Positions 1 through 33,168 of a stretch of DNA of 33,168 bases are shown here, in pieces. The stretch lies in IMG/VR virus record IMGVR_UViG_3300042691_003290, positions 1 to 33,168 of that record; one strand, 5' to 3'. The stretch comes from a virus. The notes beneath the pieces are model-generated. The model saw only the letters and a program-made list of their open reading frames with translations, did no database searches and was not told the DNA's origin. Every line of letters begins with the position of its first letter. The first letter of the stretch is position 1. Both the position numbers and the translations under genes were made by a program.

Positions 1-2
1 AA

Positions 3-317
3 GGGCCTCTTCCGATGCAGGGGCCTCCTATGCCGGCAGAGTTCGCTGTGCAGGGCTACACGAAGGGCCTTGGCAATGCTGGCCCCGGCGCGCAGGCTTA
101 CGCCGATCAGTTCGCTGGCGGTGACTTGTCAAAAGTGCGTTCTCGGCTCATTAACGTAGATGGGCAGATGGTGAACGACTATTACACACGGGGCCTTCTT
201 GATGCTCCTGCGCCGACAGGGCCGGTCGCTCCTGACGCTTCTTCTGGCGGCTATGGTCCGCCGCAGCCGGGGCTGCTGCAAAGCATCTTCGGCGGTCTGT
301 TTGGCGGGGGTCGATAA
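3..317 (+). CDS. Virion-region protein, C-terminal part, truncated by window start
   Basis: The reading frame is open to the left edge of the window, so the real start probably lies outside; the first internal ATG is at 15. The visible part is about 104 residues, rich in Gly, Pro and Ala, and ends in a Gly-Phe-rich tail (SIFGGLFGGGR). There is no recognisable enzyme motif, signal peptide or clear membrane helix. The TAA stop overlaps the ATG of the next gene by one base, which indicates translational coupling with two larger virion-type proteins downstream. By position it belongs to the late structural operon and could be a small internal or tail-associated protein. I do not recognise the family, and the function is unknown. 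Confidence 0.6.
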   Translation, partial: GPLPMQGPPMPAEFAVQGYTKGLGNAGPGAQAYADQFAGGDLSKVRSRLINVDGQMVNDYYTRGLLDAPAPTGPVAPDASSGGYGPPQPGLLQSIFGGLFGGGR

Positions 318-1624
318 TGGTTGACGGTCTTCTCGATTTTTTCACGGGTGGCGGCGACTACGCCGATCAGACCAAGATCGACCCGCGCTATGGCGTGCCG
401 ATGTCTGATGTGCGTCAGGCTGCATGGAACTCGATCGGCAACATGAGCGCTCTGCTTCTTGCTGCCGGTCAGCCTATGGCTCCACAGCAACGCGCTGCGT
501 ACCTCGCGCAACTTGGTCAGGCTGGCGGCAGCTTGAACACTGATCTCTACAACGCTTCGCAGCGGCGTCTGATGATGGCTCGCGCGCAGGAGCAGCAGCA
601 GGAGAGCGAAGAGAACAAACGCCTCGACGCGATCCTGAAAGACCCGGCGCAGCTGCAAGGTCTTGGCATCAACCCGCAGCAGGCTCAGTTCCTTGGTCGT
701 GGCGGCGTGCGTCAGCTACTTGCGAACCGCATGTCGCAGTCTCCTGAAGCATTGGAAGCAAAACGTCTTGAGCTTGAACAGGCGCGCTCTGCTGCTGATC
801 TTCGTCAGCAACTGATGAAGTCGATTGATGCTGATACAAAACTAAACGATCAACAAAAGGTTTTGTTTAAAGCAAATCCAGAACTTTATGCAAAACGCTT
901 TGCTCCTCCTGCGTGGACACTTATGACGGCAGATGAAAAAGCGGCTATTGGTTTAAAACCAGAGACACCCGCTTACATGACACCGGAAGGTCCGAAGGTT
1001 CTCGGCGGAGGCGGAACGACAGTCAATATCGGCGGAGATACCGATGCCGATACGAAGATGCGAACAGAATTGTCGAAGGACGAAGGCGCACGCCTGAGCA
1101 AGTTGCAGGCTGCGGCAAACGTCGCAGCCGGTTCGGCGCAGGATTTCGCAGTCCTCGACGAATTGATTGGCATGGCTCCGCAAGGGCCTGTCACGGGTCG
1201 CCTCGCTCAAACCTTCCCCGGCGTTTCGTCTGCTGGCGTGCTGTTCAACTCCTTTGTGCAGCGCATCGCTCCGTCGCTGCGTGTCGAAGGTTCTGGCGCA
1301 ACATCAGACATTGAGTTTGAGGGGATGCTCCGCAGTCTGCCTGCGCTTCAGAACAAGCCGGATGCAAACCGTGCTATCGCTGAAGTGTTCAAGCAGAAGG
1401 CTGAGATCAACATCAAGCGCGGCGACATCATCACGCAGTATCAGAACGGCGAGATCGACGCGAAGACGATGCGGAACCAGCTGACGGCTCTGAACCGTCA
1501 GAGTATCTTGTCGCCGCAGATGAAGCAGATGCTTGGTGAGATGGGCGGAACGAAGCCTGTCGCTGGCGGCAACGTCACGCAGAACGCTGATGGCACATAT
1601 ACCTACCAGCCGGGAGGCCGCTGA
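317..1624 (+). CDS. Probable internal virion protein (435 aa), function unknown
   Basis: The ATG overlaps the stop of the preceding gene, and its own TGA overlaps the ATG of the following one. The N-terminus is Gly-rich (GLLDFFTGGG). A Gln/Ala-rich helical section follows at roughly residues 40-190, with long charged stretches (RAQEQQQESEENK) that look like a coiled coil. The middle holds a Gly/Thr-rich segment near residue 235, and the C-terminus is again Gly-rich and ends TYQPGGR. No catalytic motif is visible. Short-tailed phages commonly encode several large Ala/Gln-rich proteins downstream of the tail genes that are ejected with the DNA; the composition and position here fit that class. 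The virion role is inferred from context, not from a recognised domain. Confidence 0.6.
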   Translation: MVDGLLDFFTGGGDYADQTKIDPRYGVPMSDVRQAAWNSIGNMSALLLAAGQPMAPQQRAAYLAQLGQAGGSLNTDLYNASQRRLMMARAQEQQQESEENKRLDAILKDPAQLQGLGINPQQAQFLGRGGVRQLLANRMSQSPEALEAKRLELEQARSAADLRQQLMKSIDADTKLNDQQKVLFKANPELYAKRFAPPAWTLMTADEKAAIGLKPETPAYMTPEGPKVLGGGGTTVNIGGDTDADTKMRTELSKDEGARLSKLQAAANVAAGSAQDFAVLDELIGMAPQGPVTGRLAQTFPGVSSAGVLFNSFVQRIAPSLRVEGSGATSDIEFEGMLRSLPALQNKPDANRAIAEVFKQKAEINIKRGDIITQYQNGEIDAKTMRNQLTALNRQSILSPQMKQMLGEMGGTKPVAGGNVTQNADGTYTYQPGGR

Positions 1625-3648
1625 TGGCTGAAGACCTCGTTCCTGCCTATGGCCCGAACGGCATCGTCGTAAAGGTTCCGCGCGGCACTCCGCCTGAGAA
1701 GGTGAAGCAGATCATCGAAGAGATCGCGGGGATGCAGTCGGCGCAACAGCCGACTTCGTCCGTGATGGGCGATGTCGTCGGTCGCGTCGGTATCGGTCAG
1801 GGCCTGATGATGGGCTATGGCGACGAGGCTGAAGCCTTCCTCCGGTCGAAGCTGCCGGGTGGCCGGCCCTACGAAGAAGAGCTTGCTGACGTTCGCAAGA
1901 AGATTGAGACGACACAGCGCGAGCGCCCGATCGCGGCGACGACAGCTGAAGTCGGCGGATCGGTTGCGCCTGTCCTTGCATCGCTTGCTGCAATCCCGTT
2001 TTCTGGCGGCGCATCAGCTCCTGCGGCTGGTGCTGCTGCCGTTCGCACAGGGACGCTCTTCAGCAACCTTGTGCGTGGGGCAGGCCGTGGTGCTGCGATC
2101 GGTGGCGGTCAGGGTCTTGTCGAAGGCTTTGGCAAGGGCGAGGGCGGCTTTGAGAACCGTGCAGAGCGTGCGCTTGGTGAAGGTGCTGTCGGCCTCGGTG
2201 TCGGCGGCGTTCTCGGCGCTGCGGCTCCTGTCGTGTCGTCTGCTGTCGGCAACCTCTTCGCTTCGCCGGCAACACGCGCTCAGAACCGGATGCTCGACGT
2301 TCTCGGTGAGCAGGGCGTCAATCCTGCGGATGTCGCCGCAGACTACGCACGCCGGCAGGCGCAGGGCGTGAAGCCTGAGATCATCGCTGATATGTACCCC
2401 GGCAGCGCCGTGGCTGGCGAAAGCCGGCGCGTGCTGAACGTGCCGGGGGCGAACCGTGCCGAGATCACGGAGCAGCTGGTCGGTCGCATGGACGAGCAAG
2501 GCCAGCGTGTCGCGCAGGCTTTCGAGAAGGCCACAGGAACGAACCAGAAGTTCTTCCCGGTCCTCGATGATCTTGAGAAGGTGCGGAAGGCTGATGCAAA
2601 GCCTTTCTACGACGCTGCGTATGCCACACCAGCACGCACGAAGACGCTTGACGAATTGATCCTGCGTGCGCCGGACAATGCGTTTGAAGAAGCGCAACGT
2701 GCCGCACGTTACGAAGGTCTGGTTTTCCCGAACCTCGTCGCTCAGAACAAAGATGGCGCTCGCATGATCGTCGGTGACTACACGGTCAAGGATGTAGACC
2801 TTGTGAAGCGTGGTCTCGACCGGATCATCGAGAACAACACGGATGCGATCACAGGCAAGGCAAACAGTGAAGCGCGTCGTGCGACGACGCTGAAGAACGC
2901 GATCCTCAGTGAAATTGACAGGCTATCTCCTGAATACGCGCAAGCACGTTCAGCGTGGGCAGGTCCGTCAGCCGTGATGGAGGCTATGAAGTCAGGTCAG
3001 CGCCTCTTCAACGAGCGCGCAGAGATCACAGCACGCGACATTGCCAAGCTAGGTCAGTCCGAGAAGGAAGGCTTCCTTATTGGCGCTCTGGATGCCGTCA
3101 GCCAGCGTATCGGTCGCAAGATCGAGGGGCAGGATGTGACGGGTGCGTTCCGCTCTGGCAATGCCAAGCAGCAGATCGAAGCGGCTCTCGGCGCAACCGG
3201 GCGCGATCCTGCCGAAGTAAAGTCAATCACGAACGCGCTCTTCGCTGACATCGAGCGCGAAGCGATGATGGCAAACACGAACCGTCAGCTGCGGTCGATC
3301 TCGCAGACGGCTCCTCTATTGGCCGAGGATCAGGCATTTCGCCAAGGAATGCGTGCGACAAGCGGCGTGCTGCGTGACATGCAGACAGGCGGCATCAGTG
3401 GCGCTGTGGCTGGCATGTTCCAGCGTGCAGGCGATCGTCTGGCGACCGGCCTGACGGAGCAGGGCGCGCAGCGCACGAACGCCGAACTCGGGCGGATGCT
3501 GTTCCAGAACACGCAGCCGGGTGTGCAGAACGTCATGGACGAACTGACGCTCCGTGCGATGCAGCGCGGGCGGTATGCTGTGCCGCGTGCCTTGGTTCCC
3601 GGCCTGCTGGCTGACCCGCTGACTGACACGGTGATGCCGTCACGCTAA
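1624..3648 (+). CDS. Probable DNA-ejection / internal virion protein (674 aa)
   Basis: The first 35 residues form a small domain (NGIVVKVPRGTPPEKVKQII) resembling an N-terminal module seen on many large phage virion proteins. Residues about 100-210 are extremely Gly/Ala-rich with hydrophobic stretches (GGASAPAAGAAAV, GVGGVLGAAAPVV), the sort of sequence that could insert in or cross membranes. The remainder is long, charged and helical. Proteins of this composition and size are typical ejection proteins, which leave the capsid with the genome and help it cross the cell envelope. The gene ends with TAA at 3648, directly abutting the end of the convergent integrase gene, with no room for a separate terminator. 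No enzymatic motif is visible. The ejection role is inferred from composition and operon position. Confidence 0.6.
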   Translation: MAEDLVPAYGPNGIVVKVPRGTPPEKVKQIIEEIAGMQSAQQPTSSVMGDVVGRVGIGQGLMMGYGDEAEAFLRSKLPGGRPYEEELADVRKKIETTQRERPIAATTAEVGGSVAPVLASLAAIPFSGGASAPAAGAAAVRTGTLFSNLVRGAGRGAAIGGGQGLVEGFGKGEGGFENRAERALGEGAVGLGVGGVLGAAAPVVSSAVGNLFASPATRAQNRMLDVLGEQGVNPADVAADYARRQAQGVKPEIIADMYPGSAVAGESRRVLNVPGANRAEITEQLVGRMDEQGQRVAQAFEKATGTNQKFFPVLDDLEKVRKADAKPFYDAAYATPARTKTLDELILRAPDNAFEEAQRAARYEGLVFPNLVAQNKDGARMIVGDYTVKDVDLVKRGLDRIIENNTDAITGKANSEARRATTLKNAILSEIDRLSPEYAQARSAWAGPSAVMEAMKSGQRLFNERAEITARDIAKLGQSEKEGFLIGALDAVSQRIGRKIEGQDVTGAFRSGNAKQQIEAALGATGRDPAEVKSITNALFADIEREAMMANTNRQLRSISQTAPLLAEDQAFRQGMRATSGVLRDMQTGGISGAVAGMFQRAGDRLATGLTEQGAQRTNAELGRMLFQNTQPGVQNVMDELTLRAMQRGRYAVPRALVPGLLADPLTDTVMPSR

Positions 3649-4725
3649 TCACCCGTTCACGACCTTGTCGATGCTGTCGGCCAGAGCCTGATCGTCGCCG
3701 GTCAGGACGCCGGCATAGACGGCGAGGGTGACTTCGACGTTCGCATGGCCGAGGCGTTCTGAGACGGCCTTCAGCGGCATCTTCTCGCGTAGGAGATGCG
3801 TGGCGTGCGCGTGGCGCGTCGAGTGCAGGCAGTAGCCTTCGTCAAGGCCAATCGCGCGCAGGGCGTCCTTCGTGGCGCTGGTCATGTAGGCCAGCGTCGG
3901 ACGATCGCCCCACACGGTTTGCAGGACGTGCTTGTCAGGCTTGCCAGCTGCGGCCTTCAATTCTTCCCACAGCGACTTCGTCATGCGGATCGAGCGGATC
4001 GACTTCGCCGTCTTAGGCTTCTTCTCGTACTCGCTAGCGCCGACGCGAACGACCGTGCGACAGACGTGAATGATGCCGGTCTCTAGGTCGATGTCGGACC
4101 AGCGCAGGGCGCACATCTCGCCCCGGCGCATCCCCGTGGCGAGCGCCAGACGGATCATGCGACCAAGGAAAGGCTTGTCGGCGGCGTAGGCCAGCAGCGC
4201 CTTGATGTGGCGCTTCTCGAGCGGCTTGCGGGCCTCGCTCTCGCCCTTCGGAGCGGAGACGCGCTTCATGGGGTTCTTCGTCAGGAGACCGGCTTCTACG
4301 GCCTGATTGAACATCGCCTTCAGGTGGTGATGCGTGATCGTCATCGTGCCGGCGGCAACCTTGCGGATGCGCGACAGGTAGAAGTTCTCGATGTCGTCTG
4401 ACGTGATCGACTTCAGCTGACGGGTGCCATAGTCGTCGATGAACGGCTTGATGAGGTTCTGCTGGCTTTGCAGCGTCAGTTCGCTGATCTGCTTCAGGCC
4501 GAGGCGTTTGTTCTGCCATTTCGTCCAGTGCATCTTCACGGTGTCGTCCGTGATGTGGACGAGATCGCCGCTGCGGTGATCCTTCAGGATTTCGACCTTG
4601 CGGGCCTGCGCGTCGAGTTCCGAACCTTTCAGGGTCTCGGTGCGGAACTTCCGCTGGCCGTTTTCCTTGGTCTCGATGCGGATGCGCCAGACGCCGGGAG
4701 CGCGTTCAAACAGGGTGACTTTCAT
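3649..4725 (-). CDS. int: Tyrosine recombinase / phage integrase
   Basis: This 358-residue protein has the layout of a phage integrase. There is an N-terminal arm-type region (residues 1-55), an all-helical core-binding domain (about 60-150) and a catalytic domain (about 165-350). The catalytic set is visible: R200 in TGMRRGE, a lysine in the 235-241 segment, H301-x-x-R304 in HSTRH, H327 in ERLGH and the nucleophile Y337 in VYAGV. The ATG is preceded by a strong Shine-Dalgarno (GAGAAGGAGAA). It is the only clear minus-strand gene and converges on the late virion operon. Its upstream region holds a good promoter overlapped by an operator-like motif. It should carry out site-specific integration and, with an excisionase not identified here, excision. 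Confidence 0.97.
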   Translation of the reverse strand: MKVTLFERAPGVWRIRIETKENGQRKFRTETLKGSELDAQARKVEILKDHRSGDLVHITDDTVKMHWTKWQNKRLGLKQISELTLQSQQNLIKPFIDDYGTRQLKSITSDDIENFYLSRIRKVAAGTMTITHHHLKAMFNQAVEAGLLTKNPMKRVSAPKGESEARKPLEKRHIKALLAYAADKPFLGRMIRLALATGMRRGEMCALRWSDIDLETGIIHVCRTVVRVGASEYEKKPKTAKSIRSIRMTKSLWEELKAAAGKPDKHVLQTVWGDRPTLAYMTSATKDALRAIGLDEGYCLHSTRHAHATHLLREKMPLKAVSERLGHANVEVTLAVYAGVLTGDDQALADSIDKVVNG

Positions 4726-4751
4726 GGGGTTCTCCTTCTCCGTTACCCCGA

Positions 4752-4802
4752 AGAATAGTTGCCTTGTGTGCTAGACGCAAGCGGTTTGTGTCACAGGCGC
4801 AG
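4752..4802 (-). promoter_or_regulatory. Integrase promoter with two operator-like sites
   Basis: On the minus strand, TTGCGT (4775-4780) and TATTCT (4752-4757) are separated by exactly 17 bp, a good sigma-70-type promoter for the integrase. A 17-bp operator-like site covers 4764-4780 and includes the -35 box. A weaker second copy lies at 4786-4802, 22 bp further upstream. The 11-bp stretch GCTAGACGCAA is identical in the copies at 6886-6902 and 12076-12092. The promoter and operator roles are inferred from spacing and from repetition across the window. Confidence 0.6.
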
Positions 4803-4812
4803 CTATGGCATA

Positions 4813-4836
4813 AAAGCCCTATCTAAAAGGGGCTTT
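4813..4836 (+). promoter_or_regulatory. Hairpin covering the ribosome binding site of the next gene
   Basis: An eight-pair stem (AAAGCCCT with GGGGCTTT, one G-T pair) encloses an eight-base A-rich loop. It ends four bases before the ATG at 4841, so the only plausible Shine-Dalgarno (AAGGGG) lies in the right arm. Folding would hide it and reduce translation. The structure could also act as a weak terminator for transcripts coming from the left. Confidence 0.45.
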
Positions 4837-4840
4837 CGGC

Positions 4841-6736
4841 ATGGTTGGCATCTTGGACCTAAACCCGTTCGAGGATGAACGTAGCCGCCTCTCGCGCGCG
4901 CTCGGCGGCAAGGCTGATCCGAACGACTTCCTGAAGGCTCCCGAGGTAGGAACGCAAGGTCTCGGCACGCTGTGGGCCTCTGCGATCGGCGGCAAGCTGG
5001 CGAAGGACACGGCAAAGGCAACAGCTGAAGGCGTCCAGTTCATCGACGACGCCATGCGTGGCCGCATCTCTCCGTATGTATTCGATCCAGAGACCGGCGA
5101 ACGTCTCCCGAACCCTGCTTACTCTGACGCAATGATGGGCGTGGCGCTGAACATGGCGACCCCGTCATTCACTCGATCGGCGCTGCGTGGCGGTGCCGTC
5201 GATCCGAACACGCTCGGCATCTTCGGCACGACAGACGCACGGCGTGCGCCGATGGAAACGCTCGACGCTGCGAAGAAGATGCAGAAGGAGGGCGCGAACC
5301 CGAACGACATCTGGCGAAGCACAGGATGGGGTTTCGATCCGACAGACCAGAAGTGGAAGTTTGAGATCGACGACAGCGCATCGCGCGTTGCAGATCAGTT
5401 TGCTCGACGCGATCGTGGTCGCGGTTTTGAAGAACGCGGCAAGGTCAAGACGGTCGGTGAGGCTTACGACCATCCAGAGCTATACGCGAATTATCCAGAC
5501 GTTCGATCGACGCCGCTGGTGATGAACCGCGACGTGCAGAACAGCGATGTCGTTCGCGGTCTTTACGACCATCGCAACAAGACGATGGATGTGCGTCGTG
5601 GCATGGACGATGCGCTGATGCGATCAACGCTCGCGCACGAAGCGAACCATAACGTGCAGGGCATTGCCGGCATGACGCGAGGCACAAGCCCCGAAGCTGC
5701 CGGCTCATACGAAGCCTATCGCTACAGCCCCGGCGAGGGTGGGCCGTTCGGCTCGTATAACGTCGAGAAGCGGCTGAGAATGACGGCAGACGAGCGCCGT
5801 CGCACAACGCCTTTCGAGACTGCTGACGCCGGCTTCAGCGGGCGGTTGCCGACAGGTGATGCGCCGTCGATGTCGATGATGCCGCAACCCGGCATCCTAG
5901 ACTTCACGGGCCAGTATTCGCCGCGCAGCGGGCTGCTCGCGCCCGGTTCTGGTTACACGCCTGTTCCCGGCAAGCCGGGTGTCGTGACGATCCCCGGTGT
6001 CGGTCAGGTCGAAGCGCGTCCTGTCGGCATCCTCAATCAAGCTGCCGAAAACTACATGACGAAAATCGGCAGACCGGGCGAGCATCAGGCGAAGGCGTTC
6101 CCCGAGTTCGACGAAGCGAAGGCGACACGCATCGCCAATGCTTTCGAGGCGATGCCGCACAACCCGGCTGATCCTGCTGTGAAGCGCAGCTACGACGCGC
6201 TGATCGACGAGACGATGGCGCAATATCGCGCGCTGAAGGATGCAGGCGTAGACATCAAGTTTCTGAAGGAAGGCATGTCTGACCCCTACGCGAAGTCGCC
6301 GGCAATGGGCTACGCCGATCTCGTTAAAAACAACCGCCTTTATGTGTTCCCGACTGACTTCGGCTTCGGATCAAACGCAGCCTTCAATCCTGTCGATAAT
6401 CCGTTGCTGAAGGGTGTCGGTCGGATCGGTGACAAGCCGAACGCGGTGGCGAACGACGCCTTCCGCGCTGTGCATGATCTCTTCGGACACTTCGCCCCCG
6501 GCAACCCGTTCTTCCGTCACAAGGGCGAAGAGCGCGCATGGAACACTCACGCTCGCATGTTCTCGCCGGAAGCACGCGGAGCCATGACGACAGAAACACG
6601 CGGTCAGAACAGCTGGCTGAACTTCGGTCCCTATGGCGAGTTCAATAAGACGGCATCCGGCGCTGACACGAAGTATGCAGACCAGAAGATCGGCCTGCTG
6701 CCTGAGTGGGTCTGGCGGGACGAAGAGTTTCGTTGA
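4841..6736 (+). CDS. Polyvalent-type phage protein with zincin-like motif (631 aa)
   Basis: This protein lies just beyond the integrase control region. A segment near residues 145-185 (GANPNDIWRSTGW, then KFEIDDSASRV) matches a module common in large phage polyvalent proteins. H266-E-A-N-H270, in TLAHEANHNVQ, fits the HExxH zinc-binding motif; families with this arrangement usually read LHEIQHAIQ followed by a GxSPE element, and here TRGTSPE follows. A third block at about 440-631 contains HDLFGH (545-550) and many conserved-looking aromatic residues and ends WVWRDEEFR; I recognise it as recurrent in phages but not by function. Polyvalent proteins are thought to be injected with DNA and to act early against host factors; a protease activity is possible but not shown. 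There is no signal peptide. The ribosome binding site lies in a hairpin. Confidence 0.65.
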   Translation: MVGILDLNPFEDERSRLSRALGGKADPNDFLKAPEVGTQGLGTLWASAIGGKLAKDTAKATAEGVQFIDDAMRGRISPYVFDPETGERLPNPAYSDAMMGVALNMATPSFTRSALRGGAVDPNTLGIFGTTDARRAPMETLDAAKKMQKEGANPNDIWRSTGWGFDPTDQKWKFEIDDSASRVADQFARRDRGRGFEERGKVKTVGEAYDHPELYANYPDVRSTPLVMNRDVQNSDVVRGLYDHRNKTMDVRRGMDDALMRSTLAHEANHNVQGIAGMTRGTSPEAAGSYEAYRYSPGEGGPFGSYNVEKRLRMTADERRRTTPFETADAGFSGRLPTGDAPSMSMMPQPGILDFTGQYSPRSGLLAPGSGYTPVPGKPGVVTIPGVGQVEARPVGILNQAAENYMTKIGRPGEHQAKAFPEFDEAKATRIANAFEAMPHNPADPAVKRSYDALIDETMAQYRALKDAGVDIKFLKEGMSDPYAKSPAMGYADLVKNNRLYVFPTDFGFGSNAAFNPVDNPLLKGVGRIGDKPNAVANDAFRAVHDLFGHFAPGNPFFRHKGEERAWNTHARMFSPEARGAMTTETRGQNSWLNFGPYGEFNKTASGADTKYADQKIGLLPEWVWRDEEFR

Positions 6737-6807
6737 TTTTCTAGCAGGCTCTGCCATCCTCCTCTGAGGGTCGAGCGATGCTCCCCTGCGTGCGTGACCT
6801 CACGCTC

Positions 6808-6851
6808 GGGGCCTGCGGTGTATCTCCTCTCCTCCCGACGCCGCAGGCCCC
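6808..6851 (+). terminator. Strong hairpin, possible terminator
   Basis: An 11-bp perfect stem (GGGGCCTGCGG with CCGCAGGCCCC) encloses a 22-nt pyrimidine-rich loop. It lies 71 nt after the stop of the polyvalent gene and before the early promoter, a natural place to end transcription. There is no U-tract after the stem (ACCCCATTTC follows), so intrinsic termination is uncertain. The loop carries repeated CTCCT runs complementary to Shine-Dalgarno sequences, which leaves a regulatory RNA role open. Confidence 0.5.
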
Positions 6852-6885
6852 ACCCCATTTCGGGCCACTCTCTCGAAATTAATGC

Positions 6886-6914
6886 TTGCGTCTAGCGTGC
6901 AAGGCGTTAGGTTT
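6886..6914 (+). promoter_or_regulatory. Early-operon promoter/operator
   Basis: A 17-bp site TTGCGTCTAGCGTGCAA (6886-6902) starts with the same TTGCGT hexamer found in the other three units. At 17-bp spacing the -10 position is AGGTTT (6909-6914), which is poor, so the promoter may need an activator or start slightly differently. The site points toward the early genes that begin at 6959. Confidence 0.5.
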
Positions 6915-6958
6915 GTCTCAAGGCGATCGACGCGATCGCCCGACAAATGGAGAGAGAA

Positions 6959-7186
6959 ATGGAAATCCTGAACACCAAAGTCGGCCTCGACACTTACGGC
7001 AACAAGGTCACGGTCAACCTGATCCTGATCCCTGCTGGCGAGCCGCACATTCCTTCACCGATCGTCCGCGACTACGACACTTTTCGCGTTTCTTCGCGTG
7101 TCAATTCCGATCCGTCTTCGCATGGCCGTCTCTACAAAGATCGTGCTGAAGCCGTCGCGCACTTCGATCGCATCACGCTCGCGTAA
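6959..7186 (+). CDS. Small early protein (75 aa), unknown
   Basis: This is the first gene of the early operon. I choose ATG 6959 because GGAGAG lies five bases upstream; an in-frame ATG at 6947 has no such signal. The product is a compact, probably beta-rich protein (VTVNLILIPAGEPH, then RDYDTFRVSS) with no membrane segment and no motif that I recognise. It sits directly behind the operator-overlapped promoter, so it is likely among the first genes expressed after infection or on derepression. The next gene begins 11 bases later with its own GGAGG ribosome binding site. The function is unknown. Confidence 0.6.
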   Translation: MEILNTKVGLDTYGNKVTVNLILIPAGEPHIPSPIVRDYDTFRVSSRVNSDPSSHGRLYKDRAEAVAHFDRITLA

Positions 7187-7197
7187 GGGAGGATCAC

Positions 7198-7509
7198 ATG
7201 CGCCCGCTCACACAAGGCGAACTCATCAATGCTGTGCAGGCCATTCGTGGCCGCACTGATCTCTCGGAGCGCGAGCGCGCTCGTCGTCTCAACTCGTTAA
7301 TGGAGCAGACCCGTGGCTACAAATCGAATGTTCGAGCAGACGCGGGCGGTTCTTATGGCGCGCGCTGCAATCGCGGAGCGCAATCGGAAGCAGAAGGAGG
7401 AACCCCGGTTTATCAAACGTCGCACGAAATCCGCGTCCCCCACATCCTCTGGATCGCTCTCTTCTGGTCGATCGTGATGATGTTCGTCGCTGAAAACTTA
7501 CTCCCGTAA
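7198..7509 (+). CDS. Small protein with C-terminal membrane helix (103 aa)
   Basis: The start has a strong GGAGG 8 bases upstream. The N-terminal 45 residues are charged and helical (DLSERERARRLNSLMEQTRG). The middle (about 46-75) is Gly/Ser-rich and does not look conserved. The last 24 residues form one hydrophobic helix (ILWIALFWSIVMMFVAENLL), consistent with a tail-anchored inner-membrane protein. Another frame (7328-7477) also reads sensibly through the middle, so the region may be two overlapping genes, or may carry a sequencing or natural frameshift. I do not recognise a family; small membrane proteins in early phage regions often act in exclusion or host takeover, but nothing here shows it. 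Confidence 0.5.
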   Translation: MRPLTQGELINAVQAIRGRTDLSERERARRLNSLMEQTRGYKSNVRADAGGSYGARCNRGAQSEAEGGTPVYQTSHEIRVPHILWIALFWSIVMMFVAENLLP

Positions 7510-7526
7510 CAGAAGGAACTCTATGA

Positions 7527-8042
7527 ATGTATCCCGCACAGATCATCGTCGAAGCTCTCACCAAGGCCGGTTCAATTCAGGCGCTCGCTGATCGCGTCGG
7601 CGTCTCCGATCAGGCTGTTCGCAACTGGCTGAACCTTTCCTGCCATCCGACAGACGCACGCCTGAAGCAGTTGATGGCGATCTCGACCGGCCTGCCTAAG
7701 CCTCTGTCGTCATGGGAGCAGCGCCAGAAGGAGATCGAAGAGAACTCGCGCTTTAAGCCGCCCGTCATCGAGAAGCCGCTGCACGTTGATCCGAAGCCGC
7801 AACCTCGCAAGGCTTGGAAGCAGAAGGTCGAGATCACGCGCATCCATCCAAACGCTGACTTCGCTTTCGGCGTCACGGACGACGCGCTCATCACATTCAT
7901 CGTGCCGCACGTCGCAGATAAGTTGAAAGATGCAGGCTTCGAGAACGGCGACGAGGTCACGCTCGTCGTGCGCGAGAACGAGCACCACGCAGCCGATCTC
8001 TACGCCTTCAAGTGGATCGAGGACGACGAAGATGGCTATTGA
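7527..8042 (+). CDS. HTH regulator with OB-fold-like C-terminal domain (171 aa)
   Basis: Residues about 5-55 form a Cro/YdaS-like helix-turn-helix (SIQALADRVGVSDQAVRNWL). A Pro/Lys-rich linker (about 60-95) leads to a C-terminal domain at about 98-168. Its pattern (VEITRIHPNADFAFGV, then FIVPHVADKL, then GDEVTLVV) resembles a cold-shock or S1-type OB fold found in phage proteins, often ending in a conserved Trp/Phe strand as here. A DNA-binding head joined to a nucleic-acid-binding OB-like domain makes this a candidate for the phage-wide regulator, although it lacks the peptidase domain of CI-type repressors. ATG 7527 follows AGAAGGAA; the ATG at 7523 opens a short frame only. The OB assignment is by pattern and should be tested by structure prediction. 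Confidence 0.65.
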   Translation: MYPAQIIVEALTKAGSIQALADRVGVSDQAVRNWLNLSCHPTDARLKQLMAISTGLPKPLSSWEQRQKEIEENSRFKPPVIEKPLHVDPKPQPRKAWKQKVEITRIHPNADFAFGVTDDALITFIVPHVADKLKDAGFENGDEVTLVVRENEHHAADLYAFKWIEDDEDGY

Positions 8043-8226
8043 GATCAAGCGCAACGATGACGGCACATGGACCGTCTACTATTTCGGCAAGGAAGAAGGC
8101 TTCATCGAGCCGATCCGCTACAACAAGAATGATCGCTCGTATCGAGCGGTCACTGTTCACGGCAGGCTCACACATACCTACACGCTCGAAGGTGCCAAGC
8201 AATTCGTGATCGAGAACTACGGATGA
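8032..8226 (+). CDS. Small conserved-looking early protein (64 aa)
   Basis: The gene starts at ATG 8032 inside the end of the preceding HTH gene (11-nt overlap) and ends with an ATGA overlap with the DnaA-like gene, so the three are translated together. The sequence (IKRNDDGTWTVYYFGKEEGF, later LEGAKQFVIENYG) suggests a small beta-sheet plus helix fold with many aromatic residues. The frame remains open upstream to 7930, but that part overlaps the HTH gene fully and is not needed. There is no membrane segment or known motif. The function is unknown. Confidence 0.6.
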   Translation: MAIEIKRNDDGTWTVYYFGKEEGFIEPIRYNKNDRSYRAVTVHGRLTHTYTLEGAKQFVIENYG

Positions 8227-8660
8227 AACAGGATTTCGCAGAACACTACAAACAGGTCCGCGCTCGCCTCAACAAAGGCGCGCAGATCAAGAAAGTCGCG
8301 CCCCCGAAGCCGATCGAAGATTACGTTATGCCTCGCCCGCAACCGGAGGTATCGGAAACGGAAGAGCAGAAGCAGCGCCGCAGGCTGAAGGGGTGTCCTC
8401 TCTCCATGCGTCGTCAGGCTCTCATCCTTCCCATCCTCGAAGAGTTCGACACGACATGGGAAAAGCTATGGGAAAAAGATCGTCGCGCCGTGATGCACGC
8501 GCCGCGACGGAAGCTGTGGCTGAAGCTGTGGGAGGACGGCATGTCGATCGCGCAGATCGGTCGCTTTACGCAGCGGGATCACACAACGGTTCTGTGGGGT
8601 TTGCGCGTACTCAAGAAGGAACAGTCAGAGGGAAAGAAATGCACTACCGCGACACGCTAA
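8223..8660 (+). CDS. DnaA domain IV-like DNA-binding protein (145 aa)
   Basis: Residues about 85-130 match the DNA-binding C-terminal domain of the replication initiator DnaA. They read MSIAQIGRFTQRDHTTVLWG, where the D-H-[ST]-T-V signature recognises the DnaA box. The AAA+ ATPase part is absent, and the N-terminal 80 residues are basic and probably extended. Such stand-alone domains could bind DnaA boxes in the host or phage origin, blocking host initiation or recruiting the replisome. The gene is joined to its neighbours by an ATGA overlap upstream and a 22-nt overlap downstream. The domain call is solid; the biological role is inferred. Confidence 0.8.
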   Translation: MKQDFAEHYKQVRARLNKGAQIKKVAPPKPIEDYVMPRPQPEVSETEEQKQRRRLKGCPLSMRRQALILPILEEFDTTWEKLWEKDRRAVMHAPRRKLWLKLWEDGMSIAQIGRFTQRDHTTVLWGLRVLKKEQSEGKKCTTATR

Positions 8661-9013
8661 AGATTGCCATCGACACGATGGACGAGAGGCAGAAGAAGTA
8701 TGCCTCGCCAGAAGTCAACTTCGCCCGCATCGCATCGCTGGCGTCGATCCTACTGAACCGCAACGTGTCGCCGTATGAGATCGCCATGATCCATCTCTGC
8801 ACGAAGCTCGGCAGGCACATCGAGACGCCAACCTACGACGACAACATCGTCGATGGCGTCAACTATCTCGCCTTCGTCGGCACGTTCGCCGGACAGCACT
8901 TTGATGGTCTCGGAGAGGTGCGCCGCGTCGAGGTCGTCAAGGGCATGGAAGAGGCGCTGAAGCCGATCCTGACCGAAGAGGAATTGAAGTCAGTGATGGA
9001 GGCGGCGAAGTGA
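8639..9013 (+). CDS. DUF6378-like phage protein (124 aa)
   Basis: ATG 8639 is preceded by GAGGGAAAG; the frame extends upstream only as overlap with the DnaA-like gene. The pattern YASPEVNFARIASLASILL, then VSPYEIAMIHLCTKLGR, then a short YDDNIVDGVNYLAFVG segment matches a small phage family usually read as RYGDxxxNF...KxAR...D.AGY, which I know as DUF6378. It is all-helical with conserved acidic residues, reminiscent of MazG-like or all-alpha NTP pyrophosphatases, but that link is speculative. It appears in early regions of phages of Proteobacteria. The last codon overlaps the GTG of the next gene. Confidence 0.65.
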   Translation: MHYRDTLKIAIDTMDERQKKYASPEVNFARIASLASILLNRNVSPYEIAMIHLCTKLGRHIETPTYDDNIVDGVNYLAFVGTFAGQHFDGLGEVRRVEVVKGMEEALKPILTEEELKSVMEAAK

Positions 9014-9243
9014 ACAGTCTCATCGAACGGTTCGAGTTTCTCGCGCGCACGTCGCAAGACCCGACAGACGCGCAAGGCTTCAGGGACGCTGTCGAGGCGT
9101 TCAAGATGTGCCAGCGCGCGCTTGAGTTTTACTCCTGCAACTGCGCGCTGCCTTGCACGGAGAAGAACTACAAGGAAACACTCTGCGGCCTTCGGGCTAA
9201 CCGAACCTTGAAGGCGATGGCAGATGGACGCACAAACCATTAA
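9010..9243 (+). CDS. Small Cys-containing protein (77 aa), unknown
   Basis: A GTG start overlaps the TGA of the preceding gene (GTGA), and GGAGGC lies nine bases upstream. The protein is helical, with a cluster of cysteines in the middle (CQRALEFYSCNCALPC, about residues 37-52) spaced as if to bind a metal or form disulfides in a small finger. The rest is charged. There is no signal peptide, so a cytoplasmic zinc-bound form is more likely than disulfides. No family is recognised. It overlaps the next gene by 20 nt. Confidence 0.55.
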   Translation: MNSLIERFEFLARTSQDPTDAQGFRDAVEAFKMCQRALEFYSCNCALPCTEKNYKETLCGLRANRTLKAMADGRTNH

Positions 9244-9475
9244 CGCAGACTTCGATGCCGATCCGCGTGTGCGCGCAGCGCAGATTGCTAATGTCGTCAT
9301 CACGCTTGCTGAACGGATCAGCGAACACACAGAAACTCCCGCCTGCGGGGTCTTTCAAGAAATCGTGAAGGGCGCGATCGGGGGAATGTACGTCAATGGA
9401 CACGATGCCTGCGCCGAGGCTTTGCTGAATGCGCTGCTCGATGTCGCTGAAGCATCTACAACCAGCATCAACTAG
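9224..9475 (+). CDS. Small helical early protein (83 aa), unknown
   Basis: The ATG is inside the end of the preceding gene, with GAAGG about ten bases upstream. The sequence is acidic at the N-terminus and helical (VRAAQIANVVITLAERISEH). It ends in an Ala/Leu-rich amphipathic stretch (ACAEALLNALLDVAEAS). No motif, transmembrane helix or signal peptide is visible. Its reading frame stays in step with the dense early operon, and the next gene starts 12 bases after its stop with a fresh ribosome binding site. The function is unknown. Confidence 0.55.
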   Translation: MDAQTINADFDADPRVRAAQIANVVITLAERISEHTETPACGVFQEIVKGAIGGMYVNGHDACAEALLNALLDVAEASTTSIN

Positions 9476-9487
9476 AGGAGAGAAGTG

Positions 9488-9646
9488 ATGCGTAAGTTCC
9501 TAACAGCCTGCGGCCTCGCCGTGTTCCTGCTGGCTCCGACGATCGCCGTCGCCTGCTCGACAGTTACATACATGGTCAACGGCAAGACGATCGTGTGCGT
9601 GACGTGCTGCACGAACGGCAACAACTGCAACACGGTCTGCTCCTGA
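9488..9646 (+). CDS. Cys-rich secreted peptide or small lipoprotein (52 aa)
   Basis: The ATG has AGAGGAGAGAAG directly upstream, one of the best ribosome binding sites in the region, and the TGA overlaps the next ATG. The first 22 residues are a clear export signal: MRKF, a hydrophobic core LTACGLAVFLLAPTIAV, then AC. AVAC could be a weak lipobox with Cys23 lipidated. The mature part is about 30 residues with six cysteines, including a CVTCC stretch, and ends VCS. That suggests a disulfide-bonded periplasmic or outer-membrane-anchored peptide. Small phage lipoproteins can alter the envelope (superinfection exclusion), but this one matches no family I know. Confidence 0.65.
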   Translation: MRKFLTACGLAVFLLAPTIAVACSTVTYMVNGKTIVCVTCCTNGNNCNTVCS

Positions 9647-9885
9647 TGCTGAACGGGTTCAATCATTGGTTCTCGTCTGCCAAGAAAGGCGAACGGTATA
9701 CCTACCACACGGGCGATCTTGCGTTCGATCGGTACGTTCCTCTTGCGAAGGAGCCGACGCCAGAGAAGCGCGAACTCGGCCTGCTGGCTGACATGGCATA
9801 CGAACTCTATGTCCAGCGCGAAGTGCTGCTGGTGCAAAAGAAGATCGACTTCAAGGTCTACGAATATCAGGCGGTGAAGATATGA
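9646..9885 (+). CDS. Small protein (79 aa), unknown
   Basis: ATG 9646 overlaps the stop of the Cys-rich peptide gene (TGATG). The frame is open further upstream to 9595, but that part lies inside the peptide gene and has no ribosome binding site. The sequence begins MLNGFNHWFSSAKKGERYTYHTGDLAFDR. It is rich in aromatic and charged residues, with a helical C-terminal half (GLLADMAYELYVQREVLLVQK). The gene ends with an ATGA overlap with the deaminase. It has no recognised domain. It could be a small early DNA- or protein-binding factor, but nothing shows which. Confidence 0.6.
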   Translation: MLNGFNHWFSSAKKGERYTYHTGDLAFDRYVPLAKEPTPEKRELGLLADMAYELYVQREVLLVQKKIDFKVYEYQAVKI

Positions 9886-10313
9886 AATGGACACAACGCT
9901 TCCTCGATCTCGCGGCGCATGTCGCCGCGTGGTCGAAAGACCCGTCAACGAAGGTCGGCGCTGTGGCTGTCGATCCCGTCTCTCGCGCAGTCCTCTCGAC
10001 GGGCTACAACGGCCTGCCGAGAGGCGTCGAAGATCAGTGCGCTCGGATGCAGCGCCCCGGTAAATATCTCTGGACGGCGCACGCTGAAGAGAACCTCGTC
10101 GCGCACGCAGCGCGGCAGACGCTGCAAGGTGCGACGGTCTATGTGACGCATCTCTGCTGCGCCAGCTGCACGCGGATGCTCATCAATGCGGGCGTCGAGA
10201 AGATCGTCTGCGGTCCCGGTCTCACGAACATGGAATACGAGAACTTCGCCGTCGCGCGGCAGATGCTGAAGGAAGCAGATGTCGAACTGGAGGTGCAGGA
10301 TGTTGAGCAGTGA
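9882..10313 (+). CDS. dCMP / cytidine-type deaminase (143 aa)
   Basis: This is a zinc deaminase of the dCMP deaminase family. DPSTKVGAV near residue 21 and the GYNGLPRG substrate loop (41-48) are typical. The zinc site is H67-A-E69 (TAHAEEN) with C93 and C96 (CCASC). The residue before C93, normally proline (PCxxC), is cysteine (C92), an unusual but probably tolerated change. The enzyme would convert dCMP to dUMP and so feed dTTP synthesis during phage replication. No thymidylate synthase is encoded in this window. Length is normal for the short phage form. The 5' end overlaps the upstream gene (ATGA), and its 3' end overlaps the next gene by 14 nt. Confidence 0.9.
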   Translation: MKWTQRFLDLAAHVAAWSKDPSTKVGAVAVDPVSRAVLSTGYNGLPRGVEDQCARMQRPGKYLWTAHAEENLVAHAARQTLQGATVYVTHLCCASCTRMLINAGVEKIVCGPGLTNMEYENFAVARQMLKEADVELEVQDVEQ

Positions 10314-10515
10314 TTTAGTTAGACGCGCGCGTGAGATGGGAGGCTTCGACCCTGCGGTCGAGTTGTGCAGCGAGATGGCCGACGAAATAGAGCGGCTGCG
10401 TAAGTCGCTGCGCGAGATACGCGATTACGAAGGAAACTTCCCGGTCGTGTATGACGGGGACGATGCTATCGCCATGAAAAAAATCGCACGCGCCGCGCTT
10501 GGGGAGAAAGAGTGA
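10300..10515 (+). CDS. Small coiled-coil protein, paralogue 1 (71 aa)
   Basis: ATG 10300 follows GGAGG at 10289-10293. The core is MADEIERLRKSLREI, a short heptad helix also found in the next two genes, and the C-terminus is KKIARAALGEKE. The DNA of this core shares a 27-bp identical stretch with the following gene (10375-10401 with 10611-10637), and the 3' ends match too. Small proteins with an ADEIERLR helix are common as accessory genes in phages of Proteobacteria; their function is unknown. It is part of a tandem family of three, joined by TGATG and ATGA overlaps. Confidence 0.65.
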   Translation: MLSSDLVRRAREMGGFDPAVELCSEMADEIERLRKSLREIRDYEGNFPVVYDGDDAIAMKKIARAALGEKE

Positions 10516-10717
10516 TGACTGACTACAGAGCAATGATTAAAGAACACTCCTGCAAACCAAACCAAGGTTGCGGCGTTATGACGATTTGCATGTGCGGCGT
10601 AGCGGAAGACATGGCCGACGAAATAGAGCGGCTGCGTGAGGCGCTGCGGAAGATTGCTGAGTGGGATTTAACTGGCACTGCAATCGCCGCGCTTGGGGAG
10701 GATAAGCAATGACTGAC
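10375..10717 (+). repeat. Imperfect direct repeats from tandem gene duplication
   Basis: A 27-bp identical block occurs at 10375-10401 and 10611-10637. A 16-bp block CGCCGCGCTTGGGGAG occurs at 10491-10506 and 10685-10700. Start codon plus following bases (ATGACTGAC) repeat at 10515 and 10709. Together they mark a duplicated gene segment. Confidence 0.75.
10515..10712 (+). CDS. Small coiled-coil protein, paralogue 2 (65 aa)
   Basis: The ATG at 10515 overlaps the stop of paralogue 1; a GTG at 10512 is an in-frame alternative. Shine-Dalgarno GGGGAG lies upstream. The N-terminal half is different from paralogue 1 and holds four cysteines (HSCKPNQGCGVMTICMCG). The C-terminal half repeats MADEIERLREALRKI and ends IAALGEDKQ, like paralogue 1. 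The near-identity at DNA level indicates a recent duplication followed by replacement of the N-terminal part. The function is unknown. Confidence 0.65.
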   Translation: MTDYRAMIKEHSCKPNQGCGVMTICMCGVAEDMADEIERLREALRKIAEWDLTGTAIAALGEDKQ

Positions 10718-10933
10718 GTTGTCGCACGCATGAGGAAGGGCGCGGAAGTCGTCGATCGGCATCGCTTCCCGATGGTCTATCAGACCTACAAGGAAGCTGC
10801 CGACGAGATCGAGCGGCTGCGGAAGGATCGGGAGCGTGCGCTGGCGATGCTGCGCTTCGTCGCTCGCGCTCGATACGACGAGGAGAACCTCCGCTACGCA
10901 GCCGAGTGCGCGATCGAGGAGATCACGATATGA
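10709..10933 (+). CDS. Small coiled-coil protein, paralogue 3 (74 aa)
   Basis: The ATGA start overlaps paralogue 2. It begins MTDVVARMRKGAEVVDR and shares the AADEIERLRKDRERA helix in the middle, but is more diverged at DNA level than the first two. The C-terminal part (RARYDEENLRYAAECAIEEI) is helical and acidic. It was probably the ancestral or an older copy. The gene ends in an ATGA overlap with a tiny membrane-peptide gene. The function is unknown. Confidence 0.65.
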   Translation: MTDVVARMRKGAEVVDRHRFPMVYQTYKEAADEIERLRKDRERALAMLRFVARARYDEENLRYAAECAIEEITI

Positions 10934-11031
10934 CGCTCGCGCCTTTCCTGATACTGCTCTTCGCGTTCGCGTGCGCCTTCGGCGTGCTGTTCGCGGTCCT
11001 CATCACGGAGATACATCACTATGACGACTAG
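10930..11031 (+). CDS. Single-helix membrane peptide (33 aa)
   Basis: The ATG overlaps the stop of the previous gene (ATGA), and the last 11 nt overlap the next gene, so it fits the chain of coupled genes exactly. The peptide is almost entirely one hydrophobic helix (LILLFAFACAFGVLFAVLI), followed by TEIHHYDD. It could be a small inner-membrane effector or simply hydrophobic noise, but the precise fit on both sides favours a gene. No family is recognised. Confidence 0.5.
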   Translation: MTLAPFLILLFAFACAFGVLFAVLITEIHHYDD

Positions 11032-11215
11032 CTGCTCGTCGTGCCGGTTCTACAAAGGCACATCTATCGGCGCGTGCCATCGCTACCCGTCACCGACGCG
11101 CGTGTCGTCTCAGCATTGGTGCGGTGAATATAAGTCTGTGGATGTTCCTAAAACTGAACCGCATACAGATGACAAGAAGACTAGATCAAAACTAAAGTTC
11201 AAACCCGTTGAGTGA
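11021..11215 (+). CDS. Small Cys4 metal-binding-type protein (64 aa)
   Basis: The N-terminal half has C-S-S-C-RFYK, then GACHRYP and QHWCGEY: two CxxC cysteines plus two single cysteines separated by about 10 and 14 residues. This matches small phage proteins of the form CxxCRF...GxCRRxP...WCGE, which look like mini zinc fingers. The C-terminal 25 residues are Lys-rich and probably disordered. A related protein is encoded at 15889-16113. The metal binding is inferred from cysteine spacing; partner and function are unknown. Confidence 0.6.
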   Translation: MTTSCSSCRFYKGTSIGACHRYPSPTRVSSQHWCGEYKSVDVPKTEPHTDDKKTRSKLKFKPVE

Positions 11216-11225
11216 GGAGAGTGAA

Positions 11226-12038
11226 ATGACATTTACACCGGGCGTCTACCAAGGGATGCCAGCACCAGACTATCACGCGATCGACGCTCTGTCGGCCAGC
11301 GGAGCAAAGCATCTGCTTCGGTCGCCCGCGCATTACCTCGCGCAGAAAGAGAAGCCGATGGAGCCGACAGCCGCGATGCGTCTCGGCACAGCGGTTCACA
11401 CGATGATCTTGGAGCCAGAAAAGGCTGACATCGAGATCGCGCGTGCGCCGAAGGTGGACAAGCGCACGAAGGTCGGCAAGGAGACGATCGAACTCTTCGA
11501 GCGTGAGAACGCCGGCAAGCTGTGCCTCGATGCTGATGTCTACGACAAGGCTGCGGCAATCGCTGACGCTGTTGCCAAGCATCCAGCTGCACGCGATCTG
11601 CTGCGCGATGGTCAAGCTGAAGTGTCGATGCTGTGGGAAGCGCATGACGGCATCCCGTGCAAGGCGCGCTTCGACTATTACAAAGGCGACGGCATCATCG
11701 ACATCAAGACGACGCAGGACGCATCGCCTGATGCGTTCGCGCGCTCGATCGCCGGCTTCAAGTATCACATGCAGGCGGCGCACTATCTGCAAGGCTATCG
11801 TGAAGTCACCGGATGGGATGCCGATCACTTCACGTTCATCGCTGTCGAGAGCGAACCGCCTTATGCGATCGGCATCTATCGCCTCGACGATGCCTCGCTG
11901 ATGTCGGGCCGGATGCTGATGGAGCAGGCGGCTTTTGCCTTCAAGCGGGCTGCTGATCCCGTCCAGTGGAAAGGCTACAGCCGAGACATCCAGACGATCT
12001 CGGTGCCGTCATGGGCGCTTCTCGACCCTAGCTGGTAA
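11226..12038 (+). CDS. RecE-like PD-(D/E)XK exonuclease (270 aa)
   Basis: ATG 11226 has GAGGAGAG upstream; the TTG at 11208 lies in the previous gene and is unlikely. The protein begins GVYQGMPAPDYHAIDALSAS, a typical start of exonuclease VIII-type (DUF3799/RecE C-terminal) proteins, followed by the LGTAVHTMILEP segment near residue 55. The nuclease core shows the acid and DIK-T elements (CKARFDYY, then GIIDIKTTQD, then a YHMQAAHY helix with the conserved Q-x-x-x-Y). It should degrade one strand of a DNA end to produce 3' single strands for annealing recombination. No RecT-type annealase is recognisable; the ssDNA-binding protein at 12873 is the nearest candidate partner. Confidence 0.85.
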   Translation: MTFTPGVYQGMPAPDYHAIDALSASGAKHLLRSPAHYLAQKEKPMEPTAAMRLGTAVHTMILEPEKADIEIARAPKVDKRTKVGKETIELFERENAGKLCLDADVYDKAAAIADAVAKHPAARDLLRDGQAEVSMLWEAHDGIPCKARFDYYKGDGIIDIKTTQDASPDAFARSIAGFKYHMQAAHYLQGYREVTGWDADHFTFIAVESEPPYAIGIYRLDDASLMSGRMLMEQAAFAFKRAADPVQWKGYSRDIQTISVPSWALLDPSW

Positions 12039-12054
12039 AAAGCTGTTAGTAACT

Positions 12055-12104
12055 TTGCGTGCTAGGCGCTCATATTTGCGTCTAGCGCGCAAGACGTTTA
12101 GCTA
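12055..12104 (+). promoter_or_regulatory. Replication-operon promoter with two operator-like sites
   Basis: Two 17-bp sites lie at 12055-12071 and 12076-12092, spaced 21 bp, about two helical turns. The second, TTGCGTCTAGCGCGCAA, starts with the possible -35 hexamer; the -10 position 17 bp on is TAGCTA (12099-12104), which is weak. The first site fits the consensus better on the minus strand. The gap 12039-12129 has no gene. Confidence 0.55.
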
Positions 12105-12129
12105 GGACGAGGCATCAGGGAGGGTCGCA

Positions 12130-12357
12130 GTGACCACTAGGATCATAGCTATTGAAGGCGCCGACGACATCGTCAGTTTCATTGAAAGGGAGCGGGTTCG
12201 TCAGGGCCTCTCGCAACGCAAGCTGTGCGCGTCAGCTGGCTTGTCTCACGGGGCCTATTGGTTCGTGAAGCAGAGCGCAGGCCGCATCCATCTCGACACA
12301 GCCATGCGGCTGTTGAACGCGGTCGGCGCAGACATTCTAATCGAGCAAGAACAATGA
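12130..12357 (+). CDS. XRE-family helix-turn-helix regulator (75 aa)
   Basis: A GTG start follows GGGAGGG six bases upstream. The core is a compact Cro/CI-type helix-turn-helix (about residues 20-68): FIERERVRQGLSQRKLCAS, AGLSHGAYWFV as turn and recognition helix, and MRLLNAVGADILIEQE as the C-terminal helix and strand. It has no dimerisation or peptidase domain and resembles a Cro-type small repressor. It is the first gene behind the operator pair at 12055-12092, so autoregulation through these sites is a reasonable guess. The stop overlaps the RuvC-like gene start (ATGA). Confidence 0.8.
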   Translation: MTTRIIAIEGADDIVSFIERERVRQGLSQRKLCASAGLSHGAYWFVKQSAGRIHLDTAMRLLNAVGADILIEQEQ

Positions 12358-12818
12358 TCGTCGGCATCGACCCCGGCGCATCAGGTGCGCTCGCCTTCTT
12401 CGACATGGAGCAAGGCGCGCTCGAAATCATCGACATGCCTGTCATGGAGATCGAGCGCAGCGGCAAGCTGAAGCGCGAGATCAGCCCCACCTTTCTCGCC
12501 AAGGCGCTCGACGACTTCTCGCCAGCTGTCGCCTATGTCGAGAAGGTCGGGGCCATGCCGGGGCAGGGCGTCTCGTCGATGTTCCAGTTCGGTCGTGGCG
12601 TCGGCATGGTCGAGGGCGTCCTCGCTGCGCTGGCGATCCCCGTCTACTACGTCACGCCGCAGCAGTGGCAGAAATCCACAGGCACACGCGGAGGTAAGGA
12701 CGGATCGCGCCTGCGTGCTGTCGAACTCTTCCCGAAATACGCGCCGCTCTTCGCACGCAAGAAGGATGACGGGCGCGCCGATGCCGCTCTCATCGCGTGG
12801 CACGGAGCGACGCTCTAA
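12354..12818 (+). CDS. RuvC-like Holliday-junction resolvase (154 aa)
   Basis: ATG 12354 overlaps the previous stop. The RNase H-fold nuclease motifs are visible: D6 in GIDPGASGA, E63 in AYVEKV, and D139/D143 in the KKDDGRADAALIA element, which sits where RuvC has its last two acids. GQGVSSMFQFGRGVGMVEG (71-89) is the usual conserved loop, and PQQWQK matches RuvC-like phage resolvases. It should cleave four-way or branched DNA, clearing recombination and replication intermediates before packaging. Position between regulator and ssDNA-binding protein supports this. Confidence 0.88.
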   Translation: MIVGIDPGASGALAFFDMEQGALEIIDMPVMEIERSGKLKREISPTFLAKALDDFSPAVAYVEKVGAMPGQGVSSMFQFGRGVGMVEGVLAALAIPVYYVTPQQWQKSTGTRGGKDGSRLRAVELFPKYAPLFARKKDDGRADAALIAWHGATL

Positions 12819-12872
12819 CGCAATCCCGGCTGCGGGGATCAGCAGCATTATGGTTAGAAGGACTAGGGTTCT

Positions 12873-13496
12873 ATGGCTCTTGGTTTTAATACAGAAAGCC
12901 GCTCAGGCGGTGACATCCTCCCGATCGTGAAGTTCGACGCTAAGAGCGGCGACTTCATCGCACGCAATCGCGTGCAGGGCGGCGACGGGATGTGGGAGAA
13001 CGTCGAGGAGGAGCTTGGCGTTCCGTGGAAGGCAGTATTCGACTTCGCAAACATCGAGGTCGGCTGGCTGTCGTTCTCGTCGGGCGCTCCCGACTTCCAC
13101 ATGGTCAAGTTCGGTGAGCGTCTGCCGGCGCAGCCGTCGCCTGAACACAAGCAGGCGTTCCGCATCCGCATCTACTCGAAGTCTCTCGGCCTGCGCGAGT
13201 TCTCGCATTCGTCGAAGACCATGCTTCGGGCGATCGACGCTCTCCACAACTCTTTTCTGGCCGATCAGGCTGCGAACCCCGGCAAGGTGCCGGTGGTCGA
13301 GGTCTCCGGTCTCGAGACGGTTAAGGTGAACAGCCCGCAGGGAGAACTCCGCTTCAAGGCTCCGAAGTGGTCGATCGTCCAGTGGATCGCCAAGCCGGAA
13401 GCAATGGACGGAGCAGCTGCCACTCCCGCGCCTGCCCCGGCTGCAAAGCCCGCTCCCGCTCCGAAGCCCGTTGCAGCCTCTGACGACGAGTTCTAA
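12873..13496 (+). CDS. Probable phage single-stranded DNA-binding protein (207 aa)
   Basis: The N-terminal 170 residues form a mixed beta protein (GGDILPIVKFDAKSGDF, HMVKFGERLP, FRIRIYSKSLGLREFSHSSK). A Pro/Ala-rich flexible linker (about 180-200) and a short acidic, hydrophobic-ended tail (SDDEF) follow. This is the architecture of phage SSBs such as T7 gp2.5, whose tail recruits other replication proteins. It lies between the resolvase and the primase-helicase and is followed at once by a strong terminator, which suits a protein needed in large amounts. The fold is not certain from sequence; the call rests on architecture and context. Confidence 0.65.
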   Translation: MALGFNTESRSGGDILPIVKFDAKSGDFIARNRVQGGDGMWENVEEELGVPWKAVFDFANIEVGWLSFSSGAPDFHMVKFGERLPAQPSPEHKQAFRIRIYSKSLGLREFSHSSKTMLRAIDALHNSFLADQAANPGKVPVVEVSGLETVKVNSPQGELRFKAPKWSIVQWIAKPEAMDGAAATPAPAPAAKPAPAPKPVAASDDEF

Positions 13497-13505
13497 GCAA
13501 TAAAA

Positions 13506-13542
13506 AAGGGCAGGCTCACGGGTATGGCCTGCCCTTAGTTTT
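13506..13542 (+). terminator. Intrinsic terminator after the SSB gene
   Basis: The stem AAGGGCAGGC (13506-13515) pairs perfectly with GCCTGCCCTT (13527-13536) around an 11-nt loop, and AGTTTTC follows. An A-run before the stem makes it partly bidirectional. Only 31 bp separate it from the ATG of the primase-helicase, leaving little room for a new promoter, so it probably works as an attenuator. Confidence 0.85.
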
Positions 13543-13573
13543 CTGCCGCAGTGGGGGGAGTAGGGACCACGGC

Positions 13574-15751
13574 ATGACCGAAGCAGTATCAGAATTGAAA
13601 AACAAAAGCATCACCGAGCATGAAATGAAGCTCGCATTCGCTGTGGGTGGGCGTACTGACACCGTCCTGACAGTGAAGGATTACACATTCCAGAAGCTCG
13701 CCGCTCGCCTGCGTCAGCCGAAGCAGGGCGGCAAGGACGGCTCCTATTACATCCGTGGCGGCGATCTCGTCGCTCCGAAGCGCGCGGACGAGAACCTCCG
13801 CAGCGCCGAACTCGTCATTCTTGATGGCGATAGCCGCATCGACCCCGAGACCGGCGAGATCATCTCTGGCGCACCTCCCATGCCGGAAGTGTGCGCTGCG
13901 CTCCGTGAGATGGGCATCGCCTTCATCGCGCACACGTCGCACAGCTACAAGCCGGTGAACGGAGGGGGTTCCCCGCACTGGAAATATCGCATCGTCATCC
14001 CGGCTCGCCTGCGGTCGCAGACGGAGCTCGATGCCTGCGTGCAATGGGTTCTTGATCGGCTGCACGCTAAGGGTGTCTGGCTGGCTGACGTGACCGAGAA
14101 CCGCAAGTGGTCGCAGCCGTGGTATCTCCCGCGCGTCGAGAACGCCGACGCCTTCCTCTCGGACGTGAACGAGGATGGTGGCCTGTTCCCCGTGAACGAG
14201 GCGCTGGCATGGCTCAAGGAGCGCAACAGGCGCGAGCAGATCGAAGCAAAGATCGTCGCCGCACCAAGCACGCGGGACATTGGCGGAGGCGAGATCGACG
14301 CCTTCAACAAGGCACACGGCGTCGAATGGGTTCGCAGCAAGCTCGAGAGCCAAGGCTATCGCTTCGCCTACAAGGACGGCGATCGGCTCCGGTTCATCCG
14401 TCCCGGCTCTGAGAGCGGCACAGCAGGCGTCGTCGTCTATCGCGGCTCCCGTGGCGATTGGTGCGTCTATAGCCATCACGGGGCCGCTGATCCGCTCTCA
14501 GGCCGCGTCAGCGATCCGTTCGACCTCGTCGCCATCTTCGACCACAACGGCGATCGGAAGGCCGCAGCACGCGCTGTTCTGCCGAAGCAGCCGAACGTGA
14601 TCGAGCAGATCGGCCTCATGTCGATGCAGCCGCAAGTTCTGGTGCAACCTGTGCAGCATCCTGAACAGGTCGCGCAACAGGTCTCGACGGAGCAGCAGAA
14701 ACGCCGCATCGACCTCGTCCCGTGGCACGACTTGCAGGACGTGAAGGTCAAGTGGCTCGTCAAGGACATGCTGCCGGCGAAATCCTTCAGCGCCATCTAC
14801 GGAAAGTCTGGCGCAGGAAAGTCATTCTTCGCCATGTATTTAGCGGCAATGGTTGCAGCAGGACGTGAAGCGTTCGGCCTCGACACAGAGCAGGGCGATG
14901 TCGTCTATCTGGCGCTCGAAGGCGGTGCCGGTCTCCGTAGACGCCGTGATGCGCTCATGCAGCGTTACAGCCTGCCTGACTATCTCCCAGTTCACTTTGT
15001 CAAGGCGCAGATGAACCTCCGATCGACGCTAGACGATCTTAATGCGCTGATCGAGGCGATCCGCGAGCGCAGCATCAAGCCTGCCGTGATCTTCATCGAC
15101 ACGCTCGCCAGAGCCTATGCAGGCGGCGAGGAGAACTCGTCAGCTGAGATGATGCAGTTCGTCTCCGTCATGGCGGCGCTGCAAGATGCGCTCGATTGTG
15201 CGGTCTGCGTCGTGCATCACTCTGGCAAGGACGAAAGCCGTGGGATGCGTGGCTCGTCGGCATTGCTGGCCGCAGTAGACGCCGAGCTAGAGCTAACGCG
15301 CATCAGCGACGACGACGCCTCTGAGCCGGTCTGTACGGTTAAATCGACGAAGCAGAAGGACGGCATGGACGGTCTCAGCTGGTCGTTCCGGCTCGACCTC
15401 ATGCACGTGTCACAGCTTGATCCTGACGCCACATCGCTCGTCGTGCATCCGCTTCAGGAGGACGTTGCAGCCAAGCGCAAGGCTGATCCGAACCGTCTGC
15501 CAGCAGGCCAGAAGATCGTCTTCGATGCGCTCAAGGAGGCGATCGAAGACAGCGGACAGAGGGTCGGATTGGAGCGCATTCCGTCCGATGCGGTGTGCGT
15601 CAAATTGGGTTTATGGCGTGAATTTTTCTATGCACGGTCCATCTTGGACCCTGAGAGCAAGCGGAAGGCGTTCAACCGTGGTTTCGCTGCTCTTCAGCGC
15701 AGCGGGACATGTGCTGTGTGGGCGGATTGGGCATGGATTTCAAAGGCTTAG
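13574..15751 (+). CDS. Primase-helicase fusion protein (725 aa)
   Basis: The N-terminal ~220 residues look like an archaeo-eukaryotic-type primase module: VILDGDSRID (D-x-D pair), then HTSHSYK and WKYRIVIP, then SQPWYLPR. Residues about 235-330 form a linker domain common in such fusions (GSESGTAGVVVYRG, then YSHHG, then DPFDLVAIFDHNGD). The RecA-like helicase domain has Walker A G410-KSGAGKS417, the Walker B strand VIFID509, and a VVHHSGKDESRGMRGSSAL motif as in RepA/AAA_25-type enzymes. The last ~110 residues look like a winged helix. It should prime and unwind phage DNA at the origin; iteron repeats follow immediately. The ATG comes after a G-rich ribosome binding region. Confidence 0.85.
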   Translation: MTEAVSELKNKSITEHEMKLAFAVGGRTDTVLTVKDYTFQKLAARLRQPKQGGKDGSYYIRGGDLVAPKRADENLRSAELVILDGDSRIDPETGEIISGAPPMPEVCAALREMGIAFIAHTSHSYKPVNGGGSPHWKYRIVIPARLRSQTELDACVQWVLDRLHAKGVWLADVTENRKWSQPWYLPRVENADAFLSDVNEDGGLFPVNEALAWLKERNRREQIEAKIVAAPSTRDIGGGEIDAFNKAHGVEWVRSKLESQGYRFAYKDGDRLRFIRPGSESGTAGVVVYRGSRGDWCVYSHHGAADPLSGRVSDPFDLVAIFDHNGDRKAAARAVLPKQPNVIEQIGLMSMQPQVLVQPVQHPEQVAQQVSTEQQKRRIDLVPWHDLQDVKVKWLVKDMLPAKSFSAIYGKSGAGKSFFAMYLAAMVAAGREAFGLDTEQGDVVYLALEGGAGLRRRRDALMQRYSLPDYLPVHFVKAQMNLRSTLDDLNALIEAIRERSIKPAVIFIDTLARAYAGGEENSSAEMMQFVSVMAALQDALDCAVCVVHHSGKDESRGMRGSSALLAAVDAELELTRISDDDASEPVCTVKSTKQKDGMDGLSWSFRLDLMHVSQLDPDATSLVVHPLQEDVAAKRKADPNRLPAGQKIVFDALKEAIEDSGQRVGLERIPSDAVCVKLGLWREFFYARSILDPESKRKAFNRGFAALQRSGTCAVWADWAWISKA

Positions 15752-15857
15752 AAGAAAACGGGACATGCGGGACATGGCGGGACGGACACGCTATGCGATA
15801 GATGTCCCGAGCGGGACGGACGGGACATCACACTATAGAGATGTCCCGGTGTCCCGC
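15703..15857. repeat. CGGGACAT iteron cluster with long inverted repeat; candidate origin
   Basis: CGGGACAT or a near variant occurs at 15703, 15759, 15768, 15778, 15812 and 15821 on the + strand. It is inverted at 15802-15809, 15841-15848 and 15849-15856. Neighbouring copies are spaced 8-10 bp, near one helical turn. The arms 15811-15829 and 15840-15857 form an almost perfect inverted repeat of about 18 bp around the AT-rich ACACTATAGA. The first copy is within the primase-helicase gene, and the rest fill the 137-nt gap before 15889, which holds no gene. Iterons beside an initiator or helicase gene usually mark a replication origin; an operator role is the alternative. Confidence 0.65.
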
Positions 15858-15888
15858 TAGACAATCGGGCGAAGGAGAGGACAGGAAG

Positions 15889-16113
15889 ATGAAGTTAAAA
15901 GCTGAGTGCCAATCGTGCGAATACTGGAAGCCAGAAATAGACGGGATGGTGGGCGAATGCCGCTATCACGCACCTAGGCCGCTGGCGTGGGTCGTCGCAG
16001 AAGAACAGGAGATCACTAAGCCTGTGCTGATCGCGCTGTGGCCGACAACGCAGGCAAAAGACAGATGCGCCGATTGGGTCGAGATGGACATCGACGAGGA
16101 CGACAATGGGTAA
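15889..16113 (+). CDS. Small Cys4 protein related to the one at 11021 (74 aa)
   Basis: ATG 15889 has GGAGAGGACAGGAAG upstream. It begins MKLKAECQSCEYWK with a CxxC pair, then GECRYHAPRP with the third cysteine followed by Arg and Pro, and DRCADW with the fourth. Between these, WPTT lies just before the last cysteine, a common feature of this small phage family. The predicted fold is a small zinc-bound module. The C-terminus is very acidic (MDIDEDDNG). The gene overlaps the next by 8 nt. The role is unknown; its place next to the iterons suggests a replication-linked one, which I cannot confirm. Confidence 0.6.
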   Translation: MKLKAECQSCEYWKPEIDGMVGECRYHAPRPLAWVVAEEQEITKPVLIALWPTTQAKDRCADWVEMDIDEDDNG

Positions 16114-16651
16114 GGTGATGGAGCGGGCGTTCATGCCGCTTCCGATCGACCGTAAGCCGATCCAAGATGCGCTCGAGCCGCTGGATCGGGTTGCCGTCGA
16201 GATGGAAGGCAAGTGGGGCGTCGGAAGGCTTCAGCGGCTCGTCACGCCAGAGATGGCGGCGAAGTTCTCGTCGGCCAGAGAGAAGCTCGACGACGCGATC
16301 AGGGCGAACGATCTCGAGGCTGTCGTCAGCAAGGCGGCAGTCCTGATCCGTGGCTGGCAGGCGCTCGACAAGGCTGCGACCGAAGCCGGTCACAAACACT
16401 ATCCCGATGCGGTCTGGTCTGCTCGACATCGCGGCACGGTCTACACGATCTGCCTCGATCGAGCAGACGTGAACAAGATCGCCAAGGAAGCCGTCGATCC
16501 GGCGCATGTCGTGACGATTGCCGAGCTGCTGACGGTATGGGAAACCTTCCAAGGCAATCGCGTCATCTCGGAGACGAAGTCACTGTTTCCCGGCGCGACC
16601 GTCGAGAAGGTCGGCATCAAGGACTTGGATGATGACATTCCGTGGAATTGA
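16106..16651 (+). CDS. Conserved-type phage protein with SSB-like tail (181 aa)
   Basis: ATG 16106 overlaps the preceding gene; an in-frame ATG at 16118 is an alternative. The protein is mostly helical: REKLDDAIRANDLEAVVSKAAVLIRGWQALDKAA in pieces, then a beta region around AVWSARHRGTVYTICLD (about 102-118), then further helices. The C-terminus is LDDDIPWN, very similar to the DDDIPF tip of bacterial SSB that binds replication and repair proteins. If functional, the tail could dock to the same partners or mimic SSB. It lies between the iterons and the terminase genes. No enzymatic motif is visible. Confidence 0.6.
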   Translation: MGKVMERAFMPLPIDRKPIQDALEPLDRVAVEMEGKWGVGRLQRLVTPEMAAKFSSAREKLDDAIRANDLEAVVSKAAVLIRGWQALDKAATEAGHKHYPDAVWSARHRGTVYTICLDRADVNKIAKEAVDPAHVVTIAELLTVWETFQGNRVISETKSLFPGATVEKVGIKDLDDDIPWN

Positions 16652-16835
16652 CGAAGACGAGGCAGAGAAGGCCGTAGACAGGCTTCTCGCTGCCGTGACC
16701 GATGACTACCTAACAGAACCAGAGCAGCCGTCAGTGCGGCGCGTAATCGTTCGGAGCGGCGGTCGCATACGAGCGGTCAAGGTGACAGGGAACATCATCT
16801 GGTTCCCGATCGGATCAAGGAGGAAGGCGAAGTGA
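16629..16835 (+). CDS. Small basic protein (68 aa), unknown
   Basis: The gene overlaps the previous one by 23 nt and ends in a GTGA overlap with the small terminase gene. ATG 16629 or 16632 are both possible. The N-terminal half is acidic and helical (GIDEDEAEKAVDRLLAAV). The second half is basic and beta-like (VRRVIVRSGGRIRAVKV, ending GSRRKAK), so it may bind nucleic acid. No family is recognised. The tight coupling to terS suggests expression with packaging genes. Confidence 0.55.
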   Translation: MMTFRGIDEDEAEKAVDRLLAAVTDDYLTEPEQPSVRRVIVRSGGRIRAVKVTGNIIWFPIGSRRKAK

Positions 16836-17536
16836 GCGAGGCGGAGGCCAAAAAGAAACCGGGGCCGAAGTCGATTAAGTCGCCGGAACTCATGGATGAA
16901 ATCTGTCGGCGCATCGCAGAAGGTCGAGCGGTTAAGAACGTCTGCCAAGACGAAGACATGCCGACTTTCAGCTTCGTATGGAAGTGGATCAGCGAAGACG
17001 CGGTATTCGAACACCGCTACGCGCGCGCAATCCAGCAGCGAGCCTTGAACCACGCAGACGAAATTACCTTTATGGTTCAAGAGGTTAGGGAAGGAAAGCT
17101 GCCTCCAGATGCGGCGCGCGTGGCGATCGACGCAATGAAGTGGACGGCTTCTCGTTTGTTGCCAAAGGTTTACGGCGACAAGCAGATCGTCGAGGCGAAC
17201 GTCACGCACACGCATCAGCTGCATCTCGATGCGCTGCGCGCGCTATCTGCACGTCGATCGGGTAACGATCTCGGGTACATCGAGGCACAAGCCATTGATA
17301 TTACTAGCGATCCAACCTTTTCGGGTGAAAGGCTGGATGCCGATCTGCCGGCGATCGTCGATGGTTCGGATGTGAACCGTATAGATGTGAACGATCTGGA
17401 CCCCCCCGGCTCCCCCGATGGGGCGGGGGCGGCTTCGGCGTCACCTACCGCTCTCCATACGGACGAAAACCGATCGGACCCCCCACCCCCACCCCGTGCG
17501 AAGCGCAAACCCCGCACACCGAAAAATAAAAAATGA
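16832..17536 (+). CDS. terS: Terminase small subunit, Sf6-like (234 aa)
   Basis: A GTG start overlaps the previous stop. After a Lys/Pro-rich N-terminus (KKKPGPKSIKSPELMDEICR), an HTH follows at about residues 20-60 (IAEGRAVKNVCQDEDMPTFS, then VWKWISED). Next comes an oligomerisation part with RYARAIQQRALNHADE and MKWTASRLLPKVYGDK, the standard Sf6-type small terminase signature. It binds phage DNA at the packaging start and feeds it to the large subunit. The C-terminal ~70 residues are Pro/Asp/Ser-rich, low complexity, and coded by C-rich runs including seven C at 17401, a place where sequencing or slippage errors could arise. Confidence 0.85.
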   Translation: MSEAEAKKKPGPKSIKSPELMDEICRRIAEGRAVKNVCQDEDMPTFSFVWKWISEDAVFEHRYARAIQQRALNHADEITFMVQEVREGKLPPDAARVAIDAMKWTASRLLPKVYGDKQIVEANVTHTHQLHLDALRALSARRSGNDLGYIEAQAIDITSDPTFSGERLDADLPAIVDGSDVNRIDVNDLDPPGSPDGAGAASASPTALHTDENRSDPPPPPRAKRKPRTPKNKK

Positions 17537-17856
17537 CGATCAGCTGGTTCCGATACGTCAGGCACGCTGACGTTCCTAAATACGCAGCGGATGGATGGAC
17601 TTACGCGGCAGACCTCGGCCCGACGCATGGACTTTGGAGTGTGCTGATGCAATGGTCCCGCTCGGGAAGCCCGCCGGGGTGTGAGACGGACGAACCGGAT
17701 GCCGCAGCCGCCTATATCGAGAGCGAAGGCCGAAGAGACGATCAACGGTCTCGTGAAGGCATTGCAGGCGGGGCATCCGAGGTCGCAGGCGATCATGCTT
17801 GTGGCTCGGAAGCTGAAGGTGAACGCGGCGACGATCTACACGCGGCTGCGTGCTGA
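17533..17856 (+). CDS. Small phage protein with a doubtful C-terminal extension
   Basis: The ATGA start overlaps terS. The first ~45 residues (ISWFRYVRHADVPKYAADGW, then GPTHGLWSVLMQW) match small phage proteins of the form WFR..R.EDV..Y...GW....L..TH...SVLM. Those I know end soon after SVLM. Here the frame continues to 17856 through the first 158 nt of the metallophosphoesterase gene, where its composition (GRRDDQRSREGIAGG) looks like an out-of-frame shadow. Either the stop was lost, or a frameshift near 17680 (GGTGTGAG) hides a TGA. I trust the N-terminal half only. Confidence 0.6.
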   Translation: MTISWFRYVRHADVPKYAADGWTYAADLGPTHGLWSVLMQWSRSGSPPGCETDEPDAAAAYIESEGRRDDQRSREGIAGGASEVAGDHACGSEAEGERGDDLHAAAC

Positions 17857-18754
17857 CGGCCCGATCGCTCGGACGTTTCCAGAGCTTTACCAGAAGTTTT
17901 TAGACGCGGATAAGCCTGAAGAGGCCCGCGACGTTGAGTTTCCGCCCGCACAGCGTTTGCGTGTATCTGTGCGGGCGGGAAGCCATCCCGAAGGGGAGAC
18001 GATCCGCGTCTGCGCCATTGGCGACGTTCATGACAGCGCGACGATGCCGAAGGATCGGTTCAAGTGGTTCGGGCGGCACATTGCGAAGACGCGGCCCGAT
18101 AAGGTCGTGCAGATCGGTGATCTCGGTGACTTTCACAGCTGCTCAAGCCATGAGCCGATCGGGAGCCTGACGGCTGCTCTGAAGCCGTCCTTCAAGCGCG
18201 ATCTTGAAAGTTTGGAAGAGGCGCTCGGACTTATCCACAACGAAATTGCAGGGTCTGGCATCCAGCTGCATGTCGTCGAGGGGAACCATGAGGACCGGGT
18301 CTATCGGTTCCAGAACTTGCATCCCGAAGCTGACGGCATGTTCGTGAGCGCGTTGCAGGATGTGTTCGCTCGGTACGATTGGCGATCGAAGCCGTATGGT
18401 GAGTTCCTGTTTATTGGAGGCGTCGGGTTCGTCCATGCGCCGAAGACGATCATGGGGCGCGCGTATGGGGGCAAGAACTCGGAGCAGCAGATCGGGAATG
18501 ATGCGCTGTTCTCGATTGTGTTCGGCCATACGCACAGGGCTGTGTTCAAGCAGATACCGAAGATCGGCCCGCAGCAGCACATCGAGGTGCTGAACTTAGG
18601 GTCAGCGATGCCGACAGGTTATGTGGCTCCGTATGCCGGGACCGCGACGACCGGGTGGAGCTATGGCGTGTTCGATCTCGAGTTACGCGCCGGTCACATC
18701 GTCGGACATAACTTCATCAGTATGGATAGTCTGCGGTCGATGTACGGAGATTGA
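17699..18754 (+). CDS. HTH domain fused to calcineurin-like metallophosphoesterase (351 aa)
   Basis: I choose ATG 17699 because the helix-turn-helix begins directly after it; the frame is open to 17681. Residues about 5-55 look like an HTH (AIMLVARKLKVNAATIYTRL). The phosphoesterase domain shows all metal ligands: GDVHD (108-112), GDLGDFH (140-146), GNHEDR (195-200) and GHTH (276-279). Such enzymes cleave phosphodiesters, from nucleotides to DNA ends. Its place between small and large terminase genes suggests a packaging or DNA-end processing role, but this is inference. Length is usual for the domain plus the HTH. Confidence 0.85.
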   Translation: MPQPPISRAKAEETINGLVKALQAGHPRSQAIMLVARKLKVNAATIYTRLRADGPIARTFPELYQKFLDADKPEEARDVEFPPAQRLRVSVRAGSHPEGETIRVCAIGDVHDSATMPKDRFKWFGRHIAKTRPDKVVQIGDLGDFHSCSSHEPIGSLTAALKPSFKRDLESLEEALGLIHNEIAGSGIQLHVVEGNHEDRVYRFQNLHPEADGMFVSALQDVFARYDWRSKPYGEFLFIGGVGFVHAPKTIMGRAYGGKNSEQQIGNDALFSIVFGHTHRAVFKQIPKIGPQQHIEVLNLGSAMPTGYVAPYAGTATTGWSYGVFDLELRAGHIVGHNFISMDSLRSMYGD

Positions 18755-18756
18755 CG

Positions 18757-18966
18757 ATGGACGAGGACGATGAAGTGGTCGTAGTGGGACAAGAGAGCGA
18801 ACTGGCGCAGCTGGCCGGTGCGCTGTGTGATCTGGCGCAGCAAGTCGATGTGACGCGGGACGACGACGCTCGACTTTACTTGTTGCAGGCGATGGCGGGC
18901 ATTACCTACATGCTCAACCCGCCGAAGGGGGAGGTTCATGTCATCGACGGCAGCAGAAAAAAGTAA
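18757..18966 (+). CDS. Small acidic protein (69 aa), unknown
   Basis: ATG 18757 comes three bases after the preceding stop, with CGGAG upstream. The first residues are acidic (MDEDDEVVVVGQ), followed by an amphipathic helix (LAQLAGALCDLAQQVDV) and a second one (ARLYLLQAMAGITYML). The last 29 nt overlap terL, whose ribosome binding site (GGGGGAGG) lies inside this gene. No motif is recognised. Its position suggests a packaging accessory protein, but there is no direct evidence. Confidence 0.55.
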   Translation: MDEDDEVVVVGQESELAQLAGALCDLAQQVDVTRDDDARLYLLQAMAGITYMLNPPKGEVHVIDGSRKK

Positions 18967-20344
18967 CGACTTCGTAGCGTTCATCGAGCGTTACGAGCGC
19001 GACCCTGTCGGGTTCGTCGAGAACGTCTTAGAGGCGAAGCCGCTGCCGTGGCAGAAGGACTTTCTCAATGCGCTGGCGCGTGGCGAACGACGCATCAGCG
19101 TGCGCGCCGGTCATGGTGTTGGGAAGTCTACGGCGTGTTCGTGGGCTTTGATTTGGCACATGACGACGCGCTACCCGCAGAAGTCTGTTGTGACTGCGCC
19201 GACGAGCGCGCAGCTGTTCGATGCTCTCTATTCGGAATTGAAGGCATGGATCAACAAGCTGCCGGCAGTGTTGCGCGAGAGCTTCGAGGTCTTCTCCGAT
19301 CGAGTTGTGCTGAAGGGTGCGCCTGAGAGTTCGTTTATCTCGGCTAGGACTTCTTCGACGGAGCGTCCCGAGGCGTTGGCGGGTGTGCATTCCGAACACG
19401 TCTTGCTGGTGGTGGACGAAGCCAGCGCCGTTCCTGAACAGGTTTTCGAGGCGGCTGCTGGTTCGATGTCTGGTCACTCGGCATCGACGATCTTGATCTC
19501 TAACCCGACGCGAAACTCTGGTCTTTTCTACAAGACGCATCACGATCTTGCATCTGATTGGTTTCGGATGCACGTCTCCTGTTTGAATATCCCGCTCGTT
19601 TCGTCGGACTTCGTGTCGCAGATCAAGGCGACCTATGGCGAGGAGAGCAATGCGTTCCGCATCCGTGTTCTCGGTGAGTTCGCGCTGGCGGATGACGACA
19701 CACTCATTCCGGCGGAGTTGGTCGATGGCGCGATCAGGCGTGACATTACTGCTGGCGGCGATGATCCTCTTGTTTATGGTCTCGACGTGGCGCGTTTTGG
19801 TAGCGATCGCACAGCATTGGTGAAGCGGAAGGGGAATGTCGTTCTCGAGGTGAAGTCGTGGGGCGGTCTCGACACGATGCAAGTCGTCGGCGCAATCGTG
19901 AACGAGGCGAAGCTCGACAAGCCTGACGAGATATGTGTGGACACGATCGGTCTCGGGTCTGGTGTGGCCGATCGGTTGCGCGAGATGGGCCATAACGTGC
20001 GAGACGTGAACGTGGCCGAGAGTTCCGCCATGAACCCGAACGCGAACAAGCTGCGCGACGAGTTATGGTTGGCGGTGAAGGATTGGCTGGCAACGAAGTC
20101 TGTTCGATTGCCGGCAGACGACCAGCTGCGGCATGAGCTTGTCGCGCCGCGTTATTCGTTCACCTCGAGCGGTAAGGTTGTGGTTGAGAGCAAGGACAGC
20201 ATGAGGAAGCGTCGGATGCGATCGCCTGACTTGGCAGATGCGTTGTGCCTGACGTTTGCATCGCAGGCTGCGATGGTTGGTGGTCGCGCGCCTCGATGGG
20301 TTCCCGGTCAGGCTCTCAAGCGTCATATTCGAGGCGTGATCTGA
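18938..20344 (+). CDS. terL: Terminase large subunit (468 aa)
   Basis: The ATP-driven packaging motor and nuclease. The ATPase domain shows Walker A G58-HGVGKST65, Walker B LLVVD160-E161 and the coupling motif ISNPTRNSG. The C-terminal RNase H-like nuclease starts at about residue 275 with YGLD283VARFGSDRT, followed by DTIGLGSGVADRL and a later acidic residue in SPDLADAL. Length and motif order fit the Sf6/P22-type TerL. It docks on the portal (22750-24951), pulls DNA into the procapsid and cuts the concatemer. The preceding GGGGGAGG is a very strong ribosome binding site. Confidence 0.95.
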   Translation: MSSTAAEKSNDFVAFIERYERDPVGFVENVLEAKPLPWQKDFLNALARGERRISVRAGHGVGKSTACSWALIWHMTTRYPQKSVVTAPTSAQLFDALYSELKAWINKLPAVLRESFEVFSDRVVLKGAPESSFISARTSSTERPEALAGVHSEHVLLVVDEASAVPEQVFEAAAGSMSGHSASTILISNPTRNSGLFYKTHHDLASDWFRMHVSCLNIPLVSSDFVSQIKATYGEESNAFRIRVLGEFALADDDTLIPAELVDGAIRRDITAGGDDPLVYGLDVARFGSDRTALVKRKGNVVLEVKSWGGLDTMQVVGAIVNEAKLDKPDEICVDTIGLGSGVADRLREMGHNVRDVNVAESSAMNPNANKLRDELWLAVKDWLATKSVRLPADDQLRHELVAPRYSFTSSGKVVVESKDSMRKRRMRSPDLADALCLTFASQAAMVGGRAPRWVPGQALKRHIRGVI

Positions 20345-20347
20345 TGT

Positions 20348-20376
20348 TTGCGTTACACGCGCAATCAACGTATTTT
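20348..20376 (+). promoter_or_regulatory. Head-operon promoter overlapped by operator-like site
   Basis: TTGCGT (20348-20353), a 17-bp spacer and TATTTT (20371-20376) make a good promoter directly after terL. The 17-bp site TTGCGTTACACGCGCAA (20348-20364) is a perfect TTGCG-N7-CGCAA palindrome at its ends. A degenerate half-site CGCAA at 20380-20384 is spaced 20 bp from it. It would drive the genes from 20399. Confidence 0.6.
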
Positions 20377-20398
20377 CGGCGCAAACAGGAGACCCCGC

Positions 20399-20710
20399 AT
20401 GGCTAAGTCGCCTGCATGGACGCGCAAGGCTGGAAAGAATGCGAAGGGTGGCCTGAACGAAGCAGGCCGCAAGTCGTATGAAGCGGCCAATCCCGGTTCC
20501 GATCTAAAAGCGCCTGTGAAGTCTGGCGACAACCCGCGCAGGGCTTCGTTCCTCGCCCGCATGGGCGGAATGCCGGGACCAGAGCGCGACGAGAAGGGCA
20601 AGCCGACGCGCTTGCTGCTCTCGCTTCAGGCTTGGGGCGCATCGAGCAAGGCTGATGCGAAGAAAAAAGCTGCGGCGATTAGCAAGCGCAACGAGGGCAA
20701 GAAGAAATGA
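20399..20710 (+). CDS. DUF6321-like basic phage protein (103 aa)
   Basis: ATG 20399 has CAGGAG upstream; the frame is open earlier only through the promoter. The sequence (SPAWTRKAGKNAKGGLNEAG, then GDNPRRASFLARMGGMPGP, then TRLLLSLQAWGASSKADAKK) matches a small, highly conserved phage family that I know as DUF6321, usually located near terminase and portal genes. It is basic (Lys-rich end, ISKRNEGKKK), so a DNA-associated or head-internal role is likely, but none is established. It is the first gene behind the head-operon promoter. Confidence 0.75.
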   Translation: MAKSPAWTRKAGKNAKGGLNEAGRKSYEAANPGSDLKAPVKSGDNPRRASFLARMGGMPGPERDEKGKPTRLLLSLQAWGASSKADAKKKAAAISKRNEGKKK

Positions 20711-20865
20711 AAAAGGTGTGGAACACGAAAGACCCGACGAAGGGTGACAAGAAGCTGACGCCGAAGCAGAAGGCGTCTGCTAAGGCTGCGGCTGCGAAGG
20801 CTGGTCGTCCTTATCCGAACCTTGTGGACAACATGCGCGCTGCGGCGAAGAAAAAGGGCAAGTGA
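20707..20865 (+). CDS. Very basic small phage protein (52 aa)
   Basis: The ATGA overlap with the preceding gene sets the start. The protein contains LTPKQKASAKAAAAKAGRPY, then PNLVDNMRAAAKKKGK; about a third of its residues are Lys or Arg. Similar short proteins with a K/A-rich helix followed by GRPYPNLVDNM occur next to the DUF6321-type protein in other phages. Likely a DNA-binding or structural accessory protein; the function is unproven. It is followed one base later by the next start. Confidence 0.65.
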   Translation: MKKVWNTKDPTKGDKKLTPKQKASAKAAAAKAGRPYPNLVDNMRAAAKKKGK

Positions 20866-20866
20866 C

Positions 20867-21343
20867 ATGGAAGACGAAATGCAGGGCGGTCAATGCCCCG
20901 TCGCTACGCGCGACATTACGATCAATTTGCAGAACCGTGGCCGCGCGATTGACAAGGCTAACTATGGCCCGATGAACCCGCGCGAGCCGAACGATCGCTA
21001 CTGGCAGCAGCTGGCTGCGAAGTGGGACGTTCCGGTTGAGGAAGCGAAGACGATGCGCTGCGGCAACTGCGCGGCGTTCAATCAGACATCGAAGATTATG
21101 GACTGCATCAAGCAGGGCTTCGGAGGAGAAGGACAAGCAGATGACCCTATGGGAACGGTTGAAGCAGGCGATCTCGGATTTTGCGAGATTTTTGACTTTA
21201 AGTGCGCCGCAGAACGAACCTGTGACGCATGGATCGTCGGAGGCCCCATCACGGACGAAGAAGAGGGCGACGAGTACGAAGACGAGTACGACGACGAAGA
21301 AGGCTCCGAAGAAGACGAAAGCGGCAACGAAGAAGAGGACTAA
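20867..21343 (+). CDS. Cys-rich head-region protein with acidic tail (158 aa)
   Basis: ATG 20867 is one base after the preceding stop. The main part (CPVATRDITINLQNRGRAID, then NYGPMNPREPN, then MRCGNCAAFNQTSKIMDCI and LGFCEIFDFKCAAERTCDAW) matches a recurring phage head-region family with six to seven conserved cysteines, possibly a metal or iron-sulfur site. After IVGGPI the protein carries about 30 residues of almost pure Glu/Asp. In the family members I recall, the protein ends near this point, so the acid tail is extra. That tail is coded by the same DNA as the basic tail of another gene (21141-21350). Confidence 0.75.
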   Translation: MEDEMQGGQCPVATRDITINLQNRGRAIDKANYGPMNPREPNDRYWQQLAAKWDVPVEEAKTMRCGNCAAFNQTSKIMDCIKQGFGGEGQADDPMGTVEAGDLGFCEIFDFKCAAERTCDAWIVGGPITDEEEGDEYEDEYDDEEGSEEDESGNEEED

Positions 21344-21350
21344 GTCGTGA
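21141..21350 (+). CDS. Overlapping gene with Lys/Thr-rich tail (69 aa)
   Basis: ATG 21141 is preceded by GGAGGAGAAGGA, a very strong ribosome binding site within the Cys-rich gene. The product begins MTLWERLKQAISDFARFL, an amphipathic helix, then has a Pro/Asn/Ser linker and a histone-H1-like tail of Lys, Thr, Ala and Arg (KKAPKKTKAATKKRTKS). Its TGA overlaps the GTG of the glycosyltransferase (GTGA), exactly the coupling used throughout this genome. That exact junction plus the ribosome binding site are good evidence of translation. It may bind DNA. The same 200 nt give an acidic tail in the other frame. Confidence 0.65.
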   Translation: MTLWERLKQAISDFARFLTLSAPQNEPVTHGSSEAPSRTKKRATSTKTSTTTKKAPKKTKAATKKRTKS

Positions 21351-22036
21351 AGGTTGCCATCTGCATACCGGCACGGGAGACGGTTTGCTCAGGCTTTGCG
21401 AAAGACTTGGCAATGCTGACGGCGAATATCTACGCCGGTCTTCCGCAAGGCGGCACGTTCAACGTCAACATTCTGAGCGGCACGCTCATCGCAGACCAGC
21501 GGCAGAACCTTGTTCGCAAGGCGTTTGCGGCTGACTACGACTATGTGCTGTTCCTCGACGCCGACATGCGCTTCCCGGCTGACACGTTCTGGAAGTTGCA
21601 GCGGCATAACAAGGACATCGTCGCAGCAAACTATCCGACGCGCCGCATCCCGGTGAAGACGGTCGCGTTCCGTGACTTTGCGAACCTTGAGTGCATCTAC
21701 ACGGACAACGGCAGCACCGGGCTTGAAGAGGTCGATGCGGTCGGTATGGGCGTGATGCTCATCAAGATGGACGTGTTTCGGAAGTGTCCGCTGCCTTGGT
21801 TCAATCTGGCGTGGCTTCCGTCAGGGAATGTGTGGGTCGGAGAGGACATTTACTTCTGCAAGCTCGCGCAGGCGCATGGTTTCAAGGTCTACATCGACCA
21901 CGACCTGTCGAAAAACGTGAAGCACATAGGGTCGATGGAGTTCACACACGATCACGCGGTGGAATGTCGGCCTGATACGCCGATCGACATCGCAGAGGCG
22001 GCAGAAAAGATCGAGGCAATGGAGGCCGAGGCATGA
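21347..22036 (+). CDS. Glycosyltransferase-like protein (229 aa)
   Basis: A GTG start overlaps the stop of the basic overlapping gene. The sequence shows a GT-A-like fold: VAICIPARE at the N-terminus, YDYVLFLDADMRFP around residue 65-80 with the D-x-D-type metal site, DAVGMGVMLIK, and the GEDIYFCKLAQAHG segment, where the acid is the usual catalytic base position. Such enzymes occur in phage head-gene clusters. They could modify DNA, capsid or host surface sugars; the target is unknown. The gene ends with an ATGA overlap with a small basic gene. Confidence 0.75.
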   Translation: MKVAICIPARETVCSGFAKDLAMLTANIYAGLPQGGTFNVNILSGTLIADQRQNLVRKAFAADYDYVLFLDADMRFPADTFWKLQRHNKDIVAANYPTRRIPVKTVAFRDFANLECIYTDNGSTGLEEVDAVGMGVMLIKMDVFRKCPLPWFNLAWLPSGNVWVGEDIYFCKLAQAHGFKVYIDHDLSKNVKHIGSMEFTHDHAVECRPDTPIDIAEAAEKIEAMEAEA

Positions 22037-22191
22037 AGAAGTCGAAGTCAGAGAAGAAGATCAGCAAGGTTATGACCGAGTTCGGCGCTGGCAAGCTGCA
22101 CAGCGGCTCGAAGAAGGGTCCGGTCGTGAAATCGAAGAAGCAGGCGATTGCGATCGCGCTTTCTGAGGCCGGAAAGAGCAAGAAAAAGTGA
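22033..22191 (+). CDS. DUF6496-like small basic protein (52 aa)
   Basis: The ATGA overlap sets the start and a GTGA overlap the end. KVMTEFGAGKLHSGSKKG, then KSKKQAIAIALSEAGKSKKK matches a widespread small phage and bacterial family with KVMxEFxxGxLxSGS...KQAIAIALSEAG, which I know as DUF6496. It is Lys-rich with a single amphipathic helix. The function is unknown; it often accompanies head genes. The match to the family pattern is close. Confidence 0.75.
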   Translation: MKKSKSEKKISKVMTEFGAGKLHSGSKKGPVVKSKKQAIAIALSEAGKSKKK

Positions 22192-22745
22192 AGCACTTCT
22201 ACGACAAGATCGACGGCTGGTTCAATTTCAGCAAACCCTACCGCGATGCGGTGAAGGGAGCGAAAGATGGCGCGATTTTTGTCGAATTAGGGTGCTGGAA
22301 AGGCAAATCGGCGTCTTTTATGGGCGTCGAGATTGTCAAAAGCGGAAAGTCGATTGCGTTTCACTGTGTCGATCATTGGGGAGGGTCGAATGAGCCTGCT
22401 CACAAGGCTGACCCCGATCTTGAGCGCGTTTTCGACATCTTTAGCGAGAACATGGAGCGCATCGAGGGCCTCGATCTGCACGTTCATCGCATGGCTTCAG
22501 CGCCAGCTGCTCATCTCTTTGAAGATGGCTCGGTCGATTTTGTCTGGATTGACGCGGGCCATGAGTTTGAAGAGGTGATGGCTGACATAGAGGCTTGGTG
22601 GCCGAAGGTGAAGGCCGGCGGCGTCATGGGCGGTGACGATTACCCGATGGATGGTGTAAAGAAAGCTGTAGATACGGTTTTCACCGGGCGCGAAGTCGGC
22701 TCTGAGAACGGCTGGCAGTGGTGGCGCGTGCGGAAGAAGGGATAA
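22188..22745 (+). CDS. Class I SAM-dependent methyltransferase (185 aa)
   Basis: A GTG start overlaps the previous stop. The SAM-binding motif I is FVELGCWKGKSASFMG (about residues 31-46), followed by AFHCVDHWGG (motif II acid), and VDFVWIDAGHEFEEVMADI (about 115-133), then a KAGGVMGGDD motif. This is a Methyltransf_24-like layout, often acting on sugars or small molecules rather than DNA. With the neighbouring glycosyltransferase it may decorate a glycan on capsid or cell. The gene ends four bases before the portal gene. Confidence 0.8.
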   Translation: MKHFYDKIDGWFNFSKPYRDAVKGAKDGAIFVELGCWKGKSASFMGVEIVKSGKSIAFHCVDHWGGSNEPAHKADPDLERVFDIFSENMERIEGLDLHVHRMASAPAAHLFEDGSVDFVWIDAGHEFEEVMADIEAWWPKVKAGGVMGGDDYPMDGVKKAVDTVFTGREVGSENGWQWWRVRKKG

Positions 22746-22749
22746 GACG

Positions 22750-24951
22750 ATGGCAGACATGCTCCCCGGTAAATACGACCCTAGCTATACGCCTATCCCG
22801 AAGCCGAAGGTGCTGAACGGCGACACGGGGCTGCTCGTTCCTGACGCGGGGCCGATGGATGACGACGAGTTCGCCTTCGTATTGCGACAGGCGATCGAGA
22901 ACGCACAGTCCTACATCGACAGTTATCTCGCGCCAGAGCGCGAAGCTGCGATGTCGTTCTACCTTGGCGACAAGTTCGGCAATGAAGAGGACGGGCGCTC
23001 TCAGGTCGTGCTGACCGAGGTGCGCGATACTGTTCTGGCGATGCTGCCGTCGCTGCTCCGCATCTTCACCGGGCCTGAGCGTGTCGTCGAGTTCGTGCCG
23101 AAGATGCCTGAAGACATCGCTGCGGCAGAGCAGGCCACAGACCTAATCAATTACATCTTCATGCAGGAGAACCCAGGCTTCCGCATCCTGCACGACGCCA
23201 TGAAGGATGCGCTGATCCTCAAGACTGGCGTGCTGACTTGGTACAAGGTCGATGACGAGAGCGTCGAGTATTACTCCTACTCGGGCCTGACGGCTGACGA
23301 GATGATGATGATCCAGAGCGACCCTGACGTGGTCGTCGATGAGGTCGTCGAGGAGTTTGACAGCGCAGTCGGCATCCCGTTCTACAGCCTCCGCATTCGT
23401 CGGACGAAGCGCACGCCGCGCTATGTCGTCGAGTGCATCCCGCCCGAACAGTTCCTGATCGACAGCGAAGCGACCAGCATTGACGACGCAATCTATGTCG
23501 GTCGGCGCAAGCTGGCGACGGTCTCTGAGCTTGTGGCGATGGGCTATGACCGCGACATCATCGAAGAGAACGCAGGCACGGGTGGCTTTGAGGAGAACCT
23601 CGAGGTTCTCGTCCGCAACCCGGCAGATCAGTCCTTCTTCGGTATCACGAACGCGACCGACGAGACGACCGATCGCGTGTTCTATGTCGAGAGCTATGTG
23701 CGCGTCGATAAGGACGGAGACGGCATCGCGGAGCTTCACAAGGTCTGCTCCGTTGGCAATGGTGCCTACATCCTGCACGACGAGGTCGTCCAGCACGCGC
23801 CGTTCTCGATCCTGTCGCCTGATCCGACGCCGCACACGATCTTCGGTCAGTCGATCGCAGATCAGACGATGGACATCCAGCTGATTAAATCGTCGATCAT
23901 GCGGAACACGCTCGACAGCCTCGCTCAGACGATCCATCCGCGCACTGTCATCGTCGAAGGCCAAGTGAACATCGACGATGTCCTTAATGTGGAGACGGGT
24001 GGAGTTATCAGAGCGCGTGCGCCTGGTATGGTTACGCCGCTCTCTGAGCCGTTCGTGGGCCAGCAGGCTCTCGGCGTCATGGCCTACCTCGACGAGATCA
24101 AGACGCAGCGCACTGGCATCTCGCGCGCCTCGCAGGGCCTCGATGCTGACGTGCTGCAATCAACGACGAATGCGGCTGTGCAGGCGCAGCTGACCTCGTC
24201 GCAGGAGCGCGTCGAGATGATCGCGCGCCTGTTTGCTGACGGCCTGAAACGGTGCTTCCAAGGCTTGTTGAAGCTGGTCGTCCAGCATCAGGACAAGCCG
24301 AAGATCATGCGCCTGCGAAACGAGTTCGTGCCGATCGACCCGCGCGGTTGGGACGCCAGCATGGACATGACGGTCAACATCGCGTTGGGCCGTGGTTCTG
24401 ACGAGCAACGCATGGCCTTCCTGATGCAAATCATCGCGCAGCAGAAGGAAGTGATCCAGCTATACGGGCCTTACAACCCGCTCGTCGATCTGGCGCAGCT
24501 GCGTGATGCTCTGGCCGAAGTGACGCAGCTGGCCGGCTTCCAAGACCCTGCAAAGTTCTGGAAGGAGATCAACCCGCAAGAGGTTGAAGCCTTCATGCAG
24601 CAGCAGGCCGAGAACAAGCCTGAAGACCCTGCGGCAATGTTGGCGAACGTCGAGGCCGAGAAGATCAAGGCCGACATCCTGATCCAAGCCGCCAAGCAGG
24701 AACTTGATCGCCAGAAGGCGATCGCGCAGGCCGATCTCGAGCGCGATAAGCTGATCGTCGATGCCATGCTGAAGGCGATCGAGATGCAGCTGAAATATGG
24801 CGCACAGGTCGATATGGCGATGATTAAGGGCGAGGTTGATCGTCAACGCGAAGAAATCCGCGCCATGTTCAGTGCGGCGCAGGCGCAACAGGTTGCGCCG
24901 GCTCCGCAGCCAGAACCGATGATGCCGATGCCTCCGATGATGGGGATGTGA
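22750..24951 (+). CDS. Portal protein, P22-like (733 aa)
   Basis: The dodecameric ring through which DNA enters and leaves the head. The N-terminal part (IENAQSYIDSYLAPEREAAM, then FYLGDKFGNEEDGRSQVVLT and EVRDTVLAMLPSLLRIFTG) is typical of long P22-type portals, followed by the wing and stem regions. The C-terminal ~130 residues are a long helix rich in Gln, Lys and Ala (barrel-like), ending in a Met/Pro-rich tail (MPPMMGM). Length and position after terL and before scaffold and capsid genes fit. GC content and codon use match the neighbours. Confidence 0.92.
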   Translation: MADMLPGKYDPSYTPIPKPKVLNGDTGLLVPDAGPMDDDEFAFVLRQAIENAQSYIDSYLAPEREAAMSFYLGDKFGNEEDGRSQVVLTEVRDTVLAMLPSLLRIFTGPERVVEFVPKMPEDIAAAEQATDLINYIFMQENPGFRILHDAMKDALILKTGVLTWYKVDDESVEYYSYSGLTADEMMMIQSDPDVVVDEVVEEFDSAVGIPFYSLRIRRTKRTPRYVVECIPPEQFLIDSEATSIDDAIYVGRRKLATVSELVAMGYDRDIIEENAGTGGFEENLEVLVRNPADQSFFGITNATDETTDRVFYVESYVRVDKDGDGIAELHKVCSVGNGAYILHDEVVQHAPFSILSPDPTPHTIFGQSIADQTMDIQLIKSSIMRNTLDSLAQTIHPRTVIVEGQVNIDDVLNVETGGVIRARAPGMVTPLSEPFVGQQALGVMAYLDEIKTQRTGISRASQGLDADVLQSTTNAAVQAQLTSSQERVEMIARLFADGLKRCFQGLLKLVVQHQDKPKIMRLRNEFVPIDPRGWDASMDMTVNIALGRGSDEQRMAFLMQIIAQQKEVIQLYGPYNPLVDLAQLRDALAEVTQLAGFQDPAKFWKEINPQEVEAFMQQQAENKPEDPAAMLANVEAEKIKADILIQAAKQELDRQKAIAQADLERDKLIVDAMLKAIEMQLKYGAQVDMAMIKGEVDRQREEIRAMFSAAQAQQVAPAPQPEPMMPMPPMMGM

Positions 24952-25208
24952 TGTCTACATTCGATCAGGAAGAACTCTGGCGCGAGGCTAAGGTTCTCGC
25001 GCAAAGCAAGGCCGCGATGGAAGTCATCAGCCGCATTGAGAAGCGTCTGATCGACGAGTGGTCGAACTCTGACCCCGATAAGTGGGAGGCGCGAGATACG
25101 GCATATCACCTTGTCCGCGCTATTCGCACGTTTCGGGACGAGCTTGCGGCGTTGGCGAGTGAGCCTGACGTGACCGCATTTAACCGTCGCTTGAAGGGCG
25201 ACCGATAA
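24951..25208 (+). CDS. Small head-region protein (85 aa)
   Basis: ATG 24951 overlaps the portal stop (TGATG); the GTG at 24948 is possible too. The protein is helical (DQEELWREAKVLAQSKAAME, then VISRIEKRLIDEWSNSDPDK). It ends with a basic segment. It lies between portal and scaffold, a place where similar phages encode one small unknown protein. No motif is recognised. Confidence 0.65.
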   Translation: MSTFDQEELWREAKVLAQSKAAMEVISRIEKRLIDEWSNSDPDKWEARDTAYHLVRAIRTFRDELAALASEPDVTAFNRRLKGDR

Positions 25209-25222
25209 AGGAGTAAATACAG

Positions 25223-26260
25223 ATGAACACAGCCGAGCAGTCGCAGCCTAGCGAAATCGGCATTGCAGAAGCAGCAGATCGCTTTGCGGCATTGATGGGA
25301 GGCCCCGAGGCCGAACCCACACCCGCAAAAAGACAGCCTGCCCCTGCCGAGACCGAGGAGGTCGAGGCGTCTGCGGAAGAAGTCGATGAGACGCCTTCTG
25401 AGGATGGAGAGGCCGCAGAGACCGATGAGGTCGATGCGTCGTCCGAAGAAGATGCGACAGAAGCCGCAGAGGACGAAGATGATGGCTCGGAACGCGAGCT
25501 TTCAGATGACACGCTCGTAACCGTCAAGATTGACGGCAAGACGCAGCAAATCACTCTGAAGGAAGCGCGGGAAGGTTATCAACGGCAGTCCGATTATTCG
25601 CGCAACATGAATGCTCTCCGCGAGGAGAAGCAGGAAGTTGATGCGGTTCGCCAACAAGTTCTTGTTGAGCGGCAACAATACGAAGCACTGATCCCGGCCT
25701 TGCGCCAGCAGCTTGAACAGCTGCTTCCACAAGAGCCAGATTGGGAGAAGCTGCATCGTGAGGACCCGCTGAACTACCCGCTGATACGAGATCAGTGGCG
25801 CGACTATCAGGAGCGCCTTGCTGCGACGAGAGCCGAACAGGAACGTCTCAGCTACATCCGGCAGCAGGAAGAACAGGCGCAACTCAGGAAGATTGTCGAA
25901 GAGGGCCAGAAGTGGCTCGTCGAGAAGAACCCTGAGTGGAAAGATGCGAAGAAGTGGGACGACGCGCGTAGCAAGCTGAAGGACTATGGCCGCAAAGTCG
26001 GCTATACGGACGAAGAACTCGCGCAAGCATACGACCCCCGCGCTCTTCTAGTTCTCGACAAGGCTCGTCGCTATGACGAGCTAATGGCTAACAGACCAAA
26101 ACCTGTGAAGCAGGAAGGTCCGAAGCCGATGAAGGCGGGAACACCAGCATCGTCGCCGCGTAAGACGACCGAAGTGACGCGAATGAAACAACGTCTCGCT
26201 AAAACTGGCCGCGTTGAAGACGCAGCCGCTTTCTTCGGACTTCTAGATAGCAGGAGGTAA
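25223..26260 (+). CDS. Capsid scaffolding protein (345 aa)
   Basis: AAAGGAG lies upstream. The N-terminal ~100 residues are extremely acidic, Glu/Ser/Ala-rich and disordered. Then LVTVKIDGKTQQITLKEAR with GYQRQSDYSRNMNALREE, a widely conserved phage scaffold segment, and a long coiled coil (EERQQYEALIPAL-type heptads, about 140-230). The C-terminus is basic (KTTEVTRMKQRLAKTGRVED), as needed to contact coat protein. Scaffold guides capsid assembly and leaves before packaging is complete. The major capsid gene follows directly. Confidence 0.88.
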   Translation: MNTAEQSQPSEIGIAEAADRFAALMGGPEAEPTPAKRQPAPAETEEVEASAEEVDETPSEDGEAAETDEVDASSEEDATEAAEDEDDGSERELSDDTLVTVKIDGKTQQITLKEAREGYQRQSDYSRNMNALREEKQEVDAVRQQVLVERQQYEALIPALRQQLEQLLPQEPDWEKLHREDPLNYPLIRDQWRDYQERLAATRAEQERLSYIRQQEEQAQLRKIVEEGQKWLVEKNPEWKDAKKWDDARSKLKDYGRKVGYTDEELAQAYDPRALLVLDKARRYDELMANRPKPVKQEGPKPMKAGTPASSPRKTTEVTRMKQRLAKTGRVEDAAAFFGLLDSRR

Positions 26261-26264
26261 GCCG

Positions 26265-27245
26265 ATGGCTTCCGTTTCTAAAGTAACCACCTACGACGCA
26301 AGCAACGCGATCCGCGAAGACCTTGCGAACATCATCTATGACATCTCGCCGGTCGATACTCCGTTCATGTCGAACGTGGGCCGCGACACTGCGTCAAACA
26401 CCTACTTCGAGTGGCAGACCGACGAACTCGCTGCTGCCGCAGCGAACGCTGCGATCGAAGGTGCCGATGCCGGTAACGCCGACTTCGATGCAACTCTGCG
26501 CGTTGCTAACTACACGCAGATCAGCACGAAGGTTGTCTCGGTGTCGAACACCTCAGACGCCGTCAACACTGCCGGTATGCGTACCGTCATGGCCTATCAG
26601 CAGGCCAAGAAGGCGAAAGAGCTGAAGCGCGATATGGAGTTCGTTCTCCTTCGCAACCAAGCTGCTAACGCCGGTTCTGGCACTTCGACCGCACGCAACA
26701 CTGCCGGCTTGCCGGCTTGGTTGCAGACGAACATTCAGGCGAACTCTGCTACGGCTCCGACGATGTCGGGCGCTGGCGGCAACGGTTATCCGAACGCTGC
26801 TTGGACGAGCCTCTCGACAGCGACGGACGTTGCGTTCACTGAAGCCATGCTCAAGACTGCACAGCAGCAGGCTTGGTCGGAAGGCGGCAATCCGTCGATC
26901 CTCATGGTCGGCCCGTACAACAAGACCGTCGCTTCGGCGTTCGCTGGTCTTGCTGAACAGCGCGTCACCTACAATCAGGTGAAGCCGTTGAAAATTATTG
27001 CGACGGCAGACGTATACCTCGGAGATTTCGGGGAATTGGCGATCGTCCCAAATCGCTTTCAGCCTGAAAACTTCGCATTCGTCCTCGATCCCGAGTACGC
27101 CTCGGTGTCGTACCTCCGTCCGTTCCGCGTCATCGACATCGCTCCCACGGGCGATGCGGTGAAGAAGGAACTGGTCGTCGAGTATGGCCTCCGCGTGAAG
27201 AACGAAAAGGCTCACGCGATCATTGCCAACTTGATTACGGCCTGA
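26265..27245 (+). CDS. Major capsid protein, SU10-like (326 aa)
   Basis: The sequence has the hallmarks of the SU10-type (DUF5309) coat: TTYDASNAIREDLANIIYDI, SPVDTPFMSNVG, YFEWQTDEL, TQISTKVVSVSNTSDAVNT, then the long helix with ELKRDMEFVLLRNQAAN, and NPSILMVGPYNKTVASAF. It ends with the strand-rich SYLRPFRVIDIAPTGDAVKK and VEYGLRVKNEKAH. It adopts the HK97 fold in this family. GGAGG lies upstream, and a strong terminator follows, as expected for the most abundant virion protein. Confidence 0.95.
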   Translation: MASVSKVTTYDASNAIREDLANIIYDISPVDTPFMSNVGRDTASNTYFEWQTDELAAAAANAAIEGADAGNADFDATLRVANYTQISTKVVSVSNTSDAVNTAGMRTVMAYQQAKKAKELKRDMEFVLLRNQAANAGSGTSTARNTAGLPAWLQTNIQANSATAPTMSGAGGNGYPNAAWTSLSTATDVAFTEAMLKTAQQQAWSEGGNPSILMVGPYNKTVASAFAGLAEQRVTYNQVKPLKIIATADVYLGDFGELAIVPNRFQPENFAFVLDPEYASVSYLRPFRVIDIAPTGDAVKKELVVEYGLRVKNEKAHAIIANLITA

Positions 27246-27252
27246 TGAATAG

Positions 27253-27279
27253 AGGGGCGGGGAAACCCGCCCCTTCTTT
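27253..27279 (+). terminator. Intrinsic terminator after the major capsid gene
   Basis: AGGGGCGGG and CCCGCCCCT form a nine-pair stem with a GAAA tetraloop, followed by TCTTTC. It is among the most stable simple hairpins in the window. Only 15 bp separate it from the next ATG, so genes downstream depend on read-through. Confidence 0.85.
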
Positions 27280-27294
27280 CACGGAGAGGATGTA

Positions 27295-27621
27295 ATGGCG
27301 GAAGAGTTCGCTCCCGGCACTTTCAATCTTGGCGGTGACGAGTTCACTGGCTCAATGACGAAGATGCACATCACGCCTGACGGCAAGATGCACATCGAGA
27401 ACATCTACCAAGTGGATGACATCGTCGAGCAGGCCAAGGCAGAGCGCAACGAAGTTTCACGCACGGATAAGGTTGGCGACATGGTCAAGGTCGCAAGCCT
27501 GCCGATGCACGTTTATCTTGATCTGCTTCAGCGCAACATCATTGGCGACAAGATGGCGATGCGCCGCTGGCTGAAGTCTGACGAGGCGCAGCCGTATCGC
27601 ACGCACTGGATGGCAAGCTGA
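27295..27621 (+). CDS. Small head protein (108 aa), unknown
   Basis: CGGAGAGGA lies before the ATG, and the stop overlaps the next start (TGATG). The protein has a beta-rich N-terminal part (FTGSMTKMHITPDGKMHIEN) and a helical C-terminal part (VKVASLPMHVYLDLLQRNII, then GDKMAMRRWLKSDE). The LPMHVYLDLL element recurs in small proteins placed between capsid and adaptor genes of related phages. No enzyme motif. It could be a minor head or connector component. Confidence 0.65.
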   Translation: MAEEFAPGTFNLGGDEFTGSMTKMHITPDGKMHIENIYQVDDIVEQAKAERNEVSRTDKVGDMVKVASLPMHVYLDLLQRNIIGDKMAMRRWLKSDEAQPYRTHWMAS

Positions 27622-28238
27622 TGGCGACGATCACGAACTACACGACGCTGCAAAGCACGATCGCAGATTATCTGAACCGTGCCGATCTGACGGCGCAAAT
27701 CCCGACTTTCATTCAGCTTGCGGAGGCTGACTTCAATACTCGCCTCCGCACGCGCGAGATGATCGTTCGGGCTGAAGCGCAGAGCAGCAACGAGTTCGTG
27801 CAGCTTCCTGCCGATTGGCTCGAGGCTATCAATTTACACATCATTGATGGCGCGCAGCCGCTGCGCTTCGTGACGCTCGACGAGGCAGACTACATCAACA
27901 AGCAGCAGATATTCACGAACGTCGCTGCGTATTCACTGATGAATGGCGCGATCGAACTGATCCCTGCTCCCGGCGCAGACATAGACATCGAGATGATCTA
28001 CTACGGCAAGATCACTCCGCTGTCGTCTGAAGTTGCAACGAACTGGCTGCTGACTAAAGCGCCAGACGTTTATCTTTACGGCTCTCTTATGCACGCGCAG
28101 CCGTTCCTAATGGACGACCAGCGGATGCCTATTTTTGCCTCGCTTTACAACTCTCGTATTGAGGCTCTAAACGAAGAGAGCATGAAATCTACCCACAGCG
28201 GTTCGCCGCTCGTCGCCAGAACACGGAGGGTCTACTGA
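27621..28238 (+). CDS. Head-tail adaptor protein, SU10-like (205 aa)
   Basis: TGATG overlap with the previous gene. The pattern DYLNRADLTAQIPTFIQLAE, then ADFNTRLRTREMIVRAEAQ, then VQLPADWLEAINLHI matches the phage adaptor family seen in SU10-like podoviruses. A beta domain follows (IEMIYYGKITPL), then APDVYLYGSLMHAQPFL. The protein forms a ring under the portal and attaches the tail. Length and genome position fit well. Confidence 0.85.
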   Translation: MATITNYTTLQSTIADYLNRADLTAQIPTFIQLAEADFNTRLRTREMIVRAEAQSSNEFVQLPADWLEAINLHIIDGAQPLRFVTLDEADYINKQQIFTNVAAYSLMNGAIELIPAPGADIDIEMIYYGKITPLSSEVATNWLLTKAPDVYLYGSLMHAQPFLMDDQRMPIFASLYNSRIEALNEESMKSTHSGSPLVARTRRVY

Positions 28239-28630
28239 TGGCTGGCCTTAGTAACTACGCAGAAGACCTCGTTCTTGATTGGCTATTCACGACAGCATCC
28301 GCAACTCGCCCGACTTCTTGGTATGTTGGCCTGTTCACGGTTGCGCCGGGTGAAGGCGGTGGTGGCACTGAAGTTTCAGGCAATGCCTACGCGCGTCAGT
28401 CTGCGACGTTCACTGTCTCCGGCACGGCACCGACAACCGCTGAGAACAGCGTGGCGATCGAGTTCCCTACAGCGACTGGCACATGGGGAACGATCGTCGC
28501 TGCCGGCATCTTTGATGCCTCAACCAGCGGCAACCTAATCGCGTTCGCTGATCTGACGGCATCTAAGACGATCCAGTCAGGCGACGTTCTGCGTTTCAAC
28601 GCAGGCACGCTGACAATCACTCTGGACTGA
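28238..28630 (+). CDS. Tail or fibre-associated virion protein (130 aa)
   Basis: The ATG overlaps the adaptor stop. The motif SWYVGLFTVAPGEGGGGTEV with SGNAYARQSATF and a beta-rich rest (VAIEFPTATGTWGTIVAAGI, then DVLRFNAGTLTITLD) is a widespread phage tail protein often annotated only as putative tail protein. It is entirely beta-structured. Probably part of the distal tail or fibre base. No enzymatic residues are visible. Confidence 0.7.
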   Translation: MAGLSNYAEDLVLDWLFTTASATRPTSWYVGLFTVAPGEGGGGTEVSGNAYARQSATFTVSGTAPTTAENSVAIEFPTATGTWGTIVAAGIFDASTSGNLIAFADLTASKTIQSGDVLRFNAGTLTITLD

Positions 28631-28633
28631 TAA

Positions 28634-29521
28634 ATGTCCGATTACGGCGTAGCAGACTATGGCGAAGGACTATATGGCTCTGGCTATGTAGTCGAAGCAG
28701 CCGCAGTCATTGCTGCGTCGTCAGACATGACGGCAGGCGCGACCAAGGTTTTCTTAGGGTCAGCGCAGGCCGTATCTACATCGAACATGGCGGCGGCGGC
28801 AGGCATTATTGCTGCCGCCTCTGCCGCTTCGGCTGCTCAATCTAACGCTTCAGCGGATGGCACTCGTGTCAGGCTGGTGACGTTTGAAGCCGCTGTCACG
28901 ACATCATCTGGCGCAGCGGCAGCGAACACACAGCTGCCGACATGCCATATTGAGATCGTCTCAGCGGCAACAGCTGCGGGTCAGAGGATTGCATCTGCGG
29001 ATGAGGCGATTGTCGCATCGTCTGCGATGTCTGCCTCTGGAACCCGCATCTTGCAGCCTGATGCGGCGGCTTCGGTCCAGAGCAACGCGACAGCGAATGC
29101 CTACATCGCAACGCTTGCGTCTGCGGCTGTCACGATCGTCAGCAGCATGTCTGCTGATGGTGTCCGCGTCAGGCCGGCTGAAGAGGCTATCAGCGTCACC
29201 AGCGCGGCAGCGGCAGACGGCACTTGCGACTTCTTGGCTGAAGAGCATGTCGTCATCGAAAGCACTGGATCGGCGGCAGTTATCCGTGTCTGCCTCGGCA
29301 ACTTGTCGATCGCTATCACGGCAACTGTCACTGCCAATGCTCGAGAGCTTTGGGAGCCTGAGATCGTTCCGTCTGAACAGTGGACGCCGATCCCGATTGA
29401 CGGCGGTGACATCTGGAATGAAGAGACGATCAACTCGCAACAGTGGACGCCTCTGCCGATTATTGCTAAATCATGGACGGTTCTCCCGTCCGGTTCCGAC
29501 AACTGGCAGCGCTTGAACTAA
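28634..29521 (+). CDS. Ala/Ser-rich repeat protein, probable tail component (295 aa)
   Basis: After a Tyr/Gly-rich start (YGVADYGEGLYGSGYVVEA), about eleven degenerate repeats of roughly 21 residues fill residues ~20-250. The pattern is A-x-V-x-S-x-M-x-A-x-G-T-R-V, as in VIASSDMTAGATKVF and VTIVSSMSADGVRVR. The regular beta-like spacing suggests a stacked fibre or sheath. The last 50 residues carry repeated Trp motifs (QWTPIPI, QWTPLPI, SWTVLP), typical of some phage tail proteins. It lies between tail and fibre genes. No family name is known to me. Confidence 0.65.
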   Translation: MSDYGVADYGEGLYGSGYVVEAAAVIAASSDMTAGATKVFLGSAQAVSTSNMAAAAGIIAAASAASAAQSNASADGTRVRLVTFEAAVTTSSGAAAANTQLPTCHIEIVSAATAAGQRIASADEAIVASSAMSASGTRILQPDAAASVQSNATANAYIATLASAAVTIVSSMSADGVRVRPAEEAISVTSAAAADGTCDFLAEEHVVIESTGSAAVIRVCLGNLSIAITATVTANARELWEPEIVPSEQWTPIPIDGGDIWNEETINSQQWTPLPIIAKSWTVLPSGSDNWQRLN

Positions 29522-29530
29522 GGGGCCAAC

Positions 29531-30067
29531 ATGGCAGACAGTTATACCCCGTATCTGAACTTGACGCTCCCCGAGGTTGGCGCATCGCGTGACACTTGGG
29601 GAACGAAGATCAATTCTGATCTAACGTCCGTTGACGCGCTTTTTAAGCCTGACGGAACTGGAACGTCTGTTGGCCTCAATGTTGGTGCCAGCAAGACGCT
29701 ATCTGTTGGTGGTACGCTTTCAGTATCTGGTACGTTCACATCGTCTGTTGATTTCACGATGTCTGGAACTGGTCAGATTAAGGTTCCAACAGGCACAACC
29801 GCGCAGCGGTCTGGTAGTCCCTCCTCTGGTATGTTCCGCTTCAACTCTAGTGTGAACCGTTTCGAGGGCTACAACGGCACGGCGTGGGGTTCGCTCGGCG
29901 GTGCGTCTGGCGCTGGCGGTGACAGTATCTTCTACGAGAACGGCAACACGGTTACGACGAGCTACACGATCTCGTCGAACACGAATGCTATGTCCGCAGG
30001 CCCGATCACTGTGAACTCAGGTGTCGTGGTGACTGTTCCTACTGGCTCTAGATGGGTGGTCGTCTGA
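29531..30067 (+). CDS. Tail fibre protein, attachment part (178 aa)
   Basis: The N-terminus (YTPYLNLTLPEVGASRDTWG, then TKINSDLTSVDALF) is the usual particle-binding module of many phage fibres. Then come Thr/Ser/Gly-rich beta repeats (LSVGGTLSVSGTFTSSVDF), a FRFNSSVNRFEGYNGTAWGS motif common in fibre proteins, and an end GPITVNSGVVVTVPTGSRWV. The TGATG overlap with the next gene suggests that the fibre is built from several coupled chains. Confidence 0.78.
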   Translation: MADSYTPYLNLTLPEVGASRDTWGTKINSDLTSVDALFKPDGTGTSVGLNVGASKTLSVGGTLSVSGTFTSSVDFTMSGTGQIKVPTGTTAQRSGSPSSGMFRFNSSVNRFEGYNGTAWGSLGGASGAGGDSIFYENGNTVTTSYTISSNTNAMSAGPITVNSGVVVTVPTGSRWVVV

Positions 30068-30681
30068 TGTCTATCGTTCTAAATTCTGCTGGCGGCGGCT
30101 CTATCACGCTGCAAGAACCAAGCACTGCGTCCAACCGCACACTCACGCTGCCGGATAACACTGGCAACCTGATCTCTACTGCTGACAGCGGCACTGTTTC
30201 ACCGACGATGCTGTCGCAGAAGCTGACGCTGATGACCGCTCAAACAGCAAGCGGGTCTTCGGTTGACTTCACCGGCATCCCAAGCTGGGCAAAGCGATTG
30301 ACACTAATTCTTAGTGGCGTCAGCACGAATGGAACATCAAATTACCTTGTTCAAATTGGTGATGGTGCAGTCACAACGACAGGGTATTCCTCCGTTGGCA
30401 CAGGCATGGATGCGACTGGTGTTTCTATCACTGCTTATACCGCTGGATTTGGTATCCGCTCCACGTCTGCTGCTTATGCCGTCAATGGGTTGCTAGTTCT
30501 TACCTTAATTTCCGCAAATACTTGGGTTGCAAGTGGTGTTTTATCGACGGCGCTTCCACTGACCTTTACTACTTCAGGTTCAAAGTCGCTGACAAATGCA
30601 CTCGACCGCATTCGTATTACGACCGTGAACGGGACAGATACATTCGACGCTGGCACTATCAACGTGATGTACGAGGGCTAA
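30067..30681 (+). CDS. Tail fibre module (204 aa)
   Basis: ATG 30067 overlaps the previous stop; the frame is open to 30052 only as overlap. The start (IVLNSAGGGSITLQEPSTAS, then NRTLTLPDNTGNL) is a frequent phage fibre module. The rest is beta-rich with Ser/Thr/Gly, ending DTFDAGTINVMYEG. Several phages carry this module fused to others; here it is a separate gene. Host recognition is likely. The second half (from about 30300) is noticeably more AT-rich. Confidence 0.75.
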   Translation: MSIVLNSAGGGSITLQEPSTASNRTLTLPDNTGNLISTADSGTVSPTMLSQKLTLMTAQTASGSSVDFTGIPSWAKRLTLILSGVSTNGTSNYLVQIGDGAVTTTGYSSVGTGMDATGVSITAYTAGFGIRSTSAAYAVNGLLVLTLISANTWVASGVLSTALPLTFTTSGSKSLTNALDRIRITTVNGTDTFDAGTINVMYEG

Positions 30682-30684
30682 CCG

Positions 30685-31680
30685 ATGGCAGTCTCAATCA
30701 ACGGTACGAGCGGCCTGACGTTCAACGATGGAACGTCCGTTGGCACGGCGTCGAGCCTTGGTATGCGTAACCGCATCATCAATGGGGCGATGGCGATCGA
30801 CCAGCGCAATGCGGGTGCGAGTGTCACGCCTACAAGCTCAACATATACTGTTGATCGTTGGACAACTAATCTTACGCAAGCATCAAAGTTTAGCGTGGGG
30901 CAAAACGCTGGATCAGTAACGCCTCCATCTGGATACACAAATTATCTAGGCGTGACTTCTCTATCTTCATATTCCGTTGCCTCTGGTGACTTTTTTGCAC
31001 TTCTGCAAAACATTGAAGGGTTTAATGTCGCTGATTTTGGATTTGGCGCAGCAGGAGCGTCAACCGTAACTCTGTCATTTTGGGTTCGTAGTTCTTTAAC
31101 AGGAACATTTGGCGGATCACTTACAAACAGCGCAATCAATAGAAGCTATCCATTTAGTTACAGCATTTCTGCTGCAAACACATGGGAGCAAAAATCAGTC
31201 ACGATTTCAGGCGATACATCTGGAACATGGCTGAAAGACAATGGCGTTGGTCTGCGCATTTATTTCAATCTTGGCGCTGGTTCTACATATAGTGGAACCG
31301 CTGGCGCATGGGCCGCAGCCGCATATACTGCTCCTACAGGCGCAACTTCCGTTGTCGGCACTAACGGCGCAACCTTCTACCTCACAGGCGTCCAGCTAGA
31401 AGTCGGCTCTGTGGCAACGCCATTTGAGCGGCGGCTTTATCCGCAAGAATTGGCGCTATGTCAGCGGTATTATCAGAAAGCATCTGGCAACCAATACAGC
31501 AGCTACGGTGCAACATATAATTATGTCCAGTGGCATTTTAAGGTAAGTATGCGGACGTCTCCAACTCTAACGGGGACATCAGGATCGTCTGGTTCACTAA
31601 CTTCAGAATTTGCATCATTGTGGACAGCGGGAAGTGCTTATGCCTCTTTCGCTGACGCAACAGCTTCTGCGGAGCTTTGA
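30685..31680 (+). CDS. Tail fibre / receptor-binding protein (331 aa)
   Basis: It begins VSINGTSGLTFNDGTSVGTA, then RNRIINGAMAIDQRNAGASV and YTVDRW, which is a well-known fibre head. A jelly-roll-like carbohydrate-binding part follows (VTLSFWVRSSLTGTFGGSLT, YFLTGVQLEVGSVATPFERR), then ELALCQRYYQKA near the C-terminal third. The DNA is clearly richer in A and T than the genome average here, suggesting recent exchange. It likely contacts the host surface. Confidence 0.75.
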   Translation: MAVSINGTSGLTFNDGTSVGTASSLGMRNRIINGAMAIDQRNAGASVTPTSSTYTVDRWTTNLTQASKFSVGQNAGSVTPPSGYTNYLGVTSLSSYSVASGDFFALLQNIEGFNVADFGFGAAGASTVTLSFWVRSSLTGTFGGSLTNSAINRSYPFSYSISAANTWEQKSVTISGDTSGTWLKDNGVGLRIYFNLGAGSTYSGTAGAWAAAAYTAPTGATSVVGTNGATFYLTGVQLEVGSVATPFERRLYPQELALCQRYYQKASGNQYSSYGATYNYVQWHFKVSMRTSPTLTGTSGSSGSLTSEFASLWTAGSAYASFADATASAEL

Positions 31681-31682
31681 CA

Positions 31683-31865
31683 ATGTATAGCAACGCTCAA
31701 TATGTGAATGACCCGAACGGTAATCCAGTCTGCATCCGCGTGGACATCGACGGTATTACTTCGCTTGTGCCGATTGACCCCGCCAACACGGATTATCAGA
31801 ACATCATGCGTCTGGTGGACGCTGGTGAACTCGTTATCGCGCCGGCTGAAGGAGCAGGACAATGA
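31683..31865 (+). CDS. Small fibre-associated protein (60 aa)
   Basis: ATG 31683 lies three bases after the preceding stop, with GGAG ten bases upstream; the TTG at 31677 is less likely. The sequence (YVNDPNGNPVCIRVDIDGIT, then SLVPIDPANTDYQNIMRLVD) matches small proteins encoded with fibres in other phages, which share a VPIDPxNxDYxxI element. It may help fibre assembly or form a small cap. ATGA overlap with the next gene. Confidence 0.68.
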   Translation: MYSNAQYVNDPNGNPVCIRVDIDGITSLVPIDPANTDYQNIMRLVDAGELVIAPAEGAGQ

Positions 31866-32407
31866 CGGTTGTAATTGACGGCACGACAGGTATCGACACG
31901 GTTCAGGACGGCGCGATCGTCGCTGCCGATATTGCTGCTGGTGCAGTGACGCAGACTAAACTGGCTTCCGGCGTGGCGGGGAATGGTCCGGCGTTTGGCG
32001 TCTATCGGTCTACAAACCAAAGCATCGCGGCGACAACATATACAAAGATACAATTTGATACTGAAGAATACGACACAGCAAACTGCTTTGATAACACCAC
32101 AAACTATCGTTTTACACCCAATGTCGCCGGGTATTATCAAATCAACGCAGCGTGGCAAGCAGCAAGTGCAATCGGCGCTGCAGGGCAAACAGCAATTATT
32201 ATCTATAAAAATGGTTCAGCATTTAAGTGGGGAATGTATGCAGGTCTTTCTTCGGCTGAAAACTATAGTGCTGTTGCCAGTTCGCTAATTTATTGTAATG
32301 GCACAACTGATTACATCGAGATTTATGCTTATATTGGCAACGCAAATACTATCGCGGGCAACCAAGCATATACTTATGTAAACGGCTTTTTAGCGAGGGC
32401 TGCATAA
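31862..32407 (+). CDS. Fibre protein with C1q-like domain (181 aa)
   Basis: The N-terminal part (VVIDGTTGIDTVQDGAIVAA, then DIAAGAVTQTKLASG) is a common fibre repeat stem. From about residue 45 to the end there is a C1q/TNF-like beta-jelly roll: TKIQFDTEEYDTANCFDN, YRFTPNVAGYYQINA, then YCNGTTDYIEIYAYI and YTYVNGFLARA. C1q-like heads form trimers and often bind sugars or proteins. AT-rich DNA again. The stop overlaps the next ATG (TAATG). Confidence 0.72.
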   Translation: MTVVIDGTTGIDTVQDGAIVAADIAAGAVTQTKLASGVAGNGPAFGVYRSTNQSIAATTYTKIQFDTEEYDTANCFDNTTNYRFTPNVAGYYQINAAWQAASAIGAAGQTAIIIYKNGSAFKWGMYAGLSSAENYSAVASSLIYCNGTTDYIEIYAYIGNANTIAGNQAYTYVNGFLARAA

Positions 32408-32583
32408 TGTCGCTCTACGATCAAATCTGCGAATACTATCCTGAGTTGACTAACGCTGACTTCTCTCCGTTCGGCGGAACGATCATCCTGCAAAACGACA
32501 GCGATGGCTTAGGCGACTACATCAAGGCGTGGAACCATCCAACCCTGCCGCATCCGCCTTTCGGCTACGACCCGCATAAGTAA
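32407..32583 (+). CDS. Small phage protein after fibres (58 aa)
   Basis: The ATG overlaps the previous stop (TAATG). The sequence begins MSLYDQICEYYPELTNADFS and continues GGTIILQNDSDGLGDYIKAW. The LQNDSDGxGDYIxxWNHP element recurs in small proteins encoded behind tail fibres in many phages. Probably a fibre-related accessory. The function is unproven. Confidence 0.65.
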   Translation: MSLYDQICEYYPELTNADFSPFGGTIILQNDSDGLGDYIKAWNHPTLPHPPFGYDPHK

Positions 32584-32598
32584 CACGGAGTTGCGGCG

Positions 32599-32832
32599 AT
32601 GGACTTGCAGCACGTCCTTAACTTCGCCATAGGTGCAGTCCTTGCCGCTCTCGGCTGGTTCGCTCGTCAACTGTGGGATGCAGTCGCCGCGCTGCGTGAC
32701 GACATCCGCACGCTCGAGCGCGATCTCCCGGTGTATTACGTTCGCAAGGACGACTTCGTCGATGCCATGCGGCGTGTCGAAGACATGCTTGGAAAGATTT
32801 TCGACAAGCTCGATGGGAAGGTGGACAAATGA
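32599..32832 (+). CDS. Membrane-anchored coiled-coil protein, lysis region (77 aa)
   Basis: CACGGAG lies upstream of the ATG. A single N-terminal hydrophobic helix (VLNFAIGAVLAALGWFARQL, about residues 6-25) is followed by a charged coiled coil (AALRDDIRTLERDLPVYYVR, then VEDMLGKIFDKLDGKVDK). This layout is seen in small proteins near holins, and could be a holin accessory or a spanin-like protein; there is no lipobox. The ATGA overlap couples it to the holin gene. Confidence 0.65.
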   Translation: MDLQHVLNFAIGAVLAALGWFARQLWDAVAALRDDIRTLERDLPVYYVRKDDFVDAMRRVEDMLGKIFDKLDGKVDK

Positions 32833-33168
32833 CGTTCGGTATCGGAGACGCAGTCGCTGCCGGCCTGAAGGTCATCGACAAGTTCATTCCTGATCCGCAG
32901 GAGAAGATAAAGGCCGAGCAGGCGCTGAGGGCTGATCTTCAGGCATGGGACAAGGGCCAGACCGACATCAACATTGAAGAGGCGAAGCACTCGTCGATCT
33001 TCGTTGCCGGATGGCGTCCCGCGCTCGGATGGACGTGCGCCGTGGCCTTCGGCTTCATCTATGTCGTCGGTCCTCTCATCACATGGGGATCGACGCTGGT
33101 AGGCCGTCCAGTTCCGCTTCCTAGCTTCAACGTCGAGGCGCTGATGAGCCTGACGCTGGCGCTCCTTG
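32829..33168 (+). CDS. 3TM / GTA-type holin, truncated by window end
   Basis: The gene runs off the right edge with at least 113 residues. It begins FGIGDAVAAGLKVIDKFIPD, then PQEKIKAEQALRADLQAW, and the characteristic EAKHSSIFVAGWRPALGW before hydrophobic helices (AVAFGFIYVVGPLITW and a further one near the end). This matches the 3TM holin family related to the one in gene-transfer agents. It should permeabilise the inner membrane at lysis; an endolysin gene is expected beyond the window. ATGA overlap with the previous gene. Confidence 0.82.
   Translation, partial: MTFGIGDAVAAGLKVIDKFIPDPQEKIKAEQALRADLQAWDKGQTDINIEEAKHSSIFVAGWRPALGWTCAVAFGFIYVVGPLITWGSTLVGRPVPLPSFNVEALMSLTLALL

Follow-up and report, generated by a model that had tools for sequence, protein, structure and literature searches.

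A probable clade-restricted overprinted gene in the acidic-tail coding segment of a Cys-rich phage protein

The locus and its two reading frames

The DNA analysed here, which we call the window, is a virus record of 33,168 bases in which terminase, portal and major head genes are present. Its portal protein is nearest to those of uncultured Caudoviricetes of Manatee Spring and of Sinorhizobium phage phiM5 (47-50% identity), and a tyrosine integrase-like protein on the minus strand (3649-4725), judged by eye, suggests a temperate phage. The gene of interest, f0 (frame-0 gene; plus strand, 20867..21343, ATG at 20867, TAA at 21341-21343), codes for a Cys-rich protein of 158 aa with an acidic C-terminal tail. 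We confirmed 134 relatives of f0 in IMG/VR and retained 80 loci; seven cysteines (C10, C65, C68, C80, C106, C113 and C119) are invariant across 50 relatives, and a search of the genome collection returned a single, distant relative in a metagenome-assembled gammaproteobacterial genome. Relatives in GenBank carry the label "high potential iron-sulfur protein," a label for which sequence searches of Pfam and the PDB gave no match worth counting. The AlphaFold2 model of f0 was unusable (pLDDT 39).

Overprinted on the 3′ part of f0 is a small unannotated ORF in frame +1 (alt; plus strand, 21141..21350), 69 aa in length, which begins with ATG at 21141-21143, ends with TGA at 21348-21350, 7 nt past f0, and translates as MTLWERLKQAISDFARFLTLSAPQNEPVTHGSSEAPSRTKKRATSTKTSTTTKKAPKKTKAATKKRTKS. 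It is preceded by a Shine-Dalgarno (SD)-like stretch, GGAGGAGAAGGA (21122..21133), whose AAGGA at 21129-21133 lies 7 nt before the ATG. At the downstream junction (21334..21350), an AGAGGA and the f0 stop are followed by a GTGA at 21347-21350, in which the alt stop overlaps the GTG start of the next gene, a glycosyltransferase-like gene (plus strand, 21347..22036; phrog_1574, with Anp1/GT matches). The initial annotation had described this dual-frame layout at 21141-21350 exactly, with frames, SD-like site, start and stop all present, and had also noted that such coupling is used elsewhere; indeed, further 4-nt NTGA overlaps occur at 20707, 22033 and 22188. Small Lys-rich proteins (DUF6496, phrog_34011) at 20398-20710, 20707-20865 and 22033-22191 are chained around f0 by ATGA/GTGA overlaps of this kind.

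What the genetic code and chance already explain

Much of what makes the second frame conspicuous follows from the first. In a +1 overlap, codon position 2 of f0 is codon position 1 of alt, where a stop codon requires T. The acidic tail of f0 (codons 131-158, 21257..21340), which is at the same time the Lys/Thr tail of alt, is made up of E, D, G, S, Y and N, without F, L, I, M or V codons; because its codons never have T at position 2, an alt stop is impossible within it. Moreover, GAR followed by G reads AAG or AGG one base on, and the conversion of acidic codons to Lys and Thr pointed out at first reading (GAA-G to AAG, GAC-G to ACG) is borne out by the sequence. Any such acidic tail therefore carries an open and basic partner frame, and the openness and basic tail of alt, being largely forced by the acidic tail of f0, are weak proof of a gene.

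The same reasoning bears on the earlier proposal that the f0 and alt products, being oppositely charged, bind each other through their tails. The charges themselves are not in dispute, with a tail rich in Glu and Asp in f0 and a net charge of +9 to +14 in the C-terminal part of alt. However, since the code itself forces charge complementarity, the opposite charges cannot be taken to indicate binding, and the acidic tail is also found in clades without the alt ORF. We consider such a partnership very unlikely, and the proposal unsupported.

A more serious challenge is that alt could be a by-product without effective translation, open and basic by virtue of the tail codons, with its start kept by descent and chance. 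We addressed this within a close set of 17 loci plus the window, which amount to 13 distinct, related sequences. Under a column-swap null, the openness of codons 92-130 in all 13 sequences has a probability of 0.21, as this explanation would have it; the alt start and the openness together have a probability of only 0.006. Nested alternative starts of at least 45 codons in seven neighbouring genes offer a further yardstick (n=38, of which portal entries found in one taxon only are uninformative), and among them the alt start alone is both kept and open in 13 of 13 relatives.

Conservation of the start and constraint on the overlap

Conservation of the alt start, by contrast, is not automatic. 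All 13 distinct close sequences keep the ATG, with ATGACCCTATGG at the start, an open frame and a stop 7 nt beyond that of f0; stops inside the second frame of relatives, which the initial annotation had named as evidence against it, are thus nowhere to be seen in this set. An SD-like [AG]AGG[AG] is retained at an unchanged spacing of 7 bases from the ATG in 13/13, even though the f0 residues encoded by codons 88 and 90 change, and in one relative f0 Asp92 has become Asn (GAT to AAT), yet the alt ATG is retained. Codon choice is in keeping with this: Asp92 is encoded by GAT, though these genomes use GAC twice as often, and the SD-like site employs GGA, the rarest Gly codon here. Overprinted viral genes typically combine a widely distributed older frame with a clade-restricted new one, which evolves fast when young (PMC8227390). 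Correspondingly, f0 is found in all 80 retained loci and alt with this start is confined to the close clade, where the other-frame ORF and the older frame are both intact in every one of the 13 sequences.

Within the overlap, synonymous change is most depressed precisely where alt begins. Over f0 codons 92-101 (21140..21169), which comprise the alt start and first ten alt codons, we counted one synonymous change on the tree of close sequences against 12.3 expected (P 6e-5, somewhat optimistic because the limits of the segment were chosen after the alignment was seen). The stretch ranks lowest among 1426 windows from seven genes by a pairwise measure and second of 1047 by tree counts, behind a window of the methyltransferase-like gene. 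Over codons 92-102, variable alleles at f0 position 3 drop from 0.91 to 0.27 per codon, whereas at position 1, where changes are mostly silent in alt (e.g., D92N, I/V98 and D/N102), they differ little (0.27 vs 0.31). Nor is the freeze a general property of f0: codons 92-101 are unconstrained in four of five outgroup clades without the alt ATG (observed/expected 0.89-1.5), the fifth (0.25) being composed of near-identical sequences with little variation. This restriction of the frozen codons to the alt start, solely in the clade that has it, speaks against an untranslated by-product.

Beyond the start, the signal fades. The identity of alt residues 1-10 exceeds the column-swap null (0/1500 as high), and that of residues 11-37 is no higher than chance. 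Synonymous sites vary freely over f0 codons 102-130 (28 changes vs 37.7 expected, P 0.06), and the tail codons show a weak deficit (16 vs 25.1, P 0.04; both by tree counts). The initial annotation had called for a comparison of synonymous and non-synonymous change in both frames, and the outcome is divided: the start codons are constrained, but an overlap-aware NN/NS ratio, computed for the shared stretch in the style of OLGenie (PMC7531306), comes to 1.22 (0.74-2.53) and so is not below 1, with almost no SS sites and little power. The unconstrained middle of the frame speaks for the by-product explanation, as does the existence of a comparable frozen ten-codon window elsewhere without an ORF. 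In the methyltransferase-like gene (22188-22745), synonymous sites at 22605-22664 (codons about 140-159) are near-invariant in the 13 close sequences and as extreme as those at the alt start, and stops in both other sense frames leave no ORF reason for this. Frozen synonymous windows can, accordingly, have causes other than an ORF.

A product might also be beside the point, if alt serves to couple translation to the glycosyltransferase-like gene, whose start (TTG/GTG/ATG) is weak, or if the 30 frozen nucleotides constitute a nucleotide-level signal. The alt stop overlaps the next start in every case, and in the close clade the next gene often has a TTG or GTG start with a modest SD. Several outgroups, moreover, have the f0 stop overlapping the next start as ATGA, a role that the alt stop could have inherited. 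Against this, the f0 TAA, placed 3 nt before the next start, could couple unaided, and the constraint reaches ten codons beyond the alt ATG. As the features of the predicted protein described below would also be left unexplained, we regard coupling or a nucleotide-level signal as a rather doubtful account of the locus.

The predicted product and its place among overprinted genes

Alt residues 3-20 (21147..21200) are predicted by AlphaFold2 to form a helix (mean pLDDT 92 for residues 1-10 and 80 for residues 11-20), with disorder thereafter. The hydrophobic moment of this segment lies above that obtained from random synonymous codons for the given f0 residues (P 0.0004 in the window, 0.002 in L002 and 0.008 in L003), amphipathicity being weak in two of the five representatives tested (P 0.07 and 0.09). 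It averages 0.56 (0.40-0.68) in the close clade vs 0.28 for the same frame in outgroups (median 0.29), which marks the predicted helix as amphipathic. Residues 21-38 (21201..21254) form a linker containing Ser, Ala and Pro, with no detectable constraint. Inspection by eye found no signal peptide, lipobox or transmembrane helix.

In the tail, where T is almost absent at third bases of f0, distinct codons ending in C outnumber those ending in T by 51 to 3, vs 48:38 in the gene body (P 3e-7) and 102:81 in outgroup tails (P 2e-8); an acidic stretch in another gene of the window (25223-26260) has 23 C to 15 T. With T at these positions, the alt tail would acquire Met, Val or Leu. We treat this count as supporting evidence only, since it assumes independent alignment columns and would fit frame +2 too, where T-avoidance would equally hold an Arg-rich ORF at 21229-21534 open. 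That ORF was rejected as the driver, as its ATG reads CTG in 6/13 sequences (GCA/GCC at codon 121). Helix amphipathicity and tail bias are additional signals that a by-product does not account for, and with the start and openness evidence they leave that explanation unlikely in our estimation.

Taken together, a clade-specific constraint on the start, the preserved SD spacing, and a helix and tail bias held by synonymous choice support dual coding. We infer, with a probability of roughly 0.6, that 21141-21350 is a lineage-restricted overprinted gene in which the start and helix are selected and the remainder is loosely composed; selection of the tail for composition belongs to the best account of the data. 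The earlier suggestion that both products may be real is thus partly supported, by start, spacing, helix and tail, and weakened by the unconstrained middle of alt, with translation and function predicted from sequence. In such a gene, initiation would occur internally on the f0 mRNA at AAGGA-N7-ATG, and ribosomes would read frame +1 until they reach the GTGA at which the glycosyltransferase-like gene begins. The predicted product, 63-71 aa long, would have an amphipathic helix of ~18 residues (MTLWxRxKxAI..F) at its N-terminus, followed by a Ser/Ala/Pro linker that evolves loosely and by a cationic tail rich in Lys, Thr and Ala. The helix of this small cationic protein may dock to a membrane or a partner, and the tail may bind nucleic acid or acidic surfaces. 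A cationic protein of this sort would be in line with its small Lys-rich neighbours in the operon, in the packaging region. Quite speculatively, alt could be a phage protein of recent origin that owes its basic tail to an acidic tail read one base off, such that growth of the tail extends both, with the two products possibly acting together.

Gene E of phiX174, located within gene D, is an experimentally proven case of a second protein, a lysis protein, from the other frame of an older phage gene; the overlap of the predicted alt gene is, by comparison, only partial. The lambda Rz/Rz1 spanin genes likewise provide a small protein nested in the other frame of a larger phage gene. Rz1, however, is an outer-membrane lipoprotein, whereas alt has none of the corresponding features by eye and f0 is unlike an i-spanin. 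The small Lys-rich proteins of the operon are akin to alt in being small, basic, coupled by NTGA overlaps and situated beside terminase/portal genes. They match described standalone families, and alt does not: its only viral-contig matches are the same loci, and none were found in phage records, Pfam or PHROGs, nor was any relation to the operon's Lys-rich proteins detectable by Pfam or PHROGs.

To our knowledge, gene callers normally omit same-strand overlaps this long, and such genes are therefore easily missed in metagenomic viruses. Overprinting in phages as such has long been known, phiX174 being a case cited in review (PMC8227390), and alt would be a new orphan instance of it. If translated, it would represent a well-bracketed gene birth, with one clade bearing the start in the tail-coding segment and related clades without it. 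The locus also shows how readily an acidic tail can give rise to a basic one.

Two further arrangements were seen among the more distant loci. One clade (L020, L021, L022, L023, L024, L025, L059 and L070) has an ATG of its own in this alternative frame, located four codons further upstream and behind a strong GAGGAGG. This ATG is present in 8/8 and opens an ORF of 65-67 aa with a Trp-containing start and without the Lys/Thr tail; synonymous constraint was looked for at this start and none was found. In L030, L037, L060, L061, L065, L073 and L076, f0 extends beyond the start of the glycosyltransferase-like gene, giving an overlap of the two genes in which the f0 +1 frame runs on unbroken into the downstream one.
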